This document shows, in pieces, positions 1-64,000 of a stretch of 64,000 bases of DNA. Made by a program: the position numbers and the translations under genes. The notes below the pieces were generated by a model. That model ran no database searches. It saw only the letters and a program-made list of their open reading frames with translations, and was not told where the DNA came from. The stretch lies in the NCBI RefSeq assembly GCF_007981265.1, contig NZ_CP034363.1, positions 1,860,001 to 1,924,000 on the forward strand, given 5' to 3'. This DNA is from Pantoea sp. CCBC3-3-1. Its GTDB lineage: Bacteria; Pseudomonadota; Gammaproteobacteria; Enterobacterales; Enterobacteriaceae. Positions within the stretch are counted from its first letter, which is position 1. The number at the start of each line of letters is the position of its first letter.

Positions 1-1147
1 ATTGATGATATTCTGCGCCCAGCACGACGGTATGCGTCACGTCGCCCGTAGCGAAATCGGCTTCCAGCTGATTATCCAGCGCAAACGCATCGAGAGAAGA
101 ACGTGAGCCGGAGTAATAACGGTTAAGCAGATCGGGGTTCGCGCTATCCCAACCGATTTGGTAAACCTGATCGAGATCGACGTTCGAATGGGTATAACTG
201 GCATTAGAGCGGAAGGCCCAGGTGTCATTAAAGCGGTGGGCAAATTCCAGACTGTAGAGCTGTTCGTGACGTTTAAACCGATCCAGCGAACTGTCACCGT
301 CGTAAAAACCGTTGCTCAGCTTGCGGCCGTTGTGTTCAGTGATGCTGCCGTCACCCGGCACCGCACCATGGTAGCCGCCAGAGGGATCTTTCTGTAAATA
401 GGCGCGTAACAACAGCGAGGTATCTTCATCCGGCTGCCAGAGCAGGGAGGGTGAAAGGGCATATTTTTCTTCACGCGTATGATCGTACTGCGTATCGCTG
501 TTGCGGGTAATACCCGTCAGGCGGAATGCCCACTGGTCGTTAATCGCATTGGTGTAGTCAAAGCCGGTGCTGTTGCTGTTATTGGTTCCGGTCGAAGCGC
601 GGAAATGACCTTCCTGACTAAATTGCGGTCGTTTCGAACTCTCCATTACCAGACCGCCAGGCACTGTCTGACCATACAGCGCCGAAGAGGGGCCTTTGAT
701 GACGTCGATGCGTTCAAGGAACCAGGGATCGACCTGCAACACGTTATAACTGCCGGGGTCGCTCATCAGACGCAAACCGTCTAAAAAAATGTTGTCGACG
801 TCGCCACCATGAAAACCGCGTAATGACACCGTATCGTAACGCGTTGCCGCACCCGCGAAGTTAGTAAATGCACCTGCCGTATAATTCAGCGCCTGATTCA
901 CATCCATAGCGCCCTGGTCTTCCATTTGCTGACGAGTCACCACGGAAACGGACTGGGCGGTTGTAATCAATGGGCGATCGGTTTTCATCGCGCCCTGGCT
1001 GGTTTTGGCGGTATAGCCGAGGGTGGGCGTTGTGGCGGTTTCAGTTGGTTCGGCAGTCACCACCAGGGTTTGAGCCGCAAAAGCAGGTGAAGCCAGCGCG
1101 AGGGTACAGAGGAGGACGGAACGCTTTTGAGTAAAAGACATTCTCAT
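1..1147 (-). CDS. TonB-dependent siderophore receptor, FhuA/FoxA type (partial, 3' end outside window)
   Basis: Outer-membrane receptor that imports ferric siderophore using TonB energy. The reading frame is open from the start at 1147 to the window edge, so only about the first 380 residues are present. It begins with a signal peptide (MRMSFTQKRSVLLCTLALAS, cleaved near AFA-AQ). A plug domain follows with the family phrases ITTAQSVSVVTRQQMEDQGA, LRGFHGGDVDNIFLDG, ERIDVIKGPSSALYGQ and PGGLVMESSKRP, and then the first beta-barrel strands. These are typical of hydroxamate receptors such as FhuA and FoxA; the actual substrate is inferred. The ATG at 1147 is preferred over 1141 because AAGGG lies 7 nt upstream. 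A Fur-box-like sequence lies about 90 bp upstream. Confidence 0.9.
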   Translation of the reverse strand, partial: MRMSFTQKRSVLLCTLALASPAFAAQTLVVTAEPTETATTPTLGYTAKTSQGAMKTDRPLITTAQSVSVVTRQQMEDQGAMDVNQALNYTAGAFTNFAGAATRYDTVSLRGFHGGDVDNIFLDGLRLMSDPGSYNVLQVDPWFLERIDVIKGPSSALYGQTVPGGLVMESSKRPQFSQEGHFRASTGTNNSNSTGFDYTNAINDQWAFRLTGITRNSDTQYDHTREEKYALSPSLLWQPDEDTSLLLRAYLQKDPSGGYHGAVPGDGSITEHNGRKLSNGFYDGDSSLDRFKRHEQLYSLEFAHRFNDTWAFRSNASYTHSNVDLDQVYQIGWDSANPDLLNRYYSGSRSSLDAFALDNQLEADFATGDVTHTVVLGAEYHQ

Positions 1148-1233
1148 TATTTTTCCCTTCAGAGTGCGGATAAATAAAACCCGTCTACGCCAGATTACCG
1201 CGCAGTAACGGAAATGTAAGGATTATGATAATC

Positions 1234-1251
1234 GCAATGAGAATTATTATC
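1234..1251. promoter_or_regulatory. Fur box-like operator
   Basis: The sequence GCAATGAGAATTATTATC closely resembles the Fur consensus (GATAATGATAATCATTATC). It is preceded by a second AT-rich partial repeat (ATTATGATAATC, 1222-1233). It lies about 90 bp upstream of the TonB-dependent receptor start, where iron-repressed siderophore receptors normally carry Fur sites. The binding itself is inferred. Confidence 0.65.
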
Positions 1252-1319
1252 TTTTCTTGCAAGGCAGGCAATCGGTGATTTTTCCGATAATTTCCGGCCG
1301 AAGAAGGGAAACGCGTTTT

Positions 1320-1340
1320 CAGGCGGCGCTGAGCCGCCTG
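1320..1340. terminator. treA: Rho-independent terminator hairpin downstream of treA
   Basis: Perfect 8-bp stem CAGGCGGC / GCCGCCTG around a 5-nt loop, flanked by short A and T runs. It lies directly after the treA stop codon, read on the minus strand, and upstream of the receptor promoter. Confidence 0.6.
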
Positions 1341-1347
1341 AAAAGGG

Positions 1348-3015
1348 TTATTGACCTTTAGGGATATCGCCCACGTTATTGCAGACCACCCCTTTCGGAC
1401 AGTAGAGATCCATCAGTTTTAGCGTAACGCCATTGGTCCAGCCAAAGCCGTCCTGCAACGGATATTCGCCGCCGCCACCGCCGCCCAGACCTTTACCTTC
1501 CACCACGTATTTCTCTACCAGCTTGTGTTCCTTGTCATAAGTCTGCTGCACATTTTGCAGAAAACGCATGCCAATATCTTTTGCCAGCGCCTGTTTGCCG
1601 TAATGATTCAAACCTTCAACTGCCGCCCATTGCAGCGGCGCCCAGCCGTTCGGTGCATCCCATTGCTGACCATTATTGATATTGGTCGTCACCAGGCCAC
1701 CTTCTTTCACCAGATGGGTCTGTACCGCGGTTGCGGTGCGGTTAGCCTGATCCTCGGTGGCAACCTGAAGATAGAGCGGGAACAACGTGGCTGCCGTCAG
1801 CTGAGAGCGCAGGGTCGCTTTCTGCCAGTCATAGTCTGCATACCAACCCTGTTTATCGTCCCAAAAATAGCGGTTGATCGCCTGCTGACGCTTGCTGGCC
1901 CGCTCATCAAACTGTTTTGCGGCATCACTATGCTTAGCAACGGTATTGGCGTGTGCCAGCGTCTTTTCCAGATGGAACATCAGGGCGTTCAAATCCACCG
2001 GCAGGATCCGCGTGGTGTGTATAGATGAAATATCGTCCGGTTTGGTAAACCAGCGGGAGCTGAAGTCCCAACCGGAAGCTGCGCCAGCACGCAAATCACG
2101 ATACAGTTCAGCTTTATTTCGCCCGGAGGCTTTGTCCGCTGTAGCAATATCATCCATATAAGATTCGGTACGCGGTACGTCACGCGCATCCCAGTAACGG
2201 TTCAGCAACGTGCCATCTTTCAGTTTTACCAGTCGCTTACTGGCCTGACCGTTCGTAACCTTATCCGCATCGGCCATCCAGTAGTCGTACTCTTTCTGCA
2301 ACTGCGGCAAATATTTGCTGTAGACGCTCTCTCCCTGATGCTGTGCCAGCAGATCAACCATCAAGCTGAAAAAGGGCGGCTGGGAGCGGCTGAGGTAATA
2401 GCTGCGGTTGCCGTTAGGAATATGGCCATATTTATCGAGAAGGGACGCAAAATTGTCCACCATATCCTGCACGCGGTCCCAGTGGCCGCTTTCAGCCAGG
2501 CCTAACATGGTGAAATAGCTGTCCCAGTAATAGATTTCCCGAAAACGACCGCCGGGTACTACGTAGGGTTTGGGCAACGGCAGCAGGGAATCCCACTGGT
2601 TAGCCTGAGTCGCCGAGCGGGTCAGCACCGGCCACAGGCCATCAATATGCTCACGCAGGCTCTGACCGGCAGGCGGCACGTAGGTTTCACCTGCCACCGG
2701 CAGCGAAAAATTAGCATTTACAAAATGATGCAGATCGAAGTTGCGCTGCTTCCGTTGCATCTGCCAGTCGGCAAGGATCGAGCTCGGATTAAATTTTGGT
2801 ACAGCATCCGCGAAGGTTTTTTGGTCAGGGTAAAGTTTTGCCGCCTGTACGGCGTGAAACAGTGGCCCCAGACGAATATCAGGTGGCTGAGGCGCATCGC
2901 TCAACATACGTTGCTGTATTTCAACAGGGGCCGCCCAGGCTGGCTGAGCAATTGCAACGGCCAGCAACGGCAGTGCCAGCGCGGCTTTCCATTGAGTTTG
3001 CTTAACTCTCTGCAT
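1348..3015 (-). CDS. treA: Periplasmic trehalase (alpha,alpha-trehalase, GH37)
   Basis: Hydrolyses trehalose to two glucose molecules in the periplasm. The 555-aa product starts with a signal peptide ([20 protein letters not shown], cleavage near AWA). It contains both trehalase signatures: [15 protein letters not shown] about a quarter of the way in, and [13 protein letters not shown] near the C-terminus. The glycine-rich [19 protein letters not shown], conserved in enterobacterial trehalases, follows. A longer frame reaches 3084, but the ATG at 3015 has a GGGAGAA Shine-Dalgarno sequence and gives a clean signal peptide. The gene is monocistronic and divergent from the VasL-like gene. Confidence 0.96.
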
Positions 3016-3676
3016 CAGTAGTTCTCCCTCTTCCAATCGGATGATCTGTAAGTTATTGACCCTGAAACAAACTTTAGACGACATTTCACCCTTTGTGGTG
3101 AAACTAGCGGGAAATGTGATGCTATCCGGGTTTTGCCCGGCGATATTTATGTCGTCAAAGCAGCCTTCACAGAAGGCGCTCAGTCAGTTTATTTGCCATG
3201 CGTAATAATAGGGTCTTAAGCGTATTAAGACGAAATTACGCATATTTTGACTATTACTGTTAATGCAGTGAGGTTAAATTCCGATTAATTAGTTACATGA
3301 ACCTTTTTTTGGTGCTAATTTCCGAATAAGGATAATTTTAGAGAAAATGGGCATTTTACCCGGCGCTTAACACTGAAATGTAATTATTCATTAAGGGGTT
3401 GTGTTACTTAAAGCGCCAATTAAAAATTTCTGTTGGAACAATGTTTCCAGATGGGGTTAAACCGTTTGTAATAATGCGGGGGGCGGTTTATTATCGCAAT
3501 ATTAACTATCATGCTGATAACGCTGTTTTCTTTATCAACGCAGGTTGATTTTATTTTTTGTCGATCGGGTTTGTCACAGGAGTGCCACAAAAATAGCTGG
3601 AAAGTGAGTAGTAAATTTTAAGGTAATCAAAACGACCAGGGAAGAGTAAAGCCTCAAGTTACAGGGAAAATAACGC
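3016..3676. other. Long divergent intergenic region between treA and the VasL-like gene
   Basis: About 660 bp, AT-rich in its right half. It contains a small hairpin (CCGGGttttgCCCGG near 3127-3141) but no convincing gene on either strand. It should hold the promoters of both flanking genes; I cannot place them confidently. Confidence 0.4.
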
Positions 3677-4837
3677 ATGACAGCACCCATAAGTCATATC
3701 CTGCATACCGGCGGTGATCCGCGCACGCTGGCGGAATTTATCGCGCTGCGTCAGGAAATTACCCGGATGAATAACGCTGCATCAGAAGTCGACTGGCTGA
3801 GAGTGGAGCAGTTAGCCATTGCGCTGTTCAGAGAGAACGGCATGGATTTGCAAAGCGTGGCCTGGTATACGCTCGCCCGGGCCTGGCGAACCGGCCTGAT
3901 GGGACTTTGTGAAGGGCTCGAGATTGCTACGGCAATGATGAAACATCAGTGGTCGACGCTCTGGCCGCACCCGTTATCGGCACGTCTGGCCATTATTACC
4001 TGGCTGAGCGCCGGCATCCAGCAGGTGCTGCCTACGCTGTCGCTTACTGAGGAAGATCTGGCGCTGCTTCAGCAGCTGCAAAATCAGCTGCAACAGAATG
4101 TTGAAACTCTGGAAAAACTGGCGCAGAAACACTTGAGCCAGCTGGATCGCTTAATTGTGCAGGTTAGCAGTATGATTGAGCAGCTTCAGAGGCCAGAATT
4201 GAAAATATCACCTGTGGCCCAACCAGAAACGGAACTTAGCACTGACGGCCCGCTACCCTTATGCAGTGGCGAAAAATTTACGCCGCTAATCTATGTGCCA
4301 CATGACTTAACCTCCTCTTCAGGGCTCAACGTCAGATTCAGTTTTTGGGCGCGTAGCCAGAGGTTTTTCGCAGGCATGGTTTCGATGGCCCTGCTAAGCG
4401 GGATCATTGCGTGGGGTTATTATCTGCTTCAACCCGAGCCCGGCAAAGGAGAGAGGATCGCACTGCTCGCACAACAAATCACGCCTGAACGGGTTCATCA
4501 GTATCAAAACTGGCAGCAGATGATTGTTTCGACTGCATTACCGGTGGAACAACTGCTGCTATGGAATACGGCGCAGCTAAGGCTACAGAAACTGGCGACA
4601 ATGATTAACGAGTCGGATATAAATGCAGAGACCTGCCTGTCCGTAACGGAAATAAAAGCGCAGCTTGTCACTATTCAGCAGCCTTTACAGGCGGCATTAC
4701 CCGTAGAGGAGTTGCTGCGTCAGTTGGAAAAAAATAAACAGTCGCCGGTATTGCGGGGCAAAATTGACCACCGCTTACAACAGCTGATGGCGCGCTATGC
4801 ATTAATTTTACAGGCTGATGAAAGGGAAGGTCAGTAA
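3677..4837 (+). CDS. VasL-like type VI secretion-associated protein (ImpA N-terminal and VasL domains)
   Basis: The 386-aa protein has an ImpA-like helical N-terminal domain (about residues 10-130, with LRVEQLAIALFRENGMDLQS and TLWPHP). A coiled-coil stretch follows (about 128-170). A transmembrane segment (about 231-251, AGMVSMALLSGIIAWGYYLL) precedes a helical VasL-type C-terminal domain. In type VI secretion clusters this family is a membrane-anchored accessory component. No other type VI gene is visible in the window, so this copy is an orphan. It may serve a cluster elsewhere or be a leftover. The start is the ATG at 3677, with AGGGA about 10 nt upstream. Confidence 0.8.
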   Translation: MTAPISHILHTGGDPRTLAEFIALRQEITRMNNAASEVDWLRVEQLAIALFRENGMDLQSVAWYTLARAWRTGLMGLCEGLEIATAMMKHQWSTLWPHPLSARLAIITWLSAGIQQVLPTLSLTEEDLALLQQLQNQLQQNVETLEKLAQKHLSQLDRLIVQVSSMIEQLQRPELKISPVAQPETELSTDGPLPLCSGEKFTPLIYVPHDLTSSSGLNVRFSFWARSQRFFAGMVSMALLSGIIAWGYYLLQPEPGKGERIALLAQQITPERVHQYQNWQQMIVSTALPVEQLLLWNTAQLRLQKLATMINESDINAETCLSVTEIKAQLVTIQQPLQAALPVEELLRQLEKNKQSPVLRGKIDHRLQQLMARYALILQADEREGQ

Positions 4838-4887
4838 AATGACAAATCACGACTTTTACTTTTTTTGTCAAGGCAGATAAAACTATT

Positions 4888-4916
4888 CAGCCAGCTTCTT
4901 AATTCGAAGCTGGCTG
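4888..4916. terminator. Bidirectional hairpin between the VasL-like gene and the fumarase gene
   Basis: Perfect 11-bp inverted repeat, CAGCCAGCTTC / GAAGCTGGCTG, with a 7-nt loop. It sits between the two convergent genes and has T-rich DNA on the right side. Confidence 0.7.
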
Positions 4917-4924
4917 TTATATCT

Positions 4925-6571
4925 TTATTTAGCGCATTTATTACACTGGTTCTGCTGGATTAACTGGAAAAAATCGTTGCCTTTATCATCAACAAGAATA
5001 AAGGCAGGGAAGTTTTCAACTTCAATTTTCCATACGGCTTCCATTCCCAGTTCCGGATATTCCACACATTCCAGACTCTTAATGCTCTGCTGTGCCAGCA
5101 CCGCTGCCGGACCGCCAATGCTCCCCAGATAAAAACCCCCATGCTGATGACAGGCATCTGTAACCTGCTGGCTGCGATTTCCTTTTGCCAGCATAATCAG
5201 GCTGCCGCCATTGGCCTGTAGGCGGTCTACATAGGAGTCCATGCGGCCAGCGGTAGTCGGGCCAAGTGAGCCTGAGGCGTAACCCTCCGGTGTTTTTGCC
5301 GGACCAGCGTAATAAACAGGATGATCCTTGATGTACTGCGGTAAACCTTCGCCTTTCTCGAGACGTTCGGCCAGCTTCGCATGAGCAATATCACGCGCAA
5401 CGATAATTGTGCCGCTCAGTGAAAGGCGAGTAGAAACCGGGTATGCCGACAGCTGGGCCAGGATTTCTTTCATCGGACGATTTAAATCCACCTTCAGGAC
5501 GTCACCTTCCCCCTGCTGACGCAATGCCGCCGGAATGTACTGGCCGGGATTGTGCTCCAGTTTTTCAATCCAGATGCCGTCACGATTGATTTTGGCTTTG
5601 ATATTTCTGTCAGCAGAGCAGGAGACGCCCATACCGATTGGGCAGGAAGCGCCATGACGGGGCAGGCGGATGACGCGAATATCGTGGGCAAAGTATTTTC
5701 CGCCGAACTGTGCGCCAAGACCCAACTGCTGTGCAGCAAGCAAGAGTTCCTCTTCAAGCTGAACATCGCGGAAAGCCTGGCCGTGCTCGTTGCCTTCACG
5801 CGGCAGCGCATCATAGTAGTGCGTTGACGCCAGCTTAACGGTTTTCAGGGTACTTTCTGCCGAGGTACCGCCAATAACAAAAGCAATATGGTAAGGCGGG
5901 CAGGCTGCGGTGCCTAATGTGCGCATTTTTTCCGTCAGGTAGTCTTTCAGCTTGCCCGGGTTGAGCAGCGCACGCGTTTCCTGGTAAAGATATGTTTTAT
6001 TAGCGGAACCGCCACCTTTTGCCATGCAAAGGAATTTATATTCCTCGCCATCCACGCTGTATAAATCGATTTGTGCAGGTAAATTGGTGCCGGTATTAAT
6101 CTCTTTATACATATCCAGCGCCACGTTTTGCGAGTAGCGCAGGTTATCTTCCCTGTAAGTGTTGTAGACGCCCTGTGACAGTGCCGCCTCATCACCGCCG
6201 CCGGTCCAGACGCGTTGGCCTTTTTTCCCCATAATAATGGCCGTGCCGGTATCCTGGCAGGTCGGTAAGACGCCTTTCGCGGCAATCTCTGAATTTCTCA
6301 GGAATTGCAGGGCAACATACTTGTCGTTTTCACTGGCTTCCGGATCGCTCAATATCTTAGCCACCTGCTGCTGATGGGCAGGACGCAGCATAAATGCAGC
6401 GTCATGAAAAGCCTGTTGTGCCAGCAGAGTCAACGCCTGAGGTTCAACTTTAAGTACTTCCTGGCCAGCGAACTCGGCGATGGAAACATAGTCGCTGCTC
6501 AGCAAATAGTATTCAGTATCTTCATGTTCAAGCGGGAAAGGAGACTGATAAACAAAAGGTTTGGTCGACAT
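4925..6571 (-). CDS. Class I fumarate hydratase ([4Fe-4S], FumA/FumB type)
   Basis: Interconverts fumarate and L-malate with an oxygen-labile [4Fe-4S] cluster. The 548-aa length matches E. coli FumA and FumB. Cluster cysteines are visible at C105 ([14 protein letters not shown]) and in the [17 protein letters not shown] stretch. The gene lies 132 bp downstream of a dicarboxylate antiporter on the same strand and close to dcuSR. This context favours the anaerobic FumB role, feeding fumarate to respiration, but sequence alone does not separate FumA from FumB. The ATG at 6571 gives the standard N-terminus. Confidence 0.95.
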
Positions 6572-6703
6572 TTTATACTCACTTAGTGACGTAAAGCCGG
6601 GCTCCGGGCGGGGTCTGGCAAAGTGACTGCAAGGGTTGTGTTATCCAACCCGCCTGTCGCGATGTCAGGCGGGTCAGGGCAATGACTGAGGAAGTCAGTG
6701 CAA

Positions 6704-8212
6704 TCAGAACATCATCACCATCCAGGGATAGCCAATGAGCATCAGGCCACCAAGGAAGATTGCGCCGAAGATGGTTCCCAGTCGCCAGTAATCTTTTGTG
6801 GGCAAATAGCCGCTGCCATAATAGATAGGGCTTGGACCGGTGCCGTAAGGGGTAATAATACCCATAACGCCCAGCGAGGTGACCATCATCAGGCAGTAGA
6901 CCGGCATATTAATGCCCGGAATCGCTGCGGCGATAGTCAGCATGGCAGGCAGCAGCGCCGTTGTATGCGCCGTGGTGCTGGCGAACAGATAGTGCAGCAG
7001 GAAGAAAGCCACCAGCAGCATGACCGCCGCGACCTGCGGATCGATACCCGTCAGCAGCTGTCCGCCTTCTTTACCCAGCCAGGCAATAAAGCCAACGCGT
7101 GCCAGACCATCGGCCAGCGCCACCAGCGTGGCGAACCAGGCGAAAGTGTTCCAGGCCGGTTTATTGCTGGTAATGTCATTCCAGTTCAGCACGCCGGTCC
7201 ACAGCATCAGAACCACGACCAGCAGGGCCGCCATAGCCGGCTCGATCCAGCTGGTAGCAAAAATCCACATCAGCAAGGCGCAGACGACAAACACCAGCAG
7301 CAAAATTTCATTACGTGAAAGCTTGCCGAGCTTTTCCAACTCGCTCTTCGCCCAGCGAGGAACTTCATCATTAATTTTCACTTCCGGAGGATAGAACCAG
7401 TAAGCCAGCAGCGGCATGGTCAGGATTAACAGCACGCCCAGCGGCAGGAAAGCCAGGAACCAGGTGCCCCATGAAATCTCGAAACCAACAATGCTTTTCA
7501 CCAGCGCCAGTGCCAGCAGGTTAGGTGCCAGAGCGGACAAAAACATCGAGCTGGTGATACAGGCTGCGGTAATCGCCACCCACATCAGATAAGAACCAAT
7601 TTTACGCGCGCTGGGGTCGTTAGGTTTGGAACCGTACAGCGGCGGCAGGTTGGCAATAATCGGATAGATTGTCCCGCCGCTGCGCGCGGTGTTGGACGGG
7701 GTAAACGGTGCCAGCAACAGATCGGCAAAGGTAATGGCATAACCCAGCGTCAGGCTCCGCCGCCCAAGGTATTTCACCAGAATCAGCGCCAGACGACGAC
7801 CGAACTGCGTCTTGTCATAGCCCGCGGCGAACATAAATGCGCCGAAGATCAGCCAGACGGTAGAATTGCCAAAGCCACTGACCGCCCATTTAAAGGATTC
7901 GGTAGCCATCTTGAATTTAGGGTTAGCCAGCTCAGCCGGGCTAAACAGCAGCCACTGACTGAATAGCGCGATGACCACCACGCCGGTCAGACCAATTACC
8001 GCGCCGGGCAGGGGTTCGAAGATCAGCCCGACGATCACCCCAACGAAGATGGCAAAGAAATGCCAGGCGTAAGGTTCCAACCCGGCAGGCGTGGGAACCA
8101 GTAATAACAGGACCGCTACCAATACGGGCAGGAACAGCATAATCAGGCGTTTTGATCCTGAAGAAGCAACGGGCGCTTTTGGAGGTTCGCTCAAATCAGA
8201 TCGTGGTTTCAT
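6704..8212 (-). CDS. DASS/CitT-family dicarboxylate (tartrate/succinate-type) antiporter
   Basis: A 502-aa membrane protein with 12 or more hydrophobic segments. It carries family hallmarks of CitT and TtdT: TPSNTARSGGTIYPII, FASTTAHTTALLPAML and TPYGTGPSPIYYGSGYLPT. These antiporters exchange tartrate, citrate or malate for succinate. Here it is cotranscribed with a fumarase and divergent from a fumarate reductase. I infer uptake of a C4-dicarboxylate in exchange for succinate during fumarate respiration; the precise substrate is not shown by the sequence. It is slightly longer at the N-terminus than E. coli TtdT. Confidence 0.88.
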   Translation of the reverse strand: MKPRSDLSEPPKAPVASSGSKRLIMLFLPVLVAVLLLLVPTPAGLEPYAWHFFAIFVGVIVGLIFEPLPGAVIGLTGVVVIALFSQWLLFSPAELANPKFKMATESFKWAVSGFGNSTVWLIFGAFMFAAGYDKTQFGRRLALILVKYLGRRSLTLGYAITFADLLLAPFTPSNTARSGGTIYPIIANLPPLYGSKPNDPSARKIGSYLMWVAITAACITSSMFLSALAPNLLALALVKSIVGFEISWGTWFLAFLPLGVLLILTMPLLAYWFYPPEVKINDEVPRWAKSELEKLGKLSRNEILLLVFVVCALLMWIFATSWIEPAMAALLVVVLMLWTGVLNWNDITSNKPAWNTFAWFATLVALADGLARVGFIAWLGKEGGQLLTGIDPQVAAVMLLVAFFLLHYLFASTTAHTTALLPAMLTIAAAIPGINMPVYCLMMVTSLGVMGIITPYGTGPSPIYYGSGYLPTKDYWRLGTIFGAIFLGGLMLIGYPWMVMMF

Positions 8213-8399
8213 AGTATGTGTCTACAAGTTGTGAGGAATAGGTTCAGGGTTCGGTTGAGTGTATGTCTTTTTATCTCTTTATTCTTTCTTCGCTAATCAA
8301 CCGGACCATCTTAAACTGGTGGAAGTGTTTTTCTTGCTCTTATTTTTAACACATAATTAAGTCCCCGTGAAGATATTGCGATATGGCTTAAATATAATA

Positions 8400-8413
8400 T
8401 TGATCTGGATCAA
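8400..8413. promoter_or_regulatory. FNR box (perfect consensus)
   Basis: TTGATCTGGATCAA matches the FNR consensus TTGATNNNNATCAA exactly. It lies in the 593-bp region between the antiporter (start 8212) and the fumarate reductase (start 8806), where oxygen-responsive control would be expected. Confidence 0.7.
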
Positions 8414-8586
8414 TAAATATTTCTGAACGCATTTAATTTTAAGTAAATGTAATCTTTTTCTTTTGGTTTAATGCGGTAAAGGAGGGGTGAGAACGGCAGC
8501 TTTGGGCGCTTAATTTCCAGAAAAGGGCGAAGTTGTTTATGTAACTGTTTGTTTTTAATCTTTTTTATTTCGGTGTTAATCAAAAG

Positions 8587-8600
8587 TTGATTTAAGTCAA
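8587..8600. promoter_or_regulatory. FNR-like half-perfect site
   Basis: TTGATTTAAGTCAA differs from the FNR consensus at one position. It sits in a longer palindrome (GTTGATTTAAGTCAAC). It is about 205 bp upstream of the fumarate reductase start. Confidence 0.45.
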
Positions 8601-8805
8601 CTTCTGATTAACAATAGAGTATTGTTGCGCCCAGGGCTTATGAATTAAATAAACGTAGGGTTTAAAAAGTTTAATAACTAAATTTATCGATTATAAAAAT
8701 AAAGAAATTGTTATATTTGGCGTATGAAATCGGACCACTTAATTAATTGGGAAATAGCGCGTCCGCACAGAATCTAAAAATTTTTTAATTTTGGAGTTGA
8801 TAATA

Positions 8806-11583
8806 ATGAATACGCTAACCCCGATCCTTAATCCTCTGACGCTGCCAAAAGGTGCGGTGCTGAAAAACCGTTTAGTGATGGCGCCAATGACCACCTGTAC
8901 CGGTTTTTACGACGGCACTGTAACCAGTGAGCTGGTGGAGTATTATCGTGACCGTGCTGGCAGCATTGGCACAGTGATCGTTGAATGCGCTTTTATTGAC
9001 CCCAAAGGCCCGGCATTTCCTGGCGCGATCGGCATCGACAGCGACAACAAAATCTCAGGACTGAGTAAAATCGCCTCGGCCATTAAATCGAAAGGCTCCA
9101 AAGCGATTTTACAGATCTACCACGGCGGCAGAATGGTGGAACCCGAGCTGATTGGCGGCAGAACGCCGGTTGGGCCCAGCGCGATCGCCGCGCCGCGTGA
9201 AGGCGCCACGACACCGCAAGCGCTGACCGCTGACGAAGTCGATGTGATGATTACTAAGTTTGGTGATGCGGTTAACCGTGCCATCAAAGCCGGTTTTGAC
9301 GGTGTCGAACTTCATGGCGCCAACACTTACCTGATCCAGCAGTTTTACTCTCCTAATTCCAACCAGCGTGACGATAAGTGGGGTGGCAGCCGCGACAACC
9401 GGGCGCGTTTCCCACTGGAAGTGTTAGAAATCACGCATAAAATGGCCGAACGCTTCGCAGATGCTTCATTTATTATCGGCTATCGTTTCTCACCAGAAGA
9501 GCTGGAAGTTCCCGGCATCCGTTTTGACGACACAATGTATTTGCTGGAAAAACTGGCGGCGCGTGGGCTGGATTACGTTCACTTCTCCGTTGGCCAGCTG
9601 CTGCGTCCTTCCATCGTCGAGCGTAACGATCCTACGCCGCTGATTACCAAATTCCTCGCTCAGCGTTCCGCTACGCTGGCGAAAATCCCGGTGATTGGTG
9701 TGGGTGGCGTGGTGAACAAAGCCGACGCCGAAAACGCGCTCGAACACGGTTTTGATCTGGTGGCAGTGGGTAAAGCCTGCATCGCTTACCCGGACTGGAC
9801 AGACCGCATTGTTAACAACGAGCATCTTGAGCTGTTTATTGACAGCAATAAGCGTGAAGAGCTGAACATTCCTGAACCGCTGTGGCGCTTCTCGCTGGTT
9901 GACGCAATGATCCGCGATATGAGCGCGACCGGGCGCAAATACAAAGCTGGCGTGTATCAGGAAAAAGTCGAAGCCGAGGCGCTGAAGCTAAAAATCAACG
10001 TCACGCTGGATACGGACCGCATCACCGATATCATGCTGGTGCCGGACGATACGCTGGATGTCGATTTTACCACGACCTTTGAAAGCCTGCGTAGCCGCAT
10101 CCTGGTGGCCAACAGCCCGCACGTTGATGCCGTCACCGGCGCAACCACACAGAGTGAAGCACTGAAAAAAGCGGTTTCGCGCGCGCTGGCCACCTCCAGT
10201 AAAGAGCAGGTCATTGATGAAGGGGGTAATCCACAAGCGCCGCAAAACTACGATGTGGTCGTGGTGGGCAGCGGTGGCGCAGGCCTGGCCGCCGCGATTC
10301 AGGCGCACGACGAAGGTGCCCGCGTGGTGATTATTGAGAAGATGCCGACCATTGGCGGCAACACCATTAAAGCCTCGGTAGGGATGAACGCGGCGGAAAC
10401 CCGTTTCCAGAAGCTGAAAGGCATTGTCGACAGCAAAGAGCTGTTCTATCAGGAAACGCTGAAAGGCGGCCAGTTCAAAAACAATCCCGTGCTGCTGAAA
10501 GAGTTTGTTGAGCTGGCACCCGAAGCGATTGAATGGCTGGCGGCCAAAGATATTGAACTGAACGACATCACCATTACCGGCGGCATGAGCATTGACCGCA
10601 CCCACCGTCCGGCCGATCGCTCAGCGGTTGGCGGCTTTTTGATCAGTGGACTGGTAAAAAATATTAACAAGCGTGAAATTGAAGTGCTGCTGGAGACCTC
10701 GGTTGCAGAAATCATTTTTGAAAACGGTGCGGTAACGGGCGTTAAAGTGGTTGATGAATACAACGACAGCCGCATTCTTAACGCGAAAAGCGTGATTGTT
10801 GCCACCGGCGGTTTCAGCGCCAATCGTGAAATGGTGGTGAAATATCGCCCCGAGCTGGACGGCTTTGTGACGACTAACCATAAAGGCGCAACCGGCAGCG
10901 GTATCGCCATGCTGCAAAACATTGGCGCGGACACGGTCGATATGGGCGAGATCCAGATTCACCCGACCGTAGAACAAACCACGTCTTATCTGATCTCTGA
11001 AGCGATTCGTGGTGGCGGTGCAATCCTGGTCAGTCAGGAAGGGAATCGCTTCTTTAACGAAATGGAAACCCGTGACAAAGTCTCTGCCGCCATTATCGCG
11101 CTGCCGGAAAAAAGCGCCTGGGTGATTTTTGATGAACAGGTAAGAAAAAACAACAAGGCGGCAGATGAGTATATTGCCAAAGGCTTTGTGGTCAGTGCGC
11201 CTTCACCGCAGGAGCTTGCCACCAGGCTAAATATGAATTTCCATACGCTGCTGGCGACGCTGGAACGCTACAATCTGTTCGTTGATAAACAGGAAGATGA
11301 AGACTTCGGTCGTAAAACCGCGCTGCGTCACCCGCTCAATCAGGGACCGTTCTATGCCATCCGTATCGCGCCGGGCGTGCATCACACCATGGGCGGCGTC
11401 ACTATCAATGCCGATACCGCCGTGCTGGATGCGCAAAAACAGGTCATCAGCGGTGCCTGGGCGGCTGGCGAAGTGGTTGGCGGTATTCACGGCGCGAACC
11501 GCATTGGCGGCAACGCGGTGGCCGATATCATTATCTTCGGCACGCTGGCAGGCCATAACGCAGCCGCTCACGCGCTGCGTTAA
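8806..11583 (+). CDS. Soluble NADH:fumarate reductase (OYE-like, FMN-binding and FAD-binding domains)
   Basis: A 925-aa flavoprotein with three modules. The first, about 1-345, is an old-yellow-enzyme-like NAD(P)H:flavin oxidoreductase (NRLVMAPMTTC, ILQIYHGGR, GVELHGAN). The second, about 380-465, is an FMN_bind domain. The third, about 482-925, is an FAD_binding_2 fumarate-reductase domain (VVVVGSGGAGLAAAI, PGVHHTMGGVTIN, AGEVVGGIHGANRIGGNAV). The flavinylation motif D441-A-V-T-G-A-T447 marks Thr447 as the probable covalent FMN site. This architecture matches the soluble NADH:fumarate oxidoreductase described from Klebsiella. Absence of a signal peptide and heme motifs supports cytoplasmic NADH-driven fumarate reduction. 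The ATG at 8806 follows GGAG by 9 nt. Confidence 0.9.
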   Translation: MNTLTPILNPLTLPKGAVLKNRLVMAPMTTCTGFYDGTVTSELVEYYRDRAGSIGTVIVECAFIDPKGPAFPGAIGIDSDNKISGLSKIASAIKSKGSKAILQIYHGGRMVEPELIGGRTPVGPSAIAAPREGATTPQALTADEVDVMITKFGDAVNRAIKAGFDGVELHGANTYLIQQFYSPNSNQRDDKWGGSRDNRARFPLEVLEITHKMAERFADASFIIGYRFSPEELEVPGIRFDDTMYLLEKLAARGLDYVHFSVGQLLRPSIVERNDPTPLITKFLAQRSATLAKIPVIGVGGVVNKADAENALEHGFDLVAVGKACIAYPDWTDRIVNNEHLELFIDSNKREELNIPEPLWRFSLVDAMIRDMSATGRKYKAGVYQEKVEAEALKLKINVTLDTDRITDIMLVPDDTLDVDFTTTFESLRSRILVANSPHVDAVTGATTQSEALKKAVSRALATSSKEQVIDEGGNPQAPQNYDVVVVGSGGAGLAAAIQAHDEGARVVIIEKMPTIGGNTIKASVGMNAAETRFQKLKGIVDSKELFYQETLKGGQFKNNPVLLKEFVELAPEAIEWLAAKDIELNDITITGGMSIDRTHRPADRSAVGGFLISGLVKNINKREIEVLLETSVAEIIFENGAVTGVKVVDEYNDSRILNAKSVIVATGGFSANREMVVKYRPELDGFVTTNHKGATGSGIAMLQNIGADTVDMGEIQIHPTVEQTTSYLISEAIRGGGAILVSQEGNRFFNEMETRDKVSAAIIALPEKSAWVIFDEQVRKNNKAADEYIAKGFVVSAPSPQELATRLNMNFHTLLATLERYNLFVDKQEDEDFGRKTALRHPLNQGPFYAIRIAPGVHHTMGGVTINADTAVLDAQKQVISGAWAAGEVVGGIHGANRIGGNAVADIIIFGTLAGHNAAAHALR

Positions 11584-11594
11584 CGAGGCGAACC

Positions 11595-12569
11595 ATGGTT
11601 CAGGAGCAGGTTTCTTATTCGGCGGTCCTGATGGGATCGCCAATCCTTCTCAAACTGTTTGTTGATGACCAGGCCCTTGCTGCACAGGTGTTTCGTCTGA
11701 TCAAACATCAGGAAAATCTGCTGACCGTGAACCGGGCGGAGTCTGAAGTGATGGCCGTTAACCATGCCGCAGGCCAGCAGGCAGTCAGCGTCTGCGCGCC
11801 GGTTTTCCAGCTAATTAAGCAGGCGAAAGCCGTTAGTCAGCTGAACGGCTGCTTTAATTTTACCATTGGGCCGATAGTCAAACGCTGGAAGATCGGTTTT
11901 CAGGGCAACAGCGTGCCGCCCGCAGCAGAACTGCAACGCCTGCTAACGCTAACGGATCCGGCCGATGTGCAGCTGGATGAGCAGGCGCAGACGGTATTTC
12001 TGCGTAAAGCAGGGATGGAAATCGATCTGGGCGCGATAGCCAAGGGCTATATCGCCGATGTGGTCAGGGATTTTTTACGTCAGCAGGGCGTGACGCGGGC
12101 GCTGATTAATCTGGGTGGTAATGTTCAGACGCTGGGCGCGCCGGATGAGGCAGGGCAGGGTTGGGCGATTGGCTTGCAGCAACCCTTCGCCGGGCCGGAT
12201 GCGTTGATTGGCGTCATCCACGTCAGCAGTAAATCGGTGGTGACCTCTGGCGTCTATGAACGCTATTTCGAGCTGAACGGACGCCGCTATCATCATATTC
12301 TCGATCCCGCTACCGGCTATCCGCTGGATAACGAACTGCTTAGCGTCACCGTGATTTGTGAGCACTCGATAGACGGCGACATCTTTACCACGCTGCTGTA
12401 CGGCATGGGTGTCCGGCAAGGTCTGGCTTACCTGGGCCAGAACCCGCAGATTGAAGCTATTTTTGTTACCAAAGACCGTCAGGTGATTTGTTCCTCACGG
12501 CGGCAGTTCAGCTTCCAACTGTTACACCAGGATTACCGGCTTAATGCAGTTACTGACAGTACTGCTTGA
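11595..12569 (+). CDS. apbE: ApbE-family FAD:protein FMN transferase
   Basis: Transfers FMN from FAD onto a threonine of a target protein. The 324-aa product has the family motifs DLGAIAKGYIAD, ALINLGGNVQTLG, VTSGVYERYF and HHILDPATGYP. It has no signal peptide or lipobox, unlike most ApbE proteins, so it should act in the cytoplasm. It starts 11 bp after the fumarate reductase gene, whose Thr447 is the obvious substrate. Its last 20 bp overlap the convergent dcuR gene. Confidence 0.92.
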   Translation: MVQEQVSYSAVLMGSPILLKLFVDDQALAAQVFRLIKHQENLLTVNRAESEVMAVNHAAGQQAVSVCAPVFQLIKQAKAVSQLNGCFNFTIGPIVKRWKIGFQGNSVPPAAELQRLLTLTDPADVQLDEQAQTVFLRKAGMEIDLGAIAKGYIADVVRDFLRQQGVTRALINLGGNVQTLGAPDEAGQGWAIGLQQPFAGPDALIGVIHVSSKSVVTSGVYERYFELNGRRYHHILDPATGYPLDNELLSVTVICEHSIDGDIFTTLLYGMGVRQGLAYLGQNPQIEAIFVTKDRQVICSSRRQFSFQLLHQDYRLNAVTDSTA

Positions 12570-13260
12570 GTAACGCGCTGTATTCCGGCTGTAACCGGTA
12601 ACGATAGACCGGACGGCCCGTCGCACCGTAGTGAATGCTGGTAAATAAAATATGGATCTGCGCCAGCCAGATAAGGTATTTACGGCAGGAAACGCGCGAG
12701 ATATTAACTGCGGCAGCCAGTTCATCGGTTGAAAACTCTTCTGCCGGGTGCGCATCAATCCACTGGCACAGCGTACGCAGCGTTTGCGGCGTCAGGCCTT
12801 TCGGCAGCCGTTTATTATCGCTGACCGTATTGTCGCCATGGATCAGTCGGTCAACGTCCGCCTGCTGATAATATTGCTGGTTATCCATCAACAATTTTTT
12901 TTGCCGCCAGCCGGTCAGCGCTTCTTCAAAGCGTGAAAACTGGAATGGCTTAATCAAATAATCGACCACGCCATAATGCAGCGACTGCTTAATGGTGCTG
13001 GCATCCGCCGCTGAAGAAATGACAATCACATCGATAGCACGCTTTGCCGCGCGCAGCTCCGGCAGCAAATCCAGTCCGTTATCCTGCTGCATATAAATAT
13101 CCAGCAAAATCAGGTCGACATTGCCATGCTGCACCCACTCTTTGGCCTGCTGCAAAGTCGACGCGACGCCGCAGCAGGTAAATCCCTCCAGCTGGCTGAT
13201 GTAGACGCGGTTTAGCTCGGCCACCATGGCATCATCATCGACGACTAAAACATTGATCAT
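12550..13260 (-). CDS. dcuR: DcuR response regulator (CitB family)
   Basis: Cytoplasmic response regulator of the C4-dicarboxylate system. The 236-aa product aligns closely with E. coli DcuR along its whole length. The receiver domain has acidic residues D8-D10, phospho-acceptor D54 (LILLDIYMQ) and the invariant lysine in DYLIKPFQ. The C-terminal helix-turn-helix reads FSTDELAAAVNISRVSCRKYL, of which the first 20 residues are typical. The start overlaps the dcuS stop by 4 nt, indicating translational coupling. Likely targets are the antiporter, fumarase and fumarate reductase next door. Confidence 0.95.
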   Translation of the reverse strand: MINVLVVDDDAMVAELNRVYISQLEGFTCCGVASTLQQAKEWVQHGNVDLILLDIYMQQDNGLDLLPELRAAKRAIDVIVISSAADASTIKQSLHYGVVDYLIKPFQFSRFEEALTGWRQKKLLMDNQQYYQQADVDRLIHGDNTVSDNKRLPKGLTPQTLRTLCQWIDAHPAEEFSTDELAAAVNISRVSCRKYLIWLAQIHILFTSIHYGATGRPVYRYRLQPEYSALLKQYCQ

Positions 13261-14891
13261 GCGATTTTACTTTCTCCATCCCAGGGCAGTTGGACAAAAA
13301 ATTGGGTATAAACATCGGGTTCGGACTCTACAGCAATTTTTCCGCCAAGGCTTTCGGTTTGTTGTCTGGCAAGGAATAACCCCACCCCTCGATTATCGCC
13401 CTTCGACGAGAAACCTTTATCAAAGATAGCATCAAGCCGCTCGGCAGGAATACCCGGCCCGTCATCGCTTACCACGCAGGCGAGAGAACCGTTCTGATAA
13501 TGCAGAAGCACGGTAATTTCACCTTCGGATTCGCCGGCGGCATCCAGGGCGTTTTCAATCAGGTTACCCAGCACGGTAATCAGCGTTGCCACCTGCTGTT
13601 CACTGCCGCTGTCGGGCAAATCGCTGTCTTCATTGATGGTCAACCGGTGGCCCAGATCCGAGGCCCGATTGATCTTACTCAACAGAAAGCCCGCAATCAC
13701 CGGCGATTTGATCCGCAGCAGCAGCGAGCCAATTTCATTCTGATATTTACTGGCCGTTTTCAAAATATAGTCTTCCAGCCTGGCATAACTTTTCATATGC
13801 AGCAGGCCAAGAATAACGTGCAGCTTGTTCATAAATTCGTGAGAGCGCTCGCGTAATGCATCGGCGTAATTCACCATGCCGTCGAGTCGCAGCATCAGCT
13901 GACTCACTTCGGTTTTGTCACGGAAGGTACAGATAGCGCCAATAATAACGTCGTTGCTTTTCACCGGCATGGTGTTGCTGATCAGAACCCGGCCTTTGAA
14001 GTTGATCTCGACGTCCCGTTTCGGCACGCCGTCGGCTAACACCTCCCGTAAATGGGTCAGCAGAGGCGCGGCCCGGTCGATCATATCGCTGCTGTTGCCG
14101 TTTAGCGCCTGCTGCGCGCCGGTTTCCAAAAACAGCTGGCGGGCGGCCCGGTTAGTCAGCGTCACCTGCGCGCGATCGTTAACGGCAATCACCCCTTCCT
14201 TAATGGATTGCAGCATCGCCTGGCGCTGCTCAAAGAGAGTGGAGATTTCATAGGGCTCCAGCCCAAACAGAATACGCCTTAAGGCTTTTACCAGACACCA
14301 GGTGCCGATCGCTCCGGCGACAAGACCAAATAACACCGTCCAGAGAATGTACCAGCGGCTCTTGTTGATTTGATGCGTAACTTCGCTTAATGAGATGCCG
14401 ATAGCCACCACGCCGATTTGCCGATGCTGCTCATCGTAGACCGGGGTGAATACCCGCAGGGCTTCAGCGAGCTGGCCGCGATTTATCGCGACGTTTTCCT
14501 TTCCGGCCAGCGCAGGTTGCAGATCGTCACCAATAAAATGCTGACTAATTGCCTTTTTATTGGGGTGTGAAAAGCGGATGCCCTGCATATCGGTGACCAC
14601 CACGAACAGCAGGTCATTACTTTGCTGAACGGCCTGCGTCAGAGGCTGAATGATATTGCTGTCAGAAGGCAAGCGCAGGCCGCGTTGTATTTCCGCCGAA
14701 TCAGCCAGGGTGCGTGCCACCGCCAGCGCTTTATCCCTGACGCCGTCGCGGGTGATCTGACTGATCTGTAAAAAGTAGAACAGATGGACAACCAGTAATA
14801 CCGCAGCAATCGCTGCGCTGACCATCAAACTGACGGAAGTACTCAATTTCATCGGGCGTTTCCGCCGCCGATTGCGTTGCAAGTCGCTCAT
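13257..14891 (-). CDS. dcuS: DcuS fumarate/C4-dicarboxylate sensor histidine kinase
   Basis: A 544-aa membrane kinase very similar to E. coli DcuS. It has two transmembrane helices (about 19-40 and 180-202) flanking a periplasmic sensor domain. Residues corresponding to the E. coli fumarate-binding set are all present: R106 and H109 (IRFSHP), F119, and R146 and F148 (LRVFTP). A cytoplasmic PAS domain, the H box (RERSHEFMNKLHV, His351) and an HATPase domain (GNLIENALDA, DDGPGIP) follow. The ATG at 14891 has GGAG 5 nt upstream; a GTG at 14897 is a weaker alternative. It is the first gene of the dcuSR operon. Confidence 0.95.
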   Translation of the reverse strand: MSDLQRNRRRKRPMKLSTSVSLMVSAAIAAVLLVVHLFYFLQISQITRDGVRDKALAVARTLADSAEIQRGLRLPSDSNIIQPLTQAVQQSNDLLFVVVTDMQGIRFSHPNKKAISQHFIGDDLQPALAGKENVAINRGQLAEALRVFTPVYDEQHRQIGVVAIGISLSEVTHQINKSRWYILWTVLFGLVAGAIGTWCLVKALRRILFGLEPYEISTLFEQRQAMLQSIKEGVIAVNDRAQVTLTNRAARQLFLETGAQQALNGNSSDMIDRAAPLLTHLREVLADGVPKRDVEINFKGRVLISNTMPVKSNDVIIGAICTFRDKTEVSQLMLRLDGMVNYADALRERSHEFMNKLHVILGLLHMKSYARLEDYILKTASKYQNEIGSLLLRIKSPVIAGFLLSKINRASDLGHRLTINEDSDLPDSGSEQQVATLITVLGNLIENALDAAGESEGEITVLLHYQNGSLACVVSDDGPGIPAERLDAIFDKGFSSKGDNRGVGLFLARQQTESLGGKIAVESEPDVYTQFFVQLPWDGESKIA

Positions 14892-15040
14892 TATCACTCC
14901 ATGAATAATCAGGCCGATTCTTTGCTGACACTGTTTTCAGTGAGCCGATAATATAGCGCGAAGGCGCTTGCGGATCAGATTTAATTCCACAAGCGCCCGG
15001 CCTTTTTAACCACCTGTTGGCTTAGCGTAACTGCCGATGA

Positions 15041-16135
15041 TTACATTTCCACGCTTTCGACCGGCACGGGGGAGGTAAAGGTCACAAGGCGATGCGGACA
15101 CGCCAGTCCGATGCCGGTTTCTTCCAGATATTCCTTGATACGGATATTAATTTCCTGCTGGATATCCATATACTGATTGTAATCAGAAAACTTAAGAATA
15201 TGCACCACTTCAAACATAATGCGGTCCGCTTCAAAAGAAGCCAGATGTGCACGGTCGAACTGGGTTTTCTCAATCTTGTTAATGACACCTTCGATCATCG
15301 GGCCAATCTGACGTAATTTTTCTGCGGGCGTCGCCAGCGGCACGCCGAAATTAAAGACAATCCTGCGCGTTTGCATCCTTTTATAATTATGAATAGTTTG
15401 CTGAAGCAGAATAGCGTTAGCGCAAACGATCTGCTCTCCGCTCAGGCTGCGGATGCGCGTTGTTTTTAAGCCAATATGTTCAATGGTTCCGGCAACGTCG
15501 TTAAACACCACAAAGTCGCCAATTTCAAAAGGTTTATCAATGCCTATCGAGAGCGAGGCAAACAGATCGCTAAGCACGGTTTGTACAGCCAGCGCAATGG
15601 CAATCCCCCCCACGCCAAGGCTCGCGACCAGCGCGGTAATATTTACGCCCGCGTTAGCCAGAATCGACAGTATCATTACCGACCAGACAAGGGCACGACA
15701 CAATAATCCCAGAATAATCGTGGTAACGGGATTACGGTGATGATCGGGGCCTGAAAGCGTGAGGGAGTAGCGTAGCCATGACTGTACGGCCTGATCCAGC
15801 CACAAGGCAATCTGTATTGCCACCACCAGGAACCAGGCGTGCGGAATACTGCCGCTGACCCGGCCGGGTAAAACAATAAATTGCAGGCTAAATAAAAAAG
15901 AAGCGAAAAGAATTAACATAACGCGTGTTCTTTTTAATACGTCGAGAAACACTTTGTGCGCGACGCGGTTATCGTTATTGGTTGCCCAATAGGCCACGCG
16001 CTTTTGCAGTATAGAGATAAGTTTAGTGATGATGAAAAAAGTAACGGCAGTAATAACCACTACCAGCAGGATGTTTCCCCAGAATGTGAATGATGTTATC
16101 AATCTCAAATAATCAGCATGAAAGAGTTCCTTCAC
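15041..16135 (-). CDS. MscS-family small-conductance mechanosensitive channel
   Basis: About 364 aa with several N-terminal membrane helices and the MscS pore helix and beta domain (LVASLGVGGIAIALAVQTVL, IGDFVVFNDVAGTIEHIGLK). Such channels release solutes on hypo-osmotic shock. The frame is open to a GTG at 16303. The upstream extension is AT-rich and non-conserved, whereas the GTG at 16135 has AAGGGGG close upstream. I choose 16135. It lies downstream of the 385-aa gene on the same strand; a functional link is not implied. Confidence 0.85.
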   Translation of the reverse strand: MKELFHADYLRLITSFTFWGNILLVVVITAVTFFIITKLISILQKRVAYWATNNDNRVAHKVFLDVLKRTRVMLILFASFLFSLQFIVLPGRVSGSIPHAWFLVVAIQIALWLDQAVQSWLRYSLTLSGPDHHRNPVTTIILGLLCRALVWSVMILSILANAGVNITALVASLGVGGIAIALAVQTVLSDLFASLSIGIDKPFEIGDFVVFNDVAGTIEHIGLKTTRIRSLSGEQIVCANAILLQQTIHNYKRMQTRRIVFNFGVPLATPAEKLRQIGPMIEGVINKIEKTQFDRAHLASFEADRIMFEVVHILKFSDYNQYMDIQQEINIRIKEYLEETGIGLACPHRLVTFTSPVPVESVEM

Positions 16136-16299
16136 GTCGCCCCCTTTGTTTTTTGTGGAAATACAGCCTGTTAAGTATAGTACAAAAAAGTGAGGGTTAT
16201 TATCCTGGAATGACAGGTGAAGTTTTTTTAAATTATAAATAAGATGAAGTTTAATTAAAAATGACAATAACCTCACGTGGAGTAATATAGAGACCATTC

Positions 16300-17457
16300 T
16301 CACCTGACCGTAGCCAGGCTGCCCATATTATTTGCGGAACTCAGGATGTTATGTGCGGTGCGCATAAGTGCGGGAAGGGTGTTGGAGAGGGCGGCGATAA
16401 CGGCGCCCATCTCCAGCGCGGTGGCTTCGGCAGTGGCCGCCAGCGCAAGGTTGCTGAGCAGAGCCGAAGCGGCACCGGCTACCACCGGTGCGAGAAAAAT
16501 GGCCAGCGCCACGACGGCGACGGCGGTTACGCCAACGGCCAGGTAGCCGAGCATTCTTTTCAGGTCGGCGGAATTATCACGCCAGTACTGGTGATAATCG
16601 CCCAGCGGCAGCAGCTCCAGACGGGTTTCCCTTTTTTTTTGTTCCTCCAGCCATTTTGTTAGCTTCTCGAAAACCTCAACCGGCACGGGCGCGCCCCTGA
16701 CGGCTTCATGATAGCTATAGAGGATCAGGCCACGGGCAGGCGAAGCGGGATCTTCCAGCTGGAAGTTGCCAATCGGCATCGGCCGATAATTGTAGGTCGG
16801 CCCGAAACAAATCCAGCGGTATTTAAACGATGCTATCGCCGTGCCGGGCTGGGGAAAAATGGGCACAATCATCAGTTCTGGCGGAATAATCCATGGTGCA
16901 CCGTTGGCGATGAACGCTTTTGGTGCTGAGCTGTTCAACGCCAGACCGCTTAACCAGTCATCAACGAAGGTTTTTACCGGCCCGCGCAGCAGCGCCAGCT
17001 TGGGTTCCAGATCGCCTTTAATGGTGTTTTCCGCCTGATCGACCGTACTCACTTCCAGTAACTCACAAACGATAGTGGCCTGATAATTATCCAGCGCCAG
17101 TCCCAGTACGTCAGGCCGCAAAGCACGGCCTTCGGTCAGTTCAGCGGGCGGTCTGCCTTTCGCGATCAGGTCTCTGTTTCTTTTGTTTTTTGCATAGTAG
17201 TTTCGCAGCTCTTTAACAATGATCGCCAGCGCACGATCGGTAAACGCCTGGCCGGTGCCGACCAGCCGAATATCCGATTCCGGGTAGATTTCTCCCCCGG
17301 GATAGCGGCGGCGAAAATCGTTGCGATACAGCGCGGCGGCATAGCACTGGGCCAGCCAGGGGATTGCGGTACGTGGCGGCACTTTGACCCGGTTGCCGCC
17401 GCATAAAACATCAAATTCAGTCGTGCTGAGCACGCCGCCATCAGGATGTTCACTCAC
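16300..17457 (-). CDS. Unrecognised 385-aa protein with C-terminal membrane helices
   Basis: I do not recognise this family. Residues 1-300 look soluble. Residues 304-345 form one or two hydrophobic helices (GYLAVGVTAVAVVALAIFLA, then an alanine-rich stretch), and a short tail follows. Around residues 114-138 the order P-D ... C-E-L-L-E-V-S-T, followed by lysines, recalls the core strand pattern of PD-(D/E)XK folds. The catalytic lysine is not in its usual place, so this is only a hint. It is 9 bp downstream of the 982-aa gene and almost certainly cotranscribed with it. Confidence 0.6.
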   Translation of the reverse strand: MSEHPDGGVLSTTEFDVLCGGNRVKVPPRTAIPWLAQCYAAALYRNDFRRRYPGGEIYPESDIRLVGTGQAFTDRALAIIVKELRNYYAKNKRNRDLIAKGRPPAELTEGRALRPDVLGLALDNYQATIVCELLEVSTVDQAENTIKGDLEPKLALLRGPVKTFVDDWLSGLALNSSAPKAFIANGAPWIIPPELMIVPIFPQPGTAIASFKYRWICFGPTYNYRPMPIGNFQLEDPASPARGLILYSYHEAVRGAPVPVEVFEKLTKWLEEQKKRETRLELLPLGDYHQYWRDNSADLKRMLGYLAVGVTAVAVVALAIFLAPVVAGAASALLSNLALAATAEATALEMGAVIAALSNTLPALMRTAHNILSSANNMGSLATVR

Positions 17458-17466
17458 AGCGCCGCC

Positions 17467-20415
17467 TTAAATCGTCAGGGGAAAGGCAGGTAATGCGGCA
17501 TCGCTTTGCAGCCATACCAGCGTCGTCGGCAGCGTAAAATCCCAGCCGTTTTGCGCTTTCGGCTCGACCGCTTGTGCGCCGTAGAGATCGTCGGTGCGCT
17601 TACGGATCTCATTAACGATGGATTTATATTCGGGATCGTCAAGCGTCGGCGGCTCGCCGCCCAGCCACAGTTTGCTTTCCAGCGGGAGCCCCGGCTGGCT
17701 GTTTTTTTGCAGGAAAAAGAGTACCGCCGCGCTGTACTCTAAAGGAACCGGCACGATAACGCGCGCAGCGCCAGCTTGCAGAAAGCTGGCGAAAAGCGCA
17801 TCGCTGTCGGTCAGATTACTGACCCCGACCCAGTTTTTTTTGCGTCCCCAAAAATAGGGATAATAGAGCCAGGTCAGCTGTGGCCAGTCAAACGCCTGTT
17901 CAAAAAACTGGATATAACGGCCTTCTTTTAAGGCTTCCAGCGGCTTCATTTCCGGCAAATCTTTCGGCTGATCCTCAGGGCTGGTCATGGCGTCAAACTG
18001 ATTAAAATGCTGGCCGGTCATCATCGTAATGCAGAGCTTTTTCAGTTCGCATTTCTCAATTTCCAGATTAGCTGCCGGGTTGCGCCCTTCGATAATGACC
18101 GCATCTGCCGCTGCCTGAGCCTGGGTGACTTTTTGATCGTAAGCGGTTTTCAATGCCTGCCAGGCGGTATAAATCGCGGCGAAAGAAGTGGACTGCCACT
18201 TTTGATATTTTTCAGGCGTGCGGATGCAGTTTGCCGCCACGTTCACGGCATAGGCATTCACATCGTAGCCTGCCACACTCAGCGGCACGATGCCTGTCGG
18301 GGCCAGCGCTTCTCCGCTGAGCGTCATGTAATCAAGCGGATTCATCCCTCTCTCAATGTGGCTGGCGTGGTAGGTGTGGGTATTATTTAAAACATGCCAG
18401 CCCCATTCGCCAAATTGCAGAATAAACTGCGGATAATTATGCCAGGTTACGGCGGCAGTGACGGTAAACATCTGGAGCTGATAGCCATCGGCGATCACCA
18501 GATCCTTCACCGATTTAGAAACGGTTGCGCCGTCCTGAATACCGCTCTGATCGATGGAGGTGCCAACATAGGTCCAGGCGGGAGGCGGGGGTTCAACAGT
18601 GGCGTTGTAGCGGCTGGCGAAAATCTGGTAATTGTTTTCGGTAATATCTTCCGCTGTCAGTTCATGCCCGTTGAGATCGAGAAAAGGCACCGGTGGCGTC
18701 AGTCCGGCAACCTCGACAGCCTGTTTACGCTGTGAAGCGCGGTAGTAGGCTGCCGGTTCCGGCAGAATAAACTCCAGCATCAGCCGTCGCCCGTAATTAT
18801 AAATCTGCGCGTGATACTGCTTATCCACCCAACGGTAAACGCCGGTAATGTGTTGGTCTCCGTCCTTATTATCAATACCGTGTTTGTTAGTCTCTTCCAC
18901 TTCATGAAAGGTTTTATCGGTGCGCTCGGTTTTGATTTTCTTTTCTATTTTGCTGATTGACCGGTCGATGACCTCATGGGCGAAAGTACTGCTGTTTTTT
19001 GTCGACTCCTCGCTGGCGGTCTTATAGGCGAAATCGCCCTGAGCGGTAATTTTCACTGGCCCATAGCCGCCCGTTACCGTTACCCCGGCGCTGACGCTCA
19101 TCTCTTCTTTGACGGTCTTTTCAGCCTCTTTTTTCAGCTCAAAACGGTCGGTAGACTGCGTGTCACGTTCCACGCTTTGGTTATCTTCCGTTGAGCTGAA
19201 CAGAATCGTTTCGGTGCGATCAAGCATGCGATGAGTACGTTCGCGAAACTCACCTTTCAACACGTTTTCAATGTGTGCGACTTCGCCAGGCTGATAGGCG
19301 ATTAGCTGCTGTTTTACGACCAGAAGATCGCCAATGCCCAGCGGCGTGAGTTTACCGGACATATCAACATCTGCCGCCGATTCTGCCTGACCCGCAAAAA
19401 TTACCGGGGAATCGGCGGGGATCAGTTTGCCGATTTCGGTTAGCTGGTATTCCTGAACCAGCGTTTTAAGCGACGCGCTGGCAGGAAGCAGTGCCAGCTG
19501 ACGATTTAGTTTTTGCAGATGATTTTTTAAGATGGTATGGGCCTGTGGCAGGCTGCTGCTGTCATTCAACGTCAGTCGTTTCATCAACGAGCGTGCCTGA
19601 ACAGGCGTTTGCAGGCCCATGACTTCACCAAAGCGTACCTGATTAGAAAGCATCAGCCGCTGGCTGCCGTTAGTCACTTCGCTGCTGGTCTGACGTACCG
19701 GCAACCGGCTACCGCTGTCGCCCTCGGTGAGCGAAAGCAGGCGCTGGGTGGTGGCATATTCCTCAAACAGCGGACGCAGTCTGGCTTGTTCCGCGCTGGC
19801 CAGCTGTTCAGCCGCCAGCTTTCGCTCTTCCGCTGCATGATGATCTGTTGTCTCCGATGCAGGCGTAAAAGCACTTAAGCCTGGCGGGATGAGCGGACTT
19901 GCCTGTAATGCCGCACGCGCTGAAGCGACGTCCGGCAGCTTGTCTTGCTGACGCAGACGCAAATAGTGCAGCAGACGCAGAGCATCCATGGCTATCGGCA
20001 GACGTTTACCCGCATCCGGGCCACTCATCCAGGCGGCATACAGCAGATCGAAGGCGTTAGCCGACTGTTCTTCGATATCCTTATCGGACTTGTCGTCGGT
20101 AGTTGGCGGTGCGTCAGGGTCGTCTTCCTGCGGCGGTAGCGGTTCCTCTGCCGGACGAGCGCGGTAGGCTGCCAGCAGTTCATCGCGCCGATCGCTTAAG
20201 GGTTGTAGCGCCTTGATGTCTCCAGCCTGATAAAACGCTAATGCCTGAGCAGGCGTTGCCAGTTTGCGCGCCAGCCCATTCAGCGTGCGCTCACCGAAAG
20301 AAGTGTTAAGCCGGGTATCGTGAATAAAGTGCAGATCGGTTTGCGCGTCGGTAATCAGGTCGGCAGGCCTGACCGCCACGAATTTGAAAACGTCTGTAAT
20401 GACAGGGTCGGTCAT
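17467..20415 (-). CDS. Unrecognised 982-aa soluble protein
   Basis: I do not recognise this family. There is no signal peptide and no membrane helix. The N-terminal 110 residues are helical and end in an acidic proline-rich linker (about 90-115). A long helical region follows, then a glycine/threonine-rich segment (VSAGVTVTGGYGPVKITAQG) leading into a lysine/glutamate-rich stretch. A conserved-looking block (YRWVDKQYHAQIYNYGRRLM) comes next. The C-terminal part is tryptophan-rich (LTWLYYPYFWGRKKNW, AGAARVIVPVPLEYSAA). Its start has GAGG 7 nt upstream. Tight pairing with the membrane-anchored 385-aa gene suggests the two work together. Confidence 0.65.
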   Translation of the reverse strand: MTDPVITDVFKFVAVRPADLITDAQTDLHFIHDTRLNTSFGERTLNGLARKLATPAQALAFYQAGDIKALQPLSDRRDELLAAYRARPAEEPLPPQEDDPDAPPTTDDKSDKDIEEQSANAFDLLYAAWMSGPDAGKRLPIAMDALRLLHYLRLRQQDKLPDVASARAALQASPLIPPGLSAFTPASETTDHHAAEERKLAAEQLASAEQARLRPLFEEYATTQRLLSLTEGDSGSRLPVRQTSSEVTNGSQRLMLSNQVRFGEVMGLQTPVQARSLMKRLTLNDSSSLPQAHTILKNHLQKLNRQLALLPASASLKTLVQEYQLTEIGKLIPADSPVIFAGQAESAADVDMSGKLTPLGIGDLLVVKQQLIAYQPGEVAHIENVLKGEFRERTHRMLDRTETILFSSTEDNQSVERDTQSTDRFELKKEAEKTVKEEMSVSAGVTVTGGYGPVKITAQGDFAYKTASEESTKNSSTFAHEVIDRSISKIEKKIKTERTDKTFHEVEETNKHGIDNKDGDQHITGVYRWVDKQYHAQIYNYGRRLMLEFILPEPAAYYRASQRKQAVEVAGLTPPVPFLDLNGHELTAEDITENNYQIFASRYNATVEPPPPAWTYVGTSIDQSGIQDGATVSKSVKDLVIADGYQLQMFTVTAAVTWHNYPQFILQFGEWGWHVLNNTHTYHASHIERGMNPLDYMTLSGEALAPTGIVPLSVAGYDVNAYAVNVAANCIRTPEKYQKWQSTSFAAIYTAWQALKTAYDQKVTQAQAAADAVIIEGRNPAANLEIEKCELKKLCITMMTGQHFNQFDAMTSPEDQPKDLPEMKPLEALKEGRYIQFFEQAFDWPQLTWLYYPYFWGRKKNWVGVSNLTDSDALFASFLQAGAARVIVPVPLEYSAAVLFFLQKNSQPGLPLESKLWLGGEPPTLDDPEYKSIVNEIRKRTDDLYGAQAVEPKAQNGWDFTLPTTLVWLQSDAALPAFPLTI

Positions 20416-20701
20416 ACCGATACCTCACAGAAAAAAGGGAAGGTGTCCCTGGCTCTGCGGCCGCGATTTAAGGCTAGCAGGGGGAAACGTCTTTGCCTGC
20501 GGTGCGCTTAACAATCATTACATAACGTTATTATTACGATTTGCAAAAAAGGCGAGGGGCGTGGTCATGGACAGAAGGCAGGTTTGTTTCGGGTGAGAAA
20601 AGATATTTTGCAGGCGGGCGGTAACGACGTCTGAAACGCGAAGTCAGCTTGTGCAACGCCTCCTGAAAATGGCCTGCGGCTGCCCGCAAGCCAGAAAGGT
20701 C

Positions 20702-21709
<1,008 letters not shown>

Positions 21710-21722
21710 TTAGGTTAAAGGA

Positions 21723-22646
<924 letters not shown>

Positions 22647-22778
22647 CTAGCGGCCATGAACAGCATTCATTAATAGTCCGTCAGGGAAGAGGTTATCGGT
22701 CAGTGAGTTAATTACTTTTCGCTCAGGCGTGGCGCAAATCATTTACGAAGTGTGATCCAGACAAAAGATCGCTTTTTT

Positions 22779-22820
22779 GTAATCGATTACTTTTAAATTA
22801 TCTACAATGTAATCGATTAC
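22779..22820. promoter_or_regulatory. Two identical palindromic operators for a LacI-family repressor
   Basis: The perfect 12-bp palindrome GTAATCGATTAC occurs twice, at 22779-22790 and 22809-22820, 30 bp apart centre to centre. Both copies are followed by a T-rich run. The CG-centred symmetry is typical of LacI-family sites. They lie just upstream of the transporter gene (Shine-Dalgarno at 22828). The LacI-type gene at 26404 in the same cluster is the likely binder (inference). Confidence 0.75.
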
Positions 22821-22837
22821 TTTTTCTGGAGGTAGTT

Positions 22838-24067
22838 ATGGTCTCTCCAACACAAGGATCTGCACAGCTGGCAGTCCAGCCCAGATTGCTGGTGCCGCGT
22901 CTTGCTTTAATGATGTTTGTGCAGTTTTTTATCTGGGGAAGTTGGTCCGTCACTCTGGGGCTGGTGATGACGCAACATAATATGTCACTGCTGATCGGGG
23001 ATGCCTTTTCGGCAGGGCCTGTCGCGTCGATTCTGTCACCCTTTGTGCTGGGGATGTTAGTCGACCGCTTCTTTCCATCACAGAAGGTGATGGCGGTAAT
23101 GAACCTCGCTGGCGCGGTGATCCTCTGGTTTGTTCCTCAGGCGTTAGCCAGTGAAAACGGCGCGCTGCTGATCGCTTTGCTGTTCGGCTATACCTTATGC
23201 TTTATGCCCACGCTTGCGCTTAGCAATAACATCGCTTTTCACAGCCTTGTCAGCAGCGATAAAAGCTTTCCGGTAGTGCGTGTGTTTGGCACCATCGGCT
23301 GGATTGCCGCCGGGATCTTTATCGGCGTAACCGGTATATCAGCCAGTGCATCCGTGTTTATGGTTGCGGCGGCCTGTTCGGTTTTGCTGGCTCTCTACAG
23401 CCTGACGTTGCCACATACTCCGGCACCGGCTAAAGGCATGCCGTTCCGTCCGCGCGATCTGTTCTGCGCCGATGCTTTCGCGCTGCTGAAAATCCGTCAT
23501 TTCTTTATCTTCTCGCTGTGCGCCATGCTGATTTCCATCCCGCTCGGCACCTACTACGCCTATACCGCCTCGTGGCTGGCGGATGCGGGCGTTGAAAATG
23601 TCAGTACAGTGATGTCGTTTGGTCAGATGTCCGAAATCTTCTTCATGCTGGTGATCCCGCTGCTGTTTCGTCGGCTTGGCGTTAAATACATGCTGCTGGC
23701 GGGCATGTGCGCCTGGTTTCTGCGCTATGTCTTTTTCGCGCTGGGAATGGGCGACGAGAGCCGGACGCTGATCTACATGGGAATTTTACTGCACGGTATC
23801 TGCTACGACTTTTTCTTCGTCGTGGGGTTTATTTACACCGACCGCATTGCCGGAGAAAAGGTGAAAGGGCAGGCGCAGAGCATGATTGTGATGTTCACCT
23901 ACGGAATCGGCATGCTGCTTGGATCGCAGATTTCCGGCGCGCTTTACAACCTTCTGGTCGCCGGACAGGCGACCGCGCAGAACTGGGCAATTTTCTGGTG
24001 GATCCCGGCCGTGGCTGCGGCGGCGATCGCCATTTTGTTCCTCTTTTCTTTCAGATATCGGGACTGA
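22838..24067 (+). CDS. MFS transporter, nucleoside:H+ symporter (NHS) family
   Basis: A 409-aa protein with about 12 membrane helices, similar in layout to NupG, XapB and YegT. The N-terminal helix segment FVQFFIWGSWSVTLGLVM and the segments LALSNNIAFHSL and FPVVRVFGTIGWIAAGIFIG are typical of this family. It takes up a nucleoside or related glycoside with protons. Its start has GGAGG 6 nt upstream and follows the two LacI-type operators. It heads a cluster with an isomerase and a dehydrogenase, so the substrate is probably a sugar derivative fed to them. Confidence 0.88.
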   Translation: MVSPTQGSAQLAVQPRLLVPRLALMMFVQFFIWGSWSVTLGLVMTQHNMSLLIGDAFSAGPVASILSPFVLGMLVDRFFPSQKVMAVMNLAGAVILWFVPQALASENGALLIALLFGYTLCFMPTLALSNNIAFHSLVSSDKSFPVVRVFGTIGWIAAGIFIGVTGISASASVFMVAAACSVLLALYSLTLPHTPAPAKGMPFRPRDLFCADAFALLKIRHFFIFSLCAMLISIPLGTYYAYTASWLADAGVENVSTVMSFGQMSEIFFMLVIPLLFRRLGVKYMLLAGMCAWFLRYVFFALGMGDESRTLIYMGILLHGICYDFFFVVGFIYTDRIAGEKVKGQAQSMIVMFTYGIGMLLGSQISGALYNLLVAGQATAQNWAIFWWIPAVAAAAIAILFLFSFRYRD

Positions 24068-24093
24068 GGCAATTTTTTTGAACGGAGGTGGAC

Positions 24094-25158
24094 GTGAAAA
24101 CGTTAAAAGGACCGGGTATTTTCCTGTCGCAGTTTATTGGTCAGCAAGCGCCGTTTAACTCGCTGGAAGGGCTGGCGCAATGGTCATCCGGGTTGGGTTA
24201 TAAAGCGTTACAGATCCCCTGTAATCATCCGGCGATTTTCGATCTTGAGCGTGCTGCGACAAGCCAGACTTACTGTGATGAGGTGGGCGGACTGCTGGCA
24301 AACTATGGGCTGGAAGTCAGTGAACTGTCGACGCATCTGGAGGGACAGCTGGTTGCCGTGCATCCGGCTCACGATGCGGCATTTGATGGCTTTGCCCCGC
24401 AAGCCCTGAGGGGGGATCCGGCTAAGCGCACCGAATGGGCCATCAACCGGGTAAAACTGGCGGCAGCGGCATCGGCGAAGCTGGGGCTGAAGGCGCACGC
24501 CACCTTTTCCGGCTCGTTGGCCTGGCCCTATCTCTACCCCTGGCCGCCGCATAACCCACAGCTGCTCAACGAAGCCTTTGCCGAGCTGGCGCGTCGCTGG
24601 CAGCCACTACTTAATGAGTTTGATCGCCACGGCGTGGATCTTTGTTATGAAATTCATCCGGGTGAAGATTTGCACGACGGCGTCACTTTCGAACGTTTTC
24701 TGGCGCTGGTGGATAACCATCCACGCTGCAACATCCTGTACGATCCCAGCCATCTTCATCTGCAACACATTGATTATTTACAGTATATCGACATTTATCA
24801 TCAGCGGATTAAAGCTTTTCATGTGAAGGATGCTGAGTATTTGCCCAACGGACGCAGCGGCGTCTACGGCGGCTATCAACGCTGGCTGGAGCGGGCCGGA
24901 CGTTTTCGCTCGCCAGGCGATGGCCAGGTTGATTTCAAAGGTATTTTCAGCAGGCTGGCGCAGTATGATTACGACGGCTGGGCGGTGCTGGAATGGGAAT
25001 GCTGTTTGAAAGAGAGCGAGACCGGGGCGCGGGAGGGCGCTGAATTTATTCGGCACCATATTATCCCCGTTGCTGAACGCAACTTTGATGATTTTGCCGC
25101 GCAGAGCGATTCGCAGGCAACTGTACGTGCGCAGTTAGGTTTGGATAAAGGGGTCTGA
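24094..25158 (+). CDS. Sugar phosphate isomerase/epimerase (AP endonuclease 2-like TIM barrel)
   Basis: A 354-aa cytoplasmic enzyme of the xylose-isomerase-like TIM-barrel superfamily. Metal-binding residues can be seen in CYEIHPGEDLHDG, LYDPSHLHLQ, KAFHVKDAEY and the terminal WAVLEWEC. I choose the GTG at 24094, because ACGGAGG ends 5 nt upstream; the GTG at 24088 would lie inside that Shine-Dalgarno sequence. The gene is 26 bp after the transporter and 1 bp before the next gene, so it is cotranscribed. Substrate unknown. Confidence 0.88.
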   Translation: MKTLKGPGIFLSQFIGQQAPFNSLEGLAQWSSGLGYKALQIPCNHPAIFDLERAATSQTYCDEVGGLLANYGLEVSELSTHLEGQLVAVHPAHDAAFDGFAPQALRGDPAKRTEWAINRVKLAAAASAKLGLKAHATFSGSLAWPYLYPWPPHNPQLLNEAFAELARRWQPLLNEFDRHGVDLCYEIHPGEDLHDGVTFERFLALVDNHPRCNILYDPSHLHLQHIDYLQYIDIYHQRIKAFHVKDAEYLPNGRSGVYGGYQRWLERAGRFRSPGDGQVDFKGIFSRLAQYDYDGWAVLEWECCLKESETGAREGAEFIRHHIIPVAERNFDDFAAQSDSQATVRAQLGLDKGV

Positions 25159-25159
25159 G

Positions 25160-26311
25160 ATGATCAACGTGGGAATTATCGGCACCGGGTTTATTGGTCC
25201 GGCACACATTGAGGCACTGCGGCGACTTGGCAATATCAACATTGTGGCGATTTGTGGTGCGACTCAGCGCTCTGCGCAGCAGGATGCGGCAAAACTAAAC
25301 GTGCCTTTTGCTTTTAGCAACGTGGCGGCGTTTTTGCAGCATAACGGGCTGGATGTGATCCATAACTGCACGCCGAACCATCTGCATGCTGAAATCAACC
25401 GGCAAATCCTTCGTGCCGGCAAGCATGTTTTTTCCGAAAAGCCATTATGCCTGTCGATGGAGGAAGCCCGTGAGCTGGTTGAACGGGCTGAACAGGCTGG
25501 GGTAGTCCATGGCGTCAGCTTTGTTTATCGCCAGTTCGCGATGGTGCAGCAGGCGGCGAGCATGATGAGAAACGGCGAGGCGGGACGTCTGTTTTCAGCG
25601 CAGGGCGGTTATTTACAGGACTGGATGCTGGAAGAAACGGATTACAACTGGCGGGTTGATGCGGATAAAGGCGGCGTTTCCCGCGCGGTAGCAGATATTG
25701 GCTCGCATTGGTGCGACACCGTGCAGTTTGTGACGGGTAAAAAAATCGTTGCCGTCATGGCCGATCTTGCCACGGTCTGGCCAACACGCAAAGCCAGCGT
25801 GAGCGGAAGCGCCACCTTCGGCGCTCAGCATGCAGAAACGCATTATGAAGCCCGTGACGTTACCACGGAAGATATGGGGTTTGTGCTGTTCCGTTTTGAT
25901 GATGGCAGCAAAGGCTGCTTTAGCGTATCGCAGGTCTCCGCCGGGCGTAAAAATCGTCTCAGCTTTGAGCTGAATGGCAGCAATGCTTCGGTTGCCTGGG
26001 ATCAGGAAACGCCTCAGCAGCTGTGGATCGGCCACCGGCATCAGCCTAATCAAATTTTCACCGATGATCCTTCCCTGTTAAACCGCGACGTTGCCGGGCA
26101 GGCACGTTTTCCCGGTGGTCATATTGAGGGCTGGCCCGATGCGTTTCGCAATATGATGCAGAAGTTTTATCAGGCGGTAGAGCAGGGTAAACCGCCTCTG
26201 CGAGGAGAGGCCAGCTTCGCGACCTTTTACGAAGGTGCGCAGGTTATGTCGATTGTCGATGCGATTGTAACCAGTCATCACCAGCAACGTTGGGTAAACG
26301 TCTTGCCTTAA
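25160..26311 (+). CDS. Gfo/Idh/MocA-family oxidoreductase
   Basis: A 383-aa NAD(P)-dependent dehydrogenase of sugars or inositols. The Rossmann motif GIIGTGFIGPAHIEAL is at the N-terminus. The catalytic EKP motif is in HVFSEKPLCLSMEEA, and the typical DIGSHWCD segment contains the conserved Asp/His. It ends the transporter-isomerase-dehydrogenase operon. In such operons it oxidises or epimerises a sugar that the TIM-barrel enzyme then handles (inference). Confidence 0.92.
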   Translation: MINVGIIGTGFIGPAHIEALRRLGNINIVAICGATQRSAQQDAAKLNVPFAFSNVAAFLQHNGLDVIHNCTPNHLHAEINRQILRAGKHVFSEKPLCLSMEEARELVERAEQAGVVHGVSFVYRQFAMVQQAASMMRNGEAGRLFSAQGGYLQDWMLEETDYNWRVDADKGGVSRAVADIGSHWCDTVQFVTGKKIVAVMADLATVWPTRKASVSGSATFGAQHAETHYEARDVTTEDMGFVLFRFDDGSKGCFSVSQVSAGRKNRLSFELNGSNASVAWDQETPQQLWIGHRHQPNQIFTDDPSLLNRDVAGQARFPGGHIEGWPDAFRNMMQKFYQAVEQGKPPLRGEASFATFYEGAQVMSIVDAIVTSHHQQRWVNVLP

Positions 26312-26317
26312 GTACCT

Positions 26318-26335
26318 GCCCGGCTGATGCCGGGC
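26318..26335. terminator. Hairpin after the sugar operon
   Basis: Perfect 7-bp GC stem GCCCGGC / GCCGGGC with a TGAT loop. It starts 7 bp after the dehydrogenase stop codon. No strong T run follows, so it may be an attenuator or weak terminator before the regulator gene. Confidence 0.45.
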
Positions 26336-26403
26336 TAACTTATTGGATCGGGGGATTTTATGGTAATCTGCCTTATTCAATTGCTTGCAGGAAACGCAAC
26401 TTC

Positions 26404-27384
26404 ATGTCCATTCAAAAAATCGCCCGTCTGGCGGGCGTGTCGGTCGCAACGGTTTCTCGGGTGCTGAACAACAGCGATTCCGTGAAGGAAAAAAACCGTG
26501 AAAAAGTCCTGCAAGCCATCAATGAAAGTAACTATCAGCCTAATCTTTTAGCCCGACAGCTGCGCACGGCGCGCAGCTCAATGGTGCTGGTTATGGTGTC
26601 GGATATTTCCAATCCGTTTTGTGCTGAAGTGGTCAAAGGCATTGAAGAGCAGGCCGAAAAAAACGGTTATCGCATTTTGCTCTGTAATTCCGGGTCAGAT
26701 ATCGAACGCTCACGTTCCAGCCTGCAACTGCTCGCGGGCAAAATGGTGGATGGCATCATCACCATGGACGCCTTCAGTAAACTCCCTGAGCTGACCCGGC
26801 TGATTGGCGCGACGCCGTGGGTACAGTGTGCGGAATATGCCGATGCCGGCGAGATTTCCTGCGTGGGGATCAGTGATGCTGAGGCTTCCCAGGAGATGGT
26901 GCGCTATCTGGCAGGAAAAGGACGCCAGCGGATTGCGCTGATTAATCACGATCTTAGCTATAAATATGCGCAGCTACGTCTGCAAGGTTATCAGCAGGCG
27001 CTCGGTCAGCTGCAGCTCGGCTGGCAGGCGCTGAGCTATGCCAGCGAACTGAGTTTTAGCGCGGGCAAACACGCTATGCAGGCACTTTTACAGGGCGGGG
27101 AGAGACCGGATGCGGTGTTCGCCGTTTCGGACGTGCTGGCGGCTGGCGCGATGTCGGCTATCCAGGAAGCCGGGCTGAACGTGCCGCAGGACATTGCCGT
27201 GGCGGGGTTTGACGGCACCGACCTTGCGGAAATGGTCTCGCCGCCGCTGACGACGCTTTCTCAACCATCACGTGATATTGGCCGCCAGGCATTTACGCTG
27301 CTGCGGCATAAAATTGATCATCCTGCCTCGGCGGCGCAGCGGGTGATGATGAGCTGGCAGTTAATCCAACGTGCCAGCGCCTGA
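26404..27384 (+). CDS. LacI-family transcriptional regulator
   Basis: A 326-aa repressor. The N-terminal LacI helix-turn-helix is clear (IQKIARLAGVSVATVSRVLN) and is followed by the hinge (NLLARQLRTARSSMVLVMV). The periplasmic-binding-protein-like sensor domain comes next (VSDISNPFCAEVVKGIEEQ, AVAGFDGTDLAEMVSPPLTT). The ATG at 26404 matches the family start; the frame extends upstream but without conservation. It probably represses the preceding operon through the paired palindromes at 22779-22820. Confidence 0.93.
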   Translation: MSIQKIARLAGVSVATVSRVLNNSDSVKEKNREKVLQAINESNYQPNLLARQLRTARSSMVLVMVSDISNPFCAEVVKGIEEQAEKNGYRILLCNSGSDIERSRSSLQLLAGKMVDGIITMDAFSKLPELTRLIGATPWVQCAEYADAGEISCVGISDAEASQEMVRYLAGKGRQRIALINHDLSYKYAQLRLQGYQQALGQLQLGWQALSYASELSFSAGKHAMQALLQGGERPDAVFAVSDVLAAGAMSAIQEAGLNVPQDIAVAGFDGTDLAEMVSPPLTTLSQPSRDIGRQAFTLLRHKIDHPASAAQRVMMSWQLIQRASA

Positions 27385-27392
27385 GCCGTAAA

Positions 27393-27742
27393 TCAGTTTG
27401 CCAGCTTGTTGAGCGCCGCGCTCAGATTACGATGAGAGGTGGTAATAATGCTCCAGGCATCTTTGGGCTTATCGTGTTCGATAATAAACCACTTCACGCC
27501 GCTCTCTTTTGCCGCAGGCAGAATAGCTTGCCAGTCCAGCAATCCTTCGCCCAGCGGCGCAAAGTTCATTTCATCATCGCGAATGCCAATTGATGCGTTA
27601 TCTTTCGCATGAATAGCATAAACACGGCCCGGGTATTTTTTCAGGAAGCGTACCGGATCCTGACCCCCGTGTGAAACCCAGGCGGCATCCATTTCCAGCA
27701 ATACTTTAGACTCGAGCAGCTCAGCCTGATCCTGTCCTGGAA
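27393..27742 (-). pseudogene. Sugar phosphate isomerase/epimerase, C-terminal fragment
   Basis: About 115 codons of a TIM-barrel sugar isomerase C-terminus remain (LLEMDAAWVSHGGQDPVRFL, VYAIHAKDNASI, WFIIEHDKPKDAW). Upstream on the minus strand the frame hits a stop at about 27743, and the sequence there is no longer isomerase-like. The gene has lost about two thirds of its 5' part. The breakpoint coincides with the start of the accessory region. Confidence 0.8.
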
Positions 27743-28324
27743 GCTAAATAACACAGCATGCTCTGGCAGAGGACTCAGAAATAGAATGCGAGTGGTGTTT
27801 AACTATGATGGAACGCTTTTAATGAAAAAAGACGAAATACTTAAAACCAGCGATGGCATGCCTGTGTAGCCTACACCTGGCAGGAGACAACAGAAAAACT
27901 TCACCTCTTAACTGACAAGCTGCACAGCCTGAATGAGAAGCGGGGACAATCCATGACCGTTAGCGAATTGAAGTCAGCAGTATTGGCTATCATTCAGACG
28001 CTTCATCATTATCTCCCGTTGAAGCTCAACTGCGGCAGCTCCATAAACAACGAGCCTGGAATGCTTCTGCGGCAACGCCCCAGTTCCAGACGGAATGACA
28101 TCTTAAGCAACGGGTAGCCAGCTATTATTTGCTGAAACCTGGCGCCAATTGATAGCTGTTGCCGGAGAATGATTTTATCTTCTTGCTGCCAGCCCGATTA
28201 ACCAGAGCAATTTGAGATTGGGTTGGGCGCAGGTTAAAGGATTTCATTTTCGCTGTGACTTAAATACAGGCTATCAATCATTTAAATGAAACGATACTTA
28301 AAATCTATAAAAAAACGGAGTACT
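27743..28324. other. Decayed DNA between isomerase fragment and Zorya-like genes
   Basis: About 580 bp with only short, unconvincing frames on both strands. I recognise nothing. It probably contains remnants of mobile DNA and the promoter of the Zorya-like operon. Confidence 0.4.
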
Positions 28325-28402
28325 ATGATCCGCAAATTACGGCCTGCACGCAAGTCAGGCGCTCACACGCAAGTTAATAAACTTAGAACTCACTTCCTTT
28401 GA
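28325..28402 (+). CDS. Possible 25-codon leader peptide upstream of zorA
   Basis: A short frame with an excellent Shine-Dalgarno sequence (GGAG, 4 nt before the ATG) encodes a basic peptide beginning MIRKLRPARKSG. It stops 5 nt before the zorA ATG. zorA itself has no visible ribosome-binding site, so translation could be coupled. Alternatively it is the broken N-terminus of an unrelated gene such as an acetyltransferase. Confidence 0.35.
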   Translation: MIRKLRPARKSGAHTQVNKLRTHFL

Positions 28403-28407
28403 TAACG

Positions 28408-29715
28408 ATGAAAAAAACATTTCTGCTTCCGCTGCTATTCATTCCTTGCGTGTCGTACGCCGCAGCGTCTGTAACGCTCAGTACCATTACATCAGATCCT
28501 ATTACCAACAGTTTCGTATTAGTTAACCTGGCCCTGACGATATTTTTTGCTTTTATACGCTTTGACAGGTTTGCCATTGTTCATGGTCCAGAAATACTCA
28601 CTACTGTTGGTATTCTCGGTTGTTTTGCGGGTATTGCAACTTCGCTGCTGCATTTTGATTCAACCAATGTGGCAGAAAGCGTACCTCACCTGCTTGAAGG
28701 GGTGAAGACAGCATTCCTTGCTTCATTAAGTGGTGTCGGTGGTTCGCTTATTATCAGAGCAAGGCACTATTTCCAGAAAAAACCCATTCCCCAAACTGCC
28801 GGTACTCCTAAAGCTGCGACTCTGGATGATGTAGTTGCTGCCACTCACGCACTTCAGCAGAGCCTTGCCGGTAAGGAAGATAGTAGTCTTCTGACACAGC
28901 TAAAATTAATGCGTCAGGAACAGGTAGATGAATTACGCACACTGCGCAGCGCCTTTGATACTTTTTCTCAGAAAATGGCCGAGAATGGCTCTAAGGCACT
29001 TATTGAGGCGCTGAAGGGAGTTATTCATGATTTTAATGCGCAGATTAATGAGCAGTTTGGCGATAATTTTAAACACCTGAACGCAAGTGTAGAAAAACTG
29101 GTCGTCTGGCAGCAGCAGTATAAAGAGGAGCTCGACACGTTACAGAGTTTGCAAAAATCTTCAGCCGGGGATCTTAAAGAAGCTTCACTGGGACTCGCGT
29201 CGTTTATCGGGCAGGCATCCAGTTTTGCCCGGACCGCCGACGCGTTAGAGGAAACGCTGGTGAATCTGGCCCGGCAGCATGGGGAGATCGATCAGTCTCA
29301 GCGTTCCATGAGTGAAGTATTATTGCAGATGAAAGACGTCACACCTCAGTTCTCACGAAAAATTGATGAAATGACCACCTCAATGACGTTGGGCGTTGCA
29401 AAATTACAGAATGATGTGAGTGATATTGTCAGCGATTTTGGTACCCAGGCACAATCCTTCTCCACGGAAATAAAACATTTCTTAACGGAGACGCTCAGTC
29501 AGTCACGGTCGGAAGTTAATTCAGAACTTACCCAGTCAGTAGACAAGATCCGCCAAAGCGTTGTCGCTCTGGATACAGGGTTGCAGGAGGAACTGACAAA
29601 GAGTCTCGAAACTCTTGGTCGGCAGCTTGCCTCCCTTTCCGAAAAATTCGTAGCCGATTATACCCCTTTGACCGAACGTCTGAGGGATGTTGTGCGTATC
29701 GCTTCAGCGACGTGA
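28408..29715 (+). CDS. zorA: ZorA-like MotA/TolQ/ExbB-type membrane motor protein
   Basis: A 435-aa protein with an N-terminal hydrophobic segment (1-20) and further helices at about 34-52, 62-83 and 94-115. The last holds the MotA/ExbB-like LLEGVKTAFLASLSGVGGSL. A long, mostly helical cytoplasmic tail of about 300 residues follows, as in ZorA of the Zorya anti-phage system, where ZorA5-ZorB2 forms a proton-driven complex with a long tail. Next come a ZorB-like gene 7 nt downstream and an HNH gene, the gene order of Zorya type II. The start codon is uncertain because no ribosome-binding site is visible. Confidence 0.78.
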   Translation: MKKTFLLPLLFIPCVSYAAASVTLSTITSDPITNSFVLVNLALTIFFAFIRFDRFAIVHGPEILTTVGILGCFAGIATSLLHFDSTNVAESVPHLLEGVKTAFLASLSGVGGSLIIRARHYFQKKPIPQTAGTPKAATLDDVVAATHALQQSLAGKEDSSLLTQLKLMRQEQVDELRTLRSAFDTFSQKMAENGSKALIEALKGVIHDFNAQINEQFGDNFKHLNASVEKLVVWQQQYKEELDTLQSLQKSSAGDLKEASLGLASFIGQASSFARTADALEETLVNLARQHGEIDQSQRSMSEVLLQMKDVTPQFSRKIDEMTTSMTLGVAKLQNDVSDIVSDFGTQAQSFSTEIKHFLTETLSQSRSEVNSELTQSVDKIRQSVVALDTGLQEELTKSLETLGRQLASLSEKFVADYTPLTERLRDVVRIASAT

Positions 29716-29722
29716 GAAAAAT

Positions 29723-30403
29723 ATGAATTTAGAACAGAGCAACCAATCTTATTGGATACCCCTCGCGGACCTTATGACGGGCTTAATGATGGTGTTCATG
29801 CTACTGACTGCTGCATTTATGCTTCGCGTAGAGCAAACAACGACGCTTGTTGTAAAAGAGTATGAAGTCACGAAGCGTGATTTGCAGATGGCCCTGCAGA
29901 AAGAATTTGCGAAAGACCTGAAGCAATGGAATGCTGAAATTTTGGGGGATATGACTATCCGTTTTAACGATCCCTCCGTCCTTTTCGCCACAGGCTCGTC
30001 AGAATTAAGACCTCGTTTTAGAGAAGTGCTTGGTAAGTTTTTCCCACGTTACATCGCGCTGCTGACGTCAGAAAAATACAGGGGCGCCGTTAAGGAAATA
30101 CGTATTGAAGGACATACAAGCGCTTTCTGGAGTGGAGCGCTGGATGAAAGACAGGCTTATTTTAAAAACATGGAACTCTCTCAGGCAAGGACTCGTAGCA
30201 CGCTTGAATATCTGATGTCATTGCCAAAAGTGCAGGGCGACGGAAAATGGCTTTTTCAGCATGTGACAGCAAATGGTCTTTCTTCCTCCCATCCTCTCTT
30301 ACATGAGTCATCGCAGGCGGCGAACCAGCGCGTTGAATTTCGCATCGTTACCAATGCCAGCGAAAAAATGGATCTTATTGCAGAGAAATTATCTAAAAAA
30401 TGA
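29723..30403 (+). CDS. zorB: ZorB-like MotB/OmpA-domain protein
   Basis: A 226-aa protein with one N-terminal membrane helix (WIPLADLMTGLMMVFMLLTA). The conserved proton-channel aspartate is D16, as in MotB and ZorB (PFWISYADLM-type motif). A C-terminal OmpA-like peptidoglycan-binding domain follows (IRIEGHTS, LSQARTRSTLEYL, ANQRVEFRIV). It would form the stator-like complex with ZorA and anchor it to peptidoglycan. The start is the ATG at 29723. The stop overlaps the next start by 4 nt. Confidence 0.82.
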   Translation: MNLEQSNQSYWIPLADLMTGLMMVFMLLTAAFMLRVEQTTTLVVKEYEVTKRDLQMALQKEFAKDLKQWNAEILGDMTIRFNDPSVLFATGSSELRPRFREVLGKFFPRYIALLTSEKYRGAVKEIRIEGHTSAFWSGALDERQAYFKNMELSQARTRSTLEYLMSLPKVQGDGKWLFQHVTANGLSSSHPLLHESSQAANQRVEFRIVTNASEKMDLIAEKLSKK

Positions 30404-31248
30404 GTTTTAAGTTACCTGATTTTCTCAACTGGTCGCCACTGAATACTTTGCGAGAGAAAATGGGAGCCCCGCTGACGGATAACTTTGTGCTGGCCCCCAT
30501 TTCTTCTAAAAGCAACATTATGGATCAATTGAATGCCGGCGGCGTCGAAATTGATCTCGATGAAATCAGCGTCCATGAGGATGGGACGTTACTCTACCAA
30601 GGCTATCGAGGTCTTTTACATATTAGAGATGTATCTTCTATCGCGGGTGATACGAGGATGCCAAGATTTCATCTGGCATATTGCCAGACTCTCGAAAAGA
30701 TGCAGAAAAACGCACGATTTGACCGATATGTTGTTGCACAAACGACCTCCGGTGAGTTTAAAGTCAACATCATTGATCGGGAAGAAGTAGTGTCGCAACA
30801 AGTAAGATTAAATGTATGCCAGAACTGTCTCGACAAGATCCACTGGAAGGGGTTTAGCATACCTGGTCTGTCACGTATGGAAAGGCAGAATCGAGTTGAC
30901 GTTTTTTCGCTACCTGAATTTTTTGAGAAATACCCTCGCGATTTGATCGGGAAAAAAACCTTACATACTTCAACTACTGCGCCACTTAATATCTATTCAA
31001 AAGACTGGCCTAAATTGTCAAAGGAGATCAGACATAAACGTGGGCACAAATGCGAATCCTGCCATCAATCTTTCAGCAAGGATGATTCTCGATTCCTCCA
31101 TGTTCACCATCGCAATGGTTTAAAGAATGACAACAGGAGCGAAAATCTGGCAGTGCTTTGTATTGCCTGCCATGCAAACCAGCCGGAGCATGGACATCTC
31201 AGGGCTCATCCTGATTACAAACTATTTATGACACGGCAGCAGCGCTGA
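30400..31248 (+). CDS. zorE: ZorE-like HNH endonuclease of the Zorya type II-like system
   Basis: A 282-aa protein with a C-terminal HNH domain at about residues 215-265. It has two Cys pairs (CESC and CIAC), the His pair of VHHRNG, and Asn in SENLAVLC. A CxxC pair (CQNC) precedes it in the middle. In Zorya type II the third gene is an HNH nuclease (ZorE) thought to nick or cut invading DNA. The 4-nt overlap with zorB supports one operon. The N-terminal 140 residues are not recognisable to me. Confidence 0.78.
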   Translation: MSFKLPDFLNWSPLNTLREKMGAPLTDNFVLAPISSKSNIMDQLNAGGVEIDLDEISVHEDGTLLYQGYRGLLHIRDVSSIAGDTRMPRFHLAYCQTLEKMQKNARFDRYVVAQTTSGEFKVNIIDREEVVSQQVRLNVCQNCLDKIHWKGFSIPGLSRMERQNRVDVFSLPEFFEKYPRDLIGKKTLHTSTTAPLNIYSKDWPKLSKEIRHKRGHKCESCHQSFSKDDSRFLHVHHRNGLKNDNRSENLAVLCIACHANQPEHGHLRAHPDYKLFMTRQQR

Positions 31249-31484
31249 TAGCGTGATGTTTAAGTCTCCATGCAGGGAACGGGTCAACAAACCGACTCTA
31301 CTGACCGACGGTTGTATCTAATATCGGGGGCATGTCAGGACCCCCTCCGTCTTCACAAATAAATATACGGATCTAATTTTAGAGAGCTTCCATTATCTGT
31401 GTGAGGCTAACGTCCGCTTTTCGCTCATTGCAAACTAAGCGCCAGCGGCATTCCGTTTATTGCCTAATCTCAGCAGAGCGCAGA

Positions 31485-31574
31485 CTTGTCACTGGCGGTA
31501 CCAGCGGAATGGGACTGGCAGGTGCTCAGCCAATTGTCCGTGAAGGCGGTCACGTAGCCAATCCCCGCGCTTAA
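31485..31574 (+). pseudogene. Short-chain dehydrogenase N-terminal fragment
   Basis: Thirty codons encode the Rossmann start of an SDR enzyme (LVTGGTSGMGLAGAQPIVRE, then GGHVA) before a stop. The rest of the gene is missing. There is no other gene in the 420 bp between zorE and the hydrolase. Confidence 0.6.
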
Positions 31575-31671
31575 AACCGAGCGCCTCCGGCTAAAACCAT
31601 TAGTTGCCCAGATTTAGCAGTTCTTCAGCCGCGCTAAGCCAGATCCCTGGCAACATCCATAAGCGTCTTCT

Positions 31672-32568
31672 TTACTGAATATTTTTATCCAGAAACGCAT
31701 GGATAGCAGGAATAATTTCCTTGCCGTGGGTTTCCAGCGCGAAGTGTCCGGTGTCGTAGAAGCGAATGTCCGCATTGGGAAGATCGCGTTTCCAGGCCTC
31801 TGCGCCAGCTGGAAGGAAAAACGGATCGTTTTTTCCCCAAACCGCCAGCAGAGGGGGCTGAGCCTCGCGGAAGTACTTCTGGAAGTCAGGATACATTGCC
31901 ACATTCGAGGCGTAATCCAGCAGCAGATCGAGTTGGATATCCGCATTGCCCGGTCGCGATATTTGCACTCCTTCCAAAGTGTATCCATCTGGCGAAACGG
32001 AACTCTTATCGGCAACGCCCTCAAGGTATTGCCACTTAATCGAGGCCGGTGTCGGAAAGTCATGCAGGGCATGCCGGTTCTGCTGCGTGGGTTCGTGCCA
32101 GTACTTCCGGATAGGTGCCCAGCTCTCGCCCAGTCCTTCCTCATAAGCGTTGCCGTTCTGGGAAATGATGGCGGTCACACGCTGCGGATGTGCAAAAGCA
32201 AGACGCCAGCCCACCGGAGCGCCGTAGTCGTGAACCATAAGCGCGTAGGTAGTCAGCTTAAGCTGTTCGGTGAACAGTCCGATGGTTTTCGCCAGCTGGT
32301 TGAAAGTATAGGCGTACTCATCTCGTGCCGGCGCTTCGGTAAAGCCGAACGCCGGCAGATCTGGCGCGATGACGTGATAGCGATCGGCAAGTGCGGGGAT
32401 TAGGTCGCGGAACATGAAGGATGAGGCCGCAAAGCCGTGAAGCAGCATTATCGTGGGCGCTTTTGGATTACCGGCTTCGCGGTAGAAAATCTTAACGTTA
32501 TCAACCTGTTCGTAGCGGTAGTGAACCGGATTTACTGCCGCGGCGGCAATTGAATGAGAAACGGTCAT
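31672..32568 (-). CDS. Alpha/beta hydrolase (epoxide hydrolase/haloalkane dehalogenase-like)
   Basis: A 298-aa alpha/beta-fold hydrolase. It shows the HGF oxyanion loop (MLLHGFAASSFMF), PDLPAFGFTEAP, and an aspartate nucleophile elbow (MVHDYGAPVGW) in place of serine. The late acid and His are in WGKNDPFFLP and DTGHFALE. An Asp nucleophile points to the epoxide hydrolase/dehalogenase branch; substrate unknown. I take the ATG at 32568 (AGGTG 6 nt upstream) rather than 32577. It is divergent from a CGNR regulator that probably controls it. Confidence 0.88.
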   Translation of the reverse strand: MTVSHSIAAAAVNPVHYRYEQVDNVKIFYREAGNPKAPTIMLLHGFAASSFMFRDLIPALADRYHVIAPDLPAFGFTEAPARDEYAYTFNQLAKTIGLFTEQLKLTTYALMVHDYGAPVGWRLAFAHPQRVTAIISQNGNAYEEGLGESWAPIRKYWHEPTQQNRHALHDFPTPASIKWQYLEGVADKSSVSPDGYTLEGVQISRPGNADIQLDLLLDYASNVAMYPDFQKYFREAQPPLLAVWGKNDPFFLPAGAEAWKRDLPNADIRFYDTGHFALETHGKEIIPAIHAFLDKNIQ

Positions 32569-32579
32569 GATTATCACCT

Positions 32580-32651
32580 GTAACCATTAAAGTTTGAATT
32601 TGAAGGTTACATGTATTTTTGGTAACCTGCCAGAAAAAATTTATGGGTTAC
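32580..32651. promoter_or_regulatory. Repeated GGTTAC half-sites between hydrolase and CGNR regulator
   Basis: The divergent promoter holds GTAACC at 32580-32585, an inverted repeat AGGTTAC-N11-GTAACCT at 32604-32628, and GGTTAC at 32646-32651. Four half-sites in about 70 bp suggest an operator for the adjacent CGNR regulator. Confidence 0.55.
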
Positions 32652-32659
32652 ATAGCAGC

Positions 32660-33244
32660 ATGAATTCAGACAGCACTTTTTCCGACGCCCCGTTTCTGGC
32701 TGATAACCTGGCCCTTGATTTCATTAACAGCGAATATGGCGTGGACGATAAACGTCATGATTGTTTTATTGATGATCAAAGCGTTGCCGACTGGCTGAGT
32801 AGGGCCGAAGTGTTGCCCGACATCAATGGCCAACAGCTACCGGATGGACTGCTTACCGAGGCGCGTGAACTTCGCGACACGGCAAGGAATATTGTGCACG
32901 CCGCCATAAGCGGTGCTCCGGCAGAACTGGCCGTAATTAATCGGGTGCTTGAGGTGGGATGCCCAATCAGGAAGCTGGAATGGCACGACGACGTGCAGCA
33001 CTTCCGGATCGCCGTTTATCAAAATACCAGAAGCCCGTCCGGCCTTCTCTGGCCTATTGCCGATGCGCTGGTGAGTCTGATCACCAGCGAGAAATTCGAA
33101 TTCGTTCGTCAGTGCGAGGCCCATGACTGCATTCTGCTGTTCCACGACCTGAGTAAATCTCACCGTCGACGCTGGTGCAGCATGGCCACCTGCGGCAACC
33201 GCATGAAAGTGGCGGCATTTCGCTCCAGAAAGAAAGCTGATTAA
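32660..33244 (+). CDS. CGNR zinc-finger (ABATE domain) transcriptional regulator
   Basis: A 194-aa protein with an N-terminal ABATE ligand-binding-like domain starting LADNLALDFINSE. The C-terminal CGNR zinc finger has Cys residues in RQCEAHDCILLF and RRWCSMATCGNRMK. Such regulators usually control an adjacent enzyme gene, here the divergent hydrolase. The frame opens at 32594, but conservation starts at the ATG at 32660. Confidence 0.88.
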   Translation: MNSDSTFSDAPFLADNLALDFINSEYGVDDKRHDCFIDDQSVADWLSRAEVLPDINGQQLPDGLLTEARELRDTARNIVHAAISGAPAELAVINRVLEVGCPIRKLEWHDDVQHFRIAVYQNTRSPSGLLWPIADALVSLITSEKFEFVRQCEAHDCILLFHDLSKSHRRRWCSMATCGNRMKVAAFRSRKKAD

Positions 33245-33417
33245 GGCAGATTCGCCAGGACTGCGCGGAAAGCCTGAGCGACCTTATGCGCATAATCGAG
33301 GTTTTTATCGCAAACAGGGGCTGCCGGACTATACATCACGTTGCCCCAGCCTTGTCAGGCGCTGTTCCCCTGGACAACGTTTGCCTGACAGCGATGCAAC
33401 ATATTGGGAAAGGCCAG

Positions 33418-34071
33418 ATGCAAGCTTTACAAAAACCGCCTGTTAATCGAAGAATGAGTCGTCAGCTGTTTGTTTCTCTGGATGGGCCGAAGGGCGCCGG
33501 TAAAACCACACTGTTGGAGGCCATGACGAAAGTATTGAGGGCTGACAATAAGAAGGTGATCCGACTTTGCGAGAAAAAAAGCGATCCCTTCAGAAGGGAA
33601 ACAATGGCCCTCGTCAACAGGCTAGCCAGAAATCCCACTCTGGATTTGGAATGGGAGATTTGTAAACGTTTTGCTGATAGCCGTGCCTGGATTTCCCAGC
33701 AAGTGTTGCCTGAACAGCCACCGGACAGCATTATCTTGATGGATCGCTGGTATCCGTCGGATGCCGCGTTTCGCCGGATGATTCCATTTGCAGAGATTTT
33801 ACAGCTTAACATTGAACAAAACGTGCGAACACCTGACCTGCATGTCGGGGTGGTTACTGCGCCTGATATTTCATGGGCAAGAGCCGCGGCCCGCTCGCGG
33901 GGGCTGAACAGTACGGTGATGTATAAGCTGGAAGAACACGTTGCTTGTACCAGGGCATTTGAGCAAGAGATTGCAAATCACGAATGGGTTTTATGCCGTA
34001 ATGAAGGAACGCTCGAAGACGCAACGATGCAGATAATTACTGAGATCTACAGATTACCTGGATGCCCGTAG
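33418..34071 (+). CDS. Thymidylate kinase-like P-loop protein
   Basis: About 217 aa with a Walker A motif in VSLDGPKGAGKTTLLEAM and a DRWYPSD motif like the DR(Y/F) of thymidylate kinases. A lid-like arginine cluster (RAAARSRG) follows. It is probably a nucleoside- or nucleotide-phosphorylating enzyme, but not the housekeeping tmk. Several ATGs are possible. The one at 33418 has GGGAAAGG upstream; 33454 is an alternative just before the conserved part. Confidence 0.72.
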   Translation: MQALQKPPVNRRMSRQLFVSLDGPKGAGKTTLLEAMTKVLRADNKKVIRLCEKKSDPFRRETMALVNRLARNPTLDLEWEICKRFADSRAWISQQVLPEQPPDSIILMDRWYPSDAAFRRMIPFAEILQLNIEQNVRTPDLHVGVVTAPDISWARAAARSRGLNSTVMYKLEEHVACTRAFEQEIANHEWVLCRNEGTLEDATMQIITEIYRLPGCP

Positions 34072-34325
34072 GCATCGGTTTTGCCGCTGAATGCCGCCAG
34101 CAGGGATGTTAATCAACGAGATTCGGCTATTTTTGTCCGGCTTTTTAAATATGTATTGCCTGCGTTTTAATCACGAAAAATACCCGCAGAAGGACTATGC
34201 TATGAAAACATTCTACCAGACCCGAGCCACGCCAACCGGCGTTGTCGCCCACGCCGTTTGTCTCTGTGGCTACGCGCGACGTGGCATTGTCGACGCCAAA
34301 ATGGTTCTGCTCTGAGGATTTCGAC

Positions 34326-34808
34326 ATGACCACCTTTCATCAACTCACTGCCACCAGTTTGCGTGGACAACCCATCTCTATGGCCGACTACGCTGGCAAG
34401 GTGGTTCTGGTGGTTAATACCGCCAGCCATTGTGGCTTCACGCCGCAATACGCAGGTCTTGAAACACTTTACAGGAAGTACGCAAGCCAGGGGCTGGTGG
34501 TGCTTGGGTTTCCCTGCAACCAGTTCGGTAAGCAGGAACCTGGCGGCCCCGACGACATCGCGCAGACCTGTCACATCAACTATGGTGTGAGCTTCCCGAT
34601 GTTCGGGAAAGTGGAGGTCAACGGCGCCGCTACGCACCCGGTGTTTCGTTACCTGAAAGACGGGTTGCCCGGCGTGCTGGGTAAGCGGATCAAGTGGAAC
34701 TTCACTAAGTTCCTGATCGGACGCGACGGCAAACCGCTCAGGCGTTTTGCACCGATCGCTACCCCAGAGAAAATGGAAGCGGCAATCCTTGCAGCACTGG
34801 AAACCTGA
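34326..34808 (+). CDS. Glutathione peroxidase-family thiol peroxidase
   Basis: A 160-aa peroxidase. The peroxidatic cysteine lies in VVNTASHCGFTPQY, the glutamine in LGFPCNQFGKQEPG and the tryptophan in KWNFTKFLIG, the family's catalytic triad. It resembles BtuE-type enterobacterial enzymes that reduce peroxides with thioredoxin or glutathione. The ATG at 34326 has TGAGGA 7 nt upstream. Confidence 0.9.
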   Translation: MTTFHQLTATSLRGQPISMADYAGKVVLVVNTASHCGFTPQYAGLETLYRKYASQGLVVLGFPCNQFGKQEPGGPDDIAQTCHINYGVSFPMFGKVEVNGAATHPVFRYLKDGLPGVLGKRIKWNFTKFLIGRDGKPLRRFAPIATPEKMEAAILAALET

Positions 34809-34865
34809 GTGCTGCGGTAATTCAAACCGTCCACTGTCAGAGGACCTCCGACAAACAAAACGATT

Positions 34866-35030
34866 ATAATTTTTTTCTCATAAAGACGGTCGTTCCACCT
34901 TTGAAGGGTTCATATCTATCGATTTCATATCCTGCCGCCGCATATAATGCAATGTTCGCCCCGAACGCCTGGTTTGTCTGCAAGCGAATTTCCCCAGGCT
35001 TAGCTTGAGCTGCTCCGCAATTGTACTCAA
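34866..35030 (-). pseudogene. GNAT acetyltransferase C-terminal remnant
   Basis: On the minus strand a short stretch reads as the end of a GNAT enzyme (EIRLQTNQAFGANIALYAAA, then GYEIDRYEPFKGGTTVFMRK). It is not preceded by an intact reading frame; the upstream part is frame-shifted. No function is expected. Confidence 0.5.
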
Positions 35031-35221
35031 TTGTTATATGTCACTCCCTGTTCTCCTGATTAAAATTCTTGAACAGAATTGATCTGTGCCATTAATTCTT
35101 TTTCATCTACGGTCATCGTTGCAAGGAAGTCCGCGCGGGGAGGGATATATTTACACAGATAATATTTCATATTGATTCCTGATTGATTGGACAAAATGAG
35201 TGCAAACTGTAGTTTTCACTT

Positions 35222-35807
35222 TCAGGCGGTCTTCACACTTTTCAAAATGGCGCTTTCGAATTCTGCTTCATCAATACCCTTCTGCGTCGCTGCAGCAGCC
35301 TTTTTACGGTAAAGATCGTAATCAGAAATTTTATTGCCGTGCGCCAGCGCTGAATTATGGGCGAGGTCAGTTTTAAACCAGGTTGGCTCAACCATGCTCA
35401 CACTGATATTGAACTGCTCCAGTTCAAAACGCAGCGACTTGAAGTAGCCCTGAACGGCATGTTTTGAAGCGGTGTAGTAGGCAAGGTTTGGTGGTCCGAT
35501 CAAACCCACAATTGAGCTGACAGTTATTATTTTTCCATTCTTCTGAGCCCGAAAACGAGGGAGAGGCGCATTCGTTAATCTGACGGTTCCCCAGAAATTG
35601 GTTTCGAACTGCTGTCTGCCCATCTCAACAGGCGTCTCTTCCGCCACTCCTGTCACCATGTAACCTGCGTTATTCACGAGCACATCCAGCGTATCCATCC
35701 TGGTATAAACTTCCCGTACAAAGGCGTTCACCGACTCATCACTGTCTGTATTGAGCTTTAGCAATGTAAACGGAATGCCTGATGCATGTTTATCAGGTTC
35801 CCGTGGT
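35222..35807 (-). pseudogene. Short-chain dehydrogenase/reductase, truncated at both ends
   Basis: The fragment keeps the NNAG motif (LDVLVNNAGYMVTG), the active-site Ser and the YxxxK pair (IVGLIGPPNLAYYTASKHAV). It lacks the N-terminal TGxxxGxG cofactor loop, as a stop occurs at about 35808. It also ends about 60 residues short of usual. It cannot bind NAD(P) normally and is very probably a pseudogene. Confidence 0.75.
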
Positions 35808-36205
35808 TAAAACGGTTTATTCATACATCCCTTCCGCGTCCGGAAATATGCCGGAGTAATGTGAGTTTGTGGGAACACCGGTGCTCAAAACGCCCTCAAT
35901 GACCAGCATGGCGAATAGTTTTTGTAGAGCCACAAATATGGCTAGAGCACCTCGACGTGTGGATCACTGCATAATCAAGGCCATTGTTGCCGCATTGGTC
36001 GGCTTTATGAGGGCGGATTATAAAGCTGAACGCAACAGGGGGTTAATAAGGTGAATAAAATAACGGGTCGGCTCGATGGTCACACGTATATTCGACTGGT
36101 TAACAGGTTATTTCCAGAACCCATCTCTTGTTGGCTAACGCTTGAAAACGTCGTGCGCTGAGAATACAGCCATCGGGCTCTGACTGGGTGCATTTTTTGA
36201 CTCTA
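35808..36205. other. Intergenic remnant region
   Basis: About 400 bp with short frames on both strands that I cannot assign. It lies between two broken genes and is probably decayed DNA. Confidence 0.4.
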
Positions 36206-36760
36206 CTAGCAGCAGTACGTATCCCTGGCGGATGCACGATCGTCGGGATGCAGGAAATCCAACACCTGTTGACCTATCATCTCCTCGGCCGACCAGCCTG
36301 TCATTTGGCTGTAAGAAGGCGAGATCGACACATATCGGCCGTGCGTGTCGCAATGGGCGATCAGGTCAGTGCTGTTTTCAATCAACAGACGGTATTCTGC
36401 CGCCGTGCGTAACGCATCTTCAAGTGCCTTGCGCTGCCCGGTGATATCAAAAATGAAGCCGTTGTACTGCATGCGGGAAGCGCTGGGTTGGCTATCCGGC
36501 AAGCCTGAAATAATCACACGTCGCGTTGTCCCGTCCAGACAGTGGATCGGCACTTCGATATGAAAGGGAGTCATACATTCCAACGCCGCAGTAAGTTGCA
36601 GCGCGATTCTGGCATCATCGTCAGCCTGCGCGAGCTTCAGCCATGCACTAAGCGTTACGCCCTTCAGCGCGGGCATCAGGCCAGCTGGGCTTTCCTGACA
36701 GGCAATGCATGTGCCATAGGCGTCCGTGGACCAAACGGCGGAAAAGTTAGGTTTGATCAC
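36206..36760 (-). pseudogene. PAS-domain signalling protein, C-terminally truncated
   Basis: About 184 aa with two PAS domains. The first includes ITGQRKALEDALRTAAEYRL as its linker. The second reads SISPSYSQMTGWSAEEMIGQ and continues to FLHPDDRASA, stopping in mid-domain. Full-length relatives continue into a GGDEF, EAL or kinase domain, which is absent. The GTG start at 36760 has AGGA upstream. Most likely the 5' part of a broken sensor or cyclase gene. Confidence 0.7.
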
Positions 36761-36849
36761 AGTATTCCTGGTCGATAACGAGATTCAAGATTAGAAGTTA
36801 GATCATCTTTTATCGGCCGATGTACCGACTATCTTTAATGGAGCAGGGA

Positions 36850-37157
36850 ATGTCTGACAGGAAAGCAAAGAGCCGCAGGAACGCGAGCCCGACACCGCAC
36901 GATCTCGCCTTTAAACAGTTTCTGACCCATCCCGCTACCGCACGGGATTTTATGCAGCTGCATTTGCCCGCGGAGCTGCAGGCCGTCTGCGACTTCAGCA
37001 CTCTTAAGCTGGAGTCCGGCAGCTTTGTTGAGGAAACGCTTCGTCCCTATTTCAGCGACGTGCTCTACAGCCTGAAAACCAAGACCGGCGATGTCAGACG
37101 CAGAGGCGTTTGTACGCGAACTGGCACAGCTTAGCCGGATTGTGCAGGCGCGTTAAG
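36850..37157 (+). pseudogene. Rpn-family (recombination-promoting) nuclease with internal deletion
   Basis: The N-terminus is typical of Rpn/YhgA-like PD-(D/E)XK nucleases ([20 protein letters not shown], then [20 protein letters not shown]). At about 37090 the frame shifts, and the neighbouring frame gives a C-terminal-like ending ([18 protein letters not shown], stop at 37157). The catalytic core is missing, so this is a deletion remnant. Confidence 0.75.
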
Positions 37158-37875
37158 AGTATTAAAGATGGTGGTTGTGCAAAAATTGTTGTCAGGCTGA
37201 ATCTGGCCTGGCGGACAATAAGGCCCAAATGAGGAAGAAATTGTGAAATGAGCAGATGTCTCAATCTTCGCAATCAAATTGAAGGGCTGAAGGTCGGCTA
37301 TGAACTAGAGAAAGTTATATTATTCAAAAGGAAGCGTAAATATTTTGTTTTTTAAAGGAAGTTTAGCTTGAGTGTTTGTTCGGCCAGTTAGCACCGGGTT
37401 TAAGAAGCACAAATCAGTATTCTTTAGTAACACATGACTTCAAAGCTTCAGAAGTTAATAATATTCTTTTTTGAATGTTGCAGATAATATAGCAATAAAT
37501 CAAAGTGTTGCGAGTATCAATCCTGTTCTTTTATAAAAAAGTATTTTTTATCAAGAGGATGCTTTATTTCTCTTATGCTGCTTGCTCGTTAAGCTATTAG
37601 CGTAGCTAATGCTATAAACTAAGGTAAATCTTAAAAAAATGATGTTAAGCCAGTCTTCTAGGATAATTTTTATAAAAAAACGATAAATTTCATAGGGTTA
37701 ATAATTAATTGTTGTCATCTTTTTGTGGATTTATTAAGTGAATCCTATGGATTGATTTTTGTTGTTTAAAGCGGTTTTCAAGTGACGTACATTAATATTT
37801 GCTTTGAAATTACCAGCTGGTTCTTAAAGTAAAACCGTAATATCAGTACGTTTACATTACCTAATGGTGACACTT
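37158..37875. other. AT-rich region upstream of the P47-like gene
   Basis: About 720 bp, strongly AT-rich from about 37300 on. I see no credible gene. It probably contains the promoter and left flank of a horizontally acquired segment. Confidence 0.4.
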
Positions 37876-39402
37876 ATGTTAAATAATCAATTTAGCTTTG
37901 ATAAAGATGCCATTATTATTTTCCCGGAAGAAAATAACCTCACTAATTTTCCTTACCCAAAAAATAGCTTTACATCGAAATCAGTAAGAGCAGCCCTACA
38001 AGATACTAGCGTTCCGAGTGATAATGCAGGGTGGGATACTGTATTTGCAGTTCCAGTATCCAAGGTAAATGATAAGTTAAAGGATTACTTTACAACGCCA
38101 ATTGTATTTAGTCATGACATGGATGGTAATGTATTTGATGTAAATATTAATCAGGCAACATGCACCCTTTGGAAAATTGTGCCGGGCGGTAAAAATGGAA
38201 ATGTATTCTTCGAAATAACCTTAACAGGAGGGCAGGCAATTATCAGCGGGAAAACCAGTAACACATATCCACTTACTGGAGGGGTAATCATTTTAGAAAT
38301 AATGTTTTCCTATATTTCTGTGCCTCCATCAGGAAGTAATGGAGGGGCGAAGTATAATTTACTAGCTAATACAAACACTGCTTCTGGACAGGGTGGCTCT
38401 ATACCTGGAGCTGATTATGAAAGTATAGGAGCGATTTCTGAAGCTTTTCCAGATTATTACAATAATAATCCTAATCAGCTGCTTTATGTGTTTAATACAG
38501 TAACTATCAATGACCAGGTTAGCGATCCTGGATTCCAATGGATTCAACCAACAACAGTTGGATATGCCTATGCTAATGGGTCATCAGATGATAACGCAGT
38601 ATTTGCCGTTCTCTGCACTGTAAACGGAAGAGTTGATAGTTCACTAACTAATGTTCTAAACCCTTCGTCGATACCTCAGAACTGTGAGAGCAGTTTTAAT
38701 ATATCTCCTCAATGCTTCATTCAGTACATGGTGCTTCCTGTTTTACCCGCTGCATTCAATGCTAAAGGAACATCAGAAGTTATAGACTCATCTTATTTTA
38801 ATGTTGATAATACAGGTATATCGATAACTAATTCTAAAGATATACCACTGGCACCTGTGACGCATTTGGGATTGCAGTATCACCCTGTCATCAAAAAATT
38901 CTCTGTAGAGTGGGCTGTAACTGAAGTAATAATAAGTTCTCATGTTGAGACAGAAGTGTCTCCTGGAATTACAGCAGTTGTAGATACAATTACTTATTAT
39001 TATGTGACAGGTGAATCTAATACTTTGCAATATAATGTTGATACATCTAAAAGCTCAGTAACTAAGTCATATAAGGTTGCTACTGGCATAATTGTAAGCG
39101 CAGCTATTTTGGCAATCATACTTGCAGTGGCTGCTGTAGTTGCCGTTGTTTTTGTCGAGGGCGCTACACTTGTTATAGTCGGTGTAATACTGGCAATAGC
39201 AATAGGCTTGACAGAGGCGCTTCCGGGCATATTGATAGCTATCGCAGCAAAAGGTATTAATAATGAAATCCCATCGCTGGCAAATCTAATTAGTAATAGT
39301 GCTTCTAAGATATACTGGCCTGGTAGTTCCGATCTATACGTCAGCTTTGCACAGTTTTTTGGGACACTTCAATTAGGTGGAGTTGCATTCCCAAATAGCT
39401 GA
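37876..39402 (+). CDS. TULIP-family P47-like protein
   Basis: A 508-aa protein whose start of the conserved region (GWDTVFAVPVSKVNDKL, residues 52-68) is the hallmark of the clostridial P47/OrfX TULIP lipid-binding family. Those proteins are encoded beside botulinum and insecticidal toxins. The body is beta-rich. Residues about 400-460 form a long hydrophobic region (ATGIIVSAAILAIILAVAAV and following) resembling one or two membrane helices. There is no signal peptide. The ATG at 37876 has GGTGA 5 nt upstream. The gene is AT-rich and isolated between a remnant and a small gene, which suggests transfer. Function unknown; a lipid-binding or toxin-associated role is inference. Confidence 0.75.
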   Translation: MLNNQFSFDKDAIIIFPEENNLTNFPYPKNSFTSKSVRAALQDTSVPSDNAGWDTVFAVPVSKVNDKLKDYFTTPIVFSHDMDGNVFDVNINQATCTLWKIVPGGKNGNVFFEITLTGGQAIISGKTSNTYPLTGGVIILEIMFSYISVPPSGSNGGAKYNLLANTNTASGQGGSIPGADYESIGAISEAFPDYYNNNPNQLLYVFNTVTINDQVSDPGFQWIQPTTVGYAYANGSSDDNAVFAVLCTVNGRVDSSLTNVLNPSSIPQNCESSFNISPQCFIQYMVLPVLPAAFNAKGTSEVIDSSYFNVDNTGISITNSKDIPLAPVTHLGLQYHPVIKKFSVEWAVTEVIISSHVETEVSPGITAVVDTITYYYVTGESNTLQYNVDTSKSSVTKSYKVATGIIVSAAILAIILAVAAVVAVVFVEGATLVIVGVILAIAIGLTEALPGILIAIAAKGINNEIPSLANLISNSASKIYWPGSSDLYVSFAQFFGTLQLGGVAFPNS

Positions 39403-39431
39403 AATAATAAGCGGTTTGTGAAAGAATATTT

Positions 39432-39465
39432 CTACACTGTAGATGAAAATATATTTACAGTGTAG
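39432..39465. terminator. Hairpin downstream of the P47-like gene
   Basis: Perfect 10-bp inverted repeat CTACACTGTA / TACAGTGTAG with a 14-nt AT-rich loop. It is 29 bp after the stop codon and is followed by a TTATTATAAT tail. Confidence 0.6.
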
Positions 39466-39752
39466 TTATTATAATGTTATATAAAGCAATGGTTAGCTGC
39501 TACGACATGATTTATTGAGAGATAAATAAATACTCCTATTCTATTTACATTTACTTCGAAGATGTCATGATTTAAGCTATCAAGCGTTAATTTACGGCCC
39601 CGGTACATTTAACCTGCTATCATTCAATTACAGCTGAACAATGTAAACATTGTCCGCTTCTGGCTGTGAGTTCAACTGATAGATGCAACACATTGATTAA
39701 AACGCTCTGATATGCTGGAACCTCTGGCCACACCTCAATCAAGGATGATGCT

Positions 39753-39911
39753 ATGCCCCTTCAGGACCAGATACAAAAATCTATTCAGGAAGCCAATGAA
39801 AGGGAACGTCACCTCTGGCGTCATACCCGCTGGCTGATCAAAGGGCTGCGAGTTGCCGTCTTTCTGTACCTGTTGTATCCCATTGCAATGTGGGTATTCC
39901 GGACTCTATAA
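39753..39911 (+). CDS. Small membrane protein (52 aa)
   Basis: A small gene with a good AAGGA ribosome-binding site before the ATG at 39753. The N-terminal half is charged (MPLQDQIQKSIQEANERERH). The C-terminal half forms one membrane helix (GLRVAVFLYLLYPIAMWVF). I do not recognise a family. Charge pattern and Shine-Dalgarno sequence suggest a real small inner-membrane protein. Confidence 0.6.
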   Translation: MPLQDQIQKSIQEANERERHLWRHTRWLIKGLRVAVFLYLLYPIAMWVFRTL

Positions 39912-40177
39912 GTGATGCGGTAATTCCATGCACCTTCTTTAAATACACCGTATTTGCCATAACATCTGTTCGAGGCCCCGCAGAAACGCATCCCGCGCGA
40001 TTCTGCGGTAAGATGGCCGTTTACGGCACCTTTCGCTGGCTTTCGGCAATCGTATAAATCTGTTTTTTATACGAATTATTACTCGTCTCAACGATGTCAG
40101 TACTCAGTTTTCCATCATTGACGGTTTAACAGGGCTTTCATCCATCATGATAGCCTGTATATCAAACGCACGATTTA

Positions 40178-40238
40178 ATTAAACATTATGTTGATTTGAA
40201 GCGGCATAAGCCTTAATTTAGTCAACATATTGTTTAAT
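40178..40238. promoter_or_regulatory. Large palindromic operator upstream of the YheO-type regulator
   Basis: Two 17-bp arms, ATTAAACATTATGTTGA (40178-40194) and TCAACATATTGTTTAAT (40222-40238), are inverted repeats with 16 of 17 positions matching. They are separated by 27 bp and end 15 bp before the regulator's start codon. Autoregulation by the adjacent protein is the simplest reading. Confidence 0.55.
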
Positions 40239-40253
40239 TGTGGCGAGTGCATT

Positions 40254-40988
40254 ATGACTGATAACCATCCGGATGAATCTTATGAGGATGATGTGTTGCG
40301 TATACTCGCCGCAGCCGTCCGTGCTATTGGAAGCATCATTTCTTCTAACACGGAGATTGCTCTTCATGACCTCCGCAGACCTGAGTATTCCATTGCTGAA
40401 ATTGTGAATGCGCACATCACCGGACGGCGTCAGGGCGATTCCGTGCTTTCCGGCATGCGCACGGACAAAGCCTTTATCAGCGCGATGGAAGAAAGCCAGG
40501 AAGCCGTAACGCTTTTGACCGATTACGAGACGTTCAGCCGCTCAGGCACCCGCCTGCGCAGCAGCACGGCCATCTATCGGGGACGTAACGCCCGGCCCTT
40601 TGCCGCGCTCTGCATCAATGTCGATGATGAAAATATCCGTAAGGCCCTCAGCGTACTACAGAGCCTGACCGCTATTATGCCGTCGCAACGCGAAGAAGCC
40701 ATTCCGCAGGAAGAAAGCGGCCCGTCGCCTGACAACATTGAAGATCTGATGCGCGACATTATCAACTCGGCGACGGCGCTCAGCCCCGGAGCCAGAAGAG
40801 CCAACGGTAAAAAGGCCAAAATTCTCGCCGTGCAGAAGATGCAGGAAAAAGGCATTTTCCTGATGAAAGGCGGCGTTGAAAAAGCGGCAGCGGCCCTCGG
40901 CGTCACTCGCTACACCATCTACAACTACCTTGATGAACTGAAAATGTTGGATGACGGGTCACGCCTCTCAGCGCTGAGGAACCGATGA
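40254..40988 (+). CDS. YheO/DauR-type PAS and HTH transcriptional regulator
   Basis: A 244-aa regulator with an N-terminal YheO-like PAS domain (EIALHDLRRPEYSIAEIVNA, IYRGRNARPFAALCINVD). The C-terminal HTH_22-type DNA-binding segment reads KGGVEKAAAALGVTRYTIYN. DauR-type proteins control D-amino-acid and related catabolic genes next to them. The start is the ATG at 40254. It overlaps the downstream RidA-like gene by 4 nt and probably heads the serine cluster. Confidence 0.88.
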   Translation: MTDNHPDESYEDDVLRILAAAVRAIGSIISSNTEIALHDLRRPEYSIAEIVNAHITGRRQGDSVLSGMRTDKAFISAMEESQEAVTLLTDYETFSRSGTRLRSSTAIYRGRNARPFAALCINVDDENIRKALSVLQSLTAIMPSQREEAIPQEESGPSPDNIEDLMRDIINSATALSPGARRANGKKAKILAVQKMQEKGIFLMKGGVEKAAAALGVTRYTIYNYLDELKMLDDGSRLSALRNR

Positions 40989-41179
40989 AAAGATATCCCG
41001 GCTCGCTGCCATTTCCGTTTGCCCGTGCGGTGGAAGCCAACGGCTTCCTGTTTCTGTCCGGTCAGGTGTCCATGAATGCGCAGGGCGACCCCGTACGCGG
41101 CATCACAGAAGAACAGACGCAAATCGTCGCCAGCCAGCTGGCATTCGGGCTTGAAGTTGAAGTGATGGCACTGGCCTGA
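40985..41179 (+). pseudogene. RidA-family protein with internal deletion
   Basis: RidA proteins hydrolyse reactive enamines such as 2-aminoacrylate made by serine/threonine dehydratases. The first 40 residues are normal (PGSLPFPFARAVEANGFLFL, then SGQVSM). The expected middle, including the conserved catalytic arginine region, is absent. The frame jumps to a RidA-like C-terminus (LEVEVMALA). At 64 aa it is half the usual length. It overlaps the regulator stop by 4 nt. I regard it as non-functional, although an intact frame remains. Confidence 0.65.
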
Positions 41180-41203
41180 CGTTCATTTTACCGGAGTATA
41201 CCC

Positions 41204-42115
41204 ATGGCGCTTAGTATCACTACCCCACTGCTTGAATCCCTCCCGCTGGGTCAGCTGAACGACACCCGCGTATGGCTGAAAATGGAGGCGCTACAGCCTT
41301 CCGGGTCGTTTAAAATCCGCGGTATCGGCTATGCCTGTGAAGCGTATTTTTCCCGCGGTGCCCGGCGTTTTATCTCCTCTTCCGGCGGCAACGCAGGGCT
41401 GGCAGTGGCCTATGCGGGTCGCAGGCTGGGTGTCCCCGTCATCGTGGTCGTGCCTGAAACCACGCCGGAGCGCACCCGTCACCGGCTGCAGAGTGAAGGA
41501 GCAGAGGTTATCGTTCACGGAAAAATGTGGTCTGAAGCCAACGAGCTGGCTCGATCGCTGTTAACCGGTGACGACGCCTTTCTGCATCCTTTTGACGATC
41601 CGCTTCTCTGGGCAGGCCATGCCTCCATGATCGATGAGGTGGTCGCCGCTGGCGTACGGCCGGATGCCGTGGTGCTTTCGGTGGGCGGCGGCGGACTATT
41701 GGCAGGCGTTGATGAAGGGCTGCGCCGTAACGGGCTTGCGGATGTGCCGGTTTATGCCGCTGAAACGGAAGGTATGGCCTCCTATGCCGCCGCGCTGAAG
41801 GCGGGCGTGTTGACGGAAGTTCCCGTGCTGACCGGCGTAGCAACCTCTCTTGGTGCACGTCAGGTCTGCCGGAGGGCGTTCGATCTTGCCAGTGAAAGAA
41901 CCATCGTACCGGTGCAGGTTACCGACGGTGAGGCGGTGAACGCCTGTCTGGCATTCCTGGACGACAACCGTATTCTGGTCGAGCCGGCCTGCGGCGCCGC
42001 GCTGGCTCTGCTTTACGACAATAAAATTCCTGGCGGCAGCCATAAAAACATTCTGGTGATTGTGTGCGGCGGATCGACGGCCACCATCGACTCTCTTAAA
42101 GGTTTTACCGGCTGA
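41204..42115 (+). CDS. PLP-dependent serine/threonine dehydratase
   Basis: A 303-aa fold-type II PLP enzyme, similar to L-serine/threonine ammonia-lyases. The PLP lysine is in LQPSGSFKIRG, the substrate loop is SSSGGNAGLAVAYAG and the phosphate-binding glycine loop is SVGGGGLLAG. The late VCGGS motif (IVCGGSTATID) is present. It deaminates serine or threonine to 2-oxoacids through 2-aminoacrylate or aminocrotonate. It lacks the C-terminal ACT domain of biosynthetic IlvA, so a catabolic role is likely. It sits between a RidA remnant and an AlaX gene. Confidence 0.9.
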   Translation: MALSITTPLLESLPLGQLNDTRVWLKMEALQPSGSFKIRGIGYACEAYFSRGARRFISSSGGNAGLAVAYAGRRLGVPVIVVVPETTPERTRHRLQSEGAEVIVHGKMWSEANELARSLLTGDDAFLHPFDDPLLWAGHASMIDEVVAAGVRPDAVVLSVGGGGLLAGVDEGLRRNGLADVPVYAAETEGMASYAAALKAGVLTEVPVLTGVATSLGARQVCRRAFDLASERTIVPVQVTDGEAVNACLAFLDDNRILVEPACGAALALLYDNKIPGGSHKNILVIVCGGSTATIDSLKGFTG

Positions 42116-42204
42116 TTACTGCGGCAAGTCTCGCATTGACGGTCCGTTCCTCCTTCAACCTACAGCAAAATCCTGTCCACCCGGCGGACGGGAAAGGATG
42201 ACTT

Positions 42205-42840
42205 ATGACAGAAAGAACTTACTTCAGCAGTGATGCGTTAGAAATGGCATCGTCCGTTATCAGCTGCGATCCGCAGGATGACGGCCGTTATCGCGTCATC
42301 CTCTCCGCCACAATTTTTCATCCCCAGGGCGGTGGCCAGCCCTCCGACCGAGGTACCATCGGTCATGCCAGCATGCTGCATGCCGTTCAGGAGGATGCGG
42401 AAGTTGTGCATTTCACGGATGCGCCGCTGGATACCGGGCCGGTGCAGCTGACCGTGGATGCTGCGCTACGCCAGCTTCATACCCGTTACCATTCGGCCGG
42501 CCACCTGATTGCGGTTGCGGGTGAAAAATATGGTTGGTATGGCAGCAAAGGCAACCATCGCCCCGGGGAAGGACGCGTGGTTTTTGAACCGCTGCGCCTG
42601 ACTACGCCGGTGACGGCCGCGGAATTTGCTCAAGGCGTGTCAGAACTGGTTAACCAGGCGCTGCCACGCCGTCAGGAGGAGGAGGAGGGCCGCCGTATGA
42701 TCACGTGGGGCGAGTTGCCGGCGTACGCCTGCGGTGGCACGCATGTGCTGTTGACGTCCGACGTGGGTGAGGTTCAGATAACGCGCGTGAAGGAGAAGAA
42801 AGGGCAGCTCTCAGTACAGTATGAGCTGGTTGAACGGTAA
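42205..42840 (+). CDS. AlaX-type alanyl-tRNA editing protein
   Basis: A 211-aa protein like the editing domain of AlaRS. It has the family motif FHPQGGGQPSDRGTI and zinc ligands in HTRYHSAGH and CGGTH. It deacylates serine or glycine mischarged on tRNA-Ala. Its position after a serine dehydratase suggests protection or detoxification linked to serine. The ATG at 42205 has GGAAAGGATG-like sequence upstream. Confidence 0.9.
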   Translation: MTERTYFSSDALEMASSVISCDPQDDGRYRVILSATIFHPQGGGQPSDRGTIGHASMLHAVQEDAEVVHFTDAPLDTGPVQLTVDAALRQLHTRYHSAGHLIAVAGEKYGWYGSKGNHRPGEGRVVFEPLRLTTPVTAAEFAQGVSELVNQALPRRQEEEEGRRMITWGELPAYACGGTHVLLTSDVGEVQITRVKEKKGQLSVQYELVER

Positions 42841-42907
42841 GAAGGCGGTAATGAACTCTGGCGGTGCTGGCGAAACGTTTACCGCCCGTGAAATCAATAC
42901 CGCCGCG

Positions 42908-42970
42908 TCAGCTAAGCTGCTCAGCCAGCAGGCCCGCCGCAATGATGATCAGCGCACCGGAATCGGGCAT
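42908..42970 (-). pseudogene. Possible transporter C-terminal remnant
   Basis: Twenty codons on the minus strand (MPDSGALIIIAAGLLAEQLS) look like the last helix of an EamA/DMT-type exporter. Nothing upstream continues it. Weakly supported. Confidence 0.25.
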
Positions 42971-43070
42971 TCAGTAGCGGTCTTGGTTTTGCCATCCGCT
43001 TTGAACTGACTGAAGGAAACCTGGCAGCTATTCAGTGTGTTTAATTTTAGCTGCGCCTTTACGATCTTGT

Positions 43071-43185
43071 CTGAAACGCAATAAAACAAAAAATCCACGC
43101 AATTGCGTGGATTTTATAAGATTTCGCGCTTCTTATGAGGTTCTGTGAAACCTCATGAGACAACAGCGGCTGTTAGACGTTGAAC
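43071..43185. repeat. Direct repeat copy 1 of the ychF 3' flank
   Basis: About 110 bp that closely repeats 49909-50022. It includes the hairpin ATCCACG-caattg-CGTGGAT flanked by A and T runs, the segment GATTTCGCGCTTCTTATGAG and the 3'-terminal codons of ychF (minus strand ... AACGTCTAA). Differences are few in the first 75 bp and rise toward the end. It may be an old attachment-site duplication. Confidence 0.75.
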
Positions 43186-43264
43186 CATGATTTTAACTGT
43201 ATCTTATTGATATTTTTTTTATTTAGAACCTTATCTTTATAGTACTCATTCTTGTACTCATTTT

Positions 43265-43322
43265 GGAGTTGGCTCGCTTTCGTAAGGCGAAGGTCGTAGG
43301 TTCTACTCCATTATCGGCACCA
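43265..43322 (+). pseudogene. tRNA-Thr (CGU) 3' fragment, probable attachment site
   Basis: The 3' part of a tRNA-Thr gene: the anticodon arm TCGCT-TTCGTAA-GGCGA, the segment AAGGTCGTAGGTTC and the 3' end ATTATCGGCACCA match thrW. The acceptor 5' strand and most of the D arm are missing. P4-type integrases recombine at such tRNA 3' ends, and a broken integrase follows at 43486. Confidence 0.7.
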
Positions 43323-43485
43323 TTTTAAACTCTTCCCAAGTCTACCGAAATCGACTTAAAGCCCGTACAGTAAGGCTTATAGCCTGTATTTTATCTCCTG
43401 CTATCAACTGGACTCCACCAGAATCAATTCACAGTTGGGGGCATAAGTAGGGGCATTCTGTGTTCGGTCATGGGAGATGCACCTA

Positions 43486-44038
43486 ATGAAGCTTAATGTG
43501 CGACAGGTGTGTGCTGCTAAACTCAGAGAGAAAGCCTATAAGCTGGCAGACGGAGCTGGTTCGCGATGTGCAGTTCAACAACACGTTTTAGTCAGTGGCG
43601 CTTGAATGGCACGGAACGAAGGTGAGCCGGTGGTCAGAAGGTTATGCTTCCGACATTATCGAAGCTTTCAATAAAGATATTTCCCCTATATCGGCCAACT
43701 GCCGGTGAATGAAATCAAACCACTTGTTCTGCTTAATGTGCTGCGTCGAATGGAAAGCCGTGGCGCGACAGAGAAGGCCAGGAAGGTTCGCCAGCGCTGC
43801 AGTGAAGTCTTTCGTTACGCCATCGTTACCGGCCGTGCGGAATACAACCCTGCAGCGGATCTACCCAGCGCGATGTCAAGGCATGAATCGAAGCATTATC
43901 CCTTCCTTACCGTTGAGGAGTTACCAGACTTCTTTAAAGCGCTCGCAGGCTTCACCTCAGTCAGTGCTGGCAACGATAGAAAAAAAGGGTCTCATGCTCG
44001 ATGTTTTGTTCGCGTATGACGCTGAGGGCGCACAGTAG
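43486..44038 (+). pseudogene. P4-type tyrosine integrase, degenerate
   Basis: The N-terminus resembles P4 integrases (MKLNVRQVCAAKLREKAYKL, ADGAG). After frameshifts the core-binding region follows (WHGTKVSRWSEGYASDIIEA, PLVLLNVLRRMESRGATEKA). The frame breaks again near 43980 and the catalytic R-H-R-Y domain is absent. It cannot excise the island. Confidence 0.8.
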
Positions 44039-44193
44039 GAGCAGGGCGGATAGTCAGGGAATGTTTGAGATTACGGCAGGGATTTTGTTAGTCATTCCAG
44101 TTATCCCAACGCTAAATTATCGTCAAGAAATGCTTCAGATTGCCGAAATATAGATAATACGTAATTCTTGATAATAAACTGAATGGATGTTCA

Positions 44194-45321
44194 ATGAAAA
44201 AAGATATTACAGTAACTTTTGATTCTTCATCGTTTCCTAAAAGTCAAGTTCAGTACTATAATCCGCTAGTTACTGTTAACAAAATTGATGTGAACTGCAT
44301 GCTAATTCACACCGCTCTATGGACTCGCCCCCCCAAACTTACTGGCTTTCATTTATCAGACTTCTGGGCCTGGCTAAGATACTTCCCTGCCTTTTCGAAA
44401 ACCACAACTGACTTGCGACTTCGTAAAGAATGGAAAGACATAGATCCCCATCAAAAAACAATTTTAAGTGATGAAATAGGGGTTGGCTCAACTACATTTA
44501 CATTAATCAATACTTTAGGTTTTCAGGGGTTCATTGATGCAATTTACTTATTGGAAACATTAAACCTTACTCACCTTCTTTTAAATAAATCTAAAAATGG
44601 TAAAGGTAAGACCCCTGATTATATTGGTTTAGACAATTTTGGAAGAGTTATTGCTCTTGAATGCAAAGGAACGCAAAATAAAATAAAGGATTTACACAAG
44701 GCTATAAAAAATGGTATAGATCAAAAGGAAAACCTGACAAAAAATCCCGCTGGTCAAATAAAAATAGGGTTGGTTGGCGGGATATTTATTCCTCAGTTTG
44801 ACAATCCTGAAAATGCGCTAATACACTTCCGTGATCCAGACTGGAATGAATTTAACAAAATCATTTCTGAGGCCGACCCTAAGGAGCTAACTAAAGCCAT
44901 TATTCGTGGATCGGTGATTAAACAATTGTATCTCGCTGGTGCAAATAATTCTGCGAGTGAGTTATCAAATTATGTCAAAGGTAACGGCTTTAAATTTTCT
45001 CCGAAGTCAATCCAAGAATTAAAATCCTTTGAACGAGAAAGTGTGGTTTTTAGCCATAATTTCAAAAATCCAATTGAAGGGGAGATTTCAGATATAAAAT
45101 TTAGCGCCAAAATAGATAATAAAATATTTTCCCTCGTCGAGGATTTAACCTCAAATAAAACCAAGGTATCTGTATTAATTAATGAGCTAAGTGTTACAAA
45201 GGAAAGTTTTGACCGACGGCATAATGCTAACTCATGGTTTGCATATGAAAATGAATATAGTGGAATGATTGTTTCTCCACAAGGTTTTAAGTTTAAATTA
45301 AATTATAAAACAAATGATTAG
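44194..45321 (+). CDS. PD-(D/E)XK nuclease-like protein, orphan
   Basis: A 375-aa AT-rich gene. Residues D142, E156 and K158 form a textbook PD-(D/E)XK core (TPDYIGLDNFGRVIALECKG), with a preceding acidic residue in LSDEIGVGSTTFTLI (E94). That is the fold of restriction and repair nucleases. The rest is not recognisable. It has no methyltransferase or helicase neighbour. Its position in an integrase-marked island suggests defence, but this is inference. The ribosome-binding site is weak. Confidence 0.7.
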   Translation: MKKDITVTFDSSSFPKSQVQYYNPLVTVNKIDVNCMLIHTALWTRPPKLTGFHLSDFWAWLRYFPAFSKTTTDLRLRKEWKDIDPHQKTILSDEIGVGSTTFTLINTLGFQGFIDAIYLLETLNLTHLLLNKSKNGKGKTPDYIGLDNFGRVIALECKGTQNKIKDLHKAIKNGIDQKENLTKNPAGQIKIGLVGGIFIPQFDNPENALIHFRDPDWNEFNKIISEADPKELTKAIIRGSVIKQLYLAGANNSASELSNYVKGNGFKFSPKSIQELKSFERESVVFSHNFKNPIEGEISDIKFSAKIDNKIFSLVEDLTSNKTKVSVLINELSVTKESFDRRHNANSWFAYENEYSGMIVSPQGFKFKLNYKTND

Positions 45322-45366
45322 CTGCAGCATTAACCTGAACCGATCACTTAGCAATCAATGAGAAAA

Positions 45367-45390
45367 GTGTACGTTGAAGCCAACGTACAC
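45367..45390. terminator. Hairpin after the PD-(D/E)XK gene
   Basis: Perfect 10-bp stem GTGTACGTTG / CAACGTACAC with a 4-nt loop, 46 bp after the stop codon. No long T run follows. Confidence 0.55.
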
Positions 45391-45467
45391 ACCCTCTGAC
45401 CTACTTCCCGTTGATTAATCCATCGTGATTTTAGAACTGTTTTCATCAGTAACGCGAGGGTATCTTT

Positions 45468-46436
45468 ATCAAGAAGCGTTTTTCCGACGAACAGATCATT
45501 AGCATTCTCCGCGAGGACGAAACCGGGGCTCTGGCCCGTGAACTCTGCCGTAAACATGCTTTTTAGACACTACACTCTGTACCTGCCGCAAGTAGTCTGG
45601 AGCCATGGAGGATTCTGAGGTGAAGTGGCTTAAGTCGCCTGAAAGTAAACGCACGACACAGGAAGCAGTGGGGGTGATGTGTGATGCGACCGGTCTGTAG
45701 CAACCTCGTGCCTGAAGAGCTGAGGTTTTTCCCTGCCGACCTGACGCTAGACGTGTAGCTATCTCTACGTATCCCAGAGCTGGCGCTTGAACACAGACGT
45801 TTTCGTTATCGGCTCATCTGGCAGCTACCGCGTCGGGGGCCTTAGTGTCAATCACATGCACCTTCGTATCAATCACATGCAGTTATACCGCATTTGCCAT
45901 CTCAACTGCCTAAGCGTAAAACGCAGACGACGGCGTAAAAGGCTCGCAACCAAACGGTTTCGCAGTTGCAGCCGGATGTGCCGATTCTGACCTGGTCGAT
46001 CGATTTCGTTATGGACGGACTGACCACTGGTTTCAGGATCAAGTGCTGACCTGTGTGGATGATTTCGCGAAGGAGTACCTGACAATTACCTCAACATTCG
46101 GGGCTCAAGCCAATCATGCAACGTCTAAGTGGTGCAGCATAAGGTAGTTATATATTTCACCGACGATGATAAGACCTGGTAGGTGGAGAGCGAAATTCAC
46201 CTTTAGCTCTGAATCATTGGGTCTTAAGCATGGCATTGAACTGCATCTTATCCAGCTTGGCAAATCATGAAAGTTTCAACGAGCGATTCGAAGATGAGTG
46301 TATGAATGAGCGCTGGTTCAGCGGTACTGTCCACACCGGGAAAGCGATTAATGACTGGTTGCTGAACTATAACAAAAAATATTCACATTTATCGTTTGAC
46401 CACCAGATACCAACTGAATCTGCAGCGGACTGGTAA
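45468..46436 (+). mobile_element. IS3-family insertion sequence, degenerate remnant
   Basis: Both transposase frames are recognisable but broken. OrfA begins KKRFSDEQIISILREDETGA with its ATG changed to ATC and an early stop. OrfB pieces include YRICHLNCLSVKRRRRRKRL, WSIDFVMDGLTTGF in shifted frames, and a C-terminal ERFEDECMNERWFSGTVHTG ending at 46436. Internal parts of the DDE core are missing. The element is immobile. Confidence 0.8.
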
Positions 46437-46664
46437 AATAGGGTGTGGGAAAAACCAACCGACATTACCTCTTGATGGGATATCTAATCTTGGGGGCTAG
46501 GTGGGCCTCGTGAGTCATGTCGCAAAAATGCCTGAGAAAGGCTGACACAGTTTGACAGTTGGTTGTGATTACCTCATTAGCTGAAAGTCATACGTACGAA
46601 ATATTACTCAATTATCAGTCGAATATGCCGTTAATAAACATATGGATTGAAAGGAACAGAAACA

Positions 46665-47168
46665 ATGAAGCAACTATGGGAAAAACTGGAAGCCATTCTG
46701 CAAGACACTGACCCTGAGGTATTAGCAGATCTTGCACCTCCGGCTACAGATGAAGAAATCGCCAGGTTAGAGCATGCTCTGGGTGTAATTTTGCCTGCCG
46801 ATTTTGTGGCCTTCATGAAAATTCACAATGGTCAGCGCGGTATGAGCCATGGATTATTTGATGAATGCGAATTCTTATCCACTTCACGCATTTTACAGGA
46901 GTGGCGTGTCTGGAAAGATTTACTTGATGGTGGAGATTTTGATGGAGCTGAGTCGTGTCCGCAAAGCGGTATTCGTCCGGAATGGTGGAGTCCCGGCTGG
47001 ATCCCTTTTACCTACAATGGGGCGGGCGATCATCTTTGTCTTGACCTTGCACCGACGGATGTTGGGATTCGCGGGCAGATTATCATGCTCTGGCATGATG
47101 ATGGTGCGCGTGAAAAACAAGCGGACAGCTTCATTCATTGGTTCAAACAGTATGTAGAGCAAATGTAG
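46665..47168 (+). CDS. SMI1/KNR4 (SUKH) family protein
   Basis: A 167-aa SUKH-fold protein (PATDEEIARLEHALGVILPA, DFVAFMKIHNGQ, WIPFTYNGAGDHLCLDL). Bacterial members are often immunity proteins against contact-dependent or polymorphic toxins. It ends 37 bp before the HNH-like membrane gene, so it could be cotranscribed with it and even be its immunity protein (inference). I use the ATG at 46665 with AAGGA 9 nt upstream, rather than the TTG at 46647. Confidence 0.85.
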   Translation: MKQLWEKLEAILQDTDPEVLADLAPPATDEEIARLEHALGVILPADFVAFMKIHNGQRGMSHGLFDECEFLSTSRILQEWRVWKDLLDGGDFDGAESCPQSGIRPEWWSPGWIPFTYNGAGDHLCLDLAPTDVGIRGQIIMLWHDDGAREKQADSFIHWFKQYVEQM

Positions 47169-47205
47169 GCCTTTTTGCAATTGATTCGATAAACTTGGAG
47201 GGTAA

Positions 47206-48744
47206 ATGGATTTAACATATGAAGAGTTAAAACAGCAGCGTCTGCAAAAGCTATTTCACGATTGCCAGCAACAAGTATTGTCACAAGTTATTGGGCCTTT
47301 CGGGCTTTCAATGGCCATGTTTGAGGATCGCAATGGCGGCAATGTAACCACGCTGCATAATTTCGATCGCGAAGAGTCGGATTTCATAGCTGATAAAGAC
47401 ATGTCCAGTCATGCGAAATCGCGTCAGGATTACCAGCGCAAAGAGTATGAAAGTAAAGGTTTTACAAAAAAAAGCGAGAAACTACGGGCCGGTGGTGTTG
47501 ATGGTTATACGGGAAAAACGACCAATGCGGCGGATATGGATCTCGACCATGTCACTTCATTAAATACATTGTCCAAAAACAAGAAATTGCATCTTGCTCT
47601 GGAAACCGGGAAAGGCGTTGAAAAATTAGTCAAAATGGCCAATGCCGACGAAAACCTGGTGACCACACATAAGTCGATTAACCGTTCAAAAGGCGCTGCT
47701 GAACTCGATACTTTTGCAGAAAAAAATGGTAAAAGATTTGAGCTGGATCCAGAGCGAGTAGCAGCAGCGAAGAAACAATCGAAGGACCATATTTCGACAA
47801 CGCTTAACTCGGCGCTGATGAAAAAACAAAGCACAGAGTTGCTGCAGACTGGCGGCCAACAAGCGTTGCATATGGGGCTCAGACAAGCACTTGGATTACT
47901 GCTCACTGAACTGGTAAATGGCTTGTTTAACGAATTTAAAGTGCTCATTCAACACGGCGTTGAGGTGGGAAAAACATTGTTTGAGGAGATCCGACAGCGC
48001 TTAATGCGTGTAGTTGCTTCCGTGGCCAAAAAAATTCCCGATGCGCTGGGACAAATGTTCCAGGGCGGAGTGAGTGGATTCATGAGTAATTTACTTACCT
48101 TCTTGCTTAATAATTTTCTCTCAACCGCAAAGCGTTTCGTGACCATGATTCGGGAAGGGCTATTGGGACTTTTCCGGGCATTTAAAATGATATTCTTTCC
48201 GCCGGAACTTATGACGGCACAGCAAGCGTTACAGGAAGGACTGAAAATTCTGACTACTGTCATCGTAACTTCAGTCGGTATGTTATTGAACGAAAGTATC
48301 GTGACGTTTATGGCGACCGTACCGTTTCTGAAACCTTTTGCAGATATATTAACCCCAGTGCTTATAGGCATTGCCACCGGATTGCTTTCTGCCTTTCTCG
48401 CATATCAGATAGACACGTTTTTTGATCGCTCCCGTTTTACGCTAAGCGAAAAACTCATGGATGAGATGTTCGCAGATAGCAAACGTCGGGAAGCGTTTGC
48501 CAGTGAGCTGGTGACACTTTCAGAAAGTTCTCTGGGTAATATTGAAAATTACGCGACCGCTATAACCCAATATCAAGCTATTGGGGCAAACCTGGCTACT
48601 GCCACAATTTCAACTAAAGCAACATTGGTATGTATTGAGAAAACAACTACTGAGACCGCTATGCAGGTGGCACGGAGTACCGCTGCAATTGCGTTTATTA
48701 ATGAAAGCCAGGCTGAAATTGATGACTTTCTAAAAAATATTTGA
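47206..48744 (+). CDS. Membrane protein with N-terminal HNH-like motif
   Basis: A 512-aa protein, family not known to me. Residues 100-162 look like an HNH nuclease core: D114-H115 in MDLDHVTSL, N150 in ADENLVTTH and N159 in INRSKG, as in several phage-type HNH proteins. A helical region follows (190-340), then two strongly hydrophobic segments (about 346-372 and 378-402), and a helical C-terminus. The first 100 residues are polar. It lies between a SUKH gene (37 bp) and a coiled-coil gene (10 bp) on the same strand. A membrane-anchored nuclease effector is plausible but unproven. Confidence 0.65.
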   Translation: MDLTYEELKQQRLQKLFHDCQQQVLSQVIGPFGLSMAMFEDRNGGNVTTLHNFDREESDFIADKDMSSHAKSRQDYQRKEYESKGFTKKSEKLRAGGVDGYTGKTTNAADMDLDHVTSLNTLSKNKKLHLALETGKGVEKLVKMANADENLVTTHKSINRSKGAAELDTFAEKNGKRFELDPERVAAAKKQSKDHISTTLNSALMKKQSTELLQTGGQQALHMGLRQALGLLLTELVNGLFNEFKVLIQHGVEVGKTLFEEIRQRLMRVVASVAKKIPDALGQMFQGGVSGFMSNLLTFLLNNFLSTAKRFVTMIREGLLGLFRAFKMIFFPPELMTAQQALQEGLKILTTVIVTSVGMLLNESIVTFMATVPFLKPFADILTPVLIGIATGLLSAFLAYQIDTFFDRSRFTLSEKLMDEMFADSKRREAFASELVTLSESSLGNIENYATAITQYQAIGANLATATISTKATLVCIEKTTTETAMQVARSTAAIAFINESQAEIDDFLKNI

Positions 48745-48754
48745 GAACAATAAG

Positions 48755-49789
48755 ATGAGTTTGTTAAACAAGCAGGAACTTCAGGTCATTCAGGCGTTTT
48801 CGTCCGCAGATTTGCCGGAACGTGTCTTTCGCGACAGTAACATTAAAGAATTAATCAGCGGTATGACGGAGGAGCAGCAAACAGTTCAGAAGAGCGCAAA
48901 GGATCTTGACCGCCTGCGCAGGGAACAAAGGGATGGAAACTTTATAACTAACTGGTGGAATGATCGCGACGATGTGTTACAGGATGCACAGATTGATCTC
49001 AATAAAGCCATTGGTCGCCTGACGCAAAAATCTTCTCAGTTATTGATTGTCAATACGGCACTATCCAAACTTCTGAACGAGCAACAACAGATTTTATTGA
49101 ATCAGCAAAACATTCTGGAAGTTCAAACAGGCTCCCTTGCTGAACAAAATGAACAGATCCTGAAACAACAGGTGCTACTGGAAAAACAGCAAAAAGAGAT
49201 TAATAAGGCCAACCAGGGATTAATGGATGCAAAAGGAGTAACGCAAGATCAAGCTAAGCAACTGATTGGCTGCGTAAAACGGGTGACAGAGGCGGAAAAC
49301 AAAATTGGCGAGGCAAACGCTACCCTGCTGGCTGAACTTGAAAAGCGTATCACTAACTTTTCTTCGCATCTTGCACAAAAATTGCAAAGTGGCCTGGAGG
49401 AGCAGGGAAAACGGCACAGCATTCTCGAACAGACAATGGAGGACAATCAGGCTGTTCAAAAGGGTTTCGTTGAGAAGATGCAACAGTCCTTGTTGCAGGA
49501 ACAGCAGTTTTCCCATCAGCAACTGCTCGCTGAGCTTGAGCGAAATCGTCTGAATTTACTTAATTCGGTCAAATCAACCATAAACCAGTGTGATGCGTTC
49601 CAGCATGAGTTATCCATTGTCGTGGCGCAGCACGCTGATGGGCAAATAGTCATTGATAATGCTATTGCTGAGTTACAGGTGAAATTTTTCAAATCCCAAT
49701 TCCGTCACCGCTTTGTACTGACATTGATGGCCAGTGTTGTTGGGCTTTCTGTCGGCTGGCAAATTGCGCAGCACTTTATGATGCTTTGA
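48755..49789 (+). CDS. Coiled-coil protein with C-terminal membrane anchor
   Basis: A 344-aa protein, not recognised by family. Residues about 40-300 are rich in Gln, Glu, Leu and Lys with heptad-like pattern (EQQQILLNQQNILEVQTGSL), predicting long coiled coils. One hydrophobic helix at the extreme C-terminus (RFVLTLMASVVGLSVGWQIA) should tail-anchor it in the inner membrane. It starts 10 bp after the HNH-like membrane gene, so the two probably form a complex. Confidence 0.65.
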   Translation: MSLLNKQELQVIQAFSSADLPERVFRDSNIKELISGMTEEQQTVQKSAKDLDRLRREQRDGNFITNWWNDRDDVLQDAQIDLNKAIGRLTQKSSQLLIVNTALSKLLNEQQQILLNQQNILEVQTGSLAEQNEQILKQQVLLEKQQKEINKANQGLMDAKGVTQDQAKQLIGCVKRVTEAENKIGEANATLLAELEKRITNFSSHLAQKLQSGLEEQGKRHSILEQTMEDNQAVQKGFVEKMQQSLLQEQQFSHQQLLAELERNRLNLLNSVKSTINQCDAFQHELSIVVAQHADGQIVIDNAIAELQVKFFKSQFRHRFVLTLMASVVGLSVGWQIAQHFMML

Positions 49790-49908
49790 TTGTGTTAAAC
49801 CGCATCGCTTATGCAGATGCGGTTTGGACTGCCCCGCGACTGTAGACAAATTCTGTCCTTCACGACGGGGGCAGTTCAAAGGCCACCGGACTGACGTCAC
49901 CGAGATGA

Positions 49909-50022
49909 CTGAAACGCTATAAAACAAAAAATCCACGCAATTACGTGGATTTTATAAGATTTCGCGCTTCTTATGAGGTTCAATCAAACCTCATGAGACC
50001 ACAATAACGATTTAGACGTTAA
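49909..50022. repeat. Direct repeat copy 2 (native ychF 3' flank)
   Basis: This copy includes the true end of ychF and its downstream hairpins. It repeats 43071-43185 with about one difference in twenty over the first 75 bp. The two copies bracket 6.7 kb of accessory DNA in direct orientation. Confidence 0.75.
49925..49954 (-). terminator. ychF: Rho-independent terminator of ychF
   Basis: Stem ATCCACG / CGTGGAT extended by A-T pairs (AAAA/TTTT), about 60 bp after the ychF stop on the minus strand. A second hairpin (CTCATGAGGTTTG ... AACCTCATAAG) lies between it and the gene. Confidence 0.65.
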
Positions 50023-51103
50023 ACAGGAAGTTCATTACGTCGCCATCTTTAACGATGTAATCTTTACCTTCAGAACGCATTTTCCCGGCTTCTTTTGCGC
50101 CTTGCTCGCCCTTGTAGGTAATGTAATCTTCATAGCCGATAGTCTGAGCGCGGATAAAGCCTTTCTCGAAATCGGTATGGATTTTACCCGCAGCCTGTGG
50201 AGCGGTAGCGCCAACAGGGATCGTCCATGCACGCACTTCCTTCACGCCCGCGGTGAAGTAAGTTTGCAGGTTCAGCAGCGAATAGCCTGCACGGATTACG
50301 CGGTTCAGGCCTGGCTCTTCAATACCCAGCTCGGCCATAAACTCTTCGCGATCGGCATCTTCCAGCTCGGCGATATCAGATTCCACCGCGGCGCAAACCG
50401 GCACCACAACAGAACCTTCTTTCTCTGCAATCGCACGAACCTGATCCAGGTACGGGTTGTTCTCGAAGCCGTCTTCGTTAACGTTTGCAATGTACATGGT
50501 TGGCTTCAGGGTCAGGAAGCTCAGGTAGCGGATTGCTGCCTTATCTTCTTCGCTCAGACCCAGCGAGCGCAGCATGCCAGCGTTCTCTAAATGAGGCAGA
50601 CATTTTTCCAGCGCAGCCTGTTCCGCTTTCGCATCTTTATCGCCGCCTTTCGCACGTTTCTGAACGCGTTGCAGCGCACGTTCGCAGGTATCGAGATCCG
50701 ACAGCGCCAGCTCGGTATTGATCACCTCAATATCATCCGCCGGGTCAACTTTGTTGTTAACGTGGATAATGTTGTCGTTTTCAAAGCAGCGCACAACGTG
50801 ACCGATAGCTTCGGTTTCACGAATGTTGGTCAGGAACTGGTTGCCCAGGCCTTCGCCTTTCGACGCGCCTTTTACCAGACCCGCGATATCAACGAATTCC
50901 ATGGTGGTTGGCAGAATGCGCTGCGGCTTCACGATTTCTGCCAGGGCGTCGAGACGGGAGTCAGGCATTGGCACCACGCCGGTGTTCGGCTCAATGGTAC
51001 AGAACGGGAAGTTGGCTGCTTCGATGCCCGCTTTAGTTAACGCATTGAACAGGGTGGATTTCCCGACGTTTGGCAGGCCGACAATACCGCATTTGAATCC
51101 CAT
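50012..51103 (-). CDS. ychF: Redox-regulated ATPase YchF (OLA1 family)
   Basis: A 363-aa Obg-superfamily P-loop protein that prefers ATP and binds ribosomes. The G1 motif is [19 protein letters not shown], and the segment [20 protein letters not shown] follows. The base-recognition position reads NVNEDG instead of NKxD, as in OLA1-type ATPases. The C-terminal TGS domain ends [11 protein letters not shown]. It normally sits next to pth in E. coli; here about 3 kb containing a SulP transporter and an EAL gene separates them. Confidence 0.97.
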
Positions 51104-51451
51104 GTTTGAATCACCTTAAGCTATAAATCAGGGCGGCTTTTGCATCCCCTGATGTGTTGAGAGTGTTGATACTGCAAATTTCCCGACATTATACACGTAA
51201 TTGCAGGCTGAATGGCGCTGATTTATCGCCGCGCCAGCGAGAAGAGGGTTGAGATCTGGTTCACATTTTTCCATACTGACGAAACCTGACACATGATGGA
51301 GACAGCCGCAGATGCATCGCTTCCTGCTTACGCCACCTTGAGACCTCCCCGCCATGCAACCTCTGTTGCGTTTCTCGTCTCCCTGACGACCGTGCCCGGC
51401 TACTGGCGGCACAGTAAATACCTGCATCATTTATAAAAACGGAAAATAAGT
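51104..51451. other. Divergent intergenic region ychF / SulP gene
   Basis: About 350 bp without a credible gene. It should hold both promoters. No recognisable operator was seen. Confidence 0.4.
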
Positions 51452-52933
51452 ATGTTCAATCTGAGCAACCTCAAGGCTGCTGACGTCAAAAATGACGTTC
51501 TGGCGGGCGCGGTGGTCTCGGTGGCGCTGATCCCGGAAGCGACCGCCTTTTCACTGCTGGCCGGACTGTCGCCGACTATCGGTCTGCATACCGCCTTTAT
51601 TTTAGGTCTGGTCACGGCGCTGTTTGGCGGCAAACCGGGCATGATTTCCGGCGCAGCCGGTTCCATCATTGTGGTGTTGATCAGCCTGATTCAGACACAC
51701 GGTTATCAGTATGTGCTGCTGGCCACTATCTTCGCCGGGCTGATCCAGCTGGCGATCGGGCTGTTCCGCCTGGGTAAATTTATTCGGCTGGTGCCACAAC
51801 CCGCTATTTATGGCTTTGTGAATGGCCTGGCGATTGTGATTGCGCTGGCGCAGATCCCGATGATTAAAAACCAGGGACCGGTGATGTATGCGCTGGTGGC
51901 GCTGGCGATGCTGATTGTCTGGCTGTTCCCTAAGTTTACGAAAGTCATTCCAGGCTCGCTGGCCGCGCTGATCGCTATCAGCGCCATTGCAATCGGCTTT
52001 GGTCTGGACACCAAACGCGTGGGCGATTTGGCTGATATTTCCGGTTCGCTCCCGTTCTTTCACCTGCCTGAAGCCCCTCTAAGCTGGGCCACGTTGCAAA
52101 TTGTACTGCCTTATTCGGTGATTATCGCACTTGTCGGTCTGATAGAATCGTTGTTAACGCTGGCCGTTTTGGATGAAATGGGCAGCAAAAAAGGTGACGG
52201 CAACAAAGAATGCGTGGCGCAGGGCATAGGTAACACGCTGTGTGGTTTCTTCGGCAGCTTTGCCGGTTGCGCCATGATTGGTCAGTCGATTATCAACTTT
52301 ACGTCCGGCGGGCGTGGGCGCATCTCTAATTTTGTTGGCGCCGTTTTGTTGATTTTGTTTGTGGTTAGCCTGTCGAAATATATTGCGTTGCTGCCGGTTG
52401 CAGCGCTGGCCGGGATCATGTTCGTGGTATGCATTAATACCTTTGAATGGAGCTCGATCCGCCGTCTGAAGCGCATGCCGAAGCCGGATGCGGTGATTAT
52501 GGTTGCGGTTACGGTGGTGACTATCTACACCGACTTGGCGATGGCAGTTATTTGTGGCGTCATCATTTCTGCACTGGTTTTTGCATGGCAGCATGCGCGC
52601 ATTACCATCCTGGCACAGCAGGAGAGCGATGAGCAGAAGACCTATCAGCTTGAAGGTCCGCTCTTCTTTGGATCGGTAGTCAGTTTCCAGGAACTGTTTG
52701 ATACTGACAAAGATCCGCAGGATGTGGTTATTGATTTTGCCCGTACACGGGTAATGGACTCAAGCGGTGTTGAGGCCATTGATAAATTGACTTCACGCTA
52801 TCTGGCTGCGGGAAAAACCGTACGATTACGCCATCTTAGCGAAGATTGTATCAGTCTGTTGAAGCAGGCGGGGCCCTTCTGTAGTCACGAGCTTGATGCG
52901 CCTGACTATAAAGTTGCTGCTGACAAGCGTTAA
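51452..52933 (+). CDS. SulP-family anion transporter with STAS domain
   Basis: A 493-aa inner-membrane transporter. It has the SulP signature region (AGAVVSVALIPEATAFSLLA) and about 12 hydrophobic helices. A C-terminal cytoplasmic STAS domain follows (VVIDFARTRVMDSSGVEAID). It is shorter than E. coli DauA and more like bacterial sulfate/bicarbonate-type SulP proteins. The substrate is an inorganic anion or dicarboxylate, not resolved by sequence. The gene sits between ychF and pth, away from the usual dauA place beside prs. Confidence 0.88.
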   Translation: MFNLSNLKAADVKNDVLAGAVVSVALIPEATAFSLLAGLSPTIGLHTAFILGLVTALFGGKPGMISGAAGSIIVVLISLIQTHGYQYVLLATIFAGLIQLAIGLFRLGKFIRLVPQPAIYGFVNGLAIVIALAQIPMIKNQGPVMYALVALAMLIVWLFPKFTKVIPGSLAALIAISAIAIGFGLDTKRVGDLADISGSLPFFHLPEAPLSWATLQIVLPYSVIIALVGLIESLLTLAVLDEMGSKKGDGNKECVAQGIGNTLCGFFGSFAGCAMIGQSIINFTSGGRGRISNFVGAVLLILFVVSLSKYIALLPVAALAGIMFVVCINTFEWSSIRRLKRMPKPDAVIMVAVTVVTIYTDLAMAVICGVIISALVFAWQHARITILAQQESDEQKTYQLEGPLFFGSVVSFQELFDTDKDPQDVVIDFARTRVMDSSGVEAIDKLTSRYLAAGKTVRLRHLSEDCISLLKQAGPFCSHELDAPDYKVAADKR

Positions 52934-53067
52934 CGCATAAAGCTGGCGCGGGTCCTGCCGATATACATAAAAATTGCCGATCTGGCCGAAGTTGCAGAAT
53001 GAAAATCTGTAGCTTTCCTGGTCGGCGAACATAACCACTGGCGGGATGTCCTAACTGGCACCATGGC

Positions 53068-53715
53068 ATGATAAACGACTATATTTGCATTCCGATTCAC
53101 TCCCTTAGCGGTGAGCTCATTGCACTGGATCTCACCCCTGTAGCAAATCAGGATAACTCAACATTCCTTGAGGCAGATCCGCAAACCCGGCTGCTTAGTC
53201 AGCTGTTGACGATTGAGCACTATGCCGACCAGTTCCAGCAGCATGGACTGTTGTGCTGTCTGAATATTGATTTTCAACTGGCCCGTGTGGTGACGGAATC
53301 GACCTTTATTCAGCAAATTCTCAGCCATCTGCCGTTTGTACGCCTGAAGCTGTCGGAAGATTTTCCTAATCTGCATGACGGGCCGAATAACCCGCTGCTG
53401 CGTACGCTGATGGAACAGTTGAATATCTTATGGCTGGATGATTTGGGCGCGGGCGATGCCAATCTGAATGCATTGCAGTCGAAGATGTTTGAAGTCGTGA
53501 AACTGGATCGTCAGTTTTATCTCGATAACGTCAGCAAGCCGTTTTTCAGCATCTTGATTGCGAATATTCGTCAGTATACCAATCGGGTAGTGATAGAAGG
53601 CGTTGAAAGCGCGATTCAGCTGGAGAAGCTTGCTACCAGTAAGATCTGGGGTGTCCAGGGGTATTTTGCCGCAACGATGGGGCTGTCCACGCTCGACGGT
53701 ACGGAAGGGCCGTAA
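53068..53715 (+). CDS. Degenerate EAL-domain protein
   Basis: A 215-aa single-domain EAL protein. The first glutamate motif (EALLR) is replaced (ALDLTP), which removes a metal ligand. Other landmarks remain in modified form: CLNIDFQLAR, LWLDDLGAGDANL for DDFGTG, VVKLD and VIEGVE. It probably cannot hydrolyse cyclic-di-GMP and may bind it or a protein partner, as YdiV does. Start at the ATG at 53068; upstream spacing to the SulP gene is 134 bp. Confidence 0.8.
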   Translation: MINDYICIPIHSLSGELIALDLTPVANQDNSTFLEADPQTRLLSQLLTIEHYADQFQQHGLLCCLNIDFQLARVVTESTFIQQILSHLPFVRLKLSEDFPNLHDGPNNPLLRTLMEQLNILWLDDLGAGDANLNALQSKMFEVVKLDRQFYLDNVSKPFFSILIANIRQYTNRVVIEGVESAIQLEKLATSKIWGVQGYFAATMGLSTLDGTEGP

Positions 53716-53817
53716 GGTTTGGGACTTGCTGTAAATGCTGAGCTAACTAATAATTTCGACCTGCTCCCGTTTAGCTCATCAGGCTGTCGGAAGCAGGGTC
53801 TGAAACGTTTTTAACGC

Positions 53818-54012
53818 CTACCTGTTAAAGCCGTACTTTTTCTCGAGAATGAACTGCGGCGCTTCCCAGTTTGGGCCTTTAAACACGCCACCTTTTTCAC
53901 CTTTACAAAGTTTGCCTTCCGCTATGAGCTTAGTAAAAGTTCTGATAAGCAGACCTTCTGCTATAACTTCGAATCTTTTCTTCAAAAGCCTTTTGCAAAA
54001 AAATATACCGAC
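53818..54012 (-). other. Small unassigned reading frame between the EAL gene and pth
   Basis: A 64-codon open frame on the minus strand ends in FKGPNWEAPQFILEKKYGFN and contains FTKLIAEGKLCKGEKGG. It has no ATG, only TTG candidates, and I recognise no family. It could be a small gene or a fragment. Otherwise the 350-bp gap between the EAL gene and pth is empty. Confidence 0.3.
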
Positions 54013-54064
54013 TTACATTAAAATATAAGCCGGTGATACTTTCCATATGCAGACGGATTAAATA

Positions 54065-54649
54065 TTAAGCCTTATAACTGTGCAGACGATTCATGGCTTT
54101 CAATCTGTCTTCTTTCAGCCAGACTTCGGTACAGCGCGCCGCTTCATCAATGGCGTTATCAATTAACGTCTGTTCAGCTGCCTGAGGTTTGCCCAGCACA
54201 AAACCCACCACCTTGTTCCGATCGCCCGGATGACCAATACCGATACGCAGACGGTGAAAGTTCAGGTTATTACCTAATTTACTGATGATATCTTTCAGGC
54301 CGTTATGACCACCGTGGCCGCCGCCCTGTTTGAATTTCGCCACGCCCGGCGGCAGATCCAGCTCATCGTGCGCCACCAGAATCTCTTCAGGTGCGATGCG
54401 ATAAAAAGTCGCCATTGCCGCCACGGCTTTACCGCTCAGGTTCATAAAGGTGGTCGGCACCAGCAGCCTGACGTCTTCACCGCCGATATTCAGCCGGGCG
54501 GTGTAACCATAAAATTTACTCTCTTCTTTCAGTGACTGATTGTGACGTTCAGCCAGAAGATCAACGTACCACGCGCCTGCATTGTGGCGTGTCGCGGCAT
54601 ATTCCGCGCCAGGATTGGCAAGGCCGACAATCAGTTTAATGCTGCTCAC
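54065..54649 (-). CDS. pth: Peptidyl-tRNA hydrolase
   Basis: Recycles peptidyl-tRNA released prematurely from ribosomes. The 194-aa protein has the expected catalytic residues N12, H22 and D95 ([27 protein letters not shown]) and the segment [12 protein letters not shown]. The length equals that of E. coli Pth. It is divergent from ychH, the usual enterobacterial arrangement. Confidence 0.97.
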
Positions 54650-54908
54650 TTGTCTCTGTTCCTGAGAAGTCCGATAGGGAAGGGCGCTAGTGTACTAAGA
54701 GCGGCGGCAGAACTCAAAACTGCGCGTGATATCACAATAGTTGTGTAGCGTGATAATGCCGTTTCTATATAAAAATCAAGATGCTGCGCGTAAAGATTTG
54801 TCAGACTTTTAGCAGTAAATGTGATCTGTCCCGCAACGAGTTGCCAAACCATTGCATAAACTTATGGCACTAACCGCACAGGAAGGCACTGACTTTTGGA
54901 GGTGACAG

Positions 54909-55190
54909 ATGAAACGCAGACACGTCAATTTAACCGGTAACGCCCTGATGGTTATTGGTCTGGCAGTCGTGGTAACAGGGATCGGCTATGCCGTACTCAA
55001 TCAGCTGCCGCAGCTACAGCTGCCCCAGTTTTTAGCCAATGTCGCCATTTTCGCGATATTTATTGGTGCGTTAATGTGGCTGATCGGCGCAAGCATGAGC
55101 GGGCGTGAAAAGATTACCGATCATTATTACTGGGTACGTCGTTACGGGGACAAGCGTTGTCGCAGAGTGTCAGGCCAGGGTCATCACTGA
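54909..55190 (+). CDS. ychH: Stress-induced membrane protein YchH
   Basis: A 93-aa protein with two membrane helices (ALMVIGLAVVVTGIGYAVL and LANVAIFAIFIGALMWLIGA) and a basic tail (REKITDHYYWVRRYGDKRCR). Length, motif and position between pth and prs match YchH. The ATG at 54909 has GGAGG 6 nt upstream. Confidence 0.93.
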   Translation: MKRRHVNLTGNALMVIGLAVVVTGIGYAVLNQLPQLQLPQFLANVAIFAIFIGALMWLIGASMSGREKITDHYYWVRRYGDKRCRRVSGQGHH

Positions 55191-55211
55191 CGGATCGTGA
55201 TTCAGACAAAC

Positions 55212-55249
55212 AAAAAAAGTGGGACGGATGAAAATCCGTCCCACTTTTT
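55212..55249. terminator. Bidirectional terminator between ychH and prs
   Basis: A 17-bp stem (AAAAAGTGGGACGGAT paired with ATCCGTCCCACTTTTT) around a GAAA tetraloop. A and T runs on either side allow it to end both convergent transcripts. Confidence 0.85.
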
Positions 55250-55319
55250 GTTTCAGCAGAGCATTATTGCTGGCGGCATGGCTGAAAAGGCAGCAATGCT
55301 AATTCAGCCGGTACGCCAA

Positions 55320-56396
<1,077 letters not shown>

Positions 56397-57287
56397 TCAC
56401 GGCAACTCTAACTGCTCTGAAAGATGACGGTGCAGCGGCGAAACGTTAACGCCTCGCGCAACAAAGCCCTGCCATGCTTTCGGAGCAAGCTCAAACACCT
56501 GACGGGCAGCGGACTCGGTGTCGAATTCAGCAAACACACAAGCGCCGGTTCCTGTCAGGCGCGACGGCGCGTATTCTAGCAGCCAGGAAACAAGCTGTTC
56601 AACCTCACGAAAACGTTTTCTTACTACTGGCTCACAATCATTACGGTATTCGGCCTCTAATAACTGCTTGATCTGCCGCTGTGGCGTGTCGCGAATCAGT
56701 TCCGGATCGTTAAAAACCACCGGCGTTGAAATAGATACGCCAGGGTGAAAAACCAGATACCACTTTTCCGCCGGGCTAACCGGGGTCAGTTTTTCGCCAA
56801 CTCCCTCGGCGAAGGCTGCAAAACCTTGTACAAACACCGGCACGTCCGCGCCAAGGCTCAGGCCCAGCGTGGCCAGGTCGGCAAAGCTGAAGCCGGTTTG
56901 CCAGTAATAATTCAGCGCGACCAGTACCGTTGCGGCATCTGACGAACCGCCGCCAAGCCCGCCGCCCATCGGCAAACGTTTTTCAATTGCAATCGATGCC
57001 CCGGCATTATCCGGCAGTGCTCCCCGCAGGCGTGCCTGTTCCTGCAACAGTTTCGCCGCGCGAACCACCAGATTTTCTTCGGCAGGTACGCCCGGAACTG
57101 CGGTGAGCAGCCGAATCTGACCGCTGTTGTCAGGCTCTATGGTCAGTGAGTCGCCATAATCCAGAAACTGAAAAAGCGTTTGCAGGTCATGATAGCCGTC
57201 GGAACGACGGCCAGTGATATAGAGAAACAGATTCAGTTTAGCGGGTGCTGGCCATTTCGCGCTGGCTGACGGGTGGGTGGGTTTCAT
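56397..57287 (-). CDS. ispE: 4-diphosphocytidyl-2-C-methyl-D-erythritol kinase
   Basis: GHMP kinase of the MEP isoprenoid pathway. The 296-aa protein has the N-terminal [20 protein letters not shown], the ATP loop [19 protein letters not shown], and the C-terminal [14 protein letters not shown]. The start overlaps the lolB stop by 4 nt, the conserved lolB-ispE-prs arrangement. Confidence 0.98.
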
Positions 57288-57907
57288 TTAACGGTCCAGC
57301 TATCCATTCTCAGCTTGATGCGCTGTTCGCCTTCGCGCAGTTCGAGATTAGAAGGCAGCGCAGGCTTCTGGCGTTCGTCGTAGCCCTGATAGCTCACTTT
57401 CCACTGCTGACCGTCACGGCTGTAGTTCACTTCACGCAGGCGATACTTGTCATCAAGGGAGAAATCGCTCGCCTCGCCCGGCAAGCCCATCATCCACTGA
57501 CGCAGGCTGTTTAGAGGAATATCCATACCGGTAAGCTGAGAAATCATTTTCTCGGCATCGTTACTGGTATAACGCTTGCCCTTGTTATCAACCAGCTGCA
57601 CCACGCTGCCCTGTGCATCCAGCTGAAGTTCAGTGCTGCCCAGCGGGTTAGTCAACAGTAAACGGTAGCGATCTGGCGCGGTTTGCTGCCAGTTAAAACG
57701 TGCATAAACTTTTTGCCTATCGGAAAGATAGGCAAAAGCGCCACGGGTCTGATACTGGGTAATTTTTTCGACAGCCTGCTGGTGCTGCTGCCACTGGGGG
57801 GAGGTGACACTCTGTCCGGGCCCCTGGGGTTTATTGACGCTACAGGCGGCCAGCACGATGCTGGCAAGCGGGAGAAGCCGCATCAGACGGCGATTCTTCA
57901 TAAACAT
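57284..57907 (-). CDS. lolB: Outer-membrane lipoprotein receptor LolB
   Basis: Accepts lipoproteins from LolA and inserts them in the outer membrane. The 207-aa protein has a lipoprotein signal peptide with lipobox LAAC ([15 protein letters not shown]), and the fold segments [20 protein letters not shown] and [10 protein letters not shown]. Either ATG 57907 or 57901 could start it. It is divergent from hemA. Confidence 0.97.
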
Positions 57908-58133
57908 AGGGGAACAACTCCTCAGACTCCATGTGGGCGCTCATGCGCAAACTAACCGTTCAAATTATCGGCCTGCAAAGGCGGCGTCAATGCTCAATTT
58001 GTCTTATTTAATGCACAATAGCTATATCTTGTTACAGGGAACGGTGAAGGATGGCTTTTCTTGATCTCGCGCATCTTGTAGAATGCGCCTCTCAAAACCC
58101 TATCAACAGTGGGATAACCCAGACCAAATCACC

Positions 58134-59387
58134 ATGACGTTGCTGGCACTCGGAATAAATCATAAAACGGCTCCTGTCGCTCTGCGTGAACGCGTGACGT
58201 TCTCGCCGGAGACGCTGGATCAGGCCCTCGACAGCCTGCTGGCTCAGCCGCTGGTGCAGGGAGGCGTTGTGCTGTCTACCTGTAACAGGACCGAGTTATA
58301 CCTTAGCGTTGAACAGCAGGAAAACCTGCAGGAACAGCTGGTGAAATGGCTGTGTGACTACCATCAGCTCAGTGCTGAAGATGTGCGTAAAAGCCTCTAC
58401 TGGCACCATGATAATGAAGCGGTCAGCCATCTGATGCGCGTTGCCAGCGGCCTTGATTCGCTGGTACTCGGTGAGCCGCAAATTCTCGGCCAGGTCAAAA
58501 AAGCGTTCGCCGACTCCCATCGCGGCCATCCGCTTTCCAGCGAGCTGGAAAGAATGTTCCAGAAATCGTTTTCGGTCGCTAAACGTGTGCGCACGGAAAC
58601 CGATATCGGTGCCAGCGCCGTTTCGGTGGCCTTTGCCGCCTGTACGCTGGCGCGTCAGATTTTTGAATCACTCTCAACCGTAACCGTTCTGCTGGTGGGT
58701 GCGGGTGAGACCATTGAGCTGGCCGCACGTCATCTGCGTGAGCATAACGTGCAGAAGCTGCTCATCGCTAACCGTACCCGCGAACGCGCTCAGGCGCTGG
58801 CCGATGAAGTGGGTGCAGAAGTGATTGGCCTTGCCGACATCGATTCGCGTCTGGCGGAAGCCGATATCATCATCAGTTCTACCGCCAGTCCGCTGCCGAT
58901 TATCGGTAAAGGAATGGTCGAGCGTGCGCTGAAGCAGCGCCGTAATCAGCCGATGCTGATGGTGGATATTGCCGTTCCGCGAGACGTGGAGCCGGAAGTG
59001 GGCAAACTGCCTAACGCCTACCTTTATAGCGTGGACGATTTGCAGGCGATCATTGAAAGCAATATGGCGCAGCGTAAAGCCGCGGCCGTGCAGGCCGAAA
59101 CCATCGTGGTGCAGGAAAGCGGCGAGTTTATGTCCTGGCTGCGTGCGCAAAGCGCAGTAGAAACCATCCGCGATTACCGCTCGCAGGCCGACCAGATCAG
59201 GGCTGATTTAGAAAGCCGTGCGCTGGCTGCGCTGGAGCAGGGCGCAGATGCCCAGGTCGTGCTGCGTGAGCTGGCCCATAAACTGACAAATAAACTGATC
59301 CACGCACCAACCAAATCTCTTCAGCAGGCTGCCCGAGACGGGGACGATGAACGCCTGCAGATTTTACGCGACAGCCTTGGGCTGTAG
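58134..59387 (+). CDS. hemA: Glutamyl-tRNA reductase
   Basis: First step of tetrapyrrole synthesis: reduces glutamyl-tRNA to glutamate-1-semialdehyde. The 417-aa protein has the catalytic cysteine in [11 protein letters not shown], the segment [13 protein letters not shown] and the NADPH loop [18 protein letters not shown] start it at the ATG at 58134 ([14 protein letters not shown]), as in E. coli, although the frame is open further upstream. It begins the hemA-prfA-prmC operon. Confidence 0.98.
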
Positions 59388-59425
59388 CGTTTTCGCCTCT
59401 TTGATTACAAGGTAAAACAACATCG

Positions 59426-60508
59426 ATGAAGCCTTCTATTGTTGCCAAACTGGAAGCCTTGCAGGAACGCCATGAAGAAGTTGAGGCGATGCTGGGTGAC
59501 GCTGGCGTGATTGCCGATCAGGAGCGTTTCCGTGCGCTGTCACGTGAATATGCTCAGTTGACCGATGTCAGCCAGTGCTTCAGACGGTGGCAGCAGAACC
59601 AGGATGATATTGCTGCGGCAGAAGAGATGCTCAGCGATCCCGAAATGCGCGACATGGCGCAGGAAGAACTTAAAGAAGCCCGCGAGGCCAGCGAAACCTT
59701 AGAGCAGGAATTGCAGGTTCTGCTGCTGCCGAAAGATCCGGATGATGAGCGCAACTGCTATCTGGAAGTCCGTGCCGGAACCGGTGGCGACGAAGCAGCG
59801 ATCTTTGCAGGCGATCTGTTCCGTATGTACAGCCGTTATGCGGAAGCACGCCGCTGGAAAGTGGAAGTGATGAGCGCCAACGAAGGCGAGCACGGTGGTT
59901 ATAAAGAAGTGATCGCCAAAATCGTGGGCGACGGCGCTTACGGACGTTTGAAGTTCGAGTCAGGCGGGCATCGCGTTCAGCGTGTACCGGAAACGGAATC
60001 GCAGGGCCGTATCCATACGTCTGCCTGTACCGTTGCGGTGATGCCGGAAGTGCCGGAAGCGGAATTGCCGGATATTAACCCGAGCGATCTGAAAATTGAC
60101 ACGTTCCGTTCATCGGGCGCGGGTGGGCAGCACGTTAACACCACCGATTCCGCGATCCGCATTACTCACCTGCCAACCGGCATTGTGGTGGAGTGCCAGG
60201 ACGAACGTTCGCAGCACAAAAACAAAGCCAAAGCGCTGGCGGTGCTCGGCTCGCGTATTCGTGCCGCCGAGATTGCCCGACGTCAGCAGGAAGAGGCGTC
60301 GACGCGCCGTAACCTGCTGGGCAGCGGCGATCGTTCCGATCGTAACCGAACCTATAATTATCCTCAGGGACGCATTACCGATCATCGTATCAACCTGACG
60401 GTTTACCGTCTGGATGAAGCAATGCAGGGCAAGCTGGATATGCTGATTGAGCCTGTGGTGCAGGAATACCAGGCGGATCAGCTGGCTGCGCTGTCCGAGC
60501 AGGAGTAA
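59426..60508 (+). CDS. prfA: Peptide chain release factor 1
   Basis: Terminates translation at UAA and UAG. The 360-aa protein has the GGQ motif in [20 protein letters not shown]. The codon-recognition PxT tripeptide reads PET in [18 protein letters not shown]. Its stop overlaps the prmC start by one base. PrmC methylates the GGQ glutamine. Confidence 0.98.
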
Positions 60509-61338
60509 TGGAAATCCGCCAGTGGCTGCGTTCAGCCATCACACAACTGGCCGAAAGCGACAGCCCGAAGCGCGATGCGGAAATTTTGCTGGGATTTGTC
60601 ACCGGCAAATCCCGCAGCTGGCTGATCGCCTTTGATGATACGTTGCTCAGCCCTTCACAGCTTGAGCAGCTTGCCCCGCTGCTGGCCCGACGCGCCAGCG
60701 GGGAACCTGTCGCTTATCTGACTGGCGAACGCGAGTTCTGGTCATTGCCGCTCAGCGTTTCCCCCGACACGCTTATTCCCCGCCCCGATACTGAACTGCT
60801 GGTCGAACTGGCTCTCGCCCGGATCCCCGCTGGCGCAGCTTCCGTGCTGGATTTGGGCACCGGAACCGGCGCTGTTGCGCTGGCGATAGCCAGCGAGCGG
60901 CCTGATTGCCAGGTAACGGGCGTCGATCGCATCGCGGCGGCTGTTGAGCTGGCGCAGCATAATGCTCAGCGACTGGCTATCAGTAACGCGTCATTTCGTT
61001 TGAGCAACTGGTTTAGCGCGCTCTCCGGGGAACGCTTTGCGGTTATCGTCAGTAATCCGCCGTATATCGATAGCAATGATGAACATCTTCAGCAGGGCGA
61101 CGTACGGTTTGAGCCAGACAGCGCGCTGGTTGCCGCTGATAACGGGCTGGCGGATATTAAAATTATTGCTGAACGTGCAGGAAATTATCTATTGCCCGGC
61201 GGCTGGCTGTTGCTTGAGCACGGCTGGCAGCAGGCGGCTCAGGTACGGGCAATTTTGAGCGAAAACCTATTTATCCAGGTGGCTTCCTGCCAGGACTACG
61301 GCGGTAACGACCGTGTCACACTGGCACAGCTGGCCTGA
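60508..61338 (+). CDS. prmC: Release factor glutamine methyltransferase
   Basis: Methylates the GGQ glutamine of RF1 and RF2. The 276-aa protein has the SAM-binding VLDLGTGTGAVALAIASE and the substrate-binding NPPY motif (VIVSNPPYIDSNDE). Overlap of stop and start (TAATG) with prfA indicates translational coupling. Confidence 0.97.
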   Translation: MEIRQWLRSAITQLAESDSPKRDAEILLGFVTGKSRSWLIAFDDTLLSPSQLEQLAPLLARRASGEPVAYLTGEREFWSLPLSVSPDTLIPRPDTELLVELALARIPAGAASVLDLGTGTGAVALAIASERPDCQVTGVDRIAAAVELAQHNAQRLAISNASFRLSNWFSALSGERFAVIVSNPPYIDSNDEHLQQGDVRFEPDSALVAADNGLADIKIIAERAGNYLLPGGWLLLEHGWQQAAQVRAILSENLFIQVASCQDYGGNDRVTLAQLA

Positions 61339-61352
61339 TTAAGGAAGAGAGA

Positions 61353-61751
61353 ATGACGGACTGGTATAGCGCGGTTAAGACGCTGCATATGGTGACGGTT
61401 GCCATCACCCTCTTGATGTTATTATTGCGTTTTTTTTGGTTACAGACCGGATCGGCAATGATGCAGCGTCGCTGGGTGCGCATCGTGCCGCATCTCAATG
61501 ATACGCTGCTGCTGCTTTCCGGCGCCTGGCTGGTAGCGATCACGCATTTTTATCCGTTCAGCCCACAGGGCGCGTGGCTGACTGAAAAGCTGTTTGGCGT
61601 TATTATCTATATCGCCCTTGGGTTTATTGCCCTTGGACGTAAACCACGCGCACAGAAAGCGCGCTGGATAGCCTTTATAGTGGCGATAGCCATGCTGGTG
61701 CTGATTTATCACCTGGCCACCACAAAAATGCCATTGTTGGGGATTGTATGA
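61353..61751 (+). CDS. sirB2: SirB2 family integral membrane protein
   Basis: A 132-aa protein with four hydrophobic helices (TLHMVTVAITLLMLLLRFFW, VIIYIALGFIALG and others). Length and position between prmC and sirB1 match SirB2/YchQ. Its function remains unclear. It overlaps sirB1 by 4 nt. Confidence 0.93.
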   Translation: MTDWYSAVKTLHMVTVAITLLMLLLRFFWLQTGSAMMQRRWVRIVPHLNDTLLLLSGAWLVAITHFYPFSPQGAWLTEKLFGVIIYIALGFIALGRKPRAQKARWIAFIVAIAMLVLIYHLATTKMPLLGIV

Positions 61752-62557
61752 CGTCGATAGCAACTGATGAACCCACAGCGATGCCGCTGTGCGAGGCGGT
61801 AATTGCAGCCACGTTGGCGATCCGTCCCGATTTTCCTGCTGAAGACGTGAAAAAGCAGCTTGCGGAGCTGGTCGCAGAGGCCCGCGCCTATGTTTCCTCG
61901 CAGACGGAACAGGATCTTCAGCTGGAAAAACTGATTGAACTGTTCTGGAAAAAGTGGGGATTCGGCGGCGCCAGCGGCGTATACCGCCTTTCGGATACGC
62001 TATGGCTGGACAACGTGTTGAAAACCCGCCAGGGAACCGCCGTCTCGCTGGGCATCATCTTCCTGCACATTGCCGAACAGCTGACCATCCCGCTGATGCC
62101 GGTGATTTTCCCTACCCAGCTGATCCTCAGAGCCGACTGGATTGATGAAGAGATGTGGTTAATCAATCCTTTCAATGGCGATACGCTGGATGAGCACACG
62201 CTGGAAGTCTGGTTGAAGGGCAATATTGGCCCGGTCGCGGAACTGTATGATGATGATTTACAGGAAGCCGAGCCGCAGCTGGTGCTGAATAAAATGCTGG
62301 ATACGCTGAAAGCCGCGCTGATGGAAGAGAAACAAATGGAGCTGGCGCTTCAGGTCAGTCAGGTACTGGTAAATATGGATCCAGAAGATCCCTATGAAAT
62401 CCGCGACCGTGGCCTGATTTTTGCCCAGCTGGATTGTGAACACGTGGCGCTGAGCGACCTGACCTATTTCGTTGAGCAGTGTCCGGAAGACCCGGTCAGC
62501 GAAATGATCAAATTACAAATTCACTCGATTGAACAAAAACAGATCACGCTGCACTAA
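61748..62557 (+). CDS. sirB1: SirB1 family transglutaminase-like/TPR protein
   Basis: A 269-aa protein with a transglutaminase-like core (SDTLWLDNVLKTRQGTAVSL) and a C-terminal TPR-like region (NMDPEDPYEIRDRGLIFAQL). This is SirB1/YchA, conserved upstream of kdsA. The exact function is unknown. Confidence 0.94.
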   Translation: MTSIATDEPTAMPLCEAVIAATLAIRPDFPAEDVKKQLAELVAEARAYVSSQTEQDLQLEKLIELFWKKWGFGGASGVYRLSDTLWLDNVLKTRQGTAVSLGIIFLHIAEQLTIPLMPVIFPTQLILRADWIDEEMWLINPFNGDTLDEHTLEVWLKGNIGPVAELYDDDLQEAEPQLVLNKMLDTLKAALMEEKQMELALQVSQVLVNMDPEDPYEIRDRGLIFAQLDCEHVALSDLTYFVEQCPEDPVSEMIKLQIHSIEQKQITLH

Positions 62558-62579
62558 TCTGTAAACTCTGCATGAATAA

Positions 62580-63443
<864 letters not shown>

Positions 63444-63460
63444 TCGCTGAGCGAGTAACA

Positions 63461-63488
63461 AAAAGAGCGCCTTCAGGCGCTCTTTTTT
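63461..63488. terminator. Terminator between kdsA and chaA
   Basis: Stem GAGCGCC / GGCGCTC with a TTCA loop and flanking A and T runs (AAAA ... TTTTTTT), 20 bp after the kdsA stop. It probably works for both convergent genes. Confidence 0.8.
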
Positions 63489-63518
63489 TATTGGCGTAGT
63501 GCCAGCAGCGGTAAAAAT

Positions 63519-64000
63519 TTACAGCATAACCGTCATCAAATAGCCGGCGAACAGTGCAAGGTGCGCCGCGCCATTCAGCACGTTGGTGCGCCCGGTCGAG
63601 AAGGAGATTTGGCAAAGAAGCAGGGCGGCAATCATGATGACCATCTGCGGCGACTCCAGACCAAATATCAGCTGTTGTCCGGTCAGGGTGGCAATGATAG
63701 TGACGGTGGGAACCGTCAGTGAAATCGTCGCCAGCACCGAACCAAAAAACAGATTCATCGCGCGCTGTACCTGATTAGCCAGCACCGCTTTTATCGCTCC
63801 CAGACCTTCTGGTGACAGGATCAATAACGCGACCAGGAAGCCGGTAAACTGCTCGGGCGCATTCATCTCGGTCAGTAAGGATTCCAGCGTGTTGGCGTTC
63901 ATTTTAGTTACGGCAATCACAGCGATCAGATGAATCAGTAACCAGACGGTGTGCCAGAGGCTTGAATGGGCGGAAGGCCTGCCGTGATGCGGATCGTCGC
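63519..64000 (-). CDS. chaA: Ca2+(Na+/K+):H+ antiporter ChaA (partial, 5' end outside window)
   Basis: The frame is open from the stop at 63519 to the window end, giving the last 160 residues. It has the CaCA-type motif LILSPEGLGAIKAVLANQVQ and several membrane helices. It lies downstream of and convergent with kdsA, as in E. coli, where ChaA is the calcium/sodium/potassium-proton antiporter. Confidence 0.92.
   Translation of the reverse strand, partial: DDPHHGRPSAHSSLWHTVWLLIHLIAVIAVTKMNANTLESLLTEMNAPEQFTGFLVALLILSPEGLGAIKAVLANQVQRAMNLFFGSVLATISLTVPTVTIIATLTGQQLIFGLESPQMVIMIAALLLCQISFSTGRTNVLNGAAHLALFAGYLMTVML

Follow-up and report, generated by a model that had tools for sequence, protein, structure and literature searches.

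Three adjacent genes in a genomic island beside ychF have about an even chance of forming an inner-membrane anti-phage operon, in which gene B would supply an HNH nuclease, gene C a sensor or recruiter and gene A a SUKH protein that restrains the nuclease; a role in defence is likely. All three lay on the + strand of the window (the whole stretch of 64,000 nucleotides analysed), with gaps of 37 bp (A-B) and 10 bp (B-C), and in this respect the coordinates agreed with the initial annotation. That annotation had also considered the system undescribed and without a name, which proved incorrect: PADLOC-DB 2023 (v2) already contains models PDC-M40A, PDC-M40B and PDC-M40C, and all three genes matched this candidate system, adjacent and over nearly their full length (A to PDLC04629, 5.5e-83; B to PDLC04630, 2.7e-267; C to PDLC04634, 3.1e-164). 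PDC-M40 and the window did not differ in gene composition, and a literature search found no publications naming PDC-M40, testing it or giving its mechanism. New here are the HNH motif in B, its membrane-type C-terminal half and its varied partner classes, including an extended JukA, together with the defence genes near relatives, 98-bp repeats at ychF and a B homologue in Aeromonas jumbo phages.

The A-B-C order was the same in all six loci recovered by the genome-contig scan, and dN/dS for the three genes was 0.05-0.27 when the window was compared with loci L023, L024 and L025, synonymous sites being saturated (dS >1) against the latter two; the arrangement is therefore not due to chance. A cassette consisting of the upstream region, the three genes and a hairpin was delimited at 46496..49822 (+ strand) by the extent of a match of 90% identity to Citrobacter (L023), while the match to L025 spanned 46540-49789. 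The hairpin stood directly 3' of C (49796..49826, + strand; -19.6 kcal/mol, z -4.0, equalled by 1 of 200 shuffles); it was absent from the terminator scan output, had no clear T run, and possibly marks the end of the operon or serves as an RNA-stabilising stem. The promoter scan found no promoter-like site on the + strand. A DNA search of E. coli genomes with the cassette returned no record covering 80% of it, and the matches listed (30 of 232) covered just its last ~80 bases, which were IS3-type DNA.

Gene B (47206..48744, + strand, 512 aa) encodes a predicted HNH-like nuclease with a C-terminal membrane domain. Judged from its sequence, it carries an HNH motif with conserved His and Asn in HNH spacing; the HNH/DHNNK-like region occupied residues 99-162 (47500..47691, + strand) and comprised D114, H115, N146, N150, N159 and K162. 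Among 512 positions, only H115, N150, N159 and G230 were invariant across 30 of 30 homologues, and D114 was kept in 29. From the 30-sequence set, used for both tree and alignment, were excluded repeat or shortened versions of loci already represented (L001-L022, L046, L052-L054), one near copy (L058), broken copies (L032, L050, L057) and two marginal genome matches (G355, G393). In a set of 20 aligned sequences, N146 was found in 16 and K162 in 17. The DH, N, N, N and K residues of Tox-DHNNK, as given in an excerpt of PMC3482391, were all present in the B protein of the window, where the selection of N146 as the third Asn was our own choice. Profile searches used the same set minus L044: of these 19 sequences, 8 matched the PHROG endonuclease VII family over the HNH region at E<=0.1 (the best at 5.5e-6, the window at 3.2e-5), and 5 matched GmrSD_C at E<=5 (the best at 6.2e-5). 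For the HNH region of the window itself, a threshold as loose as E<=5 still gave no match in Pfam. A profile of the whole B family had zero matches to PDB sequences at E<=1; a profile of the HNH region had two weak ones at E<=10 (0.1 and 1.8), of which the best was an HNH endonuclease at an E of only 0.1. The AlphaFold model of B, made from seven input sequences, had a pLDDT of 43.9, too low for fold searches. The HNH-like motif proposed earlier at D114-H115, N150 and N159 was supported by the residues present, the invariance of H-N-N and the modest endonuclease VII and GmrSD_C matches. Some B homologues are annotated as 'cobalamin adenosyltransferase', an assignment that was rejected; no such domain was found in any of the four homologues scanned against Pfam.

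The C-terminal half of B contained an amphipathic, partly basic helical stretch at residues 241-325 (47926..48180, + strand; hydrophobic moment up to 0.69), followed by a hydrophobic hairpin at residues 343-402 (48232..48411, + strand). Hydropathy placed the two hydrophobic segments previously described for this protein at residues 348-366 and 381-399.

The genes beside B homologues fell into several classes: coiled-coil C, PDC-M09A-like proteins, small membrane proteins and an extended JukA. A partner was lacking at one of 30 B loci (L044). At L034, L035 and L047 the B homologue was encoded directly after a JukA-class protein; that of L034 matched JukA at 2.4e-59, and JukA was also matched in genomes G003 and G230. 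The C-terminal extension of the JukA-class protein resembled some of the small membrane partners at other B loci (among 13 sequences compared, with E of 2.7e-8 and 1.2e-4), and profile comparison with three small-partner groups gave uneven probabilities of 76%, 28% and 3%. These neighbours, and the resemblance of the extension to the small partners, tie B to a sensor-effector logic. JukAB (jumbo phage killer) has the same two-part design of sensor and membrane effector; however, the window's own genome gave zero JukA matches, and B carries an HNH motif and is not JukB by HMM, PDC-M40B being its sole PADLOC match at E<=1 in a library that includes the JukB model. The JukB model also had no match in 229 genomes of the class, where 14 controls were equally silent, so that this result carries no information on absence.

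This affinity gives some substance to the view that B is mainly a membrane-perforating protein like JukB, whose helices and hairpin open an entry vesicle or the inner membrane, with the HNH motif being secondary or cutting whatever becomes exposed. An excerpt of PMC13282480 reports that JukB assembles into pores of four subunits at the entry vesicle, and both the strongly amphipathic C-terminal half of B and its JukA-class neighbours would suit such a role; but B lacked detectable JukB similarity and three of its four invariant positions belong to the HNH motif, and perforation as the main activity is considered unlikely. A broader reading, put forward tentatively, is that B typifies a family of HNH nucleases that insert into membranes and have, as modules, been re-wired to unrelated sensors (coiled-coil C, PDC-M09A-like, small glycine-zipper and JukA proteins). 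Because one protein would both insert into membranes and cut DNA, it may reach phage DNA concealed by a membrane, for instance in the early vesicle that nucleus-forming jumbo phages make; Aeromonas jumbo phages would have captured the module to exclude rival phages.

Gene C (48755..49789, + strand, 344 aa) conformed to its earlier description as a coiled-coil, tail-anchored partner. L, K, E and Q made up 42% of its residues, its predicted structure, of limited use, was an elongated rod composed entirely of helix (mean pLDDT 72.1, pTM 0.32), and hydropathy identified a single hydrophobic segment, at residues 320-338 (49712..49768, + strand), as the C-terminal membrane anchor. The only NCBIfam match above noise for B or C was of C to SMC (4.6e-4), reflecting the coiled coil. 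The PDC-M40C model was strongly matched in 2 of 295 genomes of the family and B was adjacent in both, which, with the constant gene order described above, upheld the co-occurrence of B and C.

Gene A (46665..47168, + strand, ATG start, 167 aa) matched SUKH-1 (SMI1/KNR4; PF09346) with an E of 1.3e-24, scoring 87.6 bits against a curated cut-off of 25.4. An alternative TTG start at 46647 would give 173 aa. No SUKH gene was found at two loci encoding B and C, L031 and L063; A therefore seems to be accessory to the system and not one of its core components, and restraint by A would not be obligatory. At L031, an IS5 element sits immediately upstream. In PMC3482391, Imm-SUKH proteins are recorded as immunity for HNH toxins including Tox-DHNNK. 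Given that record and the SUKH-1 gene immediately upstream of B across a 37-bp gap, the operon could be viewed as an abortive infection or toxin-antitoxin device, where A is the antitoxin and infection frees B to destroy the host DNA, killing the cell. This is quite unlikely, since B and C occur without a SUKH gene found at L063 and at L031 (there with IS5 just upstream), and since membrane tethering suggests that the nuclease is restrained spatially.

The initial annotation described an integrase-marked island; the island itself was confirmed, being framed by 98-bp direct repeats next to ychF (50012-51103, - strand) that had been overlooked, but the integrase was only a broken remnant. The left repeat copy (43068..43165, + strand), first noticed as the second match of a ychF-flank query, was identical at 91 of 98 positions to the right copy (49906..50003, + strand), which adjoins the 3' end of ychF; they are a candidate attachment site. 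The tyrosine integrase remnant (43486..43959, + strand) consisted of three frame-shifted pieces, identified by tblastn with an intact E. coli relative and corresponding to residues 1-25, 87-133 and 126-224 of its 398 aa. Its Pfam match was to Phage_int_M (8.8e-19), and the C-terminal part was not found in the tblastn comparison. The window contained no tRNA gene. The island also contained, as cargo, a 375-aa ORF of unassigned family (44194..45321, + strand), which had zero Pfam, PADLOC and NCBIfam matches at E<=1 and is possibly a nuclease, to judge from a PD...ExK-like motif seen by eye, as well as a degraded, ISSen4-like remnant of the IS3 family (45468..46376, + strand; three blastn pieces, 68-76% identity).

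The expected defence-rich surroundings were evident among several relatives: genes of Gabija (GajA/GajB), BREX (BrxC/PglX), GmrSD and Mrr/ResIII were present near some of them, and the ychF site of a congener (G902) carried Shango, CBASS and Mokosh-like genes. No defence genes were seen by eye in the ORF lists beside L025, L026 and L027, and one entry of the neighbourhood scan (L047:2-500), a fragment cut short at an edge, gave no information. A B homologue was encoded by four Aeromonas jumbo phages; scans of viral contigs with single B proteins (window, L042, L029, L034, L049, L045 and L031) confirmed a relative in none of the seven cases. B also matched 68 of 72,556 plasmid records, as might be expected if the operon excluded plasmids or other incoming DNA during conjugation rather than phage, but this is improbable given the phage-defence genes near relatives, the JukA-class partner at some loci and the homologue in jumbo phages. 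Least probable is a polymorphic-type toxin for interbacterial competition with SUKH immunity: the DHNNK-like residues and SUKH neighbour do recall Tox-DHNNK systems (excerpt of PMC3482391), but the motif is N-terminal and does not form the C-terminal tip that a secreted toxin would have, Pfam and NCBIfam searches found no domain for delivery or secretion and no repeat domain in B or C, the immunity gene comes first, the partners are coiled-coil and JukA-type, and several relatives have defence genes nearby.

The preferred reading, an anti-phage operon at the inner membrane, builds on features read directly from sequence, namely the three genes present, the invariant motif residues, the hydrophobic segments, the co-occurrence of the genes and the defence genes near several relatives. 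B would be an HNH-fold (DHNNK-like) nuclease, presumably acting on DNA, whose amphipathic helices and hydrophobic hairpin insert into or rest on the membrane. C, with its long coiled coil and C-terminal anchor, would sense either a phage entry protein or the disturbance that arises as the phage genome comes in, and would gather B at the entry site, where B would cut the incoming DNA before the chromosome is reached; C could instead be structural. When phage is absent, A would bind and restrain the nuclease. SNIPE (PD-lambda-1) offers a parallel, being a membrane-bound nuclease that cleaves phage DNA at injection, as proposed for B; it has DUF4041, a GIY-YIG nuclease and an N-terminal membrane part (excerpt of PMC13190303), whereas B has its HNH motif towards the N-terminus and its membrane domain towards the C-terminus, and the coiled-coil partner is a protein of its own. 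At E<=1 neither B nor C had any Pfam match, DUF4041 and GIY-YIG included. Zorya is likewise a membrane-located nuclease defence, in which partner proteins are recruited to a membrane component to degrade injected DNA (excerpt of PMC12904381), but B joins nuclease motif and membrane segments in one polypeptide, and A, B and C had no PADLOC match to ZorA or ZorB at E<=1.

Cutting of phage DNA as it enters, by nucleases located at the membrane, is a newly recognised form of self/foreign discrimination, by place and not by sequence. If the proposed mechanism is true, an HNH-based, multi-partner family would be added to this class, and PDC-M40 would be joined to Juk-type immunity by the effectors common to both and by a domain link of the fusion type. 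H115, N150 and N159 make the nuclease claim directly testable, and, since jumbo phages also encode the B effector, one may ask whether phages compete with one another by the same device.

The initial annotation had placed three genes on the forward strand, separated by 37 and 10 bp, and this arrangement was borne out: A (46665–47168), B (47206–48744, 512 aa) and C (48755–49789, 344 aa). A Pfam scan identified A as a SUKH-1 protein (PF09346); neither B nor C belonged to any Pfam family at E ≤ 1. The view that these genes formed an undescribed system was not sustained, as all three matched one PADLOC-DB candidate, PDC-M40, over nearly their full length (A to PDC-M40A, 5.5e-83; B to PDC-M40B, 2.7e-267; C to PDC-M40C, 3.1e-164). 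According to PMC12988326, the PDC category comprises putative defence candidates that emerged from a guilt-by-embedding screen, and most have not been validated by experiment. A literature search did not find the names 'PDC-M40' or 'PDC-M09', and its matches to 'M40b' were unrelated uses. The locus is a new copy of a previously listed candidate, ordinary as a locus discovery, and provides new evidence on the roles of its parts.

Seven of the 512 positions of B were invariant across 20 homologues, six of them within residues 99–159; when 30 homologues were realigned, H115, N150, N159 and G230 were invariant, while D114 was kept in 29. The N-terminal regions of 19 homologues were each scanned separately against family libraries, where counts of matches overstate the support because related B sequences are not independent: PHROG endonuclease VII was matched by eight at E ≤ 0.1 (best 5.5e-6; the window's own B 3.2e-5), PADLOC HEC-05 by five (best 1.4e-4) and SspE by one (4.8e-4) at the same threshold, and Pfam GmrSD_C by five (best 6.2e-5) and HNH_4 by two (best 0.11) at E ≤ 5. 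The corresponding region of the window's own B had no Pfam match, and structure prediction gave no usable model of B. In PMC3482391, the residue list of Tox-DHNNK, a clade of the HNH/EndoVII fold, is matched by the D-H, N, N, N, K set of B, and SUKH is listed as an immunity protein for that clade.

An amphipathic, partly basic stretch of B (residues 241–325, moment up to 0.69) is followed by a hydrophobic hairpin (343–402). C has a single hydrophobic segment, at the C-terminus, the remainder being a helical rod. Judged by anatomy, B suits the role of an effector, C that of a sensor or scaffold, and A that of a restraint. Two papers describe recruitment at membranes, of DNA-degrading partners in Zorya (PMC12904381), and of effectors to the entry vesicle by JukA, the jumbo-phage-killer sensor, with JukB forming pores (PMC13282480). 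Alongside the gene set, motif, co-occurrence and surroundings, which were observed, we infer all biochemical steps of the proposed mechanism.

B homologues occurred in 14 of 295 genomes of the family, and all 14 control genomes lacked one. Beside these homologues lay SUKH plus a C-type partner (M40C) in two genomes (that of the window and G094, the Citrobacter of locus L023), an M09A-like protein in eight, a JukA homologue in two and a small glycine-zipper protein in one; in another, no partner was visible beside B. The PDC-M09A model covers only part of the M09A-like partner and also matches in an archaeal control, and the match may therefore reflect a general membrane domain. Across the 295 genomes M40C gave two strong matches, both beside B, and two marginal ones (7e-4 and 7.7e-4) that are probably coiled-coil noise. 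JukA was present in 45 of these genomes and adjoined B in two; therefore, JukA mostly has neighbours other than B in this set.

The JukA homologue beside B (404 aa, L034:5842–7053; also in L035 and L047) has a C-terminal extension at about residues 290–389. This matched the small partners of B from pQBR103 (2.7e-8) and L045 (1.2e-4), these E-values being computed in a set of 13 sequences only; profile comparison gave 76% for pQBR103, 28% for the L045 group and 3% for L033. Neither comparison matched the extension to M40C-type or M09A-like partners. Elsewhere, this C-terminal domain belongs to a separate small membrane protein encoded next to B. In a tree of 30 B homologues, the main coiled-coil loci grouped together (support 0.75), and the M09A and JukA loci each formed a group of their own with support 1.0; the B beside the pQBR103 small partner adjoined the JukA clade (0.81), and the remaining small-partner loci were placed elsewhere. 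L048 and L064, where the neighbour of B looked coiled-coil-like by eye and was not matched by the C profile, grouped with L044. Our reading is of old partner changes around a single effector, B.

The complete A-B-C set was present in all six loci from named genomes (Citrobacter, Lelliottia, Kosakonia, Comamonas, Edwardsiella and Pseudomonas). B was matched by seven of 398 genomes in a phylum sample, two marginally, and by 68 plasmid records; C was found in nine plasmid records, all Klebsiella. Among the matches listed, eight of nine Klebsiella plasmids with 98% of B also carried C; in the ninth (CP031809) an IS5 copy directly followed B and C was not found. The ninth plasmid record of C kept C, with B cut by an IS. 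SUKH was not found in two B+C loci, L063 and L031, the latter closely preceded by an IS5. Several plasmid copies (L058, L057, L050 and L032) had been disrupted, by insertion sequences within or adjoining B or C or by splitting into short frames, which suggests system loss.

Seven phage records, of the Aeromonas phages D3, D6, D9 and LAh10, also held a B homologue, full length when the query was an M09A-type B. These phages are jumbo, at about 260 kb. In the two inspected, D9 (L029:3003–5599) and LAh10 (L051:2943–5539), B was downstream of a gene for a 336-aa membrane protein, which in D9 is M09A-like (1.3e-16); this is a bacterial defence-like pair on a phage. Some homologues (L051:3965–5539 and plasmid matches) carry cobalamin adenosyltransferase annotations, in part combined with YkgJ; those homologues that were scanned against Pfam gave these labels no support.

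The operon lies in an island framed by 98-bp direct repeats (43068–43165 and 49906–50003, 91/98 identical), with the right copy at the ychF 3' end. Nineteen further genomes of the genus, taken from a larger group, were compared over the ychF flank, and their similarity started at or next to that copy (49901–49928 in 14, 49996–50014 in five). These repeats frame an integration site at the ychF 3' end. No tRNA gene was found within the 64-kb window. The integrase said to mark the island is present but broken, and an IS3-family remnant lies upstream of the operon. The island also contains a 375-aa ORF (44194–45321) without family match, with a PD...ExK-like motif by eye; it is possibly a further nuclease or defence gene. 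The operon is a self-contained cassette: identity of 90% to Citrobacter L023 spans 46496–49822 and ends on both sides. One congener (G892) had one repeat copy beside ychF within the 6.3 kb examined. In another (G902), a segment of about 22 kb lies between two weaker copies (77 of 98 bp; 88% and 77% identical). Of the 12 listed ORFs of at least 100 aa at its ychF site (L103), seven were picked for a defence-like look, and all seven matched defence models at 1e-10 or better: Shango SngA/B/C, CBASS cyclase, E1-E2 and SAVED-endonuclease, and a Mokosh-like gene. Because one congener holds such genes there, the ychF 3' end may be a defence hotspot of the genus.

Defence genes were also seen around related loci, as single instances among neighbour proteins chosen by eye: Gabija GajA/GajB beside L023, an Mrr/ResIII protein beside L024, BREX BrxC and PglX before L028 with GmrSD after it, GmrSD about 2 kb from B (L035) and an annotated AbpA about 8 kb from B (L047). 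The ORF lists of L025, L026 and L027 showed no defence gene. The interest of the locus is as a testable, partner-swapping membrane nuclease with a link to Juk-type immunity.
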